Assembly: GCA_944327225.1 (NCBI GenBank)
Contig: CALVGZ010000012.1
Span: 1 to 60,632 of the forward strand
From: Candidatus Gastranaerophilales bacterium
GTDB lineage: Bacteria > Cyanobacteriota > Vampirovibrionia > Gastranaerophilales > Gastranaerophilaceae
Length of the DNA: 60,632 nucleotides
Reading direction: 5' to 3'
The position numbers were made by a program, and so were the translations under genes. Below the pieces are notes generated by a model, which did no database searches, was not told the origin of the DNA, and saw only the letters and a program-made list of their open reading frames with translations. This document shows, in pieces, positions 1 to 60,632 of the stretch. Numbering within the stretch: the stretch's first letter is position 1; each line of letters starts with the position of its first letter.

Positions 1-18
1 AAAAGCGTAAGCGATTGC

Positions 19-80
19 TTCGCCACATCAGTCTCATATAAAAGTAAATTGACAGTTAAATAATATGCCGATGTGGCGAA
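19..80. repeat. 11-bp inverted repeat overlapping the 5' end of tRNA-Leu
   Basis: TTCGCCACATC at 19-29 is the exact reverse complement of GATGTGGCGAA at 70-80, which lies in the acceptor and D-arm side of the tRNA-Leu gene. If transcribed upstream of the tRNA it could pair with its 5' end, or it may be a remnant of another tRNA-Leu. The arms are separated by 40 nt. Confidence 0.5.
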
Positions 81-152
81 ATTGGTAGACGCACCAGACT
101 CAAAATCTGGCGTGGTTCACCCCACGTGCCGGTTCGACTCCGGCCATCGGCA
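67..152 (+). tRNA. tRNA-Leu (anticodon CAA)
   Basis: The acceptor stem GCCGATG (67-73) pairs with CATCGGC (145-151), with discriminator A at 152 and no encoded CCA. The anticodon stem is CCAGA/TCTGG with loop CTCAAAA, placing anticodon CAA at 101-103, which reads UUG. There is a long class II variable arm and a canonical T-arm (GCCGG, TTCGACT, CCGGC). The acceptor closure, D-loop and long variable arm all support leucine. A TATAAA at 36-41 is a possible -10 box. Confidence 0.95.
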
Positions 153-166
153 AATATTATCAAAAC

Positions 167-200
167 CCCTCTTAAATAAAAAAACAAAGAGGGTATTTTT
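167..200 (+). terminator. Rho-independent terminator of tRNA-Leu
   Basis: CCCTCTT (167-173) pairs with AAGAGGG (187-193), followed by TATTTTT. It lies 15 nt after the tRNA 3' end. Confidence 0.8.
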
Positions 201-220
201 ATACCTAATTTTTAATGAAA

Positions 221-277
221 CCGGAGTCGAACCTCCGGTTCTTACCTCTCGAAAAACTTGCCCATTGGGGCAACTTT
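221..277. repeat. 57-bp direct repeat, copy 1, with tRNA T-arm-like sequence
   Basis: This copy is identical over 57 bp to 365-421. It holds two hairpins: CCGGAG/CTCCGG around TCGAAC, and TTGCCC/GGGCAA around ATTG followed by a T-run. On the minus strand it contains GGTTCGACTCCGG, the same 13 nt as the T-arm of the neighbouring tRNA-Leu (131-143). No complete tRNA can be folded because a matching acceptor 5' strand is missing. Confidence 0.85.
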
Positions 278-290
278 TTCTCGGCAGAGT

Positions 291-304
291 GGCCATCGGC
301 AAAT
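291..304 (+). repeat. 14-nt copy of the tRNA-Leu 3' end
   Basis: GGCCATCGGCAAAT repeats 142-155 exactly, that is, the 3' acceptor strand of tRNA-Leu and the first bases after it. Like the real tRNA it is followed by a terminator. It looks like debris of a duplicated or rearranged tRNA gene. Confidence 0.6.
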
Positions 305-314
305 TTAGATTCTA

Positions 315-349
315 AAACCTCTCTTTGAAATATAAGAGAGGTTTATTAA
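315..349 (+). terminator. Intrinsic terminator after the tRNA-like remnant
   Basis: AAACCTCTCTT (315-325) pairs over 11 bp with AAGAGAGGTTT (334-344), followed by TATTAAT. No intact gene now precedes it on the plus strand. Confidence 0.65.
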
Positions 350-364
350 TAAAGATAATGAACG

Positions 365-421
365 CCGGAGTCGAACCTCCGGTTCTTACCTCTCGAAAAA
401 CTTGCCCATTGGGGCAACTTT
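365..421. repeat. 57-bp direct repeat, copy 2
   Basis: This is the second perfect copy of 221-277, with the same two hairpins. The preceding bases (AATGAA) are also shared. After position 421 the two copies diverge. Confidence 0.85.
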
Positions 422-456
422 AACGAACTGCCTATCAAAATTCAATAAACTTATAT

Positions 457-488
457 AATTTAAAACCCCTTAATAGGGGTTTTAAATT
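457..488 (-). terminator. Intrinsic terminator of the M48-like gene
   Basis: A perfect 14-bp stem (AATTTAAAACCCCT, loop TAAT, AGGGGTTTTAAATT) overlaps the stop codon of the minus-strand gene ending at 487. It is symmetrical enough to work in both directions. Confidence 0.8.
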
Positions 489-1272
489 ATTCACCTTTAA
501 AAATTCCAAGAATTATATCCCAGAACGAAAGTCCGCCTCTTGTTCTGAATTTTGAAATTTGAGAAACACTGTTTTTTCTATATTTTTGAAGATCTTTTTC
601 TAATTTTTCCTGTGCTTTTGGATCAGCATTCCTTTTTGCTACAACATCATTTGCATAAGCTAAAAAATTCTTATATTCAATACAAGAATAACCCGATTTA
701 ACAGAATTTGGATATGCATAATTAGCATAATCATAAATATTCATGGCACGTTCCGCATTTGCAGGTTGAGCCTTAAGAGCGTCCCAATATGTTGAGGTTT
801 GTTTAGTTAAAACAACAACAGCGGCAAGTGGATTATATCCCGCATTTGCCATCAAATTTACCGCAACAACATCTGCTTCTTTTTCTTCCTTCGTAAACTT
901 ATAATTGTTAATTAATTCCCCTGCTATTGTTTGAGTAGTCGAAGTGCCAGTTATCGAAGAAACAATACTATCTTTTGAAGCATGGCCAGTTATAATATGT
1001 CCCAATTCGTTTGCAACAACTGCGGCAACTTCATTATCATTGCCTGCATAAGCTAAATCGCTTTTTGAAATACTTACCACTCTGTCATCTACAAATGAAG
1101 AATTGTCTACGGCTTTATCAGTAACTTCAAATTTAATGTTGGATGTCGGAATACTGTTTTTAACCAATAAATTATTTGCTACCGTTTCAACTCTTGAAGC
1201 AGCATCATAAGTAGCAGCGTAAGCAACAAAAAAGGCGACCATGACAAAAAATGACATTAAAATCTTTTTCAT
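487..1272 (-). CDS. Secreted M48-like metallopeptidase homologue with altered zinc site
   Basis: This 261-residue protein has an N-terminal signal peptide (KK, then a hydrophobic stretch to about residue 20). M48 peptidases carry HEXXH plus a downstream Glu as zinc ligands. Here the motif reads N88-E-L-G-H92, so the first histidine is asparagine (codon AAC). H97 and the distal KEAD (E132) followed by AGYNP are kept, and this arrangement is M48-like. AAGGAG lies 7 nt before the ATG. It is probably exported to the periplasm. The His-to-Asn change suggests weak or no peptidase activity, perhaps a binding or chaperone role; the family call is firmer than the activity call. Confidence 0.75.
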   Translation of the reverse strand: MKKILMSFFVMVAFFVAYAATYDAASRVETVANNLLVKNSIPTSNIKFEVTDKAVDNSSFVDDRVVSISKSDLAYAGNDNEVAAVVANELGHIITGHASKDSIVSSITGTSTTQTIAGELINNYKFTKEEKEADVVAVNLMANAGYNPLAAVVVLTKQTSTYWDALKAQPANAERAMNIYDYANYAYPNSVKSGYSCIEYKNFLAYANDVVAKRNADPKAQEKLEKDLQKYRKNSVSQISKFRTRGGLSFWDIILGIFKGE

Positions 1273-1438
1273 AAAATTCTCCTTCTAACCCTCTTTTTAT
1301 ATAAAACCACAAACAATGGCTTATATCAAGCTTTTTGAAAATTTATTAATTAAAAAAGAAGGAATAAATTTATTGTGGTGACAATTTTTTTGTTTTACAA
1401 TCGTTATATATATTGAAAGTGTTGTTTAGGTAAAAATA

Positions 1439-2911
1439 ATGAAATTAGCAGGAGCAAAATTATGTACTCCGGTCATTTGTGCCGGAAATTCAAAAACCCA
1501 GAAAAATAAAAAGAGAAATAGTATTTCAAATACCAATCTTAAAAGCAATTTAAACGGTTTAAATTGTCTTGCTATATATAATAAATCAAACATCTCATTC
1601 AAAGGATACATGGGGGATCAACAACCTGCAAAAAAACTTTTTTGGATAGTCACAGGAAGAAACAAAATATATAGAGATGAAGACGTAAATAATTCAGCAT
1701 GGAGAGTAGAAACAAGCATTGGACAAAAAGCTTGGAGTACAATACCGCCATGGGATCTTTTAAAAAGAACCCCCGAACAAGCAATTCAAGGAATCTGTAC
1801 TTTAAATAATACTTACGAAATTCCAAGCTACATATTAAGTCCAAACTATGGAGACGATTGGGGAAGAAGAGCAAACTACATAGAACTTAACCCCAGACTC
1901 CTTGCAAAAGCCGAAGGAAATAGAAAATCCGAAGGCCTGTTAAATATCATAAAATTATTGCCTGCAATTCCGCCTTCAACAAAAAATATTCCCACTTGCA
2001 TAATACTATCGCAACTATATCCAACGTATGGAAGCTACAATGACGGATACACCGGAAACGAAGGTCTATACTGCGTAGGATTACAAGCAGGAATATCAAA
2101 AAACCTTACATCGCCTAATCTCGAAAGAAATGGGGAACGAATGGGTGATGATGAACTTGTTAAAGCATTCAATGATTTGGCACATTTCAGAGGACTCAAA
2201 ACAGGTGTCAGAATGCCGATTTCAGAAGGACAAATATCTGTTCAAGGAAGACCATTTAGCTGGTACTATGATGAAAATGCATATATAGACGCTTGTGTTG
2301 ATGCTATAAACATGGGTTTTGATTGTATATATTTTGATAGCGGAAAACATGTTGATAATTTTGAAATGGAGCATTACTGCGGAGTAGGTACAGTTCCCGA
2401 CTATAAAAAAATGCAATATATAACTCAACAAATAAGAGCACGCTCCGGAAGAAACGACATATCGTTCGTTGCAGAAAAAGCGGACCTTAATCCAAGATAT
2501 GAAAATTTAGGATACACAGCAGGAACAGACTGGGGATTGGCTGACGACTTCGGAAATTTAATGTACGAATATGATAAACAATCTTGGAATTCGCATTATG
2601 CAGCAGGTCCTTGTGTATCCGACGACAACGATAATGGTTCAATGTCTTATGAAAGAAGATTACAAAGATTAAAAAACACATTACATGCTTTCAGAGATTC
2701 AAGCAAAAAACTTCCGGTACACATTCAAATGCACGATATTTTCCCTTTAAAAGAAGATATTGACACTCATGGTGTTATGATGTGCAGCTGCAATAGGAGT
2801 GCATACGGCGATTTAGAAAGTCACTATAATAATATTTTTTCACATACAGATGCGGCAAGAAACCAGACAATGAACGCATACAAAGAATTTGAAAGCATAA
2901 TGGACTGCTAA
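1439..2911 (+). CDS. Orphan protein, glycosidase-like TIM-barrel features, SFKG leader
   Basis: This 490-residue protein is not firmly recognised. The first ~50 residues are rich in Asn, Lys and Ser and end in N51-ISFKG-56, a signature also seen as NLSFKS in the 36685-37653 protein. The rest looks globular. GFDCIYFDSGKHV, SFVAEKADL and VHIQMHDIFP resemble strands 4, 5 and 7 of alpha-amylase-type barrels, with possible Asp and Glu catalytic residues. This resemblance is by eye only. There is no Sec signal peptide and only a weak AGGT before the ATG. It stands alone, 167 bp from the divergent M48-like gene. It could be a glycoside hydrolase or a lineage-specific surface or effector protein. Confidence 0.6.
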   Translation: MKLAGAKLCTPVICAGNSKTQKNKKRNSISNTNLKSNLNGLNCLAIYNKSNISFKGYMGDQQPAKKLFWIVTGRNKIYRDEDVNNSAWRVETSIGQKAWSTIPPWDLLKRTPEQAIQGICTLNNTYEIPSYILSPNYGDDWGRRANYIELNPRLLAKAEGNRKSEGLLNIIKLLPAIPPSTKNIPTCIILSQLYPTYGSYNDGYTGNEGLYCVGLQAGISKNLTSPNLERNGERMGDDELVKAFNDLAHFRGLKTGVRMPISEGQISVQGRPFSWYYDENAYIDACVDAINMGFDCIYFDSGKHVDNFEMEHYCGVGTVPDYKKMQYITQQIRARSGRNDISFVAEKADLNPRYENLGYTAGTDWGLADDFGNLMYEYDKQSWNSHYAAGPCVSDDNDNGSMSYERRLQRLKNTLHAFRDSSKKLPVHIQMHDIFPLKEDIDTHGVMMCSCNRSAYGDLESHYNNIFSHTDAARNQTMNAYKEFESIMDC

Positions 2912-2928
2912 CTAGAATTAGCCGTTTG

Positions 2929-2957
2929 TTGGAATAAATTTATACAATCTCTATACT
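2929..2957 (+). promoter_or_regulatory. Sigma70-type promoter for the cupin gene
   Basis: TTGGAA (2929-2934), 17-nt spacer, TATACT (2952-2957), 25 nt before the cupin start codon. Confidence 0.6.
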
Positions 2958-2982
2958 AATATATTTTAGAAAGGAGATTTGT

Positions 2983-3294
2983 ATGAACTATAAGAAAGAA
3001 AAAATTGAAGAACTTATTGATTTTTGCGATGAACATATAAGTTCAAACGTACTTTTAAAAAACGGTGATTGTCTTGCATTAATAATAGCATTAAAAAAAC
3101 ATCAAAAAATGCAAGAACATTTTTCTCCGGTTGATGCATTTATATACCTGATTGAAGGTGAAATTGAATTTCATTTTACCAAAACCAACGAGACAAAAGA
3201 AATTAAAAAAAATGAAATTTTCTTTTTTAAAGCAAATGAAAAACACGACATAACAGCCAAAAAAGATACTAAAATGCTTGTTATAAGAATATGA
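2983..3294 (+). CDS. Small cupin-domain protein
   Basis: This is a 103-residue single-domain protein. HFSPVDAFIYLIEGEIEFHF and the later KKNEIFFFKANEKHDI match the two conserved cupin motifs (metal-site His/Glu and the G-x-G turn region). Such proteins bind a metal or small ligand in a beta-barrel, and the substrate cannot be read from the sequence. GAAAGGAG precedes the ATG by 6 nt, and a good promoter lies just upstream. The methyltransferase gene follows after 18 nt, so the two may be co-transcribed. Confidence 0.8.
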   Translation: MNYKKEKIEELIDFCDEHISSNVLLKNGDCLALIIALKKHQKMQEHFSPVDAFIYLIEGEIEFHFTKTNETKEIKKNEIFFFKANEKHDITAKKDTKMLVIRI

Positions 3295-3312
3295 ATATGA
3301 TATTTTTTTCTT

Positions 3313-4179
3313 ATGATAATCATTCCTGAAAATTTAGCAATTAAAGAACCTGAAAAAAAATTACTTGATAAAATGAATAAAACTAAAATTAAAGAAAAAG
3401 TTTTATTTAAAGTTAATTCGGATTTTCACTCAATTTTTGTTGTGGAAAACAAATTCGGACGTTTTATTAAATACAAAGACACTTATCAGGCAGGACGCAT
3501 TTCTCATGAAACTTACAAAGGAAATTTACCCTATATAAATTATTTCCTTCTGCCATATCTTATAAATCCCGAAATTAAAACAATTCTTTTTATAGGACTT
3601 GGAACGGGAATAATTTTAAAACAATACCAAACATTATTTAAAAATTTAAAAAGAATCGATGTAGTTGATATAGAAGAATATATCTTTCCGATTGCAGAAA
3701 AATATTTTGAATTTAAAACTTTTGACAATTTTAACTTTTACTTACAAGACGCCATAGTATATCTAAAAGAAAATAAAAGAAAATATGACTTGATAGTTGT
3801 TGATGTTGCGGGAAATGAAGGTATTGACGAAAGATTTACAACAAAAGAATACTTAAATATAATAAAAAAACATTTAACCAAAAAGGGGATATTTGTATCA
3901 AACATGCCTTCAGCAAATGATATCTTTAACAAAAAAAATAAATTCGCTCAAAATATAATAAAAAACCACAGAAACACATTTGAAGATACCAAACTTTTTA
4001 ACGGCAATACTTCAAATAAAATTTTCTATAAAGTATTTTTTGATATAAATGAAAATGTTTTAGATATAACAAATTTGATAATTTTTTCTTCAAACAAAAA
4101 AATTGAATTTAAACCAAAAAATAAAGATATAGAAAAATTAAATATAAATATAACAAAATATTTAGAAGATATCATTTAA
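3313..4179 (+). CDS. Spermidine-synthase-like SAM-dependent transferase
   Basis: This 288-residue protein has a Rossmann methyltransferase core of the polyamine aminopropyltransferase superfamily: FIGLGTG at 94-99, the acidic VVDIEEY strand, LQDAIVYL, then VVDVAGNEG and a C-terminal FVSNMPSA strand. True SpeE proteins carry a conserved GGGDG. Here it is GLGTG, so the activity may be a methyl transfer or an altered aminopropyl transfer. No good ribosome site precedes the ATG; translation may depend on the cupin gene upstream. Confidence 0.65.
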   Translation: MIIIPENLAIKEPEKKLLDKMNKTKIKEKVLFKVNSDFHSIFVVENKFGRFIKYKDTYQAGRISHETYKGNLPYINYFLLPYLINPEIKTILFIGLGTGIILKQYQTLFKNLKRIDVVDIEEYIFPIAEKYFEFKTFDNFNFYLQDAIVYLKENKRKYDLIVVDVAGNEGIDERFTTKEYLNIIKKHLTKKGIFVSNMPSANDIFNKKNKFAQNIIKNHRNTFEDTKLFNGNTSNKIFYKVFFDINENVLDITNLIIFSSNKKIEFKPKNKDIEKLNINITKYLEDII

Positions 4180-4227
4180 TTTTTTTATGATAAAATCTTC
4201 TTATAATGACTTTTTAAGGAGAGGTAA

Positions 4228-5181
4228 ATGAAAAAATATAGAATTGGTGTAGATATCGGCGGGACAAATATTAAAATAGCACTTGTGGATTTCGAAGGAA
4301 AAATAATATATTCAAATACTACACCAACAAGAGCAGAAATGGGTTTCGAAGCAGGAGTTGCCAATATAAAGCAAGCCATAAAAGACTTGATGCAAGAAAC
4401 AAAAGAATCGGCCAAAACAATAGAAGCAATTGGTTTTGGCTTACCAGGGCAAATAGATTACAAAGCCGGCATGGTAAAAAATCTTCCAAATATACCCGGA
4501 TGGATAAATATTCCCTTAGGAAAATTAATTGAAGATGAATTTGAAATACCCACCAAATTGGATAACGACGTTCGTTGTGCAGCATTAGGAGAATTAAATT
4601 TTGGAGCGGGAAAAGGCTGTGAAAACTTAATCTGTATAACAATAGGAACAGGAATAGGCTCAGGAATTGTGCTAAACGGCAAATTAGTTCGTGGTGCATC
4701 AAACGCTGCAGGTGAAATTGGCCATATTAAAATGACTCTCAATAAAGGTCCTTTATGTGGTTGCGGAGACCATGGATGTTTTGAAGCTTACGCATCGGGG
4801 CCTTCCATTGTTTCCATGGCAAAAGAGTTTATATCAGGCGGAAAATCAGCTAAATACAAAGAAATGGCAACCGATGGAATTATAACTCCTTATATAGTAG
4901 CTCAAGCAGCACTTCAAGGCGATGCAGTATCTTTGCAGATTTTTAAACAAATGGGAGAAATTATAGGTATAGGGCTGGCCTCAATAGTCAATCTTTTAAA
5001 TCCTGAAAAAATAATTATCGGTGGTGGTGTTGCAGACGCAGGAGAAATATTATTAGAGCCAATCAGAAAAACCATTGAAGACAGAGCAATGCCAATTCAA
5101 AAAGAAGCAGTTAAAGTAGTTCCTGCTCAACTTGCAAATGCGGCAGGAGTAATTGGAGCAAGTCTTTTAATTAACAGTTAA
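4228..5181 (+). CDS. ROK-family sugar kinase (glucokinase-like)
   Basis: This 317-residue cytosolic enzyme carries ATP-binding DIGGTN at 9-14, the catalytic Asp in LDNDV (D114), GTGIGSGIV at 141-149, and the ROK zinc signature formed by H166 and C177-G-C179-x4-C184. No helix-turn-helix is present, so it is a kinase rather than a repressor. It likely phosphorylates glucose or a related hexose with ATP. AAGGAGAG precedes the ATG. holA begins 4 nt after its stop, so kinase, holA and holB probably share a message. Confidence 0.88.
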   Translation: MKKYRIGVDIGGTNIKIALVDFEGKIIYSNTTPTRAEMGFEAGVANIKQAIKDLMQETKESAKTIEAIGFGLPGQIDYKAGMVKNLPNIPGWINIPLGKLIEDEFEIPTKLDNDVRCAALGELNFGAGKGCENLICITIGTGIGSGIVLNGKLVRGASNAAGEIGHIKMTLNKGPLCGCGDHGCFEAYASGPSIVSMAKEFISGGKSAKYKEMATDGIITPYIVAQAALQGDAVSLQIFKQMGEIIGIGLASIVNLLNPEKIIIGGGVADAGEILLEPIRKTIEDRAMPIQKEAVKVVPAQLANAAGVIGASLLINS

Positions 5182-5185
5182 GAAT

Positions 5186-6178
5186 ATGCCTGTATATTTT
5201 TTATGGGGTGACGAAGATTACTTAATCGAAAAAAGAGCCCAAAATATAAAAAAAGAAATACTAAAAAATGATATCAATGAGCTAAACTATAGAGCCGTTG
5301 ATAATCCTTCTTTTTCTTTATTTTCAGAACTTTTAAGAACAAACGCCATGATGTTTGGAGATGTTGTCATACAAATAAAATGTGCAAGATATTTTCTGGA
5401 ATCAAAAAATAAAGAAAAACTGGATGATAAACAAACAAAAGAATTAATTGATGCAATTAACAATATATCAGAAAGAATCCATATAATTTTAATTTGTCCA
5501 ACCCCAAAGGGGGAAAAGAAAAAACCTGATAGCAGAAAGAAACTGTATAAGGAATTAATTAAAATAACAAAACCCGAGGAATTTCAAAGCTATAAAACAT
5601 ACGAAGAATACAAACTAATTCCTATTATTAAAAAAATAGCAAATGAAAAAGGGCTTAAAATAAACCAAAACGAATGTTCTTTAATAGTACAAACAGTAGG
5701 ATCATCTTTAAGGGATATAGCAAATCAACTTGAAAAATTAAAACTATACGCATATCCAAATAATTTAATCACATCCGAAATGATAAAGGATATAGTATCA
5801 AATAATACTGATATATACAATCTTGTTGATTTAATCCTGAAAAAAGATTATAAACAAGCATTATATGATATATCGGAACTTTTGCAAAAAGAACATTACT
5901 TACCATCATTAGCATTCATTCAAACAACTTTTAGCAATTTAGTAAGGTTAAAACTATATGCAAATACCTGTTCAAGCTATGAACTTGCAATCAAGTTAAA
6001 CCAAAACGAATATGTTTTAAAGAAAAATCTTGAAAAAATCAAAAATATAAATTTAAACGAACTTATAAGATTAAAAATAAATTTAACAAATGCTGAGTAC
6101 AAACTAAAAACAGGAATTTTAAAAGACCCGATTCTGGCATACGAACTTGCATTTCTTGAAAGCGGGGATAAAATATGA
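5186..6178 (+). CDS. holA: DNA polymerase III delta subunit
   Basis: This 330-residue protein follows the HolA pattern: an N-terminal YFLWGDEDYLIEKRAQ (degenerate P-loop domain), VIQIKCARYF, a lid region IIKKIANEKGLKI, then LRDIANQLEKLKLYA and a C-terminal helical collar domain. It opens the beta clamp within the clamp loader. Its start lacks a clear ribosome site and lies 4 nt after the ROK kinase, which fits coupled translation. It overlaps holB by 4 nt (ATGA). Confidence 0.88.
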   Translation: MPVYFLWGDEDYLIEKRAQNIKKEILKNDINELNYRAVDNPSFSLFSELLRTNAMMFGDVVIQIKCARYFLESKNKEKLDDKQTKELIDAINNISERIHIILICPTPKGEKKKPDSRKKLYKELIKITKPEEFQSYKTYEEYKLIPIIKKIANEKGLKINQNECSLIVQTVGSSLRDIANQLEKLKLYAYPNNLITSEMIKDIVSNNTDIYNLVDLILKKDYKQALYDISELLQKEHYLPSLAFIQTTFSNLVRLKLYANTCSSYELAIKLNQNEYVLKKNLEKIKNINLNELIRLKINLTNAEYKLKTGILKDPILAYELAFLESGDKI

Positions 6179-7116
6179 TAAATAAATACTTTATAGATAA
6201 ATTTCCATTTGCATATAACTATTTTTCAACACTATTGGAACTTGTAAAAAACAAACAAAAACAATTTCCGCAAGCAATAATTTTCGAAGGTTCCGACACA
6301 AAAAACCAATATCTTTTTGCACTTGAACTGGCAAGAATTCTAAATTGCAAAAATAACGGAGAAAAAGATTGCAATTGCATAAATTGCAAATGGATAAAAT
6401 CATATACCCACCCTGCAATTAACAATGTCTCGCAGATACATTTTAAAGGCGAAGGAGATGAATCAAAAACCGTAATTTCAGTAAAACAAGCAAAAAAAAT
6501 CGAACAGTCACTAGGCATTTCGAGTGACTATCACAGATTTTTTATCTTTTTTTCATCCAAAGAAAAAACGTACAGAGAGGACGAATTAAAAGGATTTAAA
6601 AATCTAGGATATGATACTAACCTAAAATTTTCTATTGAACCGCTTGAATATTCAACCTTTCACCCAACAACTCCAAACGCACTTTTAAAATCCATTGAAG
6701 AACCACCTTCAAAAACAACTTTTATATTTTTAACAAAATCCAAAGAAGATATATTGCAAACAATTGTCTCAAGATGTTTAATTTTTAAATTAAATTCAAA
6801 GAAACAAAATCTGTCTTATAAAGAAATATACCCGATAATTTCTGACTATCCCAATATTGACTACTATAAAGCAATTGAAATTTCGGACAATCTGCAAAAA
6901 TATATAAAAGAAAATTCTGATTGTGAATATACGTTAAATCAATTTCTTGAATTTTTAAAAGAAACAATAAAACAAAATGTTTTCAATATTGAACTGTGTA
7001 AAAAAATAAAAAATGATATAAATTTTGTAAATATTGCAATCAAACAATCCAAAGCTAATATCACAGATAAAATAGTAATCGATACTCTGATGCTAAAAAT
7101 TGCAAGAGGATATTAA
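6175..7116 (+). CDS. holB: DNA polymerase III delta-prime subunit
   Basis: This 313-residue protein has the clamp-loader zinc cluster C58-x7-C66-x-C68-x2-C71. This is followed by NALLKSIEEPPSKTTFIFLT and the sensor/arginine-finger SRC motif (TIVSRC). The P-loop region reads EGSDTKNQ and lacks the GxGKT of ATP-hydrolysing subunits, as expected for delta-prime. The start overlaps the holA stop (ATGA), so both clamp-loader subunits are made from one message. Its stop is 1 nt before the next start. Confidence 0.88.
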   Translation: MINKYFIDKFPFAYNYFSTLLELVKNKQKQFPQAIIFEGSDTKNQYLFALELARILNCKNNGEKDCNCINCKWIKSYTHPAINNVSQIHFKGEGDESKTVISVKQAKKIEQSLGISSDYHRFFIFFSSKEKTYREDELKGFKNLGYDTNLKFSIEPLEYSTFHPTTPNALLKSIEEPPSKTTFIFLTKSKEDILQTIVSRCLIFKLNSKKQNLSYKEIYPIISDYPNIDYYKAIEISDNLQKYIKENSDCEYTLNQFLEFLKETIKQNVFNIELCKKIKNDINFVNIAIKQSKANITDKIVIDTLMLKIARGY

Positions 7117-7117
7117 A

Positions 7118-8113
7118 ATGAATAAACCAATTGTTGCTCTTTCAATACCAACAGGAATAGGTGCAAATATAGGCGGATATGCCGGAGATTTCGGTTATAT
7201 TGCGAGAGAATTCAGCAAATATTTTTATTGCATAGTTAATCCAAACGCCGTAAATGGGGGGATTTTAAGTGCAATAAATAATGATATGGCATATCTTGAA
7301 GGGCATTTATTTGATGATTTTTTCAAAGGCAACATTTCAATCACTCCCAAAAAAGAAAACAAAACAAACAAAATAGGAGTTATATTTGATTCAGCTATAC
7401 CGCAAAACATCATAAATGTCCATCTTAACACAATAAACGCCTTAAAAATGGTTCAAGGAATAGAAACAATAGGAATTGAATATACTAAAAAACCTGTAGG
7501 AGTGGAAATTATTATTGAAAATAATATTTCATCCGGAAATTTAAACAATCCAAACGCTATTGTTGAGGCAGCAGAAAAATTGATTCAAAAAGGAGCCCAA
7601 GCAATAGCTATCATCTGCTATTTTAATGAGGACGCAGAGGACATAAATTATTCAAATGCAAATGGAATAGACCCTATTGGCGGCATTGAAGCTGTTATAT
7701 CACATATAATTACACAAAAATTTAAAATTCCGGCTGCACATGCTCCGGCATTTTTGAATATTGATATATCGGAAAAAATCGAAAATCCTAAAGTATCCTC
7801 TGAAATGATAAGTTCAACATACCTGCCTTGTATAATGCAAGGATTAAGCATTGCACCGGATATCAATAAAAATAACAAAGGAAAAATAAACAACAAAGAT
7901 GTTCAATATTTAATTGTTCCGTATGATGCTATGGGATCTCCGGCTGTGTTATCCTGTATTAAGCATAATATTAAAATTATAACTGTTAAAAATAGAACTA
8001 TGCTTAATGTAACAAAAGAAAAAATGAATATAAGCGTATATAAAGAATACGAAAGTTATGAAAAATGTCTAGAGAATATAATAAAAGAAACAAAAACAAT
8101 GAAGAACAGATAA
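7118..8113 (+). CDS. DUF3326 family protein
   Basis: About 331 residues. The start is set at ATG 7118, with AGAGGA 7 nt upstream, rather than the in-frame TTG at 7100. The opening IPTGIGANIGGYAGDFGYIAR, followed by NPNAVNGG and AYLEGHLFDDFF, is the mark of DUF3326, a family known mainly from cyanobacteria. GIDPIGGIEAVISH and a late VPYDAMGSPAVL are also conserved-looking. The biochemical function is unknown. It follows holB by 1 nt and overlaps the next gene by 49 nt. Confidence 0.82.
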   Translation: MNKPIVALSIPTGIGANIGGYAGDFGYIAREFSKYFYCIVNPNAVNGGILSAINNDMAYLEGHLFDDFFKGNISITPKKENKTNKIGVIFDSAIPQNIINVHLNTINALKMVQGIETIGIEYTKKPVGVEIIIENNISSGNLNNPNAIVEAAEKLIQKGAQAIAIICYFNEDAEDINYSNANGIDPIGGIEAVISHIITQKFKIPAAHAPAFLNIDISEKIENPKVSSEMISSTYLPCIMQGLSIAPDINKNNKGKINNKDVQYLIVPYDAMGSPAVLSCIKHNIKIITVKNRTMLNVTKEKMNISVYKEYESYEKCLENIIKETKTMKNR

Positions 8114-8877
8114 AAACAATATTAAACATTGTCGGGTATATTATAGCTATTGTGCTAATTATCTTTGCTGTCAAATTTTCAATTAAAATATACAATCCAA
8201 CCCAAAAAAATTTTATAAAAAAAAGTAATTTAGCATATCAAAAAATACAAAATGAAATTAATAAAACATATAAAATTCAAAACTATCTTTTTAAAGAAAA
8301 TGAAGATAACTTATGTCAAGAACTAGCCAATAAACTTTCAAAATCTGGAGCAAATTGTTACAATACCAGCCCAAATTACAATAAAAATTTTACAATAGGA
8401 AAAACAAAAATAGAAATTTGGGGACTGGAAAAACCGGCATACAAATATGAAGATACTTATGCAAAAGATTTCTTTATAGATATAAATGGTCCAAAAGGGG
8501 AAAACGCTTTTGGAATAGACAGAGTCCCCGTTAGAGTATATTCATCGGGCAGAATGGGGGGAACATTAAGTCCTATAAATTGCAGCAAAGAAGATGAAGA
8601 AAAATATGGTTTTTATTATTCTCCAATATGTGCAGGAAGTCAAAACATAGATTTCTTAATGACAAACTTACCTTTCGGATATAACGTAGTACAAGTTGGT
8701 GGCCCCGAAGGAATTACAAATAGATTAAATAGAAATATCCCCTATTTAAGAGCAGACTGCATAGCTTTTGGCGGAGAACTCATAGCGGGAGATTATTGTG
8801 AAGAAAAAAATTACTCATGGCTTCAAGCATGCTACCACGAATATATCTGTGCAGTAGAACTATCTAATACTAAATAA
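8065..8877 (+). CDS. Pilin-like protein without a prepilin leader
   Basis: This 270-residue protein has a charged N-terminus and one membrane helix (about 19-43). Its ectodomain matches the next protein: C84/C98 spacing, IDINGPKG at 138-145, DRVPVRVYSSGRMGG, PINC at 170-173 and DCIAFGG at 231-237. It lacks the G/E5 leader of type IV prepilins, so it may be a non-processed membrane partner or minor pilin. Its start lies inside the end of the DUF3326 gene and has no clear ribosome site. Confidence 0.6.
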   Translation: MSREYNKRNKNNEEQIKTILNIVGYIIAIVLIIFAVKFSIKIYNPTQKNFIKKSNLAYQKIQNEINKTYKIQNYLFKENEDNLCQELANKLSKSGANCYNTSPNYNKNFTIGKTKIEIWGLEKPAYKYEDTYAKDFFIDINGPKGENAFGIDRVPVRVYSSGRMGGTLSPINCSKEDEEKYGFYYSPICAGSQNIDFLMTNLPFGYNVVQVGGPEGITNRLNRNIPYLRADCIAFGGELIAGDYCEEKNYSWLQACYHEYICAVELSNTK

Positions 8878-8892
8878 TATAAGGAAAAGAAT

Positions 8893-9933
8893 ATGAAAAA
8901 TAAAGGTTGGACACTTGTAGAATTATTTGTTGCAATGGCGGTTGTAATACTAATATCATCATTTTTAATAAGTTCTTTCAAACCAAATATTCAAAAATCT
9001 AAACTATATGTTTATGCAACAATAAGCAACTTAACTAAAGGGGTTATCAGTATAACCGATAAATATAATGAAGACATAAGCAAAGTAAAAGATTTAACAT
9101 ATCAAAATCCCGACAGTACGGATGACACATTTTGTCTGGAAATGGCAGACATATTTTCTTTATCTACAAAAGCAAACTGTTCAAAGAGTGCTGCAATATC
9201 AGTTGTTAACTTGAGATTCCCTAATGAAGTAACCGTTCAAGGACTTGCTACAGCTTGGAGAACACCATACACAAATAGTGAATATAGCTTTAAAAACATA
9301 ATTATCGATATAGATGGTGAAAAAGGTTTAAACAAATTGTGGGCAGACAGATTTCCGCTTAGAATATTCCAAGGTGGGAAAATGGATGGAGTTATTATGC
9401 CTATAAACTGTGCGGATGACTCGGTCTACAATGAAGAAGGAACAAAAATAACACTAACTACAACAACAGGAAAAAGTCCATACTGCAAACAAAAATTCAA
9501 TGCATCAGGTACAACGGTTTCTAAAAACTTTTTAAATGACGATCAAATAATAAATTATGATGTCTTTAAAACACAAGTTTCAGACGAAAAAACAGAGGCA
9601 AAAATGATTGCATCCGCTCAAAGCTTATCAACAGCGGATTGTATGGCATACGGCGGAAACGGGTATCTGAGTTTCAAACAATGCTCTGCCTTAGGAATAA
9701 AGTTAGCAACGCAGTGTGCATCTACAGAAACATGTGAAAATTGTGCAAGTGTCAGTCCTTCAATATGTCCAATGAATGCTGCAGGAACAGCACAAACGAC
9801 AAAAGCAACATGTTTACAACTTGCAGAATCAAATAAAACAGGAGATGAAGAAGCTTACTGTTTTACATTACCACACAAACCAAGGGGTGGAATGAGCTTT
9901 TTACTTGATTCAATGATGGAAGAAATTAACTAA
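8893..9933 (+). CDS. Type IV prepilin-like protein
   Basis: This 346-residue protein has a class III leader: KNKG|WTLVELFVAMAVV, with G5 at -1, W at +1 and E10 at +5, followed by a hydrophobic helix. PilD-type peptidase should cleave and methylate it. The ectodomain shares C81/C96, IDIDGEKG (138-145), DRFPLRIFQGGKMDG, PINC (170-173) and DCMAYGG with the preceding protein. It is Cys-rich toward the C-terminus. AAGGAAAAG precedes the ATG. No assembly ATPase or PilC gene is in the window, so the machinery is elsewhere. Confidence 0.82.
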   Translation: MKNKGWTLVELFVAMAVVILISSFLISSFKPNIQKSKLYVYATISNLTKGVISITDKYNEDISKVKDLTYQNPDSTDDTFCLEMADIFSLSTKANCSKSAAISVVNLRFPNEVTVQGLATAWRTPYTNSEYSFKNIIIDIDGEKGLNKLWADRFPLRIFQGGKMDGVIMPINCADDSVYNEEGTKITLTTTTGKSPYCKQKFNASGTTVSKNFLNDDQIINYDVFKTQVSDEKTEAKMIASAQSLSTADCMAYGGNGYLSFKQCSALGIKLATQCASTETCENCASVSPSICPMNAAGTAQTTKATCLQLAESNKTGDEEAYCFTLPHKPRGGMSFLLDSMMEEIN

Positions 9934-9963
9934 AAAGGTACTTCTATTAATTATGAAATGTTA

Positions 9964-9969
9964 TATAAT
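9964..9969 (+). promoter_or_regulatory. Possible -10 box for the superinfection-immunity-like gene
   Basis: TATAAT stands 24 nt before the ATG at 9993; the -35 region 17 nt upstream (CTTCTA) is poor. Confidence 0.4.
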
Positions 9970-9992
9970 AAAAAAGTTAAGAGAGGTAAAAA

Positions 9993-10226
9993 ATGATTAG
10001 TTTTGAATTAATATTCCTATTTATCATAATGTTTATATGTGCAGTATGGTTATTTATATCTTTAGCGGTATATTTTATTCCGGTTATTGTTGCTTATATA
10101 AGAAGACACAACAATATACTTGCAATAACCTTGCTTACAATTTTTCTCGGATGGACATTTTTTGGATGGCTAGCAGCTTTGTTATGGTCTCTAAATTCGG
10201 ATGTCAAGGACAAAGAAACAGACTAA
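9993..10226 (+). CDS. Superinfection immunity-like membrane protein
   Basis: This 77-residue protein has two hydrophobic helices and the family signature: an HNN region followed by ITLLTIFLGWTFFGWLAALLW. This matches the Imm_superinfect family named after the T4 Imm protein, which blocks DNA entry by a second phage. Most bacterial members are uncharacterised, so defence is only a possibility. AGAGGTAAAAA precedes the ATG. Its stop overlaps the stop of the convergent deaminase-fold gene by 4 nt. Confidence 0.8.
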   Translation: MISFELIFLFIIMFICAVWLFISLAVYFIPVIVAYIRRHNNILAITLLTIFLGWTFFGWLAALLWSLNSDVKDKETD

Positions 10227-11305
10227 ATTTTATATCCTTGTATAAATTTAAAAGGTAAATATTCTCCAATTGTTATTACTTGAATAAAATTATCAAAATT
10301 TAAAATTAACAAAGTATTATTTGTAGCATATTTTTGCCTGATTCTTCCAAGACTTTTTATAGATACAACACCATCATTAAAATCATCTCCGGAATACTCA
10401 TCGCCAAAATAACACACAGCAATAATATCTGTACTTAAAGAGTTTTCCTTTAAGGCGCATTCTAAACAATTTAAAAGAGGTTCACAAAACCAACGTTTTG
10501 TCCAATCAATTTTATTTGAAATATATGTTTTTCCATTTGCTAAAATCGAACAAGAAATATTTTGATTTGAAAAAATAGACATATTGTTTTTCAAATAACT
10601 TTCATAAGTTGATTTTACGAGCTTTAATATTATTGAATTATTAATATTTTTTTCATCAGCAATTTTTTTTGCCAAAGCAGAATAAACAATTTTCTTATCT
10701 TCACAAAATTTATTCGATGTCAGCTTACCTCTAAAAGGCAAAAGTTCGTCTAAAAATAAGGCTTTTAAACACAGTTTACAGTCATTTCTTTCAAATGAAA
10801 ATATAATTGTATTATCGTCAAAATACCTGCTCGTATTAAACCAAGCCAGACAATCCTCACAGGGAACAATTGCTTTTTCTATTTTGTCTATATCAGTCGC
10901 TTGAGCCATACAAATATATTTAATTTTAAAATTAAATTTTGAACGGCTTTTAGTTTGCATGTAATTTATTAAAGAAGAATTATAAGCAGCTAAAATTGCA
11001 CTTCTTTCACCGCAAACAGAAGAAATTTCATTTCGTGTATTATTAAAATTAGTACCTAAGGCCCACAAGTTATCCATAGTACAAACATTTGAAGCAAATC
11101 CTCTTTTTGTAATGTTACCGGATTGAAAGTTAATTTCTGCAAGCTGGTGTGCCTCTAATAACTTTTCTATAATTAAACTTTTTTCAAAAAAATCTAAAGA
11201 TAGATCTTTTTTTGAAATTATCTCAGTTGAAGAAACACTAATATTAAATTTCTTTATTAAACTATTTTCATTTACCAAGTTATTAGCTTTAATAAAATTA
11301 TTCAT
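10223..11305 (-). CDS. Two-domain cytidine-deaminase-fold protein
   Basis: About 360 residues. Start chosen at the ATG at 11305; an in-frame TTG at 11380 would add 25 unlikely residues, and neither has a ribosome site. The first domain has SVC98-G-E100-R and a later P148-C149-x2-C152, the zinc ligands and catalytic Glu of nucleoside deaminases. The canonical ribose-binding N-x-E reads N86-F-N88, so the substrate may not be plain cytidine. The C-terminal half repeats the fold (SCSILANGKTYIS, then CEPLLNCLECAL) but has lost the zinc motifs, like the E. coli Cdd layout. A terminator and micro-ORF lie upstream. Confidence 0.65.
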   Translation of the reverse strand: MNNFIKANNLVNENSLIKKFNISVSSTEIISKKDLSLDFFEKSLIIEKLLEAHQLAEINFQSGNITKRGFASNVCTMDNLWALGTNFNNTRNEISSVCGERSAILAAYNSSLINYMQTKSRSKFNFKIKYICMAQATDIDKIEKAIVPCEDCLAWFNTSRYFDDNTIIFSFERNDCKLCLKALFLDELLPFRGKLTSNKFCEDKKIVYSALAKKIADEKNINNSIILKLVKSTYESYLKNNMSIFSNQNISCSILANGKTYISNKIDWTKRWFCEPLLNCLECALKENSLSTDIIAVCYFGDEYSGDDFNDGVVSIKSLGRIRQKYATNNTLLILNFDNFIQVITIGEYLPFKFIQGYKI

Positions 11306-11396
11306 ATTTTTATAATATATGTTAATACATCTGATAACTCTACCATAACTTATTAAAACTGCTAAAAAAAAATTTTGCAAGATTTAATAAAATAAA

Positions 11397-11416
11397 ATCC
11401 GCCTATTAAGGCGGAT
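11397..11416 (-). terminator. Terminator/attenuator upstream of the deaminase-fold gene
   Basis: ATCCGCC/GGCGGAT (7 bp) surrounds TATTAA and is followed on the minus strand by TTTATTTTATT. It closes the short transcript that carries the 13-codon ORF and lies about 90 bp before the start of the deaminase-fold gene. Confidence 0.65.
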
Positions 11417-11458
11417 CTTCCCAAATCTAGTAGTAAACCTTATTTTATACTTTTTTTA

Positions 11459-11500
11459 TTAACAGTCTCTATTCACATTCCTAAAACCTAAACCAGCCAT
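11459..11500 (-). CDS. 13-residue micro-ORF (candidate leader peptide)
   Basis: The ORF encodes MAGLGFRNVNRDC and is preceded by AAAGGAG, 2 nt before the ATG. Such close spacing is unusual and lowers confidence in translation. It lies between a TATAAT box and a terminator, with the deaminase-fold gene beyond. No run of a single regulatory codon is seen. It may be a leader peptide, a tiny protein, or chance inside a small RNA. Confidence 0.35.
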   Translation of the reverse strand: MAGLGFRNVNRDC

Positions 11501-11555
11501 CACTCCTTTCAAACGATACAACAAATCATCTTGACTGATTTCATTTTAATGGTTC

Positions 11556-11561
11556 ATTATA
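11556..11561 (-). promoter_or_regulatory. TATAAT -10 box of the micro-ORF transcript
   Basis: Perfect TATAAT on the minus strand. TTAACA lies 19 nt further upstream, a long spacer. Predicted RNA from about 11549 to the terminator at 11397 is about 150 nt. Confidence 0.45.
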
Positions 11562-11717
11562 CTAATGCAATAGAAAATATTGTTAAAAAAGTTTTACAAT
11601 AGCTATTATCAAGACTTGATATATAAAAACTCGAATTTACAATCTTAATAATAATATTTGTAATTGACAAACTAAAAAAGCTTACTATTATTGTTTTTTT
11701 AGCATGCCAAGTTTGTA

Positions 11718-11861
11718 TTAAAACTTTAACTCACTTAAATATTTTTCAAATTTGACAGTATCTAAAGATACAACATTTAATCCATTACCATGCATTTCAC
11801 AAGGATTCAACTTTTTTTCTTTTTTTTCAAAATCATTTTTACTTAAAACTATTTTTTTCAT
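11718..11861 (-). CDS. Small 47-residue protein, unknown
   Basis: The ORF starts MKKIVLSKNDFEKKEKK, continues LNPCEMHGNG and ends in a charged helix. GAGGTG lies 7 nt before the ATG, a strong ribosome site in this genome. The N-terminal half is very Lys/Glu-rich. It carries one Cys and one His and has no membrane segment. It was found by direct reading of the 11.4-11.9 kb gap. The downstream minus-strand sequence can form an AU-rich CTAAAAAA/TTTTTTAG hairpin. It could be a regulatory peptide or a modified-peptide precursor; no modifying enzyme is adjacent. Confidence 0.5.
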   Translation of the reverse strand: MKKIVLSKNDFEKKEKKLNPCEMHGNGLNVVSLDTVKFEKYLSELKF

Positions 11862-11921
11862 TTTTATCACCTCTGTATATATAAAAAATACAAAAAGTAT
11901 GTAATTGCTATATAAAAAAAA

Positions 11922-12479
11922 TTATTTAATAAATTTTAACAATACACCCAAAAAGCCTGCAATTAGCATATATATGACAGGATCACGTTTTAATTTAAAA
12001 GTTGATAAAAATAATACAATAACAATAAACAAAGACTTAAAATCAATTGAATTTATTGAAATTTTATTGAATAACACTAAATTATAAAACAACTTTATAG
12101 CAACGCTTGAAATTAAAGCACAAGATGTTGGTCTTAAAACATATAGAACCGATTTTACATACTCATTTTCAGAAAATTTTTTATATAATCTAAAAACTTG
12201 GCTGGTAATAAACATCATAGGCACTATTAAGGCAACGCTTGAAATAAAAGCACCAATTATACCCAAAGTTTTAAAGCCGGCAAATGTAGCCATATTAAGT
12301 CCAATAGGGCCAGGAGTAATACCAGAAATTGCAATCAACTGAGTAAGCTCTTGGTGTGAAAACCAATTATAAGTTTCACAAATATGATATAAAAAAGGTA
12401 AAGAAGCATACCCTCCCCCAAAAGTAAAAAGCCCGACTTTAAAAAACTCAAAAAATAAAAGAAAATATGTACTATACAC
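11922..12479 (-). CDS. Chromate transporter family half-protein
   Basis: This 185-residue membrane protein of the CHR family (short-chain type) has FKVGLFTFGGGYASLPFL near the N-terminus and ITPGPIGLNMATFAGFK, both family motifs, then four or more hydrophobic segments. Short CHR proteins work as pairs of antiparallel homologues; the second half is the gene just upstream, which overlaps by 8 nt. Likely an oxyanion transporter; chromate itself may not be the natural substrate. Confidence 0.85.
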   Translation of the reverse strand: MYSTYFLLFFEFFKVGLFTFGGGYASLPFLYHICETYNWFSHQELTQLIAISGITPGPIGLNMATFAGFKTLGIIGAFISSVALIVPMMFITSQVFRLYKKFSENEYVKSVLYVLRPTSCALISSVAIKLFYNLVLFNKISINSIDFKSLFIVIVLFLSTFKLKRDPVIYMLIAGFLGVLLKFIK

Positions 12480-13020
12480 TTTTTTCTCCCCTGATTTTTT
12501 GAATAATCAAACCTAAAACTATTGAGATTATAATTAAAATTGCAGGATTTACCTTAAAAATTGCGAGCAATAAAATAAAAACAAACCAAAAAGAAGAAAA
12601 AACATCAACAATACTCTTGTGCCACATCTCTTTTAAAGTCAAATAAATTAAAATTATAACCGAAAGATTAACACCACCCAAGAAACAATCTATAAAAGGA
12701 ATATTCATAATTTTTGAAAGAAAGCTTGCAACTAAAACGATTGAAACAAAAGGAGACAACGCCATTCCAAAAACAGAAGCCAGCATTCCTTTAGTTTTTC
12801 TCAGTTTATAACCCACTAATATAGACATATTGACTGCAATAATCCCTGGCAAACATTGACTTACACTATAATAATCAAAAACCTCATCATCAGAAAGCCA
12901 GTTTCTTTTTTCAACAAGCTCTTGCTTCATTATAGGAATTATTACATATCCTCCGCCCAAAAGTATGGCACCTATTTTAAAAAAAACTTTAAAAATATTC
13001 CAAAAATTAGTTTTCTCCAT
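12472..13020 (-). CDS. Chromate transporter family half-protein (partner)
   Basis: This 182-residue CHR-family protein has FKIGAILLGGGYVIIPIM, WLSDDEVFDYYSVSQCLPGIIAVNMS and several membrane segments. Together with the overlapping downstream gene it forms the usual two-subunit CHR transporter in the inner membrane. The start at 13020 is the first Met before the family motif; the ribosome site is weak. A GT2 gene lies upstream after 37 nt. Confidence 0.85.
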   Translation of the reverse strand: MEKTNFWNIFKVFFKIGAILLGGGYVIIPIMKQELVEKRNWLSDDEVFDYYSVSQCLPGIIAVNMSILVGYKLRKTKGMLASVFGMALSPFVSIVLVASFLSKIMNIPFIDCFLGGVNLSVIILIYLTLKEMWHKSIVDVFSSFWFVFILLLAIFKVNPAILIIISIVLGLIIQKIRGEKSV

Positions 13021-13057
13021 AACCGAATTCTATAATAAAAATGATTCAGAATATATC

Positions 13058-13987
13058 CTATTTCATATATTTAAAAAGCCTGCTTGCAATATAATTAACA
13101 TTAAAATCAAGCTCAGATTTTGATTTTAGTGCAATTTTATAAAAATTAAAACAATTTTCATACTGAACATCTTTAATGCTTATAATTTCCAAATAATTTT
13201 CATAATATTTTATGTATTCAAGAACTTTCTTACGTCTTTCTCGAGTTTTAGCCGAATTATACAACCAAAAAACAAGTCTTATAGCAATATTTTGAAAATC
13301 ATTTTCGAATTCATTATACCTTTCAAGCTCACATAATTTTTCCTTAAGCTCACAAAGAGCAATAAACGCATTTTTTTCATCTCTTAAAAAAGAAACAGAA
13401 TTTTCTCTCAACCTTCTATAAACAAGACAATCAGGGATTTTAACAGTTTTTTTAGACAAAAACAATGCACAATATACAAAAGTTAAATCATTCGAAGAAG
13501 ATAAATTCGAAAATTTTAAATCATATTCTTCAATTAAACTTTTTCTAATCATCTTATCCCAAGCCCAACCAATAGGGTATTCGGTATGAAAATGGGTTTT
13601 TTTAATGTTTTTAATACTACCTTCAAACTCTCTGCTATTGCATATAACAATATCTGCCTTTTCTTCCTCTATTTTTTTATACATATTAAAAAGCAAATCG
13701 CAATCAAAAATATCATCACCATCAAGAAAAATTACGTATTTACCTTTTGCAGCTTTGCAACCTTCATTTCTTGAATTACCACAACCTTGATGAGTTAACA
13801 ATATAGGTTTGATAAAATCAAATTTCTCGGAATACTTTTTTATAATTTCAGGAGTCGAATCAGAAGAACCGTCATCGACAATAATAATTTCAAAATCAGA
13901 AAAGCTTTGTCCAATAAGGCTATTTATTGCCTCTGAAACAATATTTTCAAGATTATAAGTAGTCAAAACTACAGAAACTCTTATCAT
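13058..13987 (-). CDS. Family 2 glycosyltransferase
   Basis: This 309-residue GT-A enzyme carries SVVLTTYNLENIVSEAINSL, IIIVDDGSSDST at about 35-46, GNSRNEGCKAAKGKYVIFLDGDD (the DxD metal motif) and a helical C-terminus. It should move a sugar from a nucleotide donor to a surface polysaccharide or lipid; acceptor unknown. No membrane anchor. Its ATG follows directly on the stop codon of the upstream membrane protein, so translation is coupled. Confidence 0.85.
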   Translation of the reverse strand: MIRVSVVLTTYNLENIVSEAINSLIGQSFSDFEIIIVDDGSSDSTPEIIKKYSEKFDFIKPILLTHQGCGNSRNEGCKAAKGKYVIFLDGDDIFDCDLLFNMYKKIEEEKADIVICNSREFEGSIKNIKKTHFHTEYPIGWAWDKMIRKSLIEEYDLKFSNLSSSNDLTFVYCALFLSKKTVKIPDCLVYRRLRENSVSFLRDEKNAFIALCELKEKLCELERYNEFENDFQNIAIRLVFWLYNSAKTRERRKKVLEYIKYYENYLEIISIKDVQYENCFNFYKIALKSKSELDFNVNYIASRLFKYMK

Positions 13988-14605
13988 TTAAAATTTAACC
14001 GCCCTAATAAAATCAGATACTATAACAGGATTATACGCCTTAACATCAACTACCGTAAAAATAAGTTTTGTTGAAGGATTTTTAGCTTTTTCGTTTTTTG
14101 TTTCATAAGCGGCAATTATACCAACAACATTCTTAAAAGGAACATTTTTAACCTTTGCACTAAATTTAACATAAGGGACTTTTTGACCCTTTGAAATATA
14201 TGACCCTTTTTGAGTAATTTTAAAATCCTCAAAAGTAATGAAAGAGTCCTTAGATTTATTCAACAAATCATAAATTTTATTGTTTACTTCGTTGGATAAA
14301 AAGTCAGCACAAGAAAGCTTTTTTGTATCTCTTAAATCAAATATTGTTATTTTTTGACCTGTTGGAATATATTTTGCATTAATCTTTTTGTAACCAAACA
14401 AATTATAACTCCGGCTAAGCTGGTAATCGCTTGAAACCGAAGAAAAATCACCATAATCTCTTTCAGTTTTTACAAATTCATCTCTTGAAGGATTTTGATA
14501 ATTATTTATCTGTTTTTTTACAAACGAATAACCGCCAAATGCAAAAAATGCAACAATCAATATTATAAATATGATCTTTTTAAACAAACTTTTTAAACAA
14601 CCCAT
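13988..14605 (-). CDS. Orphan single-pass membrane protein
   Basis: This 205-residue protein has an N-terminal membrane helix (about 9-27) and a soluble domain outside. The domain has no motif I recognise; it contains repeated short beta-like stretches (KFSAKVKNVPFKNVVGIIAAY) and one Cys. GAGGTTG precedes the ATG. It is the first gene of a minus-strand pair with the GT2 gene, pointing loosely to an envelope role. Divergent from thiG. Confidence 0.6.
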   Translation of the reverse strand: MGCLKSLFKKIIFIILIVAFFAFGGYSFVKKQINNYQNPSRDEFVKTERDYGDFSSVSSDYQLSRSYNLFGYKKINAKYIPTGQKITIFDLRDTKKLSCADFLSNEVNNKIYDLLNKSKDSFITFEDFKITQKGSYISKGQKVPYVKFSAKVKNVPFKNVVGIIAAYETKNEKAKNPSTKLIFTVVDVKAYNPVIVSDFIRAVKF

Positions 14606-14647
14606 ATAACAACCTCTTTTTAACTAACATACAACAAATTTGCGTAT

Positions 14648-14676
14648 TTGACAAAATTGTCAATTTAATTTATATT
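14648..14676 (+). promoter_or_regulatory. Strong promoter of thiG-thiH
   Basis: TTGACA (14648-14653), 17-nt spacer, TATATT (14671-14676). Transcription should begin near 14683, giving an ~80-nt leader before thiG. Confidence 0.75.
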
Positions 14677-14698
14677 ACACATAGATTTTGTTATTTAA

Positions 14699-14757
14699 GG
14701 CAAATGAAGGGGTGCACCACCTTGGGTACGAGCTGCTTTGTTTGCTTTTTTTATTGA
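14699..14757 (+). promoter_or_regulatory. Leader hairpin with U-tract before thiG (attenuator-like)
   Basis: GCAAATGAAG and CTTTGTTTGC can pair over 10 bp including two G-U pairs, enclosing a GC-richer 26-nt apical part with GGTGCACC. A run of seven T follows, then the GAGGT ribosome site. This looks like a terminator or switch. It contains GGGGTGC but lacks the CTGAGA and the 3' half of a TPP riboswitch, so it is not called one. Confidence 0.5.
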
Positions 14758-14764
14758 GGTAAAA

Positions 14765-15523
14765 ATGGAAGACAAATTTAAAATAGGAAAATACGAATTC
14801 AAATCAAGATTTATTTTAGGTTCAGGAAAATTTAATCTCGAATTAATCAAATCTGCAATCGAAAATGCTAATGCAGAAATAATTACAATGGCACTCAGAA
14901 GAATAAACACCGAAACCGATAATATTCTTAATTATATACCCAAAAACATAAAAATTTTACCAAACACATCAGGTGCAAGAAATTCCGACGAAGCATTAAG
15001 GATTGCCCTTATTGCAAGGGAGCTTTCAGGAGCTGATATGATTAAAATAGAAGTAATTAAAGATTCAAAATATCTGCTTCCTGATAACTATGAAACCACA
15101 AAAGCAGTCGAAAAATTGGCAAACAAAGGCTTTATTCCAATGCCCTATATGTATCCGGATTTAACATCAGCAAGAGATATGCAAAATGCAGGAGCTGCTT
15201 GCATAATGCCCCTTGGTGCACCCATTGGAACAAATAAAGGATTAGTCACAAAAGACTTCATTAAAATATTAATAGATGAAATTGATTTGCCGATTATAGT
15301 GGATGCAGGAATCGGAAAGCCAAGTCAAGCTGCAGAAGCAATGGAAATGGGAGCAACAGCCGTTATGGCAAATACAGCTATCGCAACATCCGGAGATATT
15401 CAAACTATGGCAAAAGCATTTAAATTAGCAATCGAAGCAGGCAGGTTGGCATATCTTTCAAAATTAGGCAAAATAAGTAATTTTGCACAAGCCTCAAGCC
15501 CGCTTACAGGATTTTTGAGGTAA
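14765..15523 (+). CDS. thiG: Thiazole synthase
   Basis: About 252 residues starting at ATG 14765 after TTGAGGT; an upstream in-frame TTG has no support. Features are FILGSGKF, MALRRIN, LPNTSGA, the Schiff-base lysine in DMIKIEVI (K94), and the phosphate-binding region GLVTKDFIK to VDAGIGKPSQAAEAMEMGATAVMANTAIA. It forms the thiazole phosphate of thiamine from deoxyxylulose phosphate, ThiS-thiocarboxylate and dehydroglycine. The dehydroglycine donor is made by ThiH, encoded next. thiS, thiF and thiC are not in the window. Confidence 0.93.
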   Translation: MEDKFKIGKYEFKSRFILGSGKFNLELIKSAIENANAEIITMALRRINTETDNILNYIPKNIKILPNTSGARNSDEALRIALIARELSGADMIKIEVIKDSKYLLPDNYETTKAVEKLANKGFIPMPYMYPDLTSARDMQNAGAACIMPLGAPIGTNKGLVTKDFIKILIDEIDLPIIVDAGIGKPSQAAEAMEMGATAVMANTAIATSGDIQTMAKAFKLAIEAGRLAYLSKLGKISNFAQASSPLTGFLR

Positions 15524-15526
15524 GGT

Positions 15527-16663
15527 ATGCAAGATAAATTTTTTCCCGATATGGAAATAATTAAAAGCGATATCGAAGATAAAATCTTAAATATCACAAA
15601 TAATACTGATTTTAGCAAGTTTAAAGAGGATGATGTTATATACGCACTTAAAAAAGACACTTGCACAATTGATGATTTTTGTGCGTTAATTTCACCCGTT
15701 GCAAAAAAATTTATAGAACAAATTGCTGCAAAAGCAAAATCAGAAAGAGAAAGATATTTTGGAAAAAATGTCTATTTTTTTACTCCGCTATATATTTCAA
15801 ATTACTGTGAAAATCACTGTGTTTATTGCGGATTTAACTGCAAAAATGAAATTAAAAGAGCAAAACTAAATCTTAATGAAATTGAAAATGAATTAATTGC
15901 AATTAAAGAAACCGGACTTGAAGAAATACTTATTCTAACCGGTGAATCAAGAAAAATGTCGGATATAAATTATATAGCACAGGCAGTTAAACTTGCAAAA
16001 AAATATTTCAAAAATATCGGTCTTGAAATATACCCACTAAACACAAATGAATACAATTTATTACATAAAAACGGAGCGGATTATATAACGGTTTTTCAAG
16101 AAACCTACAACAAAGAAACATATAAAGCTAACCACTTAAAAGGACACAAGAGTATATACTCATACAGAATCAATGCTCAAGAAAGAGCCTTAAAAGGCAA
16201 TATGCGAGGAGTTGGCTTTGGTGCACTTTTAGGCTTAGGTGACTATATAAAAGATACTCTTGCAACAGGACTACATATATATTTTCTCCAAAAAAAATAT
16301 CCAAAAGGAGAGTTTGCAATTTCCGTTCCAAGATTAAGACCAACGGTTGTGAATTCAAATATCCACCCCATGGATGTCGGAGAATTGGAACTTTTGCAAA
16401 TAATGTGTGCTTATAGAATTTTTCTTCCATACATAAATATGACAATCTCAACAAGAGAAAGAGCGGAATTTAGAGACAATGCCGTAAAAATAGCCGCTAC
16501 AAAAATTTCTGCTGGAGTTTCAACAGGAATTGGTGAACACGCACATAAAAAAGAAGGTGACAATCAGTTTGAAATAGCCGATCCAAGAAGCGTTAAAGAA
16601 ATTTATACTGCATTAAAAAATATCGGCATGCAACCTGTAATGAATGAATATGTTTGGGTATAA
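15527..16663 (+). CDS. thiH: 2-iminoacetate synthase
   Basis: This 378-residue radical SAM enzyme carries C94-x3-C98-x2-C101 and matches ThiH along its length (YISNYCENHCVYCGF, ILTGESRKM, YPLNTNEYNLL, VFQETYN, SVPRLRP, STRERAEFRDN, SAGVSTGIGEH). It cleaves tyrosine to dehydroglycine for ThiG. This is the anaerobic alternative to ThiO, which fits a gut anaerobe. It begins 4 nt after the thiG stop with GAGG in the overlap. It is followed by a stem-loop cluster. Confidence 0.93.
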   Translation: MQDKFFPDMEIIKSDIEDKILNITNNTDFSKFKEDDVIYALKKDTCTIDDFCALISPVAKKFIEQIAAKAKSERERYFGKNVYFFTPLYISNYCENHCVYCGFNCKNEIKRAKLNLNEIENELIAIKETGLEEILILTGESRKMSDINYIAQAVKLAKKYFKNIGLEIYPLNTNEYNLLHKNGADYITVFQETYNKETYKANHLKGHKSIYSYRINAQERALKGNMRGVGFGALLGLGDYIKDTLATGLHIYFLQKKYPKGEFAISVPRLRPTVVNSNIHPMDVGELELLQIMCAYRIFLPYINMTISTRERAEFRDNAVKIAATKISAGVSTGIGEHAHKKEGDNQFEIADPRSVKEIYTALKNIGMQPVMNEYVWV

Positions 16664-16697
16664 ATATATAGCAAGATTGTCCACAAAAGGGAATCGA

Positions 16698-16817
16698 CTT
16701 TTAGCTATAGGCGAATTTATGAGCCTTACAGCTAAAAGATACCGTTTAATTTATCTATTTTAAATTAAACGGTAAACCGCAATTTCTTATGCAAGCTATA
16801 GCGAGCTTAGAAATGCG
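16698..16817. other. Three consecutive stem-loops between thiH and tRNA-Leu
   Basis: (1) 16698-16738: CTTTTAGCT/AGCTAAAAG enclosing AGGC/GCCT. (2) 16740-16774: a perfect 14-bp stem, TACCGTTTAATTTA with loop TCTATTT. (3) 16778-16817: CGCAATTTCT/AGAAATGCG with one bulge, enclosing AAGCT/AGCTT. None has a good T-run on the plus strand. They may end the thiH message or the minus-strand tRNA transcript, or form a structured RNA. Confidence 0.6.
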
Positions 16818-16845
16818 AGGGGTGGTGAATAATAAAAATTTAAAA

Positions 16846-16927
16846 TGTCGATGGGGGGAATCGAACCCCCAAGGATTTCTCCACATGAACCTGAATCATG
16901 CGTGTCTACCAGTTCCACCACATCGAC
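16846..16927 (-). tRNA. tRNA-Leu (anticodon CAG)
   Basis: On the minus strand, acceptor GTCGATG (16927-16921) pairs with CATCGAC (16853-16847), discriminator A, no encoded CCA. Anticodon stem CATGA/TCATG with loop TTCAGGT puts CAG at 16893-16891. It has a class II long variable arm and a GGTTCGATTCC T-arm. A TATAAT on the minus strand at 16949-16944 gives a plausible start 10 nt upstream. Confidence 0.95.
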
Positions 16928-16951
16928 AAAACTAACACAATTTATTATACA

Positions 16952-17848
16952 CTAAACACTATGAGGATGTGCAATATTATAAACATCCTTTAACCTTTGA
17001 ATAGAAACATGGGTATAAATTTGTGTATTTTTAATACTTGCATGTCCTAACAATTCTTGTACTATCCTTAAATCCGCACCATGTTCCAATAATTTTGTTG
17101 CAAAACTATGTCTAAAAATATGCGGAGTAACTTTTTTTGTAAATTGAACAGCTTGAACTGCTTGTTTTAAAGCTTTTCTGATACTTTGATTTTGCAATCT
17201 ATAACCGTTATAATTTATAAAAAGAGGACTTGAAGGAGTTTTTTTAGTTTTACATATTAAATCTGAAACATTTTCTATATAATTCATTAATCCTTCTTTA
17301 GTTTTGTCAGGAATTAGCACTATTCTTTCCTTTGAACCTTTACCAAAAACTCTTATTTCATTTTGTTCCAAATTTAAATTCTCGTAATTTAAGCTTGAAA
17401 GCTCGGATATTCTCATGCCAGAAACCCAAAGCAATTCAAGAATTATTCTGTTCCTGTATCCCGAAGGAGTATCAATCTTGATACTTCTTAAAATATTTTC
17501 AACCTCATCTTCATACAAAAAATCTGGCAAAGTTTTATTTTGTTTTGGAGCAGAAATATTGTCCGCAGGATTATATTCTATTATTTCTTCCTGATATAAA
17601 AATTTATAAAAAGCTTTAATTGAAGCAATTTTTCTAGCTATCGTCGTTTTGGTATAATTAATTTGCTGAATAAAGCACAAATATTCACTAAACTTTTTAG
17701 GTTCAATATCTTGTGGGTTATTGTCACCCAACCACAATAAAAAAGTATATACATCATTAAAATATGCACGAATTGTATGTGGCGAAAAATTCTTTTCACT
17801 CTTTAAATATATTTTAAAATCTTGTAAATATTCCTGCTTTAAACTCAT
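16952..17848 (-). CDS. XerC/XerD-type tyrosine recombinase
   Basis: 298 residues from ATG 17848 (MSLKQEYLQDF); earlier in-frame TTG and ATG codons are possible, and none has a good ribosome site. The N-terminal SAM-like core-binding domain spans about 1-95. The catalytic set is complete: R146 (GMRISEL), K170, H243, R246, H269 and Y278. Size and lack of phage neighbours fit the chromosomal dimer resolvase XerC or XerD rather than a phage integrase; which one cannot be told. It ends 25 bp upstream of tRNA-Leu. Confidence 0.88.
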   Translation of the reverse strand: MSLKQEYLQDFKIYLKSEKNFSPHTIRAYFNDVYTFLLWLGDNNPQDIEPKKFSEYLCFIQQINYTKTTIARKIASIKAFYKFLYQEEIIEYNPADNISAPKQNKTLPDFLYEDEVENILRSIKIDTPSGYRNRIILELLWVSGMRISELSSLNYENLNLEQNEIRVFGKGSKERIVLIPDKTKEGLMNYIENVSDLICKTKKTPSSPLFINYNGYRLQNQSIRKALKQAVQAVQFTKKVTPHIFRHSFATKLLEHGADLRIVQELLGHASIKNTQIYTHVSIQRLKDVYNIAHPHSV

Positions 17849-17908
17849 GATTACAATAATTATACACATTTTATCCAAAAAAATTAAACATTTTTTTGTA
17901 TGTAAAAA

Positions 17909-17937
17909 TGTAAAGAAAAATTATATTATTGTATAAA
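17909..17937 (+). promoter_or_regulatory. Possible promoter of the 17998 gene
   Basis: TGTAAA (17909-17914), 17-nt spacer, TATAAA (17932-17937), in the divergent region opposite the recombinase gene. Confidence 0.4.
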
Positions 17938-17997
17938 ATATTTCCCCTTTGTTATATTATCGTTTTAGGATATCCCCAAATAAGGAATTAGTTTAAA

Positions 17998-18645
17998 TTG
18001 CAAAACAATTTCGATAGTCTTGATAATTTAGAATTAGGTGTACAAAAATCTTCGGTTGTACAAGAGAGAGCAGGACTTGTTGCCGTATATATGTACAAAC
18101 AATTCATGGAATTTCATCAAGCAACAGTAAATACTAACGACATGTTTTCTAAAATGCTTGACAATTTAATTACCGTTTTAGAATATCTGAAACAATCACT
18201 TAACATTAGAAATGTACCGACACAAAACGTAACTTGTACGGTAGATTCCACAAAAACTCTGGCAATCGTAAATGTATTATGGCACAAAATTAGTTTTACA
18301 TGCCGATTTAACATAACTCCAAAAGCACTTCCCAGAAAAAACGGCTCACCTATGTTTTGCGGAAGAATATTTGCAATTAACGGAAACTTTACAGAATTAA
18401 TAGATGAAAAAGATGACTATGAAAAACAAATGGATATCCTGCTTGCAAACGAAATAGCATCTTTATATATACCGGCCGAAAAAAACCAGGGAACAGTCAT
18501 GACAATAAGACATAAAGACAATCAGGAGCTATATATAAGTCAACTTGACGCACCAAGAGAATTTTTATTAAAAGTAATTGAAATAGTTTGTGCCGGTGGA
18601 GAATTTCACAAACAAAATGCCAAAAAAACAGGTTTCATATTTTAA
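17998..18645 (+). CDS. Orphan cytosolic protein, TTG start
   Basis: This 215-residue protein is not recognised. It has no signal peptide or membrane segment. The N-terminal half is helical (ERAGLVAVYMYKQFMEFHQ, then NDMFSKMLDNLITVLEYLKQSL), followed by a beta-rich part with three Cys (VTCTVD, SFTCRF, MFCGRI). The start is TTG 17998 with AAGGA 12 nt upstream. The next Met (residue 32) would cut the first helix. It ends at a strong terminator and appears monocistronic. Confidence 0.6.
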   Translation: MQNNFDSLDNLELGVQKSSVVQERAGLVAVYMYKQFMEFHQATVNTNDMFSKMLDNLITVLEYLKQSLNIRNVPTQNVTCTVDSTKTLAIVNVLWHKISFTCRFNITPKALPRKNGSPMFCGRIFAINGNFTELIDEKDDYEKQMDILLANEIASLYIPAEKNQGTVMTIRHKDNQELYISQLDAPREFLLKVIEIVCAGGEFHKQNAKKTGFIF

Positions 18646-18668
18646 ACAACAAAATCATATAAACAACA

Positions 18669-18697
18669 AGGCCGGAAATCATCCGGCCTGTATATTT
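18669..18697 (+). terminator. Bidirectional intrinsic terminator
   Basis: AGGCCGG/CCGGCCT with loop AAATCAT, followed by GTATATTTT. It separates the convergent 17998 gene and the small minus-strand gene ending at 18700. Confidence 0.75.
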
Positions 18698-18699
18698 TG

Positions 18700-18861
18700 T
18701 TACGCTTCGACTACTTTAGTACATACTATTCTTTTCATCAATTTTTGGAAAAAACTCATTGCGGGGGGTTCAACAATCTTTGCAAGCATTCTGAGTTCTC
18801 TTTCATACTCAACACTTACCGGGTTGTATTCGCAAAATTCTAAGTCTTTTTCGTAATCCAT
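18700..18861 (-). CDS. Small 53-residue protein, unknown
   Basis: The peptide runs from MDYEKDLEFCEYNP through an acidic helix (YERELRMLAKIVEPP) to a basic end (FFQKLMKRIVCTKVVEA). AAGGATG lies 7 nt before the ATG. The opposite frame also reads open, but only this strand has a ribosome site and a terminator beyond the stop. No membrane segment is clear. It could be a small regulator or membrane-surface protein. Confidence 0.6.
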   Translation of the reverse strand: MDYEKDLEFCEYNPVSVEYERELRMLAKIVEPPAMSFFQKLMKRIVCTKVVEA

Positions 18862-18978
18862 TGTGTCATCCTTGTTTGAACTAACCTCACAATATATAAC
18901 GACATCAAAAGTCCAAATCTTTAAAATTTTTTTTAATTGTTTACAATTATTAATATTTTTTTAATGTAAAATTTCTGT

Positions 18979-19458
18979 ATGAAAATTAAAGTAAAATCAT
19001 TAGAAGAAACAAAAAAACTGGCCTATGCCTTCAGCAAGGCACTTGATAAAAACGGACTTTTTGTTACTCTAACAGGAGATATCGGTGCAGGCAAGACCCA
19101 ATTTGTAAGATATATCTTAGAAAATCTCAACGTAAAAGAAAAAATAACAAGCCCAAGTTTTGTAATTTTAAACGAATATAAATCGCCGTTTTTCCCCATA
19201 TATCATTTTGACTTATACCGTTTAGAAGAAAAAGGGTTAAAATCAATAATATCTGAATTAAGGGAATATTCTAAAAACGGAATGCTAACTTTCATTGAAT
19301 GGGCAGAATTTGCACAAAACGAAATACCACCCGATTCCCTAAAAATAAATATAAAATATGATGATAAAAATGTAGACATCAGAATATTTGACTTTAAGGC
19401 AACAAATACGGAAACAAAAACCTTTATGGAAAATTTTAAAAAAGAGGTCATAAAATGA
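18979..19458 (+). CDS. tsaE: tRNA t6A threonylcarbamoyl transfer ATPase subunit
   Basis: This 159-residue protein carries Walker A GDIGAGKT at 33-40, then ITSPSFVILNEY, HFDLYRLEE and FIEWAE, the TsaE hallmarks. It is the ATPase that cycles the TsaBD complex in t6A modification of ANN-reading tRNAs. It overlaps tsaB by 4 nt (ATGA), so the two are co-made. Confidence 0.93.
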   Translation: MKIKVKSLEETKKLAYAFSKALDKNGLFVTLTGDIGAGKTQFVRYILENLNVKEKITSPSFVILNEYKSPFFPIYHFDLYRLEEKGLKSIISELREYSKNGMLTFIEWAEFAQNEIPPDSLKINIKYDDKNVDIRIFDFKATNTETKTFMENFKKEVIK

Positions 19459-20072
19459 ATATTCTTGCAATATGCTCAGCTCTGAATAATTCATACGTCG
19501 CAATAAAATACAATAATGAGCTTTTTTCAAAAATAATAAAAAGTGATGAAAATTATCACAGTCTGTATATAATTTCAGAAATTAAAAAACTGACACAAAA
19601 CAACTCAATTGAATTATCAAAACTTAATGTTATTACAGTAAATTGCGGGCCTGGAAGCTTTACCGGAATAAGAGTTGCTTTAAGTATCGCAAAAATTATA
19701 GCCGGAGAATTAGACAGACCGCTTATTGGACTAAATAGTGCAGAAATTCTACTGAATGCTCATAATGCCGATATATTAATAATGGATGCAAGAAGAGACA
19801 TGTATTATTTAGGAAATAAAAACGAAATTAAATTAATATACAAAAATCAACTCACAGACGAACTTGAAAAAATAAAAAATAAAAAAATCTTGATTGATAA
19901 AAACAGCTTGAAATATTGCCCAAACGGGATATTATACGAAGAAATCGAATGCAATTTAGCAGAAACCATGATTAAAATTGCAGAAGAAAAATATAATAAA
20001 ACAGAAAATAAAAAAGAATTTGATTGCCTTAATATACAAGCAAACTACATACAAACACCGCCAATATTTTAA
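19455..20072 (+). CDS. tsaB: tRNA t6A modification protein TsaB
   Basis: 205 residues of the ASKHA fold. VNCGPGSFTGIRVALSIAKIIAGEL at about 62-86 is the TsaB signature, and the N-terminus MNILAICSALNNSYVAI is typical. The C-terminal region is short and diverged, ending YIQTPPIF. It serves as scaffold for TsaD (not in the window). It lies 145 bp ahead of rpsJ, from which it is separated by a promoter. Confidence 0.9.
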   Translation: MNILAICSALNNSYVAIKYNNELFSKIIKSDENYHSLYIISEIKKLTQNNSIELSKLNVITVNCGPGSFTGIRVALSIAKIIAGELDRPLIGLNSAEILLNAHNADILIMDARRDMYYLGNKNEIKLIYKNQLTDELEKIKNKKILIDKNSLKYCPNGILYEEIECNLAETMIKIAEEKYNKTENKKEFDCLNIQANYIQTPPIF

Positions 20073-20141
20073 ATACGCAAATTTTTATATTTACATATTT
20101 TAAAGATATGTAAACAAGAAAAAAATTTTTTAAAAAACTTG

Positions 20142-20170
20142 TTGACGACTAATTTTGTTTATTATACGCT
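20142..20170 (+). promoter_or_regulatory. Probable promoter of the S10 ribosomal protein operon
   Basis: TTGACG (20142-20147), then TACGCT at 17 nt or TATACG at 15 nt, 48-55 nt before the rpsJ start. Confidence 0.5.
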
Positions 20171-20217
20171 AAAATATGCTAAATATTAGTATATAAAGAA
20201 AAGGTAATAAAAGTAAA

Positions 20218-20535
20218 ATGAGCACAGCAAAAAGACAAAGAATCAGGGTATGTTTAAAAGCATACGATCATCAATTGATTGATAGTTCTGCTCAAAAAAT
20301 TGTAGAAACAGGAAAAAGAACCGGTGCATCGGTTGCAGGTCCTATTCCTATGCCTACAAAACGTAGAGTATATTGTGTTCTTCGTTCACCTCACGTTGAT
20401 AAAAAATCTCGTGAACATTTTGAAATGAGAACTCATAAAAGAATTATCGACATTTATGAACCAACTCAACAAACAACTGAAGAATTATCAAGAATGGATC
20501 TTCCTTCAGGAGTTGATATCGAAGTAAAATTATAA
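20218..20535 (+). CDS. rpsJ: Ribosomal protein S10 (uS10)
   Basis: 105 residues, full length. [30 protein letters not shown] and [25 protein letters not shown] are the uS10 core. First gene of the S10-spc cluster. It has a weak AAAGG site 11-12 nt before the ATG. An unusually long 132-bp gap separates it from rplC. Confidence 0.97.
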
Positions 20536-20667
20536 TTACTTCAAAGACACATGACAATTTAATATTAATGTGATCTATTAAAAGACAGAGTTTCAACAAG
20601 AAACAAAGTCAGTAAGTACAACAAGAGAAAACTATTAAAAGTAGCTCTCACAACAGAAAGGTTTAAC
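20536..20667 (+). other. rpsJ-rplC leader region
   Basis: This 132-bp gap inside the operon has no ORF. It contains a short GTTTC/GAAAC hairpin and two copies of CTATTAAAAG. In other bacteria L4 controls this operon through leader RNA; no known L4 leader fold is recognised here. Confidence 0.35.
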
Positions 20668-21303
20668 ATGACATTAGGTGTTATCGGAAAAAAACTTGGA
20701 ATGACACAAATATACGACGAAGCAGGATTATGTATTCCTGTTACTGTTGTTGCGGTTGAAGAAGCTGTTGTAACTCAGATAAAAACAACTGAAACAGATG
20801 GTTATAATGCCATACAAGTCGGTGTTATAGCTGCAAAAGAAAAACATTTAACAAAAGCACAAATCGGTCATTTCAAAAAAAATAATCTTGAAAACTTTAG
20901 ACACTTACAAGAATTCAGAGTTGAAGACCCAGCAAAATTCACAGTAGGACAGAAAATTTCATTGGAAGTTTTAGATAACGTACAAAAAGTAGATGTAACC
21001 GGTCGCTCAATCGGTAAAGGTTTTCAAGGTACGGTTAAAAGACATAACTTTTCAAGAGGTCCAATGGGACACGGTTCTAAAAACCACAGAGCTCCGGGTT
21101 CAATCGGTGCAGGTACAACCCCAAGTCGCGTTGTAAAAGGCAAAAGAATGGCAGGAAATATGGGCAATGAAAAAGTTACCATAACAAAACTAACTCTTGC
21201 AAAAGTGATAGCTGACAAAAACTTATTACTAATCAAGGGTGCCATCCCTGGTCCCGAAGGCAGATTAGTTACTATAAAACCTACCAGGACTAAATGGAAC
21301 TAG
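20668..21303 (+). CDS. rplC: Ribosomal protein L3 (uL3)
   Basis: 211 residues. MTLGVIGKKLGMTQIYDE opens the protein. The central loop RGPMGHGSKNHRAPGSIGAG and PSRVVKGKRMAGNMG is the part that reaches the peptidyl transferase centre. GAAAGG lies 6 nt before the ATG. It is 9 nt from rplD. Confidence 0.97.
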   Translation: MTLGVIGKKLGMTQIYDEAGLCIPVTVVAVEEAVVTQIKTTETDGYNAIQVGVIAAKEKHLTKAQIGHFKKNNLENFRHLQEFRVEDPAKFTVGQKISLEVLDNVQKVDVTGRSIGKGFQGTVKRHNFSRGPMGHGSKNHRAPGSIGAGTTPSRVVKGKRMAGNMGNEKVTITKLTLAKVIADKNLLLIKGAIPGPEGRLVTIKPTRTKWN

Positions 21304-21312
21304 AGGTGCATC

Positions 21313-21969
21313 ATGACAAAGAAAACAAATACAGAAAACAAAACAGTTAAAATATTATCAACACAAGGCTCGGAACTCGGACAGATGAACCTTGAAAGTT
21401 CGGTGTTTGGTGTAGAACCAAATATGCATGTTATGTATCTTGCTCTTAAAAGACAATTAAACAACGGTAGAGCAGGTACAGCCTGTGCCAAAACAAGAGC
21501 TGAAGTCTCAGGTGGCGGAAAAAAACCTTGGAAACAAAAAGGAACAGGCAGAGCTCGTGCAGGTTCTTTAAGAAGTCCATTATTTAGAGGCGGTGGAGTT
21601 ATTTTTGGACCCAAACCAAGAAGCTTCGAAACAAACCTACCTCAAAAAGCCAGAAAGTTAGCTTTAAAATCTGCTTTAAGTGCAAAGCTTGATATTATTA
21701 CTATAGTTAAGGATTTTTCGGAAATTTCGGAATCTAAAACAAAAGCTATGGTGAAAATTCTAAAAGATTTAAACGCAAAAGGAAAAGTTCTTATTATTGC
21801 AGACTTAACAGCTGAAGAAAATAAAAATCTTGTATTATCTGCAAGAAATATTCCAAGCGTTAAATTGTTACTACCTACAAACTTAAATGTTAAAGATTTG
21901 GTTGAGGCGGATACAATTATTGCAACAGAAGCAGCAATCAATTCTATCACTGAAAGGTTGGCAAAATAA
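21313..21969 (+). CDS. rplD: Ribosomal protein L4 (uL4)
   Basis: 218 residues. The exit-tunnel loop GGKKPWKQKGTGRARAGSLRSP and RGGGVIFGPKPRSF is intact. The N-terminus has a ~15-residue Lys/Thr-rich extension before VKILSTQGSE. GAGGTG precedes the ATG. The stop overlaps the rplW start by 1 nt. Confidence 0.97.
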   Translation: MTKKTNTENKTVKILSTQGSELGQMNLESSVFGVEPNMHVMYLALKRQLNNGRAGTACAKTRAEVSGGGKKPWKQKGTGRARAGSLRSPLFRGGGVIFGPKPRSFETNLPQKARKLALKSALSAKLDIITIVKDFSEISESKTKAMVKILKDLNAKGKVLIIADLTAEENKNLVLSARNIPSVKLLLPTNLNVKDLVEADTIIATEAAINSITERLAK

Positions 21970-22277
21970 TGACAAACACCAATACCAACAAAGAAAAATT
22001 ATATGATGTTATTAAAAAGCCTATCATAACCGAAAAATCAATGATGGCAACGGCTAATAATACATATACATTTGAAGTTAAAAAAGATGCTTCAAAAGTG
22101 GAAATTGCACAAGCTGTTGAGCTTGCATATCCAAACCGCAAAGTTAAGAAAGTTAGAACGGTTTATATGCCTTCTCATCAAAAAAGAATGGGCATGAAAT
22201 TTGGCAGAACTCAAAACGGAAAGAAAGCTATTGTTACAATAGTTGGCGATCCTATTGAAGAATTGACAGGAGTATAA
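21969..22277 (+). CDS. rplW: Ribosomal protein L23 (uL23)
   Basis: 102 residues. [31 protein letters not shown] and [17 protein letters not shown] match uL23, the docking site for trigger factor and SRP at the tunnel exit. Start overlaps the rplD stop (TAATG), showing tight coupling. Confidence 0.95.
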
Positions 22278-22281
22278 GATT

Positions 22282-23109
22282 ATGGCAACAAGAAAAATTA
22301 ATCCTACATCACCTGGTCAAAGAGGTATGACAAGACCTGATTATTCTGAAATTACAACTTCTACTCCTGAAAAGTCATTAGTTAAATCCTTAACTAAAAC
22401 AGGCGGAAGAAATAATACCGGAAGAATAACCACAAGACATATAGGTGGAGGTCATAAAAGAGCTTACCGTGTAGTCGACTTTAAAAGAGACAAAATCGGA
22501 ATTGAAGGCACTGTTATGACGATTGAATATGATCCTAACAGAAATGTCAGAATTTGTCTTGTTAACTATGTTGACGGTGAAAAAAGATACATTTTATGTC
22601 CGGAAGGCTTAAATGTAGGTGATAAAATCACATCAGGCCCCGAAGCTGAAATAAAAACAGGAAACGCACTTCCGCTAGATGCTATCCCTCTTGGTGCATT
22701 AGTTCATAATATTGAACTAAGACCAGGTAGAGGCGGAAAAATGGCAAGGAGTGCAGGAAACTCAGCACAGGTAATGGCTAAAGAAGGTAACTATGTTACT
22801 GTAAAACTTCCATCTTCAGAAATGAGAATGGTAAGAAAAGATTGTTACGCAACAATCGGGGTTTTAGGTAACTCAGAATATAAAAATCTATCAACAGGAA
22901 AAGCCGGACGCACACGTTACTTAGGAATCAAACCGACGGTACGCGGTGTCACAATGAACCCTGTCGATCACCCACACGGTGGTGGAGAAGGTAAAACAGG
23001 CCCAGGCGGCAATCCAAAAACTCCTTGGGGCAAACCAGCTCTTGGTTACAAAACTCGTAACAAGAAAAAGGCTTCAAGCAAGTTGATAGTAAGAAGAAGA
23101 AAAAAATAA
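22282..23109 (+). CDS. rplB: Ribosomal protein L2 (uL2)
   Basis: 275 residues, full length. [20 protein letters not shown] and [16 protein letters not shown]-type sequence (here [20 protein letters not shown]) carry the conserved histidine region near the peptidyl transferase centre. It ends in a basic KLIVRRRKK tail. Starts 4 nt after rplW. Confidence 0.97.
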
Positions 23110-23126
23110 AAGGAGAACATAAATAG

Positions 23127-23405
23127 ATGGCTCGTTCATTAAAAAAAGGTCCATACATTCACGAATCTTTAGCAAAAAAGATTTCAGCAATGAATGAAAA
23201 AAACGAAAAAAAAGTTATAAAAACTTGGTCGAGAGCTTCTATGATTGTGCCTGACATGCTAGGTCACACAATTGCAGTTCACAATGGAAGAAATCACGTT
23301 CCCGTATATATTACGGAACAAATGGTCGGACACAAACTTGGTGAATTTGCACTAACAAGAACTTACAGAGGTCATGCCGCTGATAAGACAGCTAAGAAGA
23401 AATAA
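23127..23405 (+). CDS. rpsS: Ribosomal protein S19 (uS19)
   Basis: 92 residues. [46 protein letters not shown] and [16 protein letters not shown] are all present. AAGGAG is 11 nt upstream of the ATG, somewhat far. Confidence 0.97.
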
Positions 23406-23421
23406 CTAAGGAAATAGAAAA

Positions 23422-23757
23422 ATGCAAGAAGCTATATCAAAACAAACAGATATTAAAATGACGGTTAGAAAAATCCGCAGAGTGATTAACCTAATACGTG
23501 GCAAAAAAGCAGTTGAAGCTCAAAGAATGCTTAAATTTATGCCATACTTTGCAGCTCGAATAGTCGAAAAAAACTTAAACGCTGCTATTGCTAACGCATC
23601 AGAAAAATTCGGTGCAACAGCAGATGTACTTAAAATTTCTGAAATATATGCTGATGAGGCAGCAACTTACAGAAGAGTAAGACCGAGAGCTCAAGGCAGA
23701 ATGTATAAAAGATTAAAAAGAACATCTCATTTAACAGTGAAAGTAGCAAAGGACTAG
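23422..23757 (+). CDS. rplV: Ribosomal protein L22 (uL22)
   Basis: 111 residues. VRKIRRVINLIRGKKAVEAQRML and the tunnel hairpin end RRVRPRAQGRMYKRLKRTSHLTV identify uL22. AAGGA lies upstream. Its stop codon lies within the ribosome site region of rpsC (TAGGAG). Confidence 0.96.
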   Translation: MQEAISKQTDIKMTVRKIRRVINLIRGKKAVEAQRMLKFMPYFAARIVEKNLNAAIANASEKFGATADVLKISEIYADEAATYRRVRPRAQGRMYKRLKRTSHLTVKVAKD

Positions 23758-23766
23758 GAGAAAAAC

Positions 23767-24519
23767 ATGGGACAAAAAACACATCCAACCGGATTTAGAG
23801 TAGGCATAATTGAACCATGGGTTTCAACATGGTTTGCAAAAAAAGGTCAATATGCACAAAATATTGCACAAGATGCAGTTATAAGAAAATTTATCAAAAA
23901 GAAATTATACACTGCAGGTGTTTCAAGAATAAATATTGCAAGAAAAGCAAATAACGTAAATGTCACTGTTGTAACGGCAAAACCCGGTATTGTAGTTGGT
24001 AGAGGCGGACAAGGAATTGACGACCTGCGTAATGCCGTACAAAAATTAATTAAAAACAACACAGTTACAATTGATGTTGTAGAAGTTGCAAGAATAGATG
24101 TTGATGCACAATTAGTAGCCGAAAACATTGCACTTCAACTTGAAAAACGTATAGCATTCAGACGTGCTATGAAACAAGCTATGCAAAGAACAATGCGTGC
24201 AGGTGTTCAAGGTATCAAAGTTATGGTATCCGGACGTTTGGGCGGAGCTGAAATAGCTCGTAGCGAATGGGCGAAAGAAGGAAGAATACCTCTTCAAACA
24301 TTAAGAGCAGATGTTCAGTATGGATTTGCAGAAGCAGATACGATAATGGGTAAAATCGGCGTTAAAGTTTGGGTATTCAAAGGCGATTTAATGCCCGGAG
24401 AAAAAGCCGATCAAAACATTAAAATCAAAAAACCTACCACAAAAGAAACAGGACGTTTTCAACGTCGTGCAAAACGTGGAGAACAACCACAAGATGCTCA
24501 AACAACTGAGCAAGCATAA
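23767..24519 (+). CDS. rpsC: Ribosomal protein S3 (uS3)
   Basis: 250 residues. It opens with [14 protein letters not shown]. The KH domain motif [14 protein letters not shown] and the C-terminal domain [32 protein letters not shown] are intact. The tail is extended by ~35 residues rich in Lys, Arg and Gln. AGGAG precedes the ATG. Confidence 0.97.
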
Positions 24520-24548
24520 CTTGAAAGAAAACTAGGAGAAATATAAAA

Positions 24549-24953
24549 ATGTTAATGCCTAAAAAAACAAAGTTTCGTAAAAAAATGAAAGGCAATATGA
24601 AAGGAACCGAAACAAGGGGATGTTCTCTTGAGTTCGGACAATTCGGGCTTCAAGCACTTGAACCTGCTTGGATTACTTCAAGACAAATAGAAGCTGCACG
24701 TCGTGTTATTACAAGAAAAATCAAACGTGGCGGTAATGTTTGGATTAAAATTTTCCCGGATAAACCTATTACTGCAAAACCTGCAGAAACTCGTATGGGT
24801 AAAGGTAAAGGTAATCCTGAATATTGGGTTGCAGTTGTTAAACCCGGAAGAATTTTATTTGAAGTAGCATTTGACGTTAAAGAAGATGCAATCGAAGCTC
24901 TTGATTTAGCTGCTCAAAAATTGCCTATCAAATTAAGAGTAGTAGAAAAGTAG
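24549..24953 (+). CDS. rplP: Ribosomal protein L16 (uL16)
   Basis: 134 residues from ATG 24549 (9 nt after AGGAG). A start two codons later (MPKKTKF) is the more usual N-terminus but is 15 nt from the site. It has the [25 protein letters not shown] core and the [16 protein letters not shown] loop. Confidence 0.96.
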
Positions 24954-24960
24954 GTGCCAA

Positions 24961-25158
24961 ATGAAACTTCAAGAAATAAAAGAAAAGACAATCGAAGAAT
25001 TAAAGGATATAATTCTTGAATCAAAAAAAGAATTATTCACTTTAAGAATGGGACACAACAAATTGAAACAATTGGAAAACACAGCTTCTATTAAAAACAA
25101 AAAAAGAGAGATTGCTCGTTTAAAAACTGTTTTAAGACAAAAAGAATTAAATGCGTAA
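24961..25158 (+). CDS. rpmC: Ribosomal protein L29 (uL29)
   Basis: 65 residues, two long helices: EIKEKTIEELKDIILESKKELFTLRMGHNKLKQLENTASI is typical of uL29. Starts 7 nt after rplP, ribosome site TAGGTG overlapping the rplP stop. Confidence 0.93.
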   Translation: MKLQEIKEKTIEELKDIILESKKELFTLRMGHNKLKQLENTASIKNKKREIARLKTVLRQKELNA

Positions 25159-25170
25159 AGGGATAACAAA

Positions 25171-25416
25171 ATGCCTAAAAAAATTAAACAAGGAACAGTC
25201 GTAAGTGACAAAATGGAAAAAGCAATCGTAGTTGAGGTTGCTGAACATAAAGCTCACAAAAAATATAAAAAAACAATGACTTTCACAAAAAACTTCAAAG
25301 CTCGTGATGAGCAAAATCAATGTCATATAGGTGACGTAGTTACAATCGTTGAATCTAAACCTCTATCTGGTTCTATCAGATGGACTTTAGATAAAGTTGT
25401 AAGCGTTGCTAAGTAG
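25171..25416 (+). CDS. rpsQ: Ribosomal protein S17 (uS17)
   Basis: 81 residues, OB fold. KQGTVVSDKMEKAIVVEV, HKKYKKTMTFTKNFKARDE and CHIGDVVTIVESKPLSGSIRW fit uS17. Slightly compact, no extension. AAAGGGAT upstream. Confidence 0.95.
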   Translation: MPKKIKQGTVVSDKMEKAIVVEVAEHKAHKKYKKTMTFTKNFKARDEQNQCHIGDVVTIVESKPLSGSIRWTLDKVVSVAK

Positions 25417-25437
25417 CTAAAGAAAAGGTAACGAAAA

Positions 25438-25806
25438 ATGATACAACAAGAAACCAGATTACAAGTTGCTGATAACACAGGTGCTAAGGAACTTCTTTGT
25501 ATACGTGTTATGGGTTCAAGTAATAAAAAATATGCAAGTGTTGGCGACGTCATTGTTGCCACCGTTAAAGATGCAACTCCAAATATGACCGTAAAAAAAT
25601 CTGATGTTGTTTCCGCTGTAGTAGTTAGGACCAAAGCTGACATAAAACGCAATGATGGTTCGGTTATTCGTTTCGATGATAACGCTGCGGTAATAATTTC
25701 TAAAGATGGAGCTCCAAGAGGAACTCGTGTATTTGGACCAGTTGCAAGAGAACTCAGAGAAAAGAATTTTATGAAAATTATTTCTCTGGCTCCGGAAGTA
25801 ATATAA
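25438..25806 (+). CDS. rplN: Ribosomal protein L14 (uL14)
   Basis: 122 residues, the standard length. [26 protein letters not shown], then [31 protein letters not shown] and [10 protein letters not shown] at the C-terminus. The RsfS silencing-factor surface is conserved. Confidence 0.97.
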
Positions 25807-25829
25807 AACAAATAGGAATGAAGGAAAAA

Positions 25830-26180
25830 ATGGCTAAAAATACTAAATCTTTGGCAAATAAAAAACTTCACACAAAAGTAGGCGACAGAGTCATTGTTGT
25901 TTCCGGTAAAGATAAAGGGAAACAAGGTAACGTTAAAGAAGTTGACCTCATGGAAGGTACTGTCTTAGTTGATGGTGTGAACGTTGTAACAAAAGCACAA
26001 AAAGCAAATCCTATGGCAGGAATTCAGGGTGGACTAAACAAAATCGCACGTCCAATTGATGCTTCAAAAGTCATGATTTGCTGTCCGTCATGCGAAAAAG
26101 CCACAAGAGTTAAAAAAGAAGTAAGAGACGGCAAAAAAGTACGCATTTGTGCTAAATGCGGTGAAGTAATCGATGTATAG
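25830..26180 (+). CDS. rplX: Ribosomal protein L24 (uL24)
   Basis: 116 residues from ATG 25830, chosen because GAAGGA stands 5 nt before it; an in-frame ATG at 25818 would add MKEK. KOW motif KVGDRVIVVSGKDKGKQGNVKEV is followed by a C-terminal ribbon with two CxxC pairs (CPSC and CAKC) that can bind zinc. Confidence 0.94.
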   Translation: MAKNTKSLANKKLHTKVGDRVIVVSGKDKGKQGNVKEVDLMEGTVLVDGVNVVTKAQKANPMAGIQGGLNKIARPIDASKVMICCPSCEKATRVKKEVRDGKKVRICAKCGEVIDV

Positions 26181-26199
26181 ACCACAAACACGTGGGGCA

Positions 26200-26239
26200 T
26201 TGAAATTCGACAGGTATTAAAATTAATACAGAATTTCAA
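26200..26239 (+). other. Nested hairpin between rplX and rplE
   Basis: TTGAAATT (26200-26207) pairs with AATTTCAA (26232-26239), enclosing GTATT/AATAC. It sits in an 83-bp gap inside the operon with no ORF. It is a possible regulatory or processing structure ahead of L5. Confidence 0.45.
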
Positions 26240-26263
26240 AGGCTAAGAAAAAGGAAAAACAAA

Positions 26264-26821
26264 ATGTCTGAAAAACATACAGGTAATTTAAAAGACCATT
26301 ATGTAAATGATGTAAGAGCAAAGTTAAAAGAAGAATTTTCATATTCTAATGATATGCAAATACCAAAAATGGTTAAAATTGTTCTTAATATGGGAGTAGG
26401 TGAAGCTTCACACAACTCAAAACTTGCAGAAAACATTGTAAATCAGTTAACAAAAATTGCAGGTCAAAAGGCTTTATCGACAAAAGCAAAAAAATCAATC
26501 GCTTCATACAAACTAAGAGAAGGAATGCCTGTTGGAGCAATGGTTACTCTCAGAGGCGACAGAATGTATGACTTCTTTCAAAAATTAGTTTGCGTTGTAC
26601 TTCCACGTATTCGTGACTTCAGAGGTGTTAGCCCAAAAAGCTTTGATGGCAGAGGAAACTATACCTTTGGTTTAAAAGAGCAATCTTTATTCCCTGAAAT
26701 CCACTATGAAGAAGTTGATATCGTAAAAGGTATGAACGTTTCAATAATTACAACAGCAAGAACAGATGAAGAAGCAAGAGCATTATTAAAATACTTAGGT
26801 ATGCCCTTTAAACAAAAATAA
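26264..26821 (+). CDS. rplE: Ribosomal protein L5 (uL5)
   Basis: 185 residues. [42 protein letters not shown] and [27 protein letters not shown] are diagnostic of uL5, which contacts 5S rRNA. AAGGA precedes the ATG by 8 nt. Confidence 0.97.
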
Positions 26822-26841
26822 CAAAAAGGAGATAAATATAA

Positions 26842-27048
26842 ATGGCTAAGAAAGCAATGATTAATAAAGAACAAAGAAGAGAAGCTTTGGCTGCTAAGGG
26901 CAAATACCCCAAGGTCAGACTTCATAATCGTTGTTCAATCTGCGGGAGACCCCATGGTTTTCACCGTGATTTCGGAATTTGCAGAATTTGTCTGAGAAAA
27001 ATGGCACATCAAGGCTTGTTACCCGGTGTTACAAAAGCATCTTGGTAA
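26842..27048 (+). CDS. rpsN: Ribosomal protein S14, zinc-binding type (uS14)
   Basis: 68 residues, the short form. It contains [21 protein letters not shown], two CxxC pairs forming the zinc ribbon of C-plus S14, and ends [16 protein letters not shown] as usual. The N-terminus is a few residues longer than the 61-residue type Z protein. Followed by a terminator. Confidence 0.95.
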
Positions 27049-27064
27049 TATAGTAAAAATAATT

Positions 27065-27094
27065 AAACACTCCGAAATCGGAGTGTTTTTTGCT
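27065..27094 (+). terminator. Intrinsic terminator inside the spc cluster
   Basis: AAACACTCCG/CGGAGTGTTT with loop AAAT, followed by TTT. It lies between rpsN and rpsH, which are normally co-transcribed without a stop. Confidence 0.85.
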
Positions 27095-27119
27095 ACTTTT
27101 AACATAAATTAATAAATAT

Positions 27120-27148
27120 TTGCAAAAAAAATATGTTTAAAATAAGAT
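27120..27148 (+). promoter_or_regulatory. Promoter of the rpsH-rplF-rplR unit
   Basis: TTGCAA (27120-27125), 17-nt spacer, TAAGAT (27143-27148), 58 nt before rpsH and just after the terminator. Confidence 0.6.
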
Positions 27149-27205
27149 AAAAAAGCTAATACTAAACTACAAGGCTTGTGTCCTTGCAAGTAGAAAGGAA
27201 AACAA

Positions 27206-27601
27206 ATGACAATCAATGATCCAATTGCAGACGCTTTAACGCGTATTAGAAATGCAAACATGGTAAAGCACGAAAATGTTTCAATGCCGCACTCAAATTT
27301 AAAAGAACAATTAATTAAGGTTCTTCAAAAAGAAGGTTATGTTGATTCTTACACCGTTGAAGAAAAAGACAACTTCAAATTCATCAATGTGACTTTAAAA
27401 TACAACAATAATCAATCCGTCATCACGGGCTTACAAAGAATTTCAAAACCCGGTCTAAGAGTGTATTCAAAAGCCAAAAACATGCCAAGAGTATTTGACG
27501 GTATGGGCATTGCAGTTATTTCAACCTCAAAAGGTCTAATGACAGAAAAAGAAGCTCGCACGAACAAACTCGGCGGTGAAGTTCTTTGTTACGTATGGTA
27601 G
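27206..27601 (+). CDS. rpsH: Ribosomal protein S8 (uS8)
   Basis: 131 residues. NDPIADALTRIRNANM opens it, and KPGLRVYSKAKNMPRVFDGMGIAVISTSKGLMTEKEAR with a CYVW ending matches uS8. AAAGGA lies upstream. It now heads its own transcription unit. Confidence 0.97.
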   Translation: MTINDPIADALTRIRNANMVKHENVSMPHSNLKEQLIKVLQKEGYVDSYTVEEKDNFKFINVTLKYNNNQSVITGLQRISKPGLRVYSKAKNMPRVFDGMGIAVISTSKGLMTEKEARTNKLGGEVLCYVW

Positions 27602-27617
27602 TACAAATAAGGGTTAA

Positions 27618-27633
27618 ATCGTTTTAAAACGAT
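27618..27633. repeat. 16-bp perfect palindrome between rpsH and rplF
   Basis: ATCGTTTTAAAACGAT is self-complementary. As RNA it is a short hairpin; as DNA a possible protein site. No T-run follows. Confidence 0.4.
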
Positions 27634-27673
27634 GCGTTCCCGCTTAAATAAAGAAAGCAAAAGGAGAAAAAAT

Positions 27674-28213
27674 ATGTCAAGAATCGGTAAATTACCAATT
27701 TCAATACCTGACGGTGTTGAAGTAAAGGTTGCGGAAAATAAACTTACCGCAAAAGGCCCAAAGGGCGAAGAATCGGTTACATTACCTGATGAAATAGAAG
27801 TAAAAATTGAAGGAAAAGAAGTAATAGTAAATCGCAAAGCGGACGACAGAAAATCAAGAAGTCTTCACGGGCTATTTAGAACTCTTGTTTCAAATGCCAT
27901 AACAGGCGTTAAAACACCGTTCGAAAAAAAACTTGAAATTGTTGGCGTAGGTTATCGTGCTGCAATGCAAGGAAGTGCAATTAACCTTTCATTAGGTTAC
28001 TCACATCCTGTTATTGTTGAACCGCCAAAAGGTATTACCATTACTGTTGAAGCAAATACAAAAATTACTGTTTCAGGTTCAAATAAACAAATGGTAGGTG
28101 ACATAGCGGCTTTAATTCGCTCTAAACGTCCTCCTGAAGTATATAAAGGAAAGGGCGTAAAATATGAAGGCGAATACATAGCACGTAAAGCCGGAAAAGC
28201 CGGTAAAAAATAA
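27674..28213 (+). CDS. rplF: Ribosomal protein L6 (uL6)
   Basis: 179 residues from ATG 27674 (MSRIGKLPISIPDGV), with AAGGAG 7 nt upstream; an in-frame ATG at 27632 would add 14 odd residues. Both L6 repeats are present, with LEIVGVGYRA and RSKRPPEVYKGKGVKYEGE. Its stop codon is also the first three bases of the tandem repeat array. Confidence 0.96.
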   Translation: MSRIGKLPISIPDGVEVKVAENKLTAKGPKGEESVTLPDEIEVKIEGKEVIVNRKADDRKSRSLHGLFRTLVSNAITGVKTPFEKKLEIVGVGYRAAMQGSAINLSLGYSHPVIVEPPKGITITVEANTKITVSGSNKQMVGDIAALIRSKRPPEVYKGKGVKYEGEYIARKAGKAGKK

Positions 28214-28339
28214 CACAAAAGTGCGATAACGAGCTTTTGAAAAAAGCGAGTTAAGCACAAAGATTGCGACGTAGGATAATTGAGCAAACGAACGACAGCG
28301 AAAGCGAAAGTTGGTTTTGCGAAATAACCACAGGAGCAA
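28211..28339 (+). repeat. 129-bp tandem repeat, unit 1
   Basis: The unit begins at the rplF stop codon with TAACACAAAAGTGCG and ends CACAGGAGCAA. It differs from unit 2 at two adjacent bases only (28312-28313). It contains a hairpin at 28227-28253: TAAC, GA, GCTTTT, loop GAA, AAAAGC, GA, GTTA, with tandem G-A mismatches in the stem. It is richer in GC than its surroundings and has no open frame on the plus strand. Confidence 0.95.
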
Positions 28340-28468
28340 TAACACAAAAGTGCGATAACGAGCTTTTGAAAAAAGCGAGTTAAGCACAAAGATTGCGACG
28401 TAGGATAATTGAGCAAACGAACGACAGCGAAAGCGAAAGTGAGTTTTGCGAAATAACCACAGGAGCAA
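28340..28468 (+). repeat. 129-bp tandem repeat, unit 2
   Basis: The second full unit matches 127 of 129 bases in unit 1. The same tandem-GA hairpin lies at 28356-28382. Confidence 0.95.
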
Positions 28469-28524
28469 TAACACAAAAGTGCGATAACGAGCTTTTGAAA
28501 AAAGCGAGTTAAGCCACAAAGATT
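28469..28524 (+). repeat. 129-bp tandem repeat, partial unit 3
   Basis: The third copy follows the unit for about 43 bases, has one inserted C, then 9 more matching bases, and breaks off. The tandem-GA hairpin (28485-28511) is kept whole. Confidence 0.9.
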
Positions 28525-28619
28525 ATTTCAAAATCAATATAAATTTACAAAAAGAGAACATTGCCAATATAAACCGCCCGAAACGTAAGTAGGAAACGGT
28601 TTTGGTGAAAGGAAAGAAA

Positions 28620-28982
28620 ATGATTAAACAAGTAAACAAAAAAGAACAAACAAGAAAAAGACACCAAAGAGTACGTCTTAAAATTTCAGGTGATGCACAA
28701 TGGCCGCGTTTAGCAGTGTATCGTTCAACGAAACATATATATGCTCAAATCATTGATGATGTTAAAGGTGTAACACTTGTTTCGTCATCCTCTAAGGTTA
28801 AAGAATTAAATCTTAAGCATGGCGGAAACGTTGAATCAGCTAAAGTTGTAGGTGCAGATATTGCAAAGAAAGCACTTGCAAAAGGAATTGAAGGCGTAGT
28901 GTTTGACAGAGGCGGATTCTTGTTTCATGGAAGAGTGGCAGCTCTTGCTGACGCAGCCAGAGAGGCCGGATTACAATTCTAA
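28620..28982 (+). CDS. rplR: Ribosomal protein L18 (uL18)
   Basis: 120 residues from ATG 28620, after GAAAGGAAAG; a GTG at 28602 is in frame but gives an unlikely extension. [32 protein letters not shown] and [24 protein letters not shown] identify uL18, a 5S rRNA binder. Preceded by the repeat array and an AAACCG/CGGTTT hairpin at 28571-28602. It is the last ribosomal gene; S5, L30, L15 and SecY do not follow. Confidence 0.96.
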
Positions 28983-28997
28983 ATAAAAAAATAAGGG

Positions 28998-29024
28998 AAA
29001 ACCTCAGAATTAACTGAGGTTTTT
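28998..29024 (+). terminator. Terminator after rplR
   Basis: AAAACCTCAG/CTGAGGTTTT with loop AATTAA, followed by further T. It ends the ribosomal cluster. Confidence 0.85.
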
Positions 29025-29100
29025 CATTATAACAAATTTAAAATAATAATTGATAAACCAATTTGTTATTGTTATCATTTATAAAAAATAAGGGAAAAAA

Positions 29101-29739
29101 ATGACAATAATAAGATGGATTAATACAATAATAGAAGATATTAACACAATAAAAGAAAAAGATGCTGCAGCAAAAAGCGTAATAGAAGTTATACTTTTAT
29201 ATCAAGGATTCCATGTTTTACTAGCTCACAGAATAGCACATAAACTTTTATCTTGGAAAATACCATTTATTCCAAGGTTAATTTCTCAAATTGCAAGATT
29301 TTTAACAGGAATTGAAATTCATCCTGGAGCAAGAATTGGCAAAAGATTTTTTATAGACCATGGTATGGGTGTTGTAATAGGAGAGACAACAATAATTGGA
29401 GACGATGTATTAATATACCAAGGAGTAACTCTTGGTGGAACAGGAAAGGAACATGGAAAAAGACACCCCACACTTGGAAACTTCGTAACAGTAGGAGCCG
29501 GAGCGAAAGTGCTTGGCAACATAACTGTAGGCGATTATTCATCCATAGGAGCAGGTTCGGTTGTAATAGATAATGTGCCGGAACACTGCACAGTGGTGGG
29601 AATTCCCGGAAGAATAGTAAAACAAAAAAAATATATTCAAGGACAACTCCAACATAATCGAATACCTGACCCGATTTCTTGCGAACTTAATCGCCTAAAA
29701 TATGAATTAATAGAATTAAAAGAAAAAATCAATAAATAA
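29101..29739 (+). CDS. cysE: Serine O-acetyltransferase
   Basis: 212 residues. A helical N-terminal domain ends in [13 protein letters not shown], followed by left-handed beta-helix hexapeptide repeats: [53 protein letters not shown] and SSIGAGSVV. The catalytic His/Asp of the DHGMG region is present. It makes O-acetylserine for cysteine synthesis. It is of the short EpsC/SrpH-like length rather than the ~270-residue enterobacterial form. No cysK is adjacent. Confidence 0.93.
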
Positions 29740-29800
29740 ACGCAAAAAATTTTTTTTACAAGTTTTGTATAGCCAACATAAATAAGCTTGGAGTATTAAA

Positions 29801-30661
29801 ATGATTAACACAAATTATTCAAATCCAAAGAGTAAACTTAAAAAAGTTATACTTTTAACATCTGCAGTTGCTGCTACCGGCACAATTTTATACCTTATAA
29901 AAAACAAAGGATTAAAAAAAGATGTTTTTGAAAAAAGCAAAAATGCAATAAGCTCTCAAATACAACAAGTACCAAAAAAAGAAACTGTTCTTTCAGAAAT
30001 TAGACAAATTCAAACAACAACGCCAATTAAAAAACATTATTATTTTGAAAACGGTAAAGCATACAATGCCAATGGAACACTATTTTCAGGAATAATAACA
30101 GAAAAAACAAAATCAAACACCTTTGAAATTGCATACAAGGACGGTTTACCGCAAACATCCACAAAAAACGGTAATCTGTTTAAAAAATGGAGTTATGGAC
30201 AGACAAACGAAATAGAACCTGCAATAAGAATAAATATAGAAGAATTTGATGAAAATCAAAATATTGTTAAAAAAACTTATCACTACATAAAAGACAGTCT
30301 AAGAAGATTAATAAAAGCCGACTATAGGGAAAAAACGCTTGATGCAACAGACTTTTCAAAAGAAGGTCATATAACAAGAAAAACCAGTTACTTCCCCAAT
30401 ATTCAACCCGACTCAACATTTCTAAATGAAGAAATAGATATACAAACAGAATTCGATAAAGCAGGCAGAGAAATAAGAAGCATTGAATTTCATCCGTTTA
30501 ATAAATGCGATATAACTGAACACGGAGAAACGATAACAGGTTTATATTCTAACTATAGCATAAATTACGACAAATCAGATTCACTAGTTGATATTGAAAT
30601 ACCAATAGAACGAAATCCAATTATAAAAATTAAAAACTTAATAAGCAGAATTAAAAAATAA
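29801..30661 (+). CDS. Orphan membrane-anchored protein with repeat-like beta region
   Basis: This 286-residue protein has one membrane helix (about 16-34) after a short Lys-rich N-terminus. The ectodomain has turn-rich stretches such as YYFENGKAYNANGTLFSGII and FEIAYKDGLPQTS that resemble MORN-variant repeats. I do not recognise a family. GGAG precedes the ATG. It is monocistronic between cysE and the convergent efflux genes. Confidence 0.6.
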   Translation: MINTNYSNPKSKLKKVILLTSAVAATGTILYLIKNKGLKKDVFEKSKNAISSQIQQVPKKETVLSEIRQIQTTTPIKKHYYFENGKAYNANGTLFSGIITEKTKSNTFEIAYKDGLPQTSTKNGNLFKKWSYGQTNEIEPAIRINIEEFDENQNIVKKTYHYIKDSLRRLIKADYREKTLDATDFSKEGHITRKTSYFPNIQPDSTFLNEEIDIQTEFDKAGREIRSIEFHPFNKCDITEHGETITGLYSNYSINYDKSDSLVDIEIPIERNPIIKIKNLISRIKK

Positions 30662-30663
30662 TT

Positions 30664-32199
30664 TTATTCAACTTTATTCTTTAATAAAAAACATAATGGA
30701 ATAAAAATCAAACAAATAAGAGAGAATATTGCAAACACATCAACATAACTCATTAATTTTGCTTGTGCAAGAAGATTGTGGTACAATATCCCATTTGCTT
30801 TTTTGAGTGCAACAGCTTGAGGTAAAAAATTTGATAATTTAGCCGAAAGTGACGCCAATCTCGATATAAAAGGCTGGTTTAAGACGCTTAAATTACCTAT
30901 CAAATAATTTTGATGAACTTGCGAAAAGGCAATTATCAATGCATTGGTTATTGAAATTGTAAAAGCAGTTACAACACACTTTGATAAAGAATGAAGTCCT
31001 GCAGCGACAGCCAGTTTTTCTTTTTGAACAGTAGCAAGTGCCAATTTAGTAATCGGAATAAATGCAAACATAATACCTGCACCAAGAATGATATTAGGCA
31101 AGGCAAAATAAGCAAAAGAAACCTGCAAATTTAACTGAGTAAAACTGAATGTACTTACTAAAAGAAGCACATATCCGATACCTGCTATAATACGATTGTC
31201 AATGAACTCACACAATTTTGAAACTACAACCATAAAAATTACACAGGAAACTGCACGAAAAGCCAAACTTAATCCCGCAAGCTCAGCATTATATCCCATT
31301 AAACTCTGTACAAAACCGGGCAATACTGATAAAGTCATATAAGCCAACATATTGACACCCGAACCCAAAATGGTTCCAAGACAAAAATTCCAATCTTTAA
31401 ATATTCTAAAATCTGTTATAGCATTTTTATATTCCAATTCCCAAACTATAAAAAAGACCATAGCACAAACGGAAAAACCGCTTAGCCAACAAATCCACGT
31501 ACAATCAAACCAACCATATTGAGCACCTTTATCTAAAACTGTCTGCATGGGCAAAAGCCACAATATCAACGCACTAAATCCGACGACGTCAAAACCCCCT
31601 ACTTTCTGCCTTAAAGAAGAATTCATAACATTACAATGAATCATAACAACAGACATTATAACAACCGGAATATTTATAATAAATATCCACTCCCAACACA
31701 AATGTTCAACCAAAAAACCACCCACAGCAGGTCCTATTATGGCCGATACCATCACTCCAATACCAAAAATCCCCATAGCGGTTGCCTGAAGCCTTTTTGG
31801 AAAAATCTGCATTAAAATAGCTTGACTTAAAGGCATAAAAGGACCGCCACCAATACCTTGAATAATTCTTCCGACGATTAAAATATTTAAAGAAGGTGCA
31901 AGAAAACAAATAACCGAACCAACTGCAAATATTATACTTATTACTTTTAATAAATCTCTTCTGGAAAATTTATTTTCAAGCCAACCGGTGATAGGAAGCA
32001 TAAAAGCATGGGCTATCATGTAGCTTGTTATAACCCAATTTGCTTCGTCTCGAGTTGAGCCAAACTGCCCTGCGATATATGGAATTGCTACATTTACCGA
32101 AGATGAAGCAAGCATTGAAAAAACAGTCGGCAACATTACCGATATAGTAACCAACCATAAAGGAATATTTAATTTTTCATACAATGTTTTTGTTTGCAT
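30664..32199 (-). CDS. DHA2-family MFS drug efflux transporter (EmrB-like)
   Basis: 511 residues with about 14 membrane helices. The first-helix region MLPTVFSMLASSSVNVAIPYIAG, motif A-like GWLENKFSRRDLL and motif C-like GPAVGGFLVEH are those of the DHA2 (EmrB/QacA) group. It pumps drugs across the inner membrane and works with the HlyD-type protein encoded just upstream and the TolC-type channel encoded divergently. Confidence 0.9.
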   Translation of the reverse strand: MQTKTLYEKLNIPLWLVTISVMLPTVFSMLASSSVNVAIPYIAGQFGSTRDEANWVITSYMIAHAFMLPITGWLENKFSRRDLLKVISIIFAVGSVICFLAPSLNILIVGRIIQGIGGGPFMPLSQAILMQIFPKRLQATAMGIFGIGVMVSAIIGPAVGGFLVEHLCWEWIFIINIPVVIMSVVMIHCNVMNSSLRQKVGGFDVVGFSALILWLLPMQTVLDKGAQYGWFDCTWICWLSGFSVCAMVFFIVWELEYKNAITDFRIFKDWNFCLGTILGSGVNMLAYMTLSVLPGFVQSLMGYNAELAGLSLAFRAVSCVIFMVVVSKLCEFIDNRIIAGIGYVLLLVSTFSFTQLNLQVSFAYFALPNIILGAGIMFAFIPITKLALATVQKEKLAVAAGLHSLSKCVVTAFTISITNALIIAFSQVHQNYLIGNLSVLNQPFISRLASLSAKLSNFLPQAVALKKANGILYHNLLAQAKLMSYVDVFAIFSLICLIFIPLCFLLKNKVE

Positions 32200-32225
32200 T
32201 TGTTGTTAATCTTCGAATTTTAAAG

Positions 32226-33299
32226 TTATCTGACTTTAACCTTAGGCACAACACTCATTCCGGGTACAATATTATACTCTGAAATATCATCGGTAAATAA
32301 TATTTTAACAGGAACTCTTTGAACGACTTTTACATAAGATCCAACAGCATTTTCGGGAGGAAACAAACTCGCCTTGGCACCTGAAGCCCTCTGAATACTG
32401 TCCACTATGCCATTAAACTTTTTATTTTTATAAGTATCAATCTTTATTGTTACTTTTTGACCTTTTTTCATATTAGTTAGTTGAGTTTCCTTAAAATTAG
32501 CTATAATATAGCAATCCTTAGGAACAATGGTCATAATAGGATGAGCTATTTGAACATAATTTCCAAGCTCTACGGTTTTATTAGTCACTGTTCCGTCAAC
32601 AGGAGAAATAATTGTAGTATAAGAAAGATTCAATTTTGCCTGATCTACGTCTGCAATAAGCTTTTTAACCTCTGCTGTTTGAGAAGCCTTTTTGGATATC
32701 GTTGATTTTAAAGCACTGTCTGTAGCTCTTAAACCATCCTGTGCAGCCTTAAATTGGGCCCTTGCAACATCAAGATTTTTAATAGCATTATCCAAGTCCT
32801 GTTTAGTCACTGCACCATCCTTGTAAGCATTTTTATATCTTATATAATCACTATTTGCATATTCCAATTTTGATTTAGCACTTTCAATGGTATTTTTATT
32901 TTGATTTGTCATAGCAGACATTTTATCTATATCAGTAGTAGAAACTTTTAATTCTGCCTTTGCTTTTTCAAGTTTTGCTTCCGCATTTTTCAATGCAATT
33001 TCATAATCACGTGTATCAATTTGTGCCAATATCTCGCCTTTTTTAACGGAAACATTATCATCAACATTTAATTCAATAATTTCCCCTGAAACCTTAGGCG
33101 ACAAATAAACCATATGAGCCTCAACAAAAGCATCGTCAGTAGATTGATAAAAAGACGAATAAATCATAGAAAATATACCAAACACAACAAAAATTACAGC
33201 AGTTATAACAGGCACTATAACTCTTTTTTTCTGGTAACTTTTCCTTTTTGCTTTTACTTTTTCTCTTGCAGCCGAATAATATTTTGATGCTTTATTCAT
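32226..33299 (-). CDS. HlyD/EmrA-family periplasmic adaptor
   Basis: 357 residues with a cytosolic basic N-terminus, one membrane helix (about 28-50) and FYQSTDDAFVEAHMVYLSPKVSGEIIELNVDDN, which is EmrA-like. A lipoyl half-motif, a long coiled-coil hairpin (about 100-215) and a beta-barrel ending in IVPGMSVVPKVKV follow. It bridges the EmrB-like pump to the outer membrane channel. Lies 26 nt before the pump gene. Confidence 0.92.
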   Translation of the reverse strand: MNKASKYYSAAREKVKAKRKSYQKKRVIVPVITAVIFVVFGIFSMIYSSFYQSTDDAFVEAHMVYLSPKVSGEIIELNVDDNVSVKKGEILAQIDTRDYEIALKNAEAKLEKAKAELKVSTTDIDKMSAMTNQNKNTIESAKSKLEYANSDYIRYKNAYKDGAVTKQDLDNAIKNLDVARAQFKAAQDGLRATDSALKSTISKKASQTAEVKKLIADVDQAKLNLSYTTIISPVDGTVTNKTVELGNYVQIAHPIMTIVPKDCYIIANFKETQLTNMKKGQKVTIKIDTYKNKKFNGIVDSIQRASGAKASLFPPENAVGSYVKVVQRVPVKILFTDDISEYNIVPGMSVVPKVKVR

Positions 33300-33313
33300 A
33301 TTCTTTTTCCTTT

Positions 33314-33778
33314 TTAAATTTTTAATTTTGTATTTTCAGATATATTATCTTTTATCTTATTTAATGTTTCAAGACATTTTTTTAACTCGTCATAATCGAT
33401 ATTATGCAAATAACTTTTTCTTATCTCAGATATTACAGGATAAATTTTATTCCTTATTTCAACACCCTTTCTTGTGACAGAAATCCTATATATTTGTCTC
33501 CCGTTTGAATCAGAGATTTTTTCAACCAACCCTTTTTTTTCTAAAATTCCAATCAAACGAGCAATATTTGCCCTGTCTTTACCTAACAATATACCTAATT
33601 GTCTTTGATACAAATCTTTTGATTCATCATTATCGAACAAAGCATCTAATATAATGAATTGTTCTGGAGTAATTTCAAACTTATTTTTTTTAAAAGATCT
33701 TAAAGTAATTACTTTAATTAACGTAGCACAAGAAACAATACTATTTGAAATAGAAGTCCTTTTTAATTGATTCAACAT
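33314..33778 (-). CDS. MarR-family transcriptional regulator
   Basis: 154 residues with a winged helix: LGILLGKDRANIARLIGILEKKGLVEKISDSNGRQIYRISVTRKG is the DNA-reading helix and wing. It starts beside a perfect 30-bp palindrome and probably represses both its own efflux operon and the divergent TolC-type gene, releasing on ligand binding. Only 14 nt separate it from the adaptor gene. Confidence 0.9.
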   Translation of the reverse strand: MLNQLKRTSISNSIVSCATLIKVITLRSFKKNKFEITPEQFIILDALFDNDESKDLYQRQLGILLGKDRANIARLIGILEKKGLVEKISDSNGRQIYRISVTRKGVEIRNKIYPVISEIRKSYLHNIDYDELKKCLETLNKIKDNISENTKLKI

Positions 33779-33807
33779 AATTATATCAAAAAATCCTTTA
33801 CTTTTAT

Positions 33808-33837
33808 TTTTTTATGTTATCATGATAACATAAAAAA
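33808..33837. promoter_or_regulatory. 30-bp perfect palindrome, probable MarR operator
   Basis: The half site is TTATGTTATCA (mirrored as TGATAACATAA), extended by A/T on both sides, centred between 33822 and 33823. It lies between the divergent MarR and TolC-type genes and ends 5 nt before the latter's first ATG. Confidence 0.85.
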
Positions 33838-33842
33838 GTTTA

Positions 33843-35237
33843 ATGCAAGTGTTAACAACAATGAAAAAAAACCTCTTAACTATATTTTTAATATTTCTAA
33901 TCTCTCAACTTTTTGCCTTTTGTCTTGCAGTCAATGAAGACAAAAGGCAATACTTAAACCTCAATTTTTGGGAAAAATTTAATGACGAAATCTTAATAAA
34001 CAACATAGAAAAAGCCTACGAAAATAACCCTGATTTAAAAATCGCAGAAACAAAAATTAAAGAAAGCGAAAAAATAGTTAAATTATCTTTAGCAGAAGAA
34101 CTCCCGCATATAAATTTTGAAGGCATGCTTGGGAGAACTTTTGCATCCTCTGATATGTTAAGAGGTAAAAATAATTTCATGATTTATAATTACAGCCAAA
34201 CAAGATTCTTGCTCCCGCTCACAGCGAGTTATGAAATTGATATTTGGGGTAAAAACCGATTAAGAACCAAAAGCTTTAAAGAAAGCGAAAAAATGCTGAA
34301 AGAAGATGAAAGAGCAGTATATATTGCTTTAACATCAGCTATCGCAGCAGATTATTTCAATCTTATTAAAACAGATAAAACATTAGAACTCCAAAAAGAG
34401 TTACTTAAACTAAACAAAAAATTACTAGAGCTTACAAAATCTAAAGAAAAAAACGGACTGGCAAGTATAGATGAAGTTCTTGAAATTGAAGACAAAACAG
34501 CACAAATAGAAATATCGGTTAATAATCTTGAAGCTAAAAAAGAAATTTTTGAAAACCAATTAAGCTATCTTTTGGGCGACAAAATGTTTTCAAAAGTCGA
34601 AAGAAACGATTATAACAGTGTTACATTGTTAGATAAAGTTCCAAATGAAATAAATTCAAGCATTATAATAAACAGACCTGATGTAAAAAGCTCAGCTTTT
34701 AACATTTTAAGAGCAAATTATGAAGCGAAAAGTGCCAAAAGAGACATTTTACCAAGCTTTACCATAATGGGAACACTCGGCTTTAACGGTTATAGCCATG
34801 GAACTCACCTTTTTTCACCAAATTCAGGACTGGCAGACCTTTGGATAGTTCCAAATTTTGATATTTTTGATGGCGGAAGAAAATATCACTTAATGAAATT
34901 AAAGAAGTTGGAATACAAAAGAGCAAAAGACGAATATGAAAAGTCAGTTCTAGCTTCAATTCAAGAAGTAAATGACGCACTAGTTATGTCTAAAAATGAA
35001 AAAAGGAATCTCAAAATCTCAACAAAAGCTTTTGACATACAATCTCAAAAACTTAGATTAAAAGAAATAAATAAATCCTTAGGGCTTGCAAATGAATTAG
35101 ATTACATTTTGTATCAACAAGCACAAATTTTAGCACAACAAAAACTTGTAGATGATAAAATAAATTATGTAATATCAACCATTAATTTATATAAATCAGT
35201 AGGCGGAGTTGATTTTACAAATAGCGAAAATCTGTAA
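33843..35237 (+). CDS. TolC/NodT-type outer membrane efflux protein
   Basis: 464 residues (458 if the ATG at 33861 is used). The signal peptide is KKNLLTIFLIFLISQLFAFCLA. The mature part has the duplicated helical-barrel pattern: NNIEKAYENNPDLKIAETKIKESE and INRPDVKSSAFNILRANYEAKSAKRDILPSF, then PNFDIFDGGRKYHLMKLKKLEY. No consensus lipobox is present. It forms the exit channel for the EmrAB-like pump encoded on the other strand. Its presence implies an outer membrane. Confidence 0.88.
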   Translation: MQVLTTMKKNLLTIFLIFLISQLFAFCLAVNEDKRQYLNLNFWEKFNDEILINNIEKAYENNPDLKIAETKIKESEKIVKLSLAEELPHINFEGMLGRTFASSDMLRGKNNFMIYNYSQTRFLLPLTASYEIDIWGKNRLRTKSFKESEKMLKEDERAVYIALTSAIAADYFNLIKTDKTLELQKELLKLNKKLLELTKSKEKNGLASIDEVLEIEDKTAQIEISVNNLEAKKEIFENQLSYLLGDKMFSKVERNDYNSVTLLDKVPNEINSSIIINRPDVKSSAFNILRANYEAKSAKRDILPSFTIMGTLGFNGYSHGTHLFSPNSGLADLWIVPNFDIFDGGRKYHLMKLKKLEYKRAKDEYEKSVLASIQEVNDALVMSKNEKRNLKISTKAFDIQSQKLRLKEINKSLGLANELDYILYQQAQILAQQKLVDDKINYVISTINLYKSVGGVDFTNSENL

Positions 35238-35249
35238 AAAGGAAAAAAA

Positions 35250-36545
35250 TTGGAAACTATTTTGTCAAAACTAACAGGATTAGTTGGAATAATTGTAATT
35301 CTTGGCATTTGTTTTTTAATGTCAAACAACAAGAAAAAAATTAACTACAAAACAGTCGGGGTTGGTCTACTGTTACAATTTTTACTTGCAGTATTCATAA
35401 TAAAAACCCCAATCGGAGTAAAAATATTTAATTTTTTAGCAATACTTATTGATAAAATTTTAAATGCTTCTATAGAAGGTTCAAACTTTGTTTTTGGATG
35501 GCTTTCAAATTCACCCGAAAAAATCAGTGAACTTTTTCCACAAAAAGATTTCATATTTGCACTCATATTGATGTCAACAATGATATTAATTTTAGTAATA
35601 GTTAATATTTTATATTATTACGGAATCATGCAAAGAGTAATACTTATACTTGGAAAAATAATGAGCAAAATCCTTGGAGTAAGCGGTGCAGAAGCACTTT
35701 CAAACTGTGCAAGCCCTTTTGTCGGAAATGTTGCAGCACAATCACTTGTAAAACATTATCTTCCTAACATGACACGTTCTGAAATGCTTGCTGTTATGAC
35801 CGGTTCAATGGCTTGTATTTCAGCAAGTTGTATTGCAATGTACACCGGATTCGGAATAAAAACAGAATACCTTCTTGCGGCATCAATTATGGCAATTCCC
35901 GGGTCATTTGTGGTTTCCAAAATAGTTTATCCTGAGACACAAGAACCTCAAACTATAAAAAACTTTAAAATAAGCAACAGAAAAACAGATGTCAATATAC
36001 TTGCCGCCATTTCAAAAGGAGCATCTGAAGGAATGAGGGTTTCTTTAAATGTTATAGCGGTATTATTGGGACTTGTGGCACTAATCGCGTTCTGCAATGA
36101 AATTTTAGCCAAATTTGGCATGTTTCTCTATAATTATTGTCATCTGAATTTATCCTTTATAGGAATAGATTTGCAACATCTTTCAATCCAACTTATAGTA
36201 GGAAAAATATTTGCAATATTTTCAGCTCTTATCGGAGCAACTTGGGGAAACATAGAATCAGTCGGCATATTGATTGGTGAAAAATTAATCTTAAACGAAA
36301 CGATAGCTTATATTGATTTAGCTAAACATATTACTGAAGCAACTTTAAGTCCCAAAAGTATAGCCGTTGCAACATTTGCTTGCTGTGGTTTTGCAAATCT
36401 TTCAACCATAGCAATTCAAATAGGAGGTATAGGAGAACTTGCTCCAAACCAAAGGAAAAACCTCGCAAGGCTAAGTATAAAAGCTCTTATTTGCGGGACT
36501 TTAGTAAGTTATATTTCAGCAGCAATGGCGGGAATATTATTGTAA
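35250..36545 (+). CDS. Concentrative nucleoside transporter (NupC/CNT family)
   Basis: 431 residues with about ten hydrophobic segments. GVGLLLQFLLAVFIIKTPIG, SKILGVSGAEALSNCASPFVGNVAAQ, SMACISASCIAMYTGFG and CCGFANLSTIAIQIGGIG are CNT motifs. It imports nucleosides with a cation gradient. The start is TTG 35250, supported by AAAAAGGA 7 nt upstream. It starts 12 nt after the TolC-type gene and is followed directly by a 58-residue ORF. Confidence 0.88.
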   Translation: METILSKLTGLVGIIVILGICFLMSNNKKKINYKTVGVGLLLQFLLAVFIIKTPIGVKIFNFLAILIDKILNASIEGSNFVFGWLSNSPEKISELFPQKDFIFALILMSTMILILVIVNILYYYGIMQRVILILGKIMSKILGVSGAEALSNCASPFVGNVAAQSLVKHYLPNMTRSEMLAVMTGSMACISASCIAMYTGFGIKTEYLLAASIMAIPGSFVVSKIVYPETQEPQTIKNFKISNRKTDVNILAAISKGASEGMRVSLNVIAVLLGLVALIAFCNEILAKFGMFLYNYCHLNLSFIGIDLQHLSIQLIVGKIFAIFSALIGATWGNIESVGILIGEKLILNETIAYIDLAKHITEATLSPKSIAVATFACCGFANLSTIAIQIGGIGELAPNQRKNLARLSIKALICGTLVSYISAAMAGILL

Positions 36546-36722
36546 ATGGATAAAATAATTTCAAAAACAATAAAAATAAAATCGGACAAAATGCCTCCAA
36601 ATGCGGATTTTATAGAAAATGAAATTAAAAAACTGGGGTTTGAACCAATCAGGTGGGCAATTGTAGAAATAAACGACAAAGAACTTACCATAAATCTTTC
36701 TGCTCAGAAATTAGATCATTAA
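36546..36722 (+). CDS. Small 58-residue protein coupled to the nucleoside transporter
   Basis: The peptide begins MDKIISKTIKIKSDKMPPNA and continues through IKKLGFEPIRWAIVEIND to a polar end. Its ATG follows the transporter stop codon with no gap, so translation is coupled. It overlaps the 3' end of the convergent gene by 38 bp. The regular alpha/beta pattern and frame position suggest a real gene. No function is assigned. Confidence 0.6.
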   Translation: MDKIISKTIKIKSDKMPPNADFIENEIKKLGFEPIRWAIVEINDKELTINLSAQKLDH

Positions 36723-37653
36723 CAGCTTCAATAGTATGTTCAAAAAATCTTGCACGCAATTTCTCTGCTTCTATTCCATTATCATCTAAATTAAACTTTT
36801 CAAACAAATAGAGATTAGCTTTTTTATAAGCCTCAGCTTCGTCTGATATAACTCTTTTTAAATAGTTAAAAAAGAAATCTTCAAAAATAGCAAAACAATC
36901 CTTATCTTTAAAAAAATCACTATAAAATTTTTTAAATTCACTCTTAATTTGTTTAGTATACATTGATAAAACATTCTCAAAATATCTATCCTGCAATCCA
37001 TGTGGAAGATTTACCCTAGAGTACAAAATATTATTGATAAATTTATCAACTAAAATCGAAGTAGATACGGCCAAAGTATGAATAACAGAAATCATATCCA
37101 TCAAAATATCATCTTTAGAGGGAAGGTTTAAATAATTAGAATAAATATCGATTCTAGATTCCCTATCAGAAGCTTCATCTTGCATAAAATGTATTGATTC
37201 ATGCAACAAATCATGAGCAAACCCAATTCTTTGACTATATTGTTGACTTTTTGGAATAGCAACATAAATTTCTTTTTTTATATTATTTATAAATTTGTAC
37301 GGTCCAAACGAATTTATAGTAAAACCCATATCGTAATATGCACGTACCCCGGATCTTATATCCTTAGGTAAATCCATCTTCTGAATTTGATAAACATTAA
37401 CATCACCCGAAATAGAAGACAAAATGTCCTTAATACCTGATAAAGAAGGATTTTTAGATCTAATTGCATAATCAACGATTTGATTTCGATTGGATAAATA
37501 TAAATCATCAAAAGTTTTACCTGATTTAAAACTTAAATTCGAAGTTCTTATAAACTCATCGTGCTTCACTGGCTTCAAACAATTTTTTTGAGCACATTGA
37601 AATCTGTTTTTAACAGGTGATATTTTTATAGGATTTATAGAATTTATTTTCAT
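36685..37653 (-). CDS. Orphan protein with HEXXH motif and SFKS leader
   Basis: 322 residues. The first ~45 are disordered-looking and end in N39-LSFKS-44, close to NISFKG of the 1439-2911 protein. The following domain contains HDLLH151-E-S-I-H155 (HEXXH) and, 115 residues on, DEAEAY (271-276), which could supply a third zinc ligand. A zinc metallopeptidase is therefore possible but not proven. No signal peptide and no clear ribosome site. It could be an effector or a lineage-specific enzyme. Confidence 0.6.
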   Translation of the reverse strand: MKINSINPIKISPVKNRFQCAQKNCLKPVKHDEFIRTSNLSFKSGKTFDDLYLSNRNQIVDYAIRSKNPSLSGIKDILSSISGDVNVYQIQKMDLPKDIRSGVRAYYDMGFTINSFGPYKFINNIKKEIYVAIPKSQQYSQRIGFAHDLLHESIHFMQDEASDRESRIDIYSNYLNLPSKDDILMDMISVIHTLAVSTSILVDKFINNILYSRVNLPHGLQDRYFENVLSMYTKQIKSEFKKFYSDFFKDKDCFAIFEDFFFNYLKRVISDEAEAYKKANLYLFEKFNLDDNGIEAEKLRARFFEHTIEAVNDLISEQKDLW

Positions 37654-37689
37654 AGGTATTTATTTAAAAACACCTAAAAATATATTTTT

Positions 37690-38736
37690 CTATTCTTCTT
37701 TCTTTTTAATTAATTTTGAAACAATATTTAATATTATCAAAACACCAATTAAACTTAACGCAATAATTATAAACTTACTTTTTGTGCTTACAACAATAAT
37801 AGATAACAAAGCACATACCATGGAAAAACCTGCAAGTAACAAAACTAATTTATCTTGCGAGTATCCAGCATGTAAAAGTTTATGATGAATATGCTCAGCA
37901 TCGGCAACAAAGGGACTTGTTCCGTTTAACATTCTCCTGATTGACGAATAAGCAACATCCATTAACGGAACCGCAAGTATCAATATTGGTAAGTACATTG
38001 AAACTCCGGAACTTGGCTTAACGACACCCGTAATTGATAATGTTGCAAGTAAAAATCCTGCATACAAAGCTCCGGAATCACCCATAAAAATTTTGGCGGG
38101 ATTATAATTAAACGTCAAAAAAGCACACATTGCACCGGTTAAAATAAAAGCAATCAGTGCATTAATCGGAATAGCAGGCTCCAAAACCAAAGAAACAATA
38201 CCAATTGCAAGTGCCGAAATACTAACAATAGAACCCGCAAGACCGTCAATACCATCAATAAAATTTATCGCATTTGTAATACCGACTATCCATAATAATG
38301 TTACGGGATAAGACAAAAACCCTAAATCAATATTTGCTCCGAAAGGATTAAATAAATTTTCAATCCTAACACCTAATAAAATAACAATTGTAGCAATTGC
38401 AATTTGTATAAATAACTTAAATTTAGCATTTAAACAATAAATATCATCGATCAAACCCATTAAAAACATTAAAGAACCGCCGACAATAATCGCAGACAAT
38501 CCTTGTCCCTTGGGATAATAACTTAAAAGTATTAAAAACAAAAAAGAAAGCATAACAGATACCCAAATTGCAACCCCGCCAAGACGAGAAATATTGCCAT
38601 GGTGAATCTTTCTTTCATTAGGAACATCAACTAATCCCATCTTTTGTGAAAAATATATTACCAAAGGAACAATAAAAATACCAAGCAAATAAGCTATAAT
38701 GGTCCCTAATATATGAGCTTGAGATAATTTAATCAT
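37690..38736 (-). CDS. Undecaprenyl-phosphate sugar-1-phosphate transferase (WecA/TagO-like)
   Basis: 348 residues, about 11 membrane helices. DVPNERKIHHGNISRLGGVAIW, the Mg-binding GLIDDIYCL, NAINFIDGIDGLAG, KIFMGDSGALYAGF and the cytosolic HIHHKLL are the WecA/TagO signature and set it apart from MraY. It starts lipid-linked glycan synthesis, for O-antigen or another envelope polymer. AGGA is 8 nt before its ATG; glyA lies 9 nt upstream. Confidence 0.9.
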   Translation of the reverse strand: MIKLSQAHILGTIIAYLLGIFIVPLVIYFSQKMGLVDVPNERKIHHGNISRLGGVAIWVSVMLSFLFLILLSYYPKGQGLSAIIVGGSLMFLMGLIDDIYCLNAKFKLFIQIAIATIVILLGVRIENLFNPFGANIDLGFLSYPVTLLWIVGITNAINFIDGIDGLAGSIVSISALAIGIVSLVLEPAIPINALIAFILTGAMCAFLTFNYNPAKIFMGDSGALYAGFLLATLSITGVVKPSSGVSMYLPILILAVPLMDVAYSSIRRMLNGTSPFVADAEHIHHKLLHAGYSQDKLVLLLAGFSMVCALLSIIVVSTKSKFIIIALSLIGVLIILNIVSKLIKKKEE

Positions 38737-38745
38737 TACTGAATC

Positions 38746-39981
38746 CTACATTTCTTTATACAACGGAAATTTTTTACACAATTCCAAACTTCTGTTTTTA
38801 ATATTTTCTTTTGTGTCTCTTTCAAGAATAGCATCAGCAATAATTTTTGCAATAGTTTTCATTTCAGCAGTTTTCATTCCTCTTGTAGTAACTGCAGCTG
38901 TGCCTATTCTTACTCCCGAAGTAACAAAAGGACTTTGAGGATCATTCGGTACCGTATTTTTATTTGCAGTAATTCCAACTTCTTCAAGTAAATTTGCAAC
39001 ATCTTTTCCGGTTTTGTTTAACTTTCTTAAATCAAGCGTCATAACATGATTTTCTGATTTAGACCCCACAATATCAATACCTTCTTTAATTAATTCTAAA
39101 GCAAGGCACTTAGAATTTTCAACAACCTGCTTTGCATAAAGTTTAAAATCTTCACCTTGGGCTTCTTTAAGTGCAATAGCTTTACCTGCAATAATATGCT
39201 CCAAGGGTCCGCCTTGAATTCCTGGGAAAACAGCTTTATCTATGCCTTGTGCATGTTCAGCCTTACACATTATAATTCCGCCCCTTGGGCCTCTTAACGT
39301 TTTATGAGTCGTCGTTGTGACAAAATCAGCGTAAGGAACGGGGCTTGGGTGGCAGCCTGCTGCAACAAGTGCAGCTATATGAGCAATATCCACCATTAAA
39401 TATGCTCCAACCATTTTTGCGATTTCAGAAAACCTTTTGAAATCAATAATTCGTGAATAATTACTTGCTCCGGCAATTATTAATTTTGGCTTATCTTCTA
39501 AGGCTTTCTTTTCTACATCATCATAATCAATAACACCTTCTTCATTCACCCCGTATGAAATTATATTATAATTTATCCCTGAAAAATTAACAGGAGAACC
39601 ATGTGTCAAATGACCGCCATTAGATAAATCCATTCCAAGAACAGTATCGCCGATTTTAAGGGCATACAGAAAAACAGCCATGTTAGCCTGTGCACCTGAA
39701 TGCGGTTGAACATTTGCATGATCGCAACCAAATAACTCGCAACATCTTCTTTGAGCTAATTCCTCTATTTTATCAACATTCTCGCAACCGTTATAATATC
39801 TTTTATAAGGTTTACCTTCCGCATATTTATTGGTTAAAACACTTCCACAAGCTGCCATTACAGCAGGCGATGTAAAATTTTCGGACGCAATCAGTTCAAT
39901 TGTATTTCTTTGACGTTCAAGCTCAAGCTCAATATAGTGGGCAACTTCGCTATCCGTTTTTCTTATAATATCAAGTTCCAT
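38746..39981 (-). CDS. glyA: Serine hydroxymethyltransferase
   Basis: 411 residues. [43 protein letters not shown] opens the enzyme. The PLP lysine lies in [16 protein letters not shown], and [14 protein letters not shown] closes the domain. It interconverts serine and glycine while charging tetrahydrofolate. Strong AAGGGGAG site before the ATG. Confidence 0.96.
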
Positions 39982-40129
39982 ATTTCTCCCCTTAAAATTA
40001 CCTTATGCAATTATTCTACATTAAAAATAATTTTTGAAAAAGAAACTTGCAATAACAAAAATTTTTTATTGTAAAATATTTTTATCACAAGTTTTATAAA
40101 ATTGTCGAAGTAAAAGAAAGCTAACAACA

Positions 40130-41917
40130 ATGAAAAATAAAAAATTAAGAAATATAGCAATAATAGCCCATGTTGATCATGGCAAAACAACACTTGTTGA
40201 TTGCATTTTAGATGCTACAAATGTTTTTAAAGAACACCAAGAAATGGGAACTTGCGTTCTTGACAATAACGACATTGAAAGAGAAAGAGGAATCACAATA
40301 TTATCAAAAAATGTAGCTGTTGAATACAAAGGAGTTAAAATTAATGTTGTAGATACCCCCGGACACGCTGATTTTGGAGGAGAAGTCGAACGAGTATTAG
40401 GGATGGTAGACGGTGCCTTATTAATTGTTGATGCTCAAGAAGGCCCGATGCCACAGACAAGGTTTGTATTGTCTAAAGCACTTGAACTCGGTATTAAAAT
40501 TATTGTTGTAATAAACAAAATAGATAAACCCGGAGCAGATCCTGACGGAACACTAGACAAAATATTTGATTTATTTACAGAATTAACGGATAGAGATGAT
40601 TTAATTGATTTTCCGATAATTTATGCAAGCTCATTAAACAGATATGCTAAAGTTAACCTTGAAGATGAAAACAAAAACATTCTTCCCTTGCTTGATTGCA
40701 TATTAGAAAATATTGAAGGCCCAGAAGCAGACGTGGATTTGCCGCTACAACTTCAAATAACAACACTTGATTACAACGAATACGTCGGGCGTATAGCAAT
40801 AGGAAGAATTAAAAACGGAACAATTAAATCTCAAGAACAAGTTACGCTCCTAAAAAGAGATGGCTCAGCTCAAAAAGGAAAAATTGTTAAATTATTCGGA
40901 TTTAAAGACCTTGGAAGGGTAGAAATTGAAGAAGCGTCAGCAGGAGATATTATCGGAATTGCTGGTTTTTCGGACATACAAATCGGAGAAACGATTTCTT
41001 GTTTAACTAACCCTGTTGCACTTCCATTAATTAAAATTGATGAACCTACACTTCAAATGAATTTTTCAATAAACGACTCACCCTTTGCAGGAACGGAAGG
41101 AAAATTTGTTACTTCAAGACAATTAAGAAAAAGACTGTACTTTGAACTTGAAAAAAACGTTTCTTTAAGGGTTGAAGATACTGACTCGACAGATGTATTT
41201 AAGGTTTCAGGCAGAGGAGAACTTCATCTTGGAATTTTAATTGAAACGATGAGAAGAGAAGGCTATGAATTTCAAGTTTCAAAGCCTGAAGTTATTTTTA
41301 AAGAAGAAGACGGTATTACACTTGAACCTTATGAAAATCTTATTGTTGATGTTCCCGAAGAATTTGTAGGTTCGGTTATTGAAAGATTAGCTTCAAGAAA
41401 AGCCCAAATGCAGAATATGGAAGCCGGGCCAAAAAGAACAAATATTGACTTTATAATCCCTGCAAGGGGCTTGATTGGTTTTCGTTCCGAATTTATAAGA
41501 ATGACAAAGGGCGAAGGAATTATGTATCATACATTTGAAAAGTATGACGAATACGCAGGCGACATTCCTCGCCAAAGAACAGGCTCTCTTATAGCACACG
41601 AAGACGGAGAAGCAGTAGCTTATGCCTTACACCAATTTGAAGATAGAGGCGTATTTTTTATAACTCCAAAAACGAAGGTATACAGAGGCATGATTGTTGG
41701 AGAATGCAACCGCCCGCAAGATATAGCGGTAAATGTATGCAAAACAAAAAAAATGACCAATATGCGATCGGCAACAGCAGACGTTATGGTAACATTACAA
41801 GCTCCAAAAATAATGGGTCTTGAAGATGCTCTTGAATACATTCAAGATGATGAGTTAGTCGAAATAACACCTAAAAATGTAAGAATGAGAAAAGCTGATT
41901 TAATTAAATTGAGATAA
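40130..41917 (+). CDS. typA: Translational GTPase TypA/BipA
   Basis: 595 residues. G1 AHVDHGKTT (13-21), ERERGITILSKN switch region, DTPGHADFGGEVERVLG, NKIDKPGADP, then the EF-G-like domains III and V and the TypA-specific C-terminus (RTGSLIAHEDGEAVAYALHQFEDRG). It assists ribosome assembly and stress growth. Full length for the family. Confidence 0.95.
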   Translation: MKNKKLRNIAIIAHVDHGKTTLVDCILDATNVFKEHQEMGTCVLDNNDIERERGITILSKNVAVEYKGVKINVVDTPGHADFGGEVERVLGMVDGALLIVDAQEGPMPQTRFVLSKALELGIKIIVVINKIDKPGADPDGTLDKIFDLFTELTDRDDLIDFPIIYASSLNRYAKVNLEDENKNILPLLDCILENIEGPEADVDLPLQLQITTLDYNEYVGRIAIGRIKNGTIKSQEQVTLLKRDGSAQKGKIVKLFGFKDLGRVEIEEASAGDIIGIAGFSDIQIGETISCLTNPVALPLIKIDEPTLQMNFSINDSPFAGTEGKFVTSRQLRKRLYFELEKNVSLRVEDTDSTDVFKVSGRGELHLGILIETMRREGYEFQVSKPEVIFKEEDGITLEPYENLIVDVPEEFVGSVIERLASRKAQMQNMEAGPKRTNIDFIIPARGLIGFRSEFIRMTKGEGIMYHTFEKYDEYAGDIPRQRTGSLIAHEDGEAVAYALHQFEDRGVFFITPKTKVYRGMIVGECNRPQDIAVNVCKTKKMTNMRSATADVMVTLQAPKIMGLEDALEYIQDDELVEITPKNVRMRKADLIKLR

Positions 41918-41932
41918 CAATTTATACTCTAT

Positions 41933-41968
41933 TTAAAGTGTGATGGCTTATTTGCAATAACACTTTAA
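41933..41968. terminator. Weak stem-loop between convergent genes
   Basis: TTAAAGTGT/ACACTTTAA with an 18-nt loop, between the ends of typA and the minus-strand 41985 gene. No strong T-run. Confidence 0.4.
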
Positions 41969-41984
41969 TACTATAAAATCATTT

Positions 41985-42596
41985 CTAAATTTTAAATATA
42001 GCATTAGCCTGTTGTAAAAATTTTCTCAAAGACTCAGCTTCTTTTTCTGTAATTTGACCATTTGCAATTAATTCATTTAATTTAACAGGCCCTACTAAAT
42101 CATTAATAGATGCAAGCAATTCTCTGTTTGTCGGGTCGGCTTTTAATTTTTCACGCAAACTTACTGCTTTACCTCTTAAACTATTTAAGATTTTTTTATG
42201 GTCGTTTTCAATAAATACTTGTGCACTTTCTTTAGCGGATTTACCAACTGTAGAGTCAACTACAGAAAAAATTCTTTTTTGGGCATTTTCAGCTGCTTCT
42301 TTTGCCGCAGCATCTCTTGCAGTTCTTTCAGCTGCTTCTTTTGCAATACCTTTAGGAGTATTTCCCGCAAATTTTCCGGTTACTTTTTTTACAAGCTCCG
42401 AAATATCTTTTCTTTTTGCAATTGCAATTCCGGCAACGGCAGCAGTAGCAAGTCCGGCTAACGCAATTGTTAAAGCTTTTTTATTACCCGTATTTTTTTC
42501 GGATTTAGCAGATGGTTGCACTGTATTCGACCTAAAGAGCATATTAGCTCTTACCCTATTAGTACTTGCCTGTTGCAATTGAACATTATTCATCAT
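41985..42596 (-). CDS. Orphan Ala-rich membrane-anchored protein
   Basis: 203 residues. The polar N-terminus includes NMLFRSNT (18-25), loosely like the SFKG/SFKS leaders. A single membrane helix at about 41-60 is rich in Ala, Leu and Ile. A charged Ala/Glu/Lys coiled coil follows (KEAAERTARDAAAKEAAENAQ), then a helical C-terminus. No family recognised. AAAGGGG precedes two tandem ATG codons. It stands alone. Confidence 0.6.
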   Translation of the reverse strand: MMNNVQLQQASTNRVRANMLFRSNTVQPSAKSEKNTGNKKALTIALAGLATAAVAGIAIAKRKDISELVKKVTGKFAGNTPKGIAKEAAERTARDAAAKEAAENAQKRIFSVVDSTVGKSAKESAQVFIENDHKKILNSLRGKAVSLREKLKADPTNRELLASINDLVGPVKLNELIANGQITEKEAESLRKFLQQANAIFKI

Positions 42597-42749
42597 TTAC
42601 CCCTTTATAAACCACCTTATGTAAATATAAAGTAATATTTTCAAAAAATATTGATAACATACAAAAAATATTTGTAATTTTTCTTTACAATTTTTAAAAC
42701 CTGTTTTTTATGAGATAATTAAAGTAATTAAGTATATAAGGAGAATACC

Positions 42750-44429
42750 ATGAGAGAAATTTCACCTCTTCAAAAAGAAAGAATGACATACAAACCAAAA
42801 CTTGCAGGAGTGTTAGCAAACGGCATCAAAAATGTCAAATTAACATTAAAAGAAGTCACAACGTCAGTTGCAGATAAAGAAGAAATTAAAGCACTTTTTC
42901 CGCATGTATACGGTCAGCCCATAGCAAGGTTTGCTTCAAAAGGAACTGATTTATCCGAAGAAGCAAAAAATATAGGAGTAATTCTATCCGGCGGACAAGC
43001 TCCCGGAGGACATAACGTTATTGCAGGATTATACGATGCAATAAAAACTCAAAATCCAACAAACAAACTTTATGGTTTTTTAGGCGGACCTTCAGGAATC
43101 GTTGAAGGGAATTATATGGAAATAACCGACGAATTAATGGATAAATACCGTAACACAGGCGGTTTTGACATTATTGGCTCAGGCAGAACAAAACTTGAAA
43201 CCGAAAGTCAGTTTGAAAAAGCACTTGAAATATGCAAAAAATTAAACATTTCAGCAATAGTAATAATTGGCGGAGATGATTCAAATACAAACGCTTGTCT
43301 TTTAGCAGAATGGATGAAATCCAAAAACACAGGGATTTCGGTTATCGGTTGTCCTAAAACTATTGACGGAGACCTTAAAAATGATCAAATTGAAATTTCT
43401 TTCGGCTTTGATACTGCAACAAAAACCTATGCAGAATTAATAGGAAACATCCAAAGAGACGCCAACTCTGCTAAAAAATATTGGCACTTTATAAAATTAA
43501 TGGGAAGAAGTGCGTCGCACGTATGCCTTGAAGCGGCACTTCAAACACAACCAAATATAACTCTTATCGGAGAAGAAGTTGAAGCGAAAAAACAATCCTT
43601 AAGTGATATTGTAACTTATATGGCAAACATTATTGCAGCACGTGCAACAAAAGGCAAAAATTTTGGAATTGCCTTAATTCCGGAAGGTTTAATCGAATTT
43701 ATTCCAGAAATGAAGGTTATGATTTCATCTCTAAATGACCTTCTGGCAGAGCTTGAAAAAGATAACGAATTTCAATCTGCTAATCAACAAAAAAAATATG
43801 AAATAATAACTTCGAAATTGGATAATTCATCAGCAAATTTATTTAAATCATTGCCTTCTCAAATAAAAGCTCAACTACTTATGGACAGAGACCCGCATGG
43901 TAATGTTCAAGTTTCAAAAATCGAAACAGAAAAGCTTTTAATTGAAATGATAAGAGAAAAATTGGACGAAATGAAAAAACAAGGCTCTTACAAAGGTAAA
44001 TTCTCTGATCAAGCACATTTCTTCGGCTATGAAGGACGCTGTGCGACACCATCCAATTTTGATGCAGATTACTGTTATTCTCTGGGCTATAACGCATTTG
44101 CGTTAATTCAAGCAGGACTTACAGGGTATCTTTCATCAATTAAAAATACTACAAAACCCGCAAGTGAATGGATTGCAGGCGGTGTTCCGCTAACAATGAT
44201 GATGAATATGGAAAAAAGACATGGCGAAATGAAACCTGTAATCAGAAAAGCACTGGTTGAACTGGATGGCCCCGTATTCAAAGCACTTGAAAGCCACAGG
44301 GAAAAATGGGCTCTAAATGACTGTTATATTTTCCCGGGAGCTATACAATATTTTGGTCCATCCGATGTTTGCGATATAACAACCATAACATTACAATTAG
44401 AGCAAGAAAAAACTCTTGTAAATGTATAA
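42750..44429 (+). CDS. pfp: Pyrophosphate-dependent phosphofructokinase
   Basis: 559 residues, the long PPi-PFK type. ILSGGQAPGGHNVIAGL, FLGGPSGIVEG, IIGGDDSNTNACLLAE and CPKTIDGDLKN are present. The GGDD in place of ATP-PFK GGDGS and the TIDGD motif mark use of pyrophosphate. It converts fructose-6-phosphate to the 1,6-bisphosphate and back, saving ATP as expected for a fermenter. AAGGAG site; ends at a strong terminator. Confidence 0.93.
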   Translation: MREISPLQKERMTYKPKLAGVLANGIKNVKLTLKEVTTSVADKEEIKALFPHVYGQPIARFASKGTDLSEEAKNIGVILSGGQAPGGHNVIAGLYDAIKTQNPTNKLYGFLGGPSGIVEGNYMEITDELMDKYRNTGGFDIIGSGRTKLETESQFEKALEICKKLNISAIVIIGGDDSNTNACLLAEWMKSKNTGISVIGCPKTIDGDLKNDQIEISFGFDTATKTYAELIGNIQRDANSAKKYWHFIKLMGRSASHVCLEAALQTQPNITLIGEEVEAKKQSLSDIVTYMANIIAARATKGKNFGIALIPEGLIEFIPEMKVMISSLNDLLAELEKDNEFQSANQQKKYEIITSKLDNSSANLFKSLPSQIKAQLLMDRDPHGNVQVSKIETEKLLIEMIREKLDEMKKQGSYKGKFSDQAHFFGYEGRCATPSNFDADYCYSLGYNAFALIQAGLTGYLSSIKNTTKPASEWIAGGVPLTMMMNMEKRHGEMKPVIRKALVELDGPVFKALESHREKWALNDCYIFPGAIQYFGPSDVCDITTITLQLEQEKTLVNV

Positions 44430-44445
44430 AAAATAAACCATAAAT

Positions 44446-44474
44446 AAAAGCTCGTGAAAATCACGAGCTTTTTT
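44446..44474 (+). terminator. Terminator after pfp
   Basis: AAAAGCTCGTGA/TCACGAGCTTTT with loop AAA, followed by TT. A 12-bp perfect stem. Confidence 0.9.
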
Positions 44475-44524
44475 AATAATATATTTATGATAAAATTTAT
44501 GTACAGAATATAAAAGGAAATAAG

Positions 44525-45616
44525 ATGCTCAAAGTCGGTATAGTAGGACTACCAAATGTTGGAAAATCAACTCTATTTAATGCACTGACAAGTGCAAAAA
44601 ATGCTCAAAGCGCAAATTACCCGTTTTGTACAATTGAACCAAATATCGGAGTTGTAAACGTACCGGATGAAAGACTTTATAAAATTCAACCGCTAGTAAA
44701 AACAAATACTGTAATACCTACAACAATAGAATTTGTAGATATCGCAGGACTAGTTAAAGGTGCAAGCAAAGGAGAAGGTTTAGGTAATCAATTTTTACAT
44801 AACATAAGAGAAGTTGATGCTATTGTGCAGGTTGTAAGATGTTTTGATGATGTAAATACAATCCATGTATCAGGAAAAATCGACCCCGTTGATGATATTG
44901 AAACAATAAATATGGAGCTTGCTCTAGCCGATATCTCAACCCTTGAAAATATTTCAAAAAGAATATCAAAAAATGTCAAATCTAAAGACAAAGAAGCTTT
45001 AATACAAGATACTGTCATAAATAGATGTATGCCTTACCTTGAAAAAGGAAAATTTATAAACACATCAGAATTTAGTGAAGATGAAAAAAAAGCACTACAC
45101 TTTTTCCATCTTTTAATGGCAAAACCGGTCATATATTGTTGCAATGTGTCAGAAACAGATTTGCTAAACGGCAATAACTACACTGACAAAGTGCGTGAAT
45201 ACGTAGGAAATGATGCTGAAGTTGTATTAATATGTGCAAACTTAGAGGAAGAACTGGTAGATTTAGGTGTGGATGAAGCCAAAAACTATCTTAAAGAACT
45301 TGGAATTGAAAACTCCGGCATAGAAAGAATGATTAAATCAGCTTATGATATTTTAAACCTGAGAACATATATAACGGCAGGTGAAAAAGAAGTAAAAGCT
45401 TGGACAATTACAAAAGGTACAAAAGCTCCGGCTGCTGCAGGAGTTATTCACTCTGATTTTGAAAAAGGTTTTATAAAAGCAGAAGTTATATCCTATGAAG
45501 ATTTTATTTCATCCGGATCTTGGTCAGCGGCCAGAGAAAAAGGAGTTGCCCGTCTTGAAGGAAAAGACTATGTTGTACAAGATGGCGACATTATGTTATT
45601 TAGGTTTAACAATTAA
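44525..45616 (+). CDS. ychF: Redox/translation-linked ATPase YchF (Obg-like)
   Basis: 363 residues. GLPNVGKSTLFNALTSAKNAQSANYPFCTIEPN, DIAGLVKGASKGEGLGNQFL and the C-terminal TGS-like domain (YITAGEKEVKAWTITKGTKAPAAAGVIHSDFEKGFIKAEVISYEDF) are diagnostic. The G4 motif reads CNVSETD rather than NKxD, matching this ATP-preferring family. AAAGGA 6 nt before the ATG. Confidence 0.95.
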   Translation: MLKVGIVGLPNVGKSTLFNALTSAKNAQSANYPFCTIEPNIGVVNVPDERLYKIQPLVKTNTVIPTTIEFVDIAGLVKGASKGEGLGNQFLHNIREVDAIVQVVRCFDDVNTIHVSGKIDPVDDIETINMELALADISTLENISKRISKNVKSKDKEALIQDTVINRCMPYLEKGKFINTSEFSEDEKKALHFFHLLMAKPVIYCCNVSETDLLNGNNYTDKVREYVGNDAEVVLICANLEEELVDLGVDEAKNYLKELGIENSGIERMIKSAYDILNLRTYITAGEKEVKAWTITKGTKAPAAAGVIHSDFEKGFIKAEVISYEDFISSGSWSAAREKGVARLEGKDYVVQDGDIMLFRFNN

Positions 45617-45688
45617 ATCTAAAATGTTTTTTAAAAACAATTTCAGGGAATAATATAATTAAGGGACAATAAAAAGGTTTAAAGGAAA

Positions 45689-47284
45689 ATGAGCGAAATA
45701 CAATTCGAAACAGACATTGAAAAACTGATAGAAATCCTACCCTTAAAAATAAAAAGAAACATTCAAGAAGGAATTTTGGATGATGCTATAGAAATTGTAC
45801 TTGATATTGGGAGAATACCTGAGATTAGGTTAGGTAACGGAAAAATTATCTCTCTGGGAAGTGAAAACATAACAAGAGAAGATTTAGATTTTATTACAAA
45901 ACAACTTCCCGAGTTCACATCGGATAATCGCTCTGGAATAGCAGGTACATTACATAGAATCAGTGCAATCAGAAACAGACAAGGGAAAATAGTAGGTTTA
46001 ACCTGTAGAATAGGCAGGGTAATAACGGGTACAATAGAGTGCATAAAAGATTTTGTTATTCAAAATAAATCCATTCTTTTTCTCGGGCGTCCCGGTGTCG
46101 GAAAAACTACAAAATTAAGAGAAATTACACGTCTTATGGCAGACGAACTCGGAAAACGTGTTGTTGTAGTAGACACCTCGAATGAAATCGCCGGAGACGG
46201 AGATGTCGCACATCCTGCAATCGGAAAAGCCAGAAGAATGCAAGTAAGTCAGCCGGAATATCAAAAAGATATAATGATTGAAGCAGTAGAAAACCACACG
46301 CCAGAAGTCATTGTAGTTGATGAAATCGGGACGGAACTGGAAGCTCAAGCAGCGAGAACAATAGCGGAACGCGGTGTTATGTTAATTGCGACCGCACATG
46401 GTAATACATTGGATAATTTAATTAAAAACCCTACATTATCTGATTTAATAGGTGGCATAGATACAGTAACTCTTGGAGATGACGAAGCAAAACACAGAGG
46501 TTGCCAAAAAACAGTTCTTGAAAGACAAAAACAACCGACTTTTGATATAGTAATTGAAATAATAGACAGAAATACTCTTGCTATATACAAAGACACAGCC
46601 CAAGCAGTAGATTATATTCTAAGAGGCTGGCCAATAACTCCCGAAATCAGAAAAGTAGATGGAAACTATAAAGAAAAAAAACCAGAAACCAATATAATGC
46701 AAAAAGTTGAAGAACTGGAAAGCAAAGTTCAAAAAACGGACAGTTCACCTCTCAGTTTTAACTTTAACAGACAAAAATATATTCAGGAAAACAAAAAACA
46801 TAAAAAAATATACATATATGCTGTTTCACGTTCTATCGTAGATAAATTAATTGAAAGACTTGATATAGACGCTTCTATAGTAAGAAATGTCGAAGAAGCC
46901 GATTTTGTTATAGCTCACAAAAACTTTGCAAAAGGCGGTACAAAAATACTTTCAATCGCTAACGAATATCATTTGCCCGTATTTTTTGTCAGAACGAACT
47001 CAATGAGCCAAATCCAAAGAGTATTAAAAGAAGCACTTAATTTAACTCAAGAAAATCAAGAAATACAAAAACTAACAAATTACAAAGATTCAACAGAATT
47101 AGCACTTGACGAAACAAATGCAGCCATTGCAAAATTGTCAGAAGGAGCAGAAGTAATAGAGCTTGAACCACAAGAAAAAAACATAAGAAAACTTCAACAC
47201 GAGCTGGTTGACGCTTACGGTTATAAATCAATAAGCGTAGGAGAGGGCAAGGAACGTCATCTTAAAATTTTTAAAGACGAATAA
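45689..47284 (+). CDS. Ycf45/SpoIIIAA-like AAA ATPase with C-terminal nucleic-acid domain
   Basis: 531 residues. The ATPase core has Walker A GRPGVGKTT (133-141), VVVVDTSNEIAGDGD, and Walker B EVIVVDEIG with LIATAHG, as in Ycf45 of cyanobacteria and SpoIIIAA. A linker follows, then KKIYIYAVSRSIVDKLIERLDIDASIVRNVEEADFVIAHK and a terminal R3H-like segment (HELVDAYGYKSISVGEGKERHLKIF). It likely binds single-stranded nucleic acid; the role is not known. AAAGGA site; the YgjP-like gene follows within 2 nt. Confidence 0.88.
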   Translation: MSEIQFETDIEKLIEILPLKIKRNIQEGILDDAIEIVLDIGRIPEIRLGNGKIISLGSENITREDLDFITKQLPEFTSDNRSGIAGTLHRISAIRNRQGKIVGLTCRIGRVITGTIECIKDFVIQNKSILFLGRPGVGKTTKLREITRLMADELGKRVVVVDTSNEIAGDGDVAHPAIGKARRMQVSQPEYQKDIMIEAVENHTPEVIVVDEIGTELEAQAARTIAERGVMLIATAHGNTLDNLIKNPTLSDLIGGIDTVTLGDDEAKHRGCQKTVLERQKQPTFDIVIEIIDRNTLAIYKDTAQAVDYILRGWPITPEIRKVDGNYKEKKPETNIMQKVEELESKVQKTDSSPLSFNFNRQKYIQENKKHKKIYIYAVSRSIVDKLIERLDIDASIVRNVEEADFVIAHKNFAKGGTKILSIANEYHLPVFFVRTNSMSQIQRVLKEALNLTQENQEIQKLTNYKDSTELALDETNAAIAKLSEGAEVIELEPQEKNIRKLQHELVDAYGYKSISVGEGKERHLKIFKDE

Positions 47285-47285
47285 A

Positions 47286-47966
47286 ATGAACTATACAAAA
47301 GAAGAAACAATAGAAAATTATAAAATAAAATACAAAAAACATATTTTTTCAAAATCAATTAGAATAACATTAAGAAATAATAATACGATACTTATTACTT
47401 TACCGGTTTTATGTTCTTTTAAGACCGCAAGAGAATTCTTCATTAAAAATTTTGAAAAAATAAAAGCTTTTAAACCAAATAATGAGATTTTAAAACCCGA
47501 TTTCAAAACAAAATTTGAAACACTAAAGATAAACAAATCAAATATTTTAAAAATCCAAACAATAAAAAACATTGTTCACTTTTATTATCCCGAAAATCAA
47601 GCTTTTAATTCAAAAGAAATTCAAGAAAAATACAAAGAAGCTATAAAAAAAGCTATTAAAATAGAAGCAAAAAACTATCTGCCCGCAAGACTTGAATTCT
47701 TGGCAAAAAAATTTAATTTTAAATTCAACAAAGTAACTCTTAAAAATCAAAAAACTCGTTTTGGCAGTTGTTCTTTTCAAAACAACATAAATTTAAATAT
47801 AAATTTAATGCTATATGATTTTGAAATTATAGATTACGTACTTATACATGAATTAGTACACACAAAAATAAAAAACCATTCTATAAAATTCTGGAATGAA
47901 GTTGAAAAATACTGCCCTCAATACAAAGAGATGAGAAAAAAATTAAAACAAAAATCATTTATATAA
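47286..47966 (+). CDS. YgjP-like zinc metallopeptidase domain protein
   Basis: 226 residues of the YgjP/DUF45 family. KTRFGSCS (157-163) precedes the zinc motif H188-E-L-V-H192 and H198 with SIKFWNEVEKYCPQYK. The catalytic Glu is present. The start is 2 nt after the Ycf45-like stop, so it is coupled to it. Substrate unknown in the whole family. Confidence 0.88.
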   Translation: MNYTKEETIENYKIKYKKHIFSKSIRITLRNNNTILITLPVLCSFKTAREFFIKNFEKIKAFKPNNEILKPDFKTKFETLKINKSNILKIQTIKNIVHFYYPENQAFNSKEIQEKYKEAIKKAIKIEAKNYLPARLEFLAKKFNFKFNKVTLKNQKTRFGSCSFQNNINLNINLMLYDFEIIDYVLIHELVHTKIKNHSIKFWNEVEKYCPQYKEMRKKLKQKSFI

Positions 47967-48065
47967 TTGTTACAAATTATTTACATTTTATGTAAAAAAT
48001 AAACATTTTTTTTGAATTTTCGTTTTAATAAATATAGAATACGAATTGTATGCATGGAGGAAATC

Positions 48066-48332
48066 ATGAAAAAACTATTAATTTTAACTTTGATTGTAAG
48101 TTTTTGTTGTTCCGGAATGGTTTTAGCAAGAACAAAATATGATTCAACAGGAAGAAATATCATATATGATGGAACTTTACGTGGACAAAAAAGAGCTGCT
48201 GAAGCACAAGCAGAAAGACAAAGAAAACTTGAAGCAGCAGCCGCTGCTAAAATGGATTATGAAGCAGCACTAAAATCGCTTGAAGAACCAAAACCAAAAA
48301 CAAATTTTTACCAAGACAGAATTAAAAAATAA
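48066..48332 (+). CDS. Small secreted protein with charged coiled coil
   Basis: 88 residues from ATG 48066, chosen because GGAGG lies 7 nt upstream; an earlier in-frame ATG at 48012 lacks one. The signal peptide MKKLLILTLIVSFCCSGMVLA is followed by RTKYDSTGRNIIYDG and an Ala/Glu/Arg helix (KRAAEAQAERQRKLEAAAAA). Periplasmic location likely. Ends at a strong terminator; monocistronic. Confidence 0.75.
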   Translation: MKKLLILTLIVSFCCSGMVLARTKYDSTGRNIIYDGTLRGQKRAAEAQAERQRKLEAAAAAKMDYEAALKSLEEPKPKTNFYQDRIKK

Positions 48333-48366
48333 AATTTAAAGACCCCAAACAAGGGTCTTTAAATTT
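48332..48366. terminator. Bidirectional terminator after the secreted protein gene
   Basis: A 14-bp stem (AAATTTAAAGACCC paired with GGGTCTTTAAATTT) around a 7-nt loop, starting at the stop codon. It also faces the end of galE. Confidence 0.8.
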
Positions 48367-48389
48367 ATAAGCATAAATATAATCAATAC

Positions 48390-49379
48390 CTAATAATTCT
48401 TTAAAATCTTCTCCCACTCATAAGCACTTTGTATACTTTCCGTAAGAGTTTTTTTTGTTGACCAATTTAAAACATTCCTCGCCTTATTTGAATCAGCAAG
48501 TAAAATCTGAGGATCACCATTTCTTCTTTTAACAACCTCATAAGGAATTTTACAGTTCAATATCTCACAGACAGTATCATAAATTTCTTTTACGCTGTAA
48601 CCCTTATTTGAGCCTAAATTGAAAATGTCAGACTTTTTATAATCTTTTAAATATTTATAAGCTAAAAAATGTGCATAAACTAAATCTCTAACGTCAACAT
48701 AGTCGCGGACACAAGTACCATCATCGGTTTTATAATCATCTCCGAAAATTTTAAAAATAAAATCCTTCTTTAAAACTGATTTTAAAATATTTGGAACTAA
48801 ATGGGTCTCAACATCATGCCATTCACCGATATTTTCCTCGTAATCAGCACCTATAACATTAAAATATCTTAATTTTATTGATTTCAAACCATAAGCACGA
48901 TCATAATCTTCCAACATTTCTTCGACAATATATTTAGTTTTTCCATAAGGATTAATAGGCTTTAAAGAATGTTGTTCGTTTATCGGAATATGCTTTGCTT
49001 CCCCGTATATAGCAGCAGAAGACGAAAAGATAATACTCAAAACATTATTTTCAACCATCGAATTTAAAAGATTCAAAGTTCCTAAGACATTATTTTCATA
49101 ATATATATCAGGTTTTAATACACTATTTGAAACTTCTGAAAAAGCAGCAAAATGTATAACAGCATCTATTTTATAATTTTTAAAAACAAAATCAATATCA
49201 GCCTTATTTCTCAAATCACCTTCTACAAAAACAATATTATACTTTAATTTCAAATTTTCAATAATTTCCCTATGTCCCTTGGAAAAATTATCAAAAATCA
49301 ATATTTCATAGTCGTTTTTTAAAAATTCAACAGCACAATGACTTCCAATATATCCGGCACCACCCGTTATTAAAATCAT
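48390..49379 (-). CDS. galE: UDP-glucose 4-epimerase
   Basis: 329 residues. NAD-binding GGAGYIGSH (6-14), FSSSAAIYG, catalytic Y in NPYGKTKYIVE, RYFNVIGA and GTCVRDYVDVRDLVYAHF match GalE. It interconverts UDP-glucose and UDP-galactose for envelope glycans or galactose use. Starts 9 nt after pheT on the same strand. Confidence 0.94.
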   Translation of the reverse strand: MILITGGAGYIGSHCAVEFLKNDYEILIFDNFSKGHREIIENLKLKYNIVFVEGDLRNKADIDFVFKNYKIDAVIHFAAFSEVSNSVLKPDIYYENNVLGTLNLLNSMVENNVLSIIFSSSAAIYGEAKHIPINEQHSLKPINPYGKTKYIVEEMLEDYDRAYGLKSIKLRYFNVIGADYEENIGEWHDVETHLVPNILKSVLKKDFIFKIFGDDYKTDDGTCVRDYVDVRDLVYAHFLAYKYLKDYKKSDIFNLGSNKGYSVKEIYDTVCEILNCKIPYEVVKRRNGDPQILLADSNKARNVLNWSTKKTLTESIQSAYEWEKILKNY

Positions 49380-49387
49380 AATTCAAC

Positions 49388-51853
49388 CTATCTTAATGTT
49401 AAACCATTTATATTTTTCTCAAGCCCAAATCTTATTTTACTTATTTCAGCTTGTATAACATCGTCCGTTAAAGTTTTATTTTCATCTTGAAGCGTAATTC
49501 TTATTGCAAGCGACTTCTTGCCATCTTCAATACCCTTACCTTCGTATATATCAAATATTTTAGATCCCTTAAATATTTCTTTAGTGGCAGATTTCTTAAT
49601 TACTTTGTATATTTCATCTAAAGAAATATTTTTATCAACAACAAAAGCAATATCTCTTTGAACAGCTCCATAAATCGGTAATCTTTTAAATTTTGCAATA
49701 GAAGGAGCTAACTCTGATATTATTTCGTCCAAATTCAATTCAAATATATAAAGCGACTGATTAAATTTTAACTTATCCGACAAAACCGGATGTAACTTGC
49801 CTATATAACCGACCGGAAGTTTATTTTTGCCTAATATTGAAATAGAGGCACTTTGGGCAGGATGTAAAAATTCAAATGCTTTAACTTCTGTTTCGTTTAA
49901 AGGATTAAAAACAACTCTTTTAAGCAATCCGAGTCTTTCAAATAAACCCTCAAGAACACCCTTCAACGTATAGAAATCATCTTCTTTGTTTTTATACAAA
50001 GCATTTTGAACAGATCCAAAAATACAACCTGCAAGTTTCCTGATTTCTCTGACACCTGAAAAATCTTCACTCGGTTGAGCAATCTTAATATAAGCTTTTC
50101 CGATTTCATATAACCTAAAATTCTTTTGACCATTATCAAAATTATTTTTGACAACATCAAGCAAATTCGGCATTAACACTTGCCTTAATGTTGTATAATC
50201 TTCAGAATGAGGATTTAAAACATTAACTGCCATGTTATCATCCAACGGCTGTAAATATGTTTTACAAATATTTTTTCCAACTAAAGAACCGGTTACTATT
50301 TCATCAAAACCATAAGCAAGCATTGTTTCATTTATCTTTTTAATTGTCCTTGTATCAAAACTAATATCAGCACCTTCAGATATATTGGGTATTTCCGGAT
50401 TAATTTTATCAAAACCTTCAATTCTTGAAATTTCTTCAATTAAATCAATTTCTCTTGTTACGTCATTATATCTATAGCTTGGAACTTTAAATTTTGCTGC
50501 AAGTTCATTTTTTCCAAGCAACTCAAAACCGAGATTTTCTAAAACCTCAACGCATCTTGATTGTTCAATTTCAATCCCCAAAATTCTCTTAATTTCAGAA
50601 CTTCTTAACGTAATATCAATTTCCGGCAATCTGTCGCTACCGCATTTTGCAATGCCGACAAATTCCGCATCTGCATATTTTTCCAATAATTCAATTGAGC
50701 GATATAAAGCAGGCAATACCATCTCTATATCAACACCTCTTTCATATCTGGAAGAAGCCTCCGAACGATAGCCGACACTATGAGCAGACTTTCTGTTAGT
50801 ATGGGACGTAAAGTATGCAGCCTCAAGAGCAATATTTTTTGTATCAGAATCAATCTCAGAATTTAATCCTCCAAAAACTCCCGCAATACAAACAGGCTTT
50901 TCTTTTGAAGCAATTACTACACTTTGATTTTTTATTAACTTTCTTTCGACTCCGTCAATAGTTACTATACTTTCATTATCATCAGCATACCTGACACATA
51001 AATAATTATTCAATTTATCATAATCAAAAGCATGTTGAGGAGTACCATATTCAAGCATTACATAATTTGTAATATCAACAATATTATTAATAGGACGCAT
51101 ACCTGAAGCTATTATTCTTCTTTGAATAAAATCAGGTGAAGGCTTTGTTTTTAAATTCTTCAAAACACCAACCGAATAAAACTTACAGATTTCATCATTT
51201 TTAATTTCAACCTCAAATTCCGGCATAATATTTGTCTTAATTTCCGGCTCTTTAATTTTTATTTTTTTATTAAATAATGCAGAAAGTTCTCTTGCTATAC
51301 CAATCACACTCATTTCATCACCACGATTAGCTGTCGGAGCAACATGGAATATTATCTCATCAGATAAATTCATCAATTTTTCAAGTGGCTGGTTTAGTTC
51401 AACGTTATCGTAAAGACGATTTAATATTAAAATACCATCTTCTTCCTGCAATCCTGATAAACCTAACTCATCCTGAGAACACAACATACCCTGAGATTCA
51501 ACTCCACGAATAACAGCCGGAGTAAGTTCAAAGGTTTCTCCGGTTTTCCTATCTAAAACTTTTGAACCAACGGAAGCATAAGGAATGATTTGTCCTATCT
51601 CGATGTTTTGAGCACCACAAACCACTCTTTTTTCCACTCCGCCAATATCCAGCGTAACAAGATGCAATTTATCAGCATTTGGATGATTTTCAATTTTTAA
51701 AATCTTAGCCGTTCTAATATTGGTAAAAGCAGGTTTTTTATATTCGATCTCTTCGACCTCTAATCCTGACATTGTGAGATTATGAGCTATTTCTTCAGGA
51801 CTTATACCGTCCAAATCAACAAATTCATTTAACCACTCGTATGAAACCTGCAT
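49388..51853 (-). CDS. pheT: Phenylalanyl-tRNA synthetase beta subunit
   Basis: 821 residues, full length. The N-terminal B1 and tRNA-binding EMAP-like domain (LEIENHPNADKLHLVTLDIG, RVVCGAQNI) is followed by B3/B4, the degenerate catalytic-like core and the C-terminal anticodon-binding FDX-ACB domain (FKRLPIYGAVQRDIAFVVDKNISLDEI). AAGGA is 7 nt before the ATG. pheS is not adjacent, unlike in many bacteria. Confidence 0.96.
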   Translation of the reverse strand: MQVSYEWLNEFVDLDGISPEEIAHNLTMSGLEVEEIEYKKPAFTNIRTAKILKIENHPNADKLHLVTLDIGGVEKRVVCGAQNIEIGQIIPYASVGSKVLDRKTGETFELTPAVIRGVESQGMLCSQDELGLSGLQEEDGILILNRLYDNVELNQPLEKLMNLSDEIIFHVAPTANRGDEMSVIGIARELSALFNKKIKIKEPEIKTNIMPEFEVEIKNDEICKFYSVGVLKNLKTKPSPDFIQRRIIASGMRPINNIVDITNYVMLEYGTPQHAFDYDKLNNYLCVRYADDNESIVTIDGVERKLIKNQSVVIASKEKPVCIAGVFGGLNSEIDSDTKNIALEAAYFTSHTNRKSAHSVGYRSEASSRYERGVDIEMVLPALYRSIELLEKYADAEFVGIAKCGSDRLPEIDITLRSSEIKRILGIEIEQSRCVEVLENLGFELLGKNELAAKFKVPSYRYNDVTREIDLIEEISRIEGFDKINPEIPNISEGADISFDTRTIKKINETMLAYGFDEIVTGSLVGKNICKTYLQPLDDNMAVNVLNPHSEDYTTLRQVLMPNLLDVVKNNFDNGQKNFRLYEIGKAYIKIAQPSEDFSGVREIRKLAGCIFGSVQNALYKNKEDDFYTLKGVLEGLFERLGLLKRVVFNPLNETEVKAFEFLHPAQSASISILGKNKLPVGYIGKLHPVLSDKLKFNQSLYIFELNLDEIISELAPSIAKFKRLPIYGAVQRDIAFVVDKNISLDEIYKVIKKSATKEIFKGSKIFDIYEGKGIEDGKKSLAIRITLQDENKTLTDDVIQAEISKIRFGLEKNINGLTLR

Positions 51854-51900
51854 GTTTAATTCCTTTTTTCCTCTTTTAAATTCATTATATTACAAAAACA

Positions 51901-53469
51901 CTAGATAACAATTTCAACTTCATTTTTATATGTAACGTAACCTAAATATGTATTTGGCGGTTTTTTAAGATTTTTTCTTTTTGTCATAATGATTGAGGTT
52001 TTGCCCGAATTTTTAGCTTTTGAATTTTCTTTAGTTAATTTTGCACAAAATTCCATTACATCAGCTGTCGGCTCTTTTTTGTTGTTTGGTACTTTTAAAA
52101 TAACGTGGCTTGATGGAAAATTTAGCCCATGGAACCATAAATCCTCGCTTGAAGCTATCTTAGAAATTAGAAAATCATTTTGTTTGTTATTTTTACCAAT
52201 ATAAATCTCATAGCCTTTGTATTCAATTTTTTCTATGTTAGACGTTGTTTTTTCTTTTTTATCTTGAATGTAGCCTAAATCAATAATTTCATTTTTAATT
52301 TCTTTTAAATCTTCGAAAGTCTTTGAATTTTCAATATTAAAAATTATACTTTCCAAATATTCAAGTTTTTCTTTGGCTTCATCATATCTTTTTTTTGAAT
52401 GTTCAAAAGTTGAGCGGGCTTTTTTATATAAAGAATAATATTTTTGAGCATTTTGGTTTAAATCAAGGTTATCATCAAGCTCAATTTTTAGCTCGTTTTT
52501 AATATAATCAATATCGTTATTATACATATAAGCCATAATTAAATCGGCGCTATTTTTGTATTTTTCAGCTTTATCAATATTTGGTTTAATTTTAATAATT
52601 TTAGTTAATTTTTTAATATCGTTTATCAGATATTTTTTTAATTTCAATTTTTTATTTGTTAATATTTCATCAAACATTATATTTGAAAAATAATTATCAG
52701 TAGCTTCACTAACTGTTTTTCCGCCCCAAAAATTGCATATAAATTCTTTGTTTTGAGTTTGTAAATTTTGCAAAAAATTAAAAATTTCAGCTAAGTCATT
52801 TTCATCTTTAAAAATTTTTTCTAAGAAAGCTTGATTTAAATAATAAAAATTTTCGGATATTTTTTTAACGTCTTTTTCTTTTGCAATTTCAAAAAAAGTT
52901 GAATAGCTGGTATTTAAAATATCGAGCTTTTGTTTTAGAGGCGGATAGATATAATTTATCCCGCCATAAATTTCTCTAATTGAGCTTTTATCGGCTGAAA
53001 TATTGTGCATAGCACCGATAATTATCTTATTTGTTGCATTGTATAAAATAATATTTGAGTGTTTGCCCATAAATTCTAAGGCAAGACAGATTTTGCTTAG
53101 AGAGCCGATTTCATCAAAATAATCAAAATACAATTCTAAAATTCTTTCATATTTTACAATTTTAAAATGTTTAATTTTAGAACCGTTTATATATTTTCTT
53201 AATTGCATACAAAACATAGGCGGTTTAGAAGGAATTTCAATATTTCTTTTAGTATATGTTTTGTCATCAATAAAGCAAATATGAGGATATTTCGGATTAA
53301 TATTAATATAGAGTTTTTTATTTTGAGGTTTTTTATTGTTTAAATTTCTAATATTTAAGATAATTTCATGCCTTGACGGCAATTGAACTTTTTGAACAAT
53401 TGCACCATTAATAAAATCAAAATTTTCATCAAAAAAATATTTTAATGTTAAAGAATCAAAATTAAACAC
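51901..53469 (-). CDS. rqcH: NFACT-family protein RqcH (ribosome quality control)
   Basis: 522 residues. The NFACT-N domain (LTLKYFFDENFDFINGAIVQKVQLPSRHEIIL, LALEFMGKHSNIIL) is followed by coiled coils (about 335-400) and the NFACT-R domain with SSEDLWFHGLNFPSSHVILKV. RqcH adds alanine tails to stalled chains on 50S subunits. The start is GTG 53469 with no clear ribosome site. The coiled coil is shorter than in long FbpA proteins. Confidence 0.9.
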   Translation of the reverse strand: MFNFDSLTLKYFFDENFDFINGAIVQKVQLPSRHEIILNIRNLNNKKPQNKKLYININPKYPHICFIDDKTYTKRNIEIPSKPPMFCMQLRKYINGSKIKHFKIVKYERILELYFDYFDEIGSLSKICLALEFMGKHSNIILYNATNKIIIGAMHNISADKSSIREIYGGINYIYPPLKQKLDILNTSYSTFFEIAKEKDVKKISENFYYLNQAFLEKIFKDENDLAEIFNFLQNLQTQNKEFICNFWGGKTVSEATDNYFSNIMFDEILTNKKLKLKKYLINDIKKLTKIIKIKPNIDKAEKYKNSADLIMAYMYNNDIDYIKNELKIELDDNLDLNQNAQKYYSLYKKARSTFEHSKKRYDEAKEKLEYLESIIFNIENSKTFEDLKEIKNEIIDLGYIQDKKEKTTSNIEKIEYKGYEIYIGKNNKQNDFLISKIASSEDLWFHGLNFPSSHVILKVPNNKKEPTADVMEFCAKLTKENSKAKNSGKTSIIMTKRKNLKKPPNTYLGYVTYKNEVEIVI

Positions 53470-53519
53470 GTTTTTTACTTAACTATACTATTTTATAAAA
53501 TTGTTATATCATGTAAATC

Positions 53520-54128
53520 ATGAATTGCTATTTTTTTGGAACATTTAATCCGATACATCTGGGACATATTGAAATTGCAAGGCAAGTTAAAACCAACGGT
53601 TTTGACAAAATAATTTTTGTACCTTCATACATCCCCCCTCATAAGTCTACAATAGAAACTATTAGCTACTTTCACAGATTAAATATGGTCAAACTTGCCG
53701 TTAAGGAAGAAAATGTTTTAGATATAGAATCTAAATTAAAACCTCCGAGCTATACATACAGAACAATTCAGCATCTGCCTGAATTTAATAAAGAAAAAAT
53801 CAATTTTATAATCGGTTATGACCAATTTTTTCAAATTGAAAACTGGAAAGAACCACAATTTTTAAAAGAAAACCTAAATTTTATTGTAATACCAAGAAGA
53901 TTTAAAAATGGTCAAACAATTAACGAACGAGCTTTTGAATACTTTAAAAATAAAGGTTACACATATAAAATTTTGAATATAAATTTTCTTGATGTTTCAT
54001 CCGATATGATAAGAAAATTTATACAAGAAGGAAAAGACATTACGGGACTAACTTTAAAAGAGGTAAAAGAATACATTGAAAACAACGGATTATATAAAAA
54101 ATTGGCTCAAAGAGAATCTGTCGACTAA
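53520..54128 (+). CDS. nadD: Nicotinate-nucleotide adenylyltransferase
   Basis: 202 residues. GTFNPIHLGHIEIA (8-21), VPSYIPPHK, PPSYTYRTIQHL, the GYDQF substrate loop and the C-terminal VSSDMIRKFIQEGKD are the NadD set. It makes NaAD in NAD synthesis. It is divergent from rqcH with only 50 bp between them and overlaps yqeK by 53 nt. Confidence 0.93.
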   Translation: MNCYFFGTFNPIHLGHIEIARQVKTNGFDKIIFVPSYIPPHKSTIETISYFHRLNMVKLAVKEENVLDIESKLKPPSYTYRTIQHLPEFNKEKINFIIGYDQFFQIENWKEPQFLKENLNFIVIPRRFKNGQTINERAFEYFKNKGYTYKILNINFLDVSSDMIRKFIQEGKDITGLTLKEVKEYIENNGLYKKLAQRESVD

Positions 54129-54687
54129 GAGATATTCTCATTCGATCGGATGCGGTGAATGTGCAAAAAAATTGGCAAAATTATATAACCAAGACGAGAA
54201 CAAAGCATATCTTGCAGGATTAATACATGATTTAGCCAAAAACCTCAACGATAACGAACTACACAATATTATAATAAATGAAATTAAAACTGGATATAAT
54301 GAAACCGAACTTAAAAATCCAAAAACATATCATGCAATAGTTGGAGCATATTTAGCAAAAAAAATATTTGAAATTGACGATAACGATATAATTTCCGCAA
54401 TAAGATTTCATACTCTCGGAAAAACCGATATGACCACTTTTGAAAAAATCATTTATATAGCAGACAAAATCGAACCCAACGAAAGAGACGAAAAATATTC
54501 AAAAAAAATATACAAAATTCTGGAAAAAAACAAAGGTATAATCGGTCTTGATTTGGCAATATTAAAATGCACAAAAGAAACAATAAAAAGCCTCATAAGA
54601 AGACAACTATACATTTGTCCCGAAACAATTGATGTATACAACCATTTAATTACAAAGGTCGGAGACCTGCTTGAAGAAGAAGACTAG
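54076..54687 (+). CDS. yqeK: HD-domain phosphohydrolase YqeK
   Basis: 203 residues. KRYSHSIGCGECAKKLA, AGLIHDLAKN (the HD metal pair), the distal FHTLGKTDM and IIYIADKIEPNERD match YqeK, which splits diadenosine tetraphosphate. The start is TTG 54076 inside nadD, needed to keep YIKNWLKENLSTKRYSHS; GAGG stands 13 nt upstream. Its stop overlaps that of the convergent helicase gene by 4 nt. The NadD-YqeK pair is common. Confidence 0.88.
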   Translation: MKTTDYIKNWLKENLSTKRYSHSIGCGECAKKLAKLYNQDENKAYLAGLIHDLAKNLNDNELHNIIINEIKTGYNETELKNPKTYHAIVGAYLAKKIFEIDDNDIISAIRFHTLGKTDMTTFEKIIYIADKIEPNERDEKYSKKIYKILEKNKGIIGLDLAILKCTKETIKSLIRRQLYICPETIDVYNHLITKVGDLLEEED

Positions 54688-57014
54688 TCAACATTAACAG
54701 GTTCAATATTAATTAATTTAATTGCAGCTTTTGCATTTTGTTTTAAATTTTCATTAATATCATCTAAAACTAAAAATTGTCTTAATATATCTATTACCCT
54801 TTTAAATGTTCTTACAACATCACCTTGAGAAAATTCGGTATCAGAGAACATATTTTCCCATGTCAGCACGCTGTTATTATCAGGATTTAAATTAGCCCCT
54901 ACCCAATATTCCATGAACCAACAAAAATGTGTATTTATAAACATAGGATTTTCAATTTTATTATCTCTTTCAAGAAGAAAAATTTTTCTTTTTATATCTT
55001 TAATTTGATTTAAAACCTTTCTTGCAACTTTTGAACAAGGTTTTTTTATACCTTCATCAACCCCTCTTATATCCTCGGTTATGATTGCACAAACAACAGA
55101 AGCTAATTCAATCACATCTAAATTATCCAAAAGTCCGGATAAAATTATTTCAGATAAAAACAATTCATTTTCACACCTCAAAGCCATTGTAATTTTACCT
55201 CTTTGAGTAGGATAATCATCAATCAAATTGCCGGTTTGCTCCAATATTGCTTTATGAGAGATAAATTTTTGCCAATATACATCTTTTTGAAATTCAATTT
55301 CTTTATCTAAAAGTTTTATATCTTTCTCATATCTTTGAGTAAGCTCAATACACCTTTTATGTTTTTTATATATTTTACAGGCATTACAACCATAACTTTC
55401 TATTTTTCTTTGAAGCTCTTTTGACTTTTCATAAAATTCAACAACCTCTGGGGCATTATTTGGATTTTTATTTTTACCTTTTGCTTGTCTTTTTAATGTT
55501 TTATATAAAGTTCTCATTTGAACAAACTGATTTTTATACTTATTATAATTTTCGAAATCACAATCGTCCAATCCCCATCTGCAAGTAAAATCATGGATGT
55601 TTTTAATATCTTCAATTCTTTTTTCTTTTTTCCTTAACAATGGTGTTAATCTATCCGTTGAAGAAAAATAACCAAATGTTTTAAAAATAAGTTCACGAGC
55701 TTCATCCAATGAAAAACGCTGCAATAAATTCAAAACCATAGAATAAGAAGGCGAAAACTTACTTTCCAATGGATTTGCATCTGATTTAACGAGAGTTGCA
55801 ACTTCTTCAGGGGTCTGAAAAGGTGTTCCTATAATAACAACATAACCGATTTCATCCATGCCTCGACGACCAGCTCTACCTGACATTTGCAGAAATTCAT
55901 TTGCAGATAACACTCTATGACCGGTATCTGTTCTTTTTGATATTGAGCTTATTATAGTGGTTCTAGCCGGCATATTAATTCCGGCTGCTAAGGTTTCTGT
56001 TGCAAAAACGACCTTTATAAGACCTTTTTGAAATAATTTTTCAACTAAAACTTTCCAAGACGGAAGCAGCCCTGCATGATGAGATGCAATACCCGCCTTT
56101 ATCAAATCAATTTGAGAATTATTTTCAAGGTAAGGATTTTCTTTAATATAGTTATCAACTTCTTTTGCAATTTCAGATTTTTCTTCTTTAGTTAAAAGTT
56201 CTAATTTTAAACATTTATTTGCGTTTTCATCACATTTTTTTCTAGAAAATGTAAAATATATGCAAGGCAGCATATTCTTATTATAAAGCGTTTGGACAAC
56301 ATTTGTTGTCGGATTTTTAACTTTTTCCTTTTTATTGAAATATTTATACCTTGATTCGGGTTTAATTTTTTTATTTAATTTTCCTTCAGGAGTCAAAAGA
56401 GGCAGAATTGTATCGGGTTTCGAACTGTCATAATAAAAAAATCTCAAAGGAACTGGACGAAAATCGGTATATACAAGTTCCGTCCTTGAATGAACAGTAT
56501 TTATCCAATCCGTTAGCTGTTGGGAATTTTTTACTGTCGCACTCAATGCAATTATTTGAATATTAGTCGGACAATAGATAATACTTTCTTCCCAGACGGT
56601 GCCTCTTGATTCATCATTCATGTAATGAACTTCATCTAAAACAACATAACGAACATCTCTTAAATTATCCTTAACAGTTCCAAATGTTGTGCCATAGAGC
56701 ATATTTCTAAATACTTCTGTGGTCATTACAACAACTTGAGCATCACGATTTATAGTGGTATCACCCGTTAAAAGTCCAACATTATCAGCTCCGTATGATT
56801 TTGAAAAATCATTATATTTTTGATTAGATAAAGCTTTTAAGGGGGTTGTATAAAATATTCTTTCACCACGCTCGAGAGCTAAATGTATTGCACTTTGAGC
56901 AATGCAAGTTTTACCGGCACCAGTTGGAGCACAAACTACAACGCTTTTCCCGTTTCTAATATGCTCAATAGCTTCTTTTTGAAAATCATCAAGTTCAAAA
57001 TTAAATCCGTACAT
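54684..57014 (-). CDS. Ski2-like DExH RNA helicase
   Basis: 776 residues. Q-like FELDDFQKEAIEHI, Walker A APTGAGKT (29-36), TTPLKALSNQK, DEVHYMND, SAT in ALSATVKN, a long helicase C domain with AGINMPARTTIIS and QMSGRAGRRGMDEIGY, then a DSHCT-type helical end. Relatives occur in cyanobacteria and actinobacteria and act on structured RNA. A Cys cluster (CNACKIYKKHKRC) sits in the insert. No outside partner is evident. Confidence 0.9.
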   Translation of the reverse strand: MYGFNFELDDFQKEAIEHIRNGKSVVVCAPTGAGKTCIAQSAIHLALERGERIFYTTPLKALSNQKYNDFSKSYGADNVGLLTGDTTINRDAQVVVMTTEVFRNMLYGTTFGTVKDNLRDVRYVVLDEVHYMNDESRGTVWEESIIYCPTNIQIIALSATVKNSQQLTDWINTVHSRTELVYTDFRPVPLRFFYYDSSKPDTILPLLTPEGKLNKKIKPESRYKYFNKKEKVKNPTTNVVQTLYNKNMLPCIYFTFSRKKCDENANKCLKLELLTKEEKSEIAKEVDNYIKENPYLENNSQIDLIKAGIASHHAGLLPSWKVLVEKLFQKGLIKVVFATETLAAGINMPARTTIISSISKRTDTGHRVLSANEFLQMSGRAGRRGMDEIGYVVIIGTPFQTPEEVATLVKSDANPLESKFSPSYSMVLNLLQRFSLDEARELIFKTFGYFSSTDRLTPLLRKKEKRIEDIKNIHDFTCRWGLDDCDFENYNKYKNQFVQMRTLYKTLKRQAKGKNKNPNNAPEVVEFYEKSKELQRKIESYGCNACKIYKKHKRCIELTQRYEKDIKLLDKEIEFQKDVYWQKFISHKAILEQTGNLIDDYPTQRGKITMALRCENELFLSEIILSGLLDNLDVIELASVVCAIITEDIRGVDEGIKKPCSKVARKVLNQIKDIKRKIFLLERDNKIENPMFINTHFCWFMEYWVGANLNPDNNSVLTWENMFSDTEFSQGDVVRTFKRVIDILRQFLVLDDINENLKQNAKAAIKLINIEPVNVD

Positions 57015-57040
57015 CTGTTAATTTAATTCCACAAAATTTT

Positions 57041-57496
57041 CTATTTAACGCCTGTTGAACCAAATCCACCCTCAGCTCTTTTTGTATCGGATAAATCATC
57101 AGCAACGACGATTGATGGCTTCAACACTTCCATTATTGCCATTTGAGCAATTCTATCTCCTCTTGAAATTTTAAAATCAACTTTGGAATGATTAATTAAA
57201 CCGACGCAAATTTCGCCTCTATAATCTTCATCAATTGTTCCAATACCATTTACAACTGCAATTCCGGATTTTATAGCCAAGCCAGAACGAGAACGCACTT
57301 GGGCTTCCGTATTGTGAGGCAATTCAATCGCAATGCCGGTCGGTATCATTCTGATTTCACCTGAGGGAATTACAACATCTTCACTTATCGCAGCAACTAA
57401 ATCCATAGCAGAAGCTCCGACTGTCTTATATTCAGGCATAGAAACAAAATTATCCAATTTTTTAATTCTTAAAGTCAGTTTTTCCATGGTTTGCAT
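57041..57496 (-). CDS. dut: Deoxyuridine triphosphatase
   Basis: 151 residues. ASAMDLVA, PTGIAIELP, RSRSGLAIKSGIAVVNGIGTIDEDYRGEI, SRGDRIAQM and the C-terminal RAEGGFGSTG arm give all five dUTPase motifs. It makes dUMP and keeps uracil out of DNA. AAGGAG lies 6 nt before the first ATG; coaX ends 3 nt upstream. Confidence 0.96.
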   Translation of the reverse strand: MQTMEKLTLRIKKLDNFVSMPEYKTVGASAMDLVAAISEDVVIPSGEIRMIPTGIAIELPHNTEAQVRSRSGLAIKSGIAVVNGIGTIDEDYRGEICVGLINHSKVDFKISRGDRIAQMAIMEVLKPSIVVADDLSDTKRAEGGFGSTGVK

Positions 57497-57499
57497 ACC

Positions 57500-58267
57500 C
57501 TACTCCTTATTAATATCGTACAGTTCCTTAAGACCAAACAAAGTAAGGTCTTTATCTATATAATTAAATATGTTTTCCATATTTTCAAACAATATCGGAG
57601 AATATCCGCCAGTTGCAATAACTGTTGCCTTTTTACCAAGTTCTTGTTCACATTTTTTAATCATACCCTCTATCATTGCACCATGGCCCAATACAATACC
57701 CGACAACATAGCAGAAATAGTATCTTTTCCAATTGAGTTTTTAGGAGCTTCAATTTTTAATTTTGGAAGCTTTGAAGTAAATTGAGAAAGAGAATTAGCC
57801 TGAATTTTAAGTCCTGGAGCAATGATTCCGCCAATAAAATTTGCATTTTCATCGACTATATCAAATGTTGTCGCCGTACCAAAATCTATAACAATAGCCG
57901 GCAATTTATATTTCAGGCAAACCGCACTGGCATTTGCAATTCTATCCGCACCAATCTCTCTGTTATTATTTAAAGCTAATTTAACCGGTAATTTTGACTT
58001 ATAAGATAAACTTAAAGCCTTAATATTTAAATATTTAAAAATTGCACTTTTAAAAACTTCACACAACTGCGGAACAACTGAAGAAACAATCGCACCTTTG
58101 ATTTTGCTTAATAAATTGCTGTGATTTAAAACAGAAAGGAGCATAATCCCATACTCATCATCTGTTTTTTTTATATCAGACGAAAAACTAAAGGTTTTAA
58201 CTAAATTATCTTCACTAAAAATACCGAGCGATGTGTTTGTATTTCCAATATCAATTACTAATAACAT
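57500..58267 (-). CDS. coaX: Type III pantothenate kinase
   Basis: 255 residues. DIGNTNTSLGIF (6-17), SSVVPQL, NREIGADRIANA, VIDFGTATTFDIVDENANFIGGIIAPGL and ATGGYSPIL define CoaX. It phosphorylates pantothenate, the first step to coenzyme A, and usually needs a monovalent cation. Its stop lies 3 nt ahead of the dut start. Confidence 0.95.
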   Translation of the reverse strand: MLLVIDIGNTNTSLGIFSEDNLVKTFSFSSDIKKTDDEYGIMLLSVLNHSNLLSKIKGAIVSSVVPQLCEVFKSAIFKYLNIKALSLSYKSKLPVKLALNNNREIGADRIANASAVCLKYKLPAIVIDFGTATTFDIVDENANFIGGIIAPGLKIQANSLSQFTSKLPKLKIEAPKNSIGKDTISAMLSGIVLGHGAMIEGMIKKCEQELGKKATVIATGGYSPILFENMENIFNYIDKDLTLFGLKELYDINKE

Positions 58268-58302
58268 AAATTATTTTTACCACAGACAAAATTTTTTTTA
58301 AA

Positions 58303-59040
58303 TTATTTTAAATCCAAAATGTAATTATGAGAATACCATTCAATATCATCGGTTAATTTTGTTAACGGTATCCTGCATTTATACTTAACTCTTAAAGCAG
58401 TTGCAATTAAAAAATCGCACAAGTGAGGGTTTTGTGCTAAAATCGGACTTATTAAGTAAGTACCGATAACATTATTAAACCTCGCACCTTCCGTTTTATC
58501 TCTACCGTTATTTCCAAGCCCCTGCTTTAATATTAAAAAGGGGGCAACATCTGATTTTAAATAAGTCAAAATGCTATGATTTTCAAAACCCGCTACTATT
58601 TTATTTTTTAAAAATTCACAAGTGCCAAAAATGTTGCCAAAATGCTGAACCTTTCCGGCAATCGAATCAACATCCAAAATTTTTAACCCTTCTATTTGAG
58701 TTTGATTGTGTAATTGATAAAAATTTCCAAAAAGCTGATATCCGCAATTAACAGCTAACATTGGAACAGCTGAAATAGCCGCAATTTTTAATTCATCTTG
58801 ATTTTGAATTAAATATTTTTGAGCAATGCTTAAATCTTCAATATTAGAACCACCTATGTAATAAAAATCATATTTGGATGCTTGAACTTTATCATTACCA
58901 TATATTTCATGTACCGATACATCAATATCTCTATATTTTGCACGTGTATAAAACACATCAACGTTTGCTCTATCGCAATTTGATTTTAAAATATCAGGAT
59001 ATAAATATGCAATTTTTAACTTAAGAGGATTTTTTGGCAT
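58303..59040 (-). CDS. GatD/CobQ-like glutamine amidotransferase with altered catalytic triad
   Basis: 245 residues. LKIAYLYPDILKSNCDRANV, YYIGGSN, the nucleophile AVNC99GYQLFG, and GARFNNVIGTYLISPILAQNPHLCDFLI line up with GatD-type class I glutaminases. GatD works with MurT to amidate lipid II. The expected GTYLHGPIL reads GTYLISPIL, so the histidine is Ile197. It may be inactive as a glutaminase or use another base. No murT is adjacent. The start overlaps the end of proS by 25 nt. Confidence 0.75.
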   Translation of the reverse strand: MPKNPLKLKIAYLYPDILKSNCDRANVDVFYTRAKYRDIDVSVHEIYGNDKVQASKYDFYYIGGSNIEDLSIAQKYLIQNQDELKIAAISAVPMLAVNCGYQLFGNFYQLHNQTQIEGLKILDVDSIAGKVQHFGNIFGTCEFLKNKIVAGFENHSILTYLKSDVAPFLILKQGLGNNGRDKTEGARFNNVIGTYLISPILAQNPHLCDFLIATALRVKYKCRIPLTKLTDDIEWYSHNYILDLK

Positions 59041-60632
59041 TTTTCTATTGCTTCATCAGGTGTTATTTTTTCTATCGAACCACTATATCTTGTTTTGAAT
59101 TCAACAAGACCCTCTGATATTGTTTTACCTACTGTTATTCTAATTGGAAAACCGATTAAATCAGCGTCTTTAAATTTTACACCGGCTCTGTCCGACCTGT
59201 CATCTATAACGGTTTCCACTCCAATATTATTCAATTTTTCATATAAATCATAAGCAACTTTTGATTGATTTTCGTCATCAATATTAACCGGCACAATATC
59301 CACATGATATGGTGCTATTTCTTTTGGCCAAATAATACCAAAATCATCATGGTATTTTTCAATAGCGGCAGCCATTGTTCTTGAAACACCAATACCATAA
59401 CAACCCATAATATATGGTTTTAATTGACCGTCCGCATCAGTATAGCAAGCATTCATGGGCTTTGAATATTTTGTTCCCAATTGGAAAATGTTACCCACTT
59501 CAATTCCTCTTGTAACTTTAAGAGGTTTTTTGCAAACAGGACAGTATTCACCTTCTTTAACTAAAGAAACATCGACAAATTCAATACCTTCTTCAAGATT
59601 TGTGCCAACTATATGTTTATCTTTTACATTCGCACCGAGAACAAAATTTTTCATTCCTTTTGCTGTTTTATCAAATAAAACTTTTACTTTTGTTTTATCA
59701 ATTCCTCGATATGAAATAAATCCTGTGCTTGAGCCTAACAATTCAGAAACTTCACTTTCTTCCATAGGTCTTATTTCAAGAGCATTAAGTGCATTCATTA
59801 ATTTTGTTTCTTCAATTTCTTTATCGCCTCTAATCATTACGAGAGCAGGTTTTGAATCATAAATATAAGCTACTGCTTTTAAAATACAATTAGGATTTAC
59901 ATTCAAGAATTTTGCCAAATCATCGATTGTTTTAACATTCGGAGTATCAACAATTTCTTCTTTTGAAAATCCGCCGTCAGTAACTTCAGTAGGCAAAATT
60001 GAAATTGCATGATTAGAGTTTGCACTATAATCGCAACTATCACAATAAAATACATCATTTTCACCAACCATAGTGTCAGTCAAAACCATATATTCATGAG
60101 ATACAGACCCCCCAATAGCACCGGAATCTGATTGAACTGCTTTTGTTTCTAAACCGCAGCGATTGAATATTTTTGTATATGTTTTTGCCATAACTTCATA
60201 TTCACGCTCTAAATCTTCTTGAGATGTATGGAAAGAATAAGCGTCTTTCATAATAAATTCACGACCTCTCAATAAACCAAAACGAGGTCTTATTTCATCT
60301 CTAAATTTAGATTGAATTTGATAAACATTTAGGGGGAGTTGTTTATATGAATTAATTACATCAGATACAACGCTTGTTATAACTTCTTCATGGGTTGGAG
60401 CTAGGCACATATCGTTATCGTGTCTATCTTTACATCTTAAAAGTTCTTTGCCGTAAACTTGCCATCTGCCTGATTTTTGCCAAACTTCAGCAGGTTGAAC
60501 AAAAGGCATTAATAACTCTTGAGCACCTGAGGCGTTCATTTCTTCTCTTACAATATTAGAAATTTTTGTCAAAACCCTTTGTGCTAGAGGCATATAGGTA
60601 TATATACCATTTGCAAGTTTTTTAATAAAACC
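59016..60632 (-). CDS. proS: Prolyl-tRNA synthetase, partial
   Basis: The reading frame stays open to the window edge (GFIKKLANGIYTYMPL encoded at 60632-60585), so the N-terminus, about 30 residues, is missing. Class II motifs are present: REEMNASGAQELLMP, FRDEIRPRFGLLRGREFIMKDAYSFH and YGIGVSRTMAA. The bacterial editing insert sits between them (TIDDLAKFLNVNPNCILKAVAYI to the EYCPVCKKPL ribbon). The anticodon domain ends ETVIDDRSDRAGVKFKDADLIG. Bacterial-type ProS. Confidence 0.95.
   Translation of the reverse strand, partial: GFIKKLANGIYTYMPLAQRVLTKISNIVREEMNASGAQELLMPFVQPAEVWQKSGRWQVYGKELLRCKDRHDNDMCLAPTHEEVITSVVSDVINSYKQLPLNVYQIQSKFRDEIRPRFGLLRGREFIMKDAYSFHTSQEDLEREYEVMAKTYTKIFNRCGLETKAVQSDSGAIGGSVSHEYMVLTDTMVGENDVFYCDSCDYSANSNHAISILPTEVTDGGFSKEEIVDTPNVKTIDDLAKFLNVNPNCILKAVAYIYDSKPALVMIRGDKEIEETKLMNALNALEIRPMEESEVSELLGSSTGFISYRGIDKTKVKVLFDKTAKGMKNFVLGANVKDKHIVGTNLEEGIEFVDVSLVKEGEYCPVCKKPLKVTRGIEVGNIFQLGTKYSKPMNACYTDADGQLKPYIMGCYGIGVSRTMAAAIEKYHDDFGIIWPKEIAPYHVDIVPVNIDDENQSKVAYDLYEKLNNIGVETVIDDRSDRAGVKFKDADLIGFPIRITVGKTISEGLVEFKTRYSGSIEKITPDEAIEKCQKILLS

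What the first reader, a model, noticed from the sequence alone, without database searches (positions are those of the whole stretch)
14684..14764. Unassigned attenuator-like leader on thiG-thiH
The strong TTGACA-N17-TATATT promoter gives an ~80-nt leader with a 10-bp hairpin holding a compact GC-richer apex and followed by seven T, immediately before the ribosome site. Thiamine genes are often under TPP control, but the TPP aptamer is not recognisable. A small unknown riboswitch or protein-controlled terminator is possible.
Basis: partly seen in the sequence, partly recalled or inferred. Interest (0 to 1): 0.5.

Follow-up and report, generated by a model that had tools for sequence, protein, structure and literature searches.

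The report
HMP-PP riboswitch before thiamine-ring genes
The hairpin in front of these vitamin B1 genes belongs to a known class of very small RNA switches that turn on production of one half of the vitamin when the precursor of the other half is available, here in a gut bacterium outside the groups in which the class was described.

Summary
In detail: a strong promoter, a leader of about 82 nt, a 13-pair hairpin (14697-14748) running into seven T, and a ribosome site stand directly before thiG-thiH. The hairpin is not unassigned. Its apex also sits before thiS operons and thiW in Clostridia and in a thiF-thiG operon of Gardnerella: it is the "thiS motif", shown in 2019 (PMC6478431) to be a terminator-embedded riboswitch for the thiamine precursor HMP-PP. 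Rfam matched nothing over the motif in 58 loci that carry it, so its silence on the window means little. On 52 distinct sequences, 11 of 16 terminator pairs and 3 of 6 apex pairs change on both sides. In 10 of 20 loci of one Clostridial order a TPP riboswitch lies 60-120 nt upstream, the published tandem arrangement. In the window's genus, 11 of 12 ThiE-positive genomes carry the motif. Its ThiG is 71-73% identical to Clostridial ThiG but 41-46% to ThiG of other families of its order, so operon and switch probably crossed phyla together. Ligand binding is inferred from homology, not tested. New member of a known kind, in Ca. Melainabacteria.

The parts
14648..14676 (+). sigma-70 type promoter TTGACA-N17-TATATT
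   Evidence: 11 of 12 letters; TTGACA-N17-TAnnnT kept in 11 of 11 genus members that carry the motif. Transcription start not measured
14687..14704 (+). P1 (ON-state, anti-terminator) hairpin: 14687-14692 pairs with 14699-14704, 6 pairs; its 3' arm lies inside the terminator's 5' arm, so the two exclude each other
   Evidence: fold of the leader cut before the terminator's 3' arm; 5' and 3' arms pair better within than between sequences, p 0.005, not corrected for relatedness. Within the genus no two-sided change (alignment, read by eye)
14697..14709 (+). 5' arm of the intrinsic terminator
   Evidence: 11 of 16 stem pairs with two-sided change on 52 distinct sequences
14709..14712 (+). GGGG, proposed pseudoknot partner of the loop CC (14720-14721)
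   Evidence: GGGG-N3-ACCACC is present in 28 of 28 and 26 of 26 loci that the covariance model found; the role is from PMC6478431 (mutant G26C), inferred here
14713..14730 (+). P2 apex hairpin: 14713-14718 pairs with 14725-14730 (third pair C.A), loop ACCUUG 14719-14724
   Evidence: 3 of 6 pairs show two-sided changes: C-G/U-A, G-C/A-U, U-A/C-G
14736..14748 (+). 3' arm of the intrinsic terminator
14746..14752 (+). run of seven T (U tract)
   Evidence: runs of 5-7 T in 11 of 11 genus members
14756..14759 (+). ribosome-binding site GAGG of thiG
   Evidence: read from sequence
14765..15523 (+). thiG (thiazole synthase), regulated gene
   Evidence: PF05690, E 5.4e-98
15527..16663 (+). thiH (2-iminoacetate synthase), second gene of the operon
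   Evidence: TIGR02351, 497 bits, cut-off 380

Best explanation
The leader is an HMP-PP riboswitch (thiS-motif RNA) that controls thiG-thiH by transcription attenuation. Without ligand the 13-pair stem forms and RNA polymerase stops in the U tract before the ribosome site (OFF). When HMP-PP (product of ThiC and of the ThiD2 part of a ThiD2-ThiE fusion in this genome) is plentiful, it binds the small aptamer: GGGG and the CC of the P2 loop close a pseudoknot, the upstream P1 hairpin holds the terminator's 5' arm, the terminator does not form, and thiG-thiH are transcribed. The cell thus makes the thiazole half only when the pyrimidine half is waiting for it. Shown here: anatomy, conservation, covariation of terminator stem and P2, gene context, homology to Bacillota thiS and thiW leaders. 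Inferred from the published class: ligand, ON direction, pseudoknot, competition of P1 with the terminator.
For: Core in 11 of 28 genus genomes, before thiG. A scan of one genome each of 84,980 species gave 48 records: 10 Gastranaerophilales, 12 Bacillota and 4 Bifidobacteriaceae with a T run of 5 or more, and 22 scattered chance hits with no T run above 4. Downstream genes of model-found Bacillota loci: ThiS-like in 22 and ThiW-like in 4 of 28 (by eye; Pfam confirms ThiS of L116 and ThiW of L037), ThiS-like in 25 of 26 (by eye). Covariation on 52 distinct rows: 205 two-sided cells against 74.8 in shuffles and at most 47 when slid. TPP riboswitch 60-120 nt upstream in 10 of 20 loci. The class, its terminator-embedded aptamer, two-stem ON state with pseudoknot, thiS/thiW context and 20-30% tandem rate are in PMC6478431 and PMC6429828. 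Pathway genes in the same genome: ThiC, ThiS, ThiD2-ThiE. ThiE over its cut-off in 12 of 28 genus genomes, namely the 11 with the motif plus G009.
Against: No ligand or termination experiment. The published consensus figure is not held; equivalence rests on its text, gene context and homology. In the published example U46-U48 pair with G25-G27; at the matching offset the window has A, G, C, so the register is off by at least one and GGGG is paired less regularly here. P1 is weakly supported within the genus, and some Clostridial leaders (e.g. L039) leave no room for it between promoter and core. G009 has thiG without the motif (L011). The window has U at 14713 where the other 10 genus members have C.
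Confidence: 0.93

Rival explanations
1. Same architecture but a changed ligand: a variant of the class that senses another thiamine intermediate (HMP-P, HET-P or TPP).
For: The genus, part of the Clostridia and Gardnerella share a C.A third pair in P2 (26 of 52 distinct rows not paired there) where the others have U-A, C-G or U-G.
Against: GGGG and ACCACC are kept in both forms, and the C.A form also stands directly before thiS in Clostridia.
Confidence: 0.04
2. Plain intrinsic terminator or promoter-proximal attenuator without a ligand.
For: Strong hairpin and U tract; palindromic terminators of other genes also reach E below 1e-3 with model R1 (L095, L096, L098).
Against: It stands between promoter and ribosome site of thiG, and its apex and loop are kept across phyla while the stem letters change freely.
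Confidence: 0.02
3. Protein-controlled terminator: an RNA-binding antiterminator protein reads the apex.
For: A conserved apex could be a protein site.
Against: The published class responds to HMP-PP in vitro without such a protein (PMC6478431, read).
Confidence: 0.01

Closest known systems
HMP-PP riboswitch / thiS motif RNA (PMC6429828, PMC6478431)
   Same: Aptamer embedded in a terminator; conserved apex and loop; at least six U; thiazole-synthesis genes downstream; [quoted passage not shown]
   Different: In Ca. Gastranaerophilales (Ca. Melainabacteria) instead of Firmicutes or Actinobacteria; before thiG-thiH, with thiS elsewhere in the genome; no TPP riboswitch in the genome; C.A third pair in P2 (shared with some Clostridia)
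TPP riboswitch (RF00059)
   Same: Controls thiamine genes; often just upstream of the thiS motif in Bacillota
   Different: No match in the window or in the genome

Membership tests
HMP-PP riboswitch (thiS motif) | Strong terminator stem followed by six or more U | tested here: met
   13 pairs, 7 U
HMP-PP riboswitch (thiS motif) | Unusually conserved terminator loop and apex on a variable stem | tested here: met
   GGGG-N3-ACCACC in 28 of 28 and 26 of 26 model-found loci; stem and P2 covary. The invariance in alignment A2 is no evidence: those rows were picked by an exact pattern
HMP-PP riboswitch (thiS motif) | Homologous to the RNAs before thiS and thiW in Firmicutes and to those of Actinobacteria | tested here: met
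   one model finds all 56 loci given.
HMP-PP riboswitch (thiS motif) | Association with genes of HET-P synthesis or use | tested here: met
   thiG-thiH
HMP-PP riboswitch (thiS motif) | Alternative ON structure: distinct P1 stem plus P2 | tested here: inconclusive
   P2 supported. P1 present in the window, matched arms pair better than mismatched ones, p 0.005, but no two-sided change in the genus and no room for it in some Clostridia
HMP-PP riboswitch (thiS motif) | GGGG at 24-27 with G26 and C35 critical, loop 35-39, U46-U49 opposite 24-27 | tested here: inconclusive
   Spacing from GGGG to the loop CC is the same (14711 to 14720); U46-U48 not matched (A, G, C in the window). The published figure is not held
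HMP-PP riboswitch (thiS motif) | About 20-30% of the class in tandem behind a TPP riboswitch | tested here: met
   10 of 20 loci, 0 of 18, 0 of 20; not at the window. A property of the class, not of each member
HMP-PP riboswitch (thiS motif) | Binds HMP-PP and thereby prevents termination | not testable with these tools
   needs in vitro transcription or in-line probing
TPP riboswitch RF00059 | Covariance-model match | tested here: not met
   no match in window or genome

The most novel reading that the evidence does not exclude
The C.A-paired form shared by this genus, some Clostridia and Gardnerella is a separate variant of the class with a shifted ligand or a pH-dependent response (protonated C.A pair), which spread between phyla with the thiazole operon.
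Probability: 0.06. Interest if true: 0.6.

Novelty: new member of a known kind. Interest (0 to 1): 0.3.

Why it matters
It assigns an unannotated leader, adds a phylum to a rare riboswitch class that the Rfam copy used here did not detect anywhere, and gives a case in which switch and operon probably moved together between gut bacteria. Because no TPP riboswitch was found in this genome, HMP-PP sensing may be its only RNA control of thiamine synthesis.

Tried and rejected
Rfam at gathering score and at E<=10 on the leader gave nothing. The terminator scan missed the site. MAFFT with the two g33 sequences misplaced the 3' arm (A4), so I used model-fitted alignments (A6, A7), which lean towards the structure; A2 is a plain MAFFT alignment and shows the same for the terminator stem. 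In A2 the core is invariant by construction (rows picked by an exact pattern), so core conservation is judged only on model-found loci. P1 covariation inside the genus: no two-sided change. Model R1 in 286 genomes of the order: 14 hits, of which 9 genus members, 2 true ones before thiG (L094, L097) and 3 ordinary palindromic terminators without the ACCACC apex (L095, L096, L098); the sample or the stricter filters missed two genus members known (G016, G018). In 292 genomes of the phylum: 8 hits, all among the same genomes. ThiG of other families in the order (nine loci) shows no motif in the 170 nt before it (by eye). Rows dropped before the alignments: 22 of 48 scan records as chance hits (no T run above 4); of the 26 kept, L058 and L060 (near-copies of L037 and L043) and the 10 Gastranaerophilales records, which duplicate genus loci already in. 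A7 holds 29 loci (L105-L133) of the 37 hits; loci were not added to it. Rfam was run on 20 of the 29 loci L105-L133 and 20 of the 26 loci L139-L164.

Papers: PMC6478431 abstract and outline, passages, Results parts 1-3; PMC6429828, PMC9971707, PMC12452182 passages only; the rest search listings. That HMP-PP might be the answer came first from recall and was then checked in these papers. The searches for this class in Melainabacteria or Gastranaerophilales listed no paper reporting it; 66% of the published representatives are metagenomic, so unreported examples may be among them.

Full report
What is there. Between a strong promoter (14648-14676) and the thiG start (14765) lies a leader of about 82 nt. 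Its RNA folds as one hairpin, 14697-14709 with 14736-14748, with an apex hairpin 14713-14730, then U7 and GAGG. ThiG and ThiH follow. Folding energy alone is only moderately unusual (z -2.41), so the case rests on comparison.

Relatives in the genus. The window's genome lies in a genus of which 28 genomes were searched. The exact core GGGGNGCACCACC-N(2-14)-GGTACGA occurs once in 11 of 28, with no match to the reversed control pattern. All 11 keep the promoter and a run of 5-7 T. ThiE scores above its cut-off in 12 of 28 genomes: those 11 and G009, whose thiG stands without the element.

Outside the genus. A scan of one genome for each of 84,980 species returned 48 records. By T run and context I split them into 26 real (10 Gastranaerophilales, 12 Bacillota, 4 Bifidobacteriaceae) and 22 chance hits. 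Bacillota ones precede thiS-thiF-thiG(-thiH) or ThiW; in Gardnerella (read in L053) a cytosine/purine-type permease, an amidohydrolase, thiF and thiG follow. A covariance model (R1) matched in 14 of 286 genomes of the window's order: nine genus members, two real relatives in genus g33 before thiG (L094, L097) and three ordinary terminators. The second model (R2) matched in 37 of 249 genomes of one Clostridial order and 46 of 391 of its class. First downstream genes: ThiS-like 22, ThiW-like 4, ThiF-like 1, none found 1, of 28; ThiS-like 25 of 26. These are judgements by eye except L116 and L037 (Pfam). GGGG-N3-ACCACC is present in all 28 and all 26 of these model-found loci.

Structure test. 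On the plain MAFFT alignment A2 (25 sequences) 11 of 16 terminator pairs show two-sided changes; 83.4% of cells pair against 75.9% in shuffles and 30.5-54.5% when slid. On the model-fitted A7 (56 matches, 52 distinct) 86.9% pair against 72.2%; 205 two-sided cells against 74.8; P2 has two-sided changes in 3 of 6 pairs: C-G/U-A, G-C/A-U and U-A/C-G. The third P2 pair is unpaired in 26 of 52 rows, in the window as C.A. One measure is not beyond chance in A7: the number of pairs with a two-sided change is reached by 97 of 500 shuffles. P1 exists in the window but is supported only weakly.

Identity. PMC6478431 describes thiS-motif RNAs as terminators with an abnormally conserved loop, a second two-stem structure with a possible pseudoknot (G26, C35), exclusive association with HET-P genes, about 30% in tandem behind TPP riboswitches, and biochemical and genetic evidence that HMP-PP prevents termination. 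PMC6429828 gives the spread: Actinobacteria 7%, Firmicutes 27%, metagenomes 66%, about 20% in tandem. I find the same contexts and phyla, and TPP riboswitches 60-120 nt upstream in 10 of 20 loci of one Clostridial order, 0 of 18 and 0 of 20 in two other sets. Rfam 15 gave no match over the motif in any of these 58 loci. The published figure and supplements were not readable, and U46-U48 of the published example has no exact counterpart here, so the register remains to be confirmed.

Mechanism. By homology: OFF by default, ON with HMP-PP. The genome encodes ThiC, ThiS away from this operon and a ThiD2-ThiE fusion, and no TPP riboswitch was found in it. HMP-PP sensing would commit sulfur to the thiazole only when the pyrimidine is ready, as argued for the class in PMC9971707 (passage).

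Origin. The window's ThiG is 71-73% identical to ThiG of seven motif-bearing Clostridial loci and 70% to L097, but 41-46% to ThiG of nine genomes of other families in its order. In the tree, genus ThiG, L097 and the seven Clostridial ThiG form a group (SH-aLRT 98) among motif-bearing Bacillota, far from the other Gastranaerophilales (quick method, few taxa, rooted on those others). Transfer of operon plus switch is the simplest reading; its direction is not proved.

Verdict. An ordinary member of a known but rare riboswitch class, in a phylum not named in the passages and sections read of the two founding papers.

Noticed in passing
L053 170-4908 (Gardnerella; also L043, L060, L076): The motif stands before a cytosine/purine-type permease and an amidohydrolase, then thiF and thiG; permease and hydrolase may serve salvage of a thiamine precursor, a context not named in the passages read of the two papers.
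   Followed up: partly
L095, L096, L098 (about 1501-1552): Near-identical palindromic terminators with a fixed CGACGAG loop between GGG(G/C) and (G/C)CCC recur in other genera of the same family; they look like ordinary terminators.
   Followed up: no
L011 1501-2253 (G009): thiG of a genus member has a short leader without the riboswitch, although a TTGACA box and the gene are kept.
   Followed up: no
L044 1047-1510 (-): Three c-di-GMP-I riboswitch aptamers in a row in a Monoglobus MAG.
   Followed up: no
L137 1386-2411 (-): In the window's genome ThiD2 is fused to ThiE, so HMP-PP would be made and used by one protein.
   Followed up: partly
L082 1299-3220 (-): thiC lies directly behind a class II aldolase gene, with no TPP riboswitch in the genome.
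   Followed up: no
window 13988-14605 (-): Gene divergent from thiG, 205 aa, N-terminal hydrophobic segment, no Pfam or NCBIfam match.
   Followed up: no
window 14713: The window's copy has U where the other 10 genus members have C at the first P2 position, leaving a U-G pair.
   Followed up: yes
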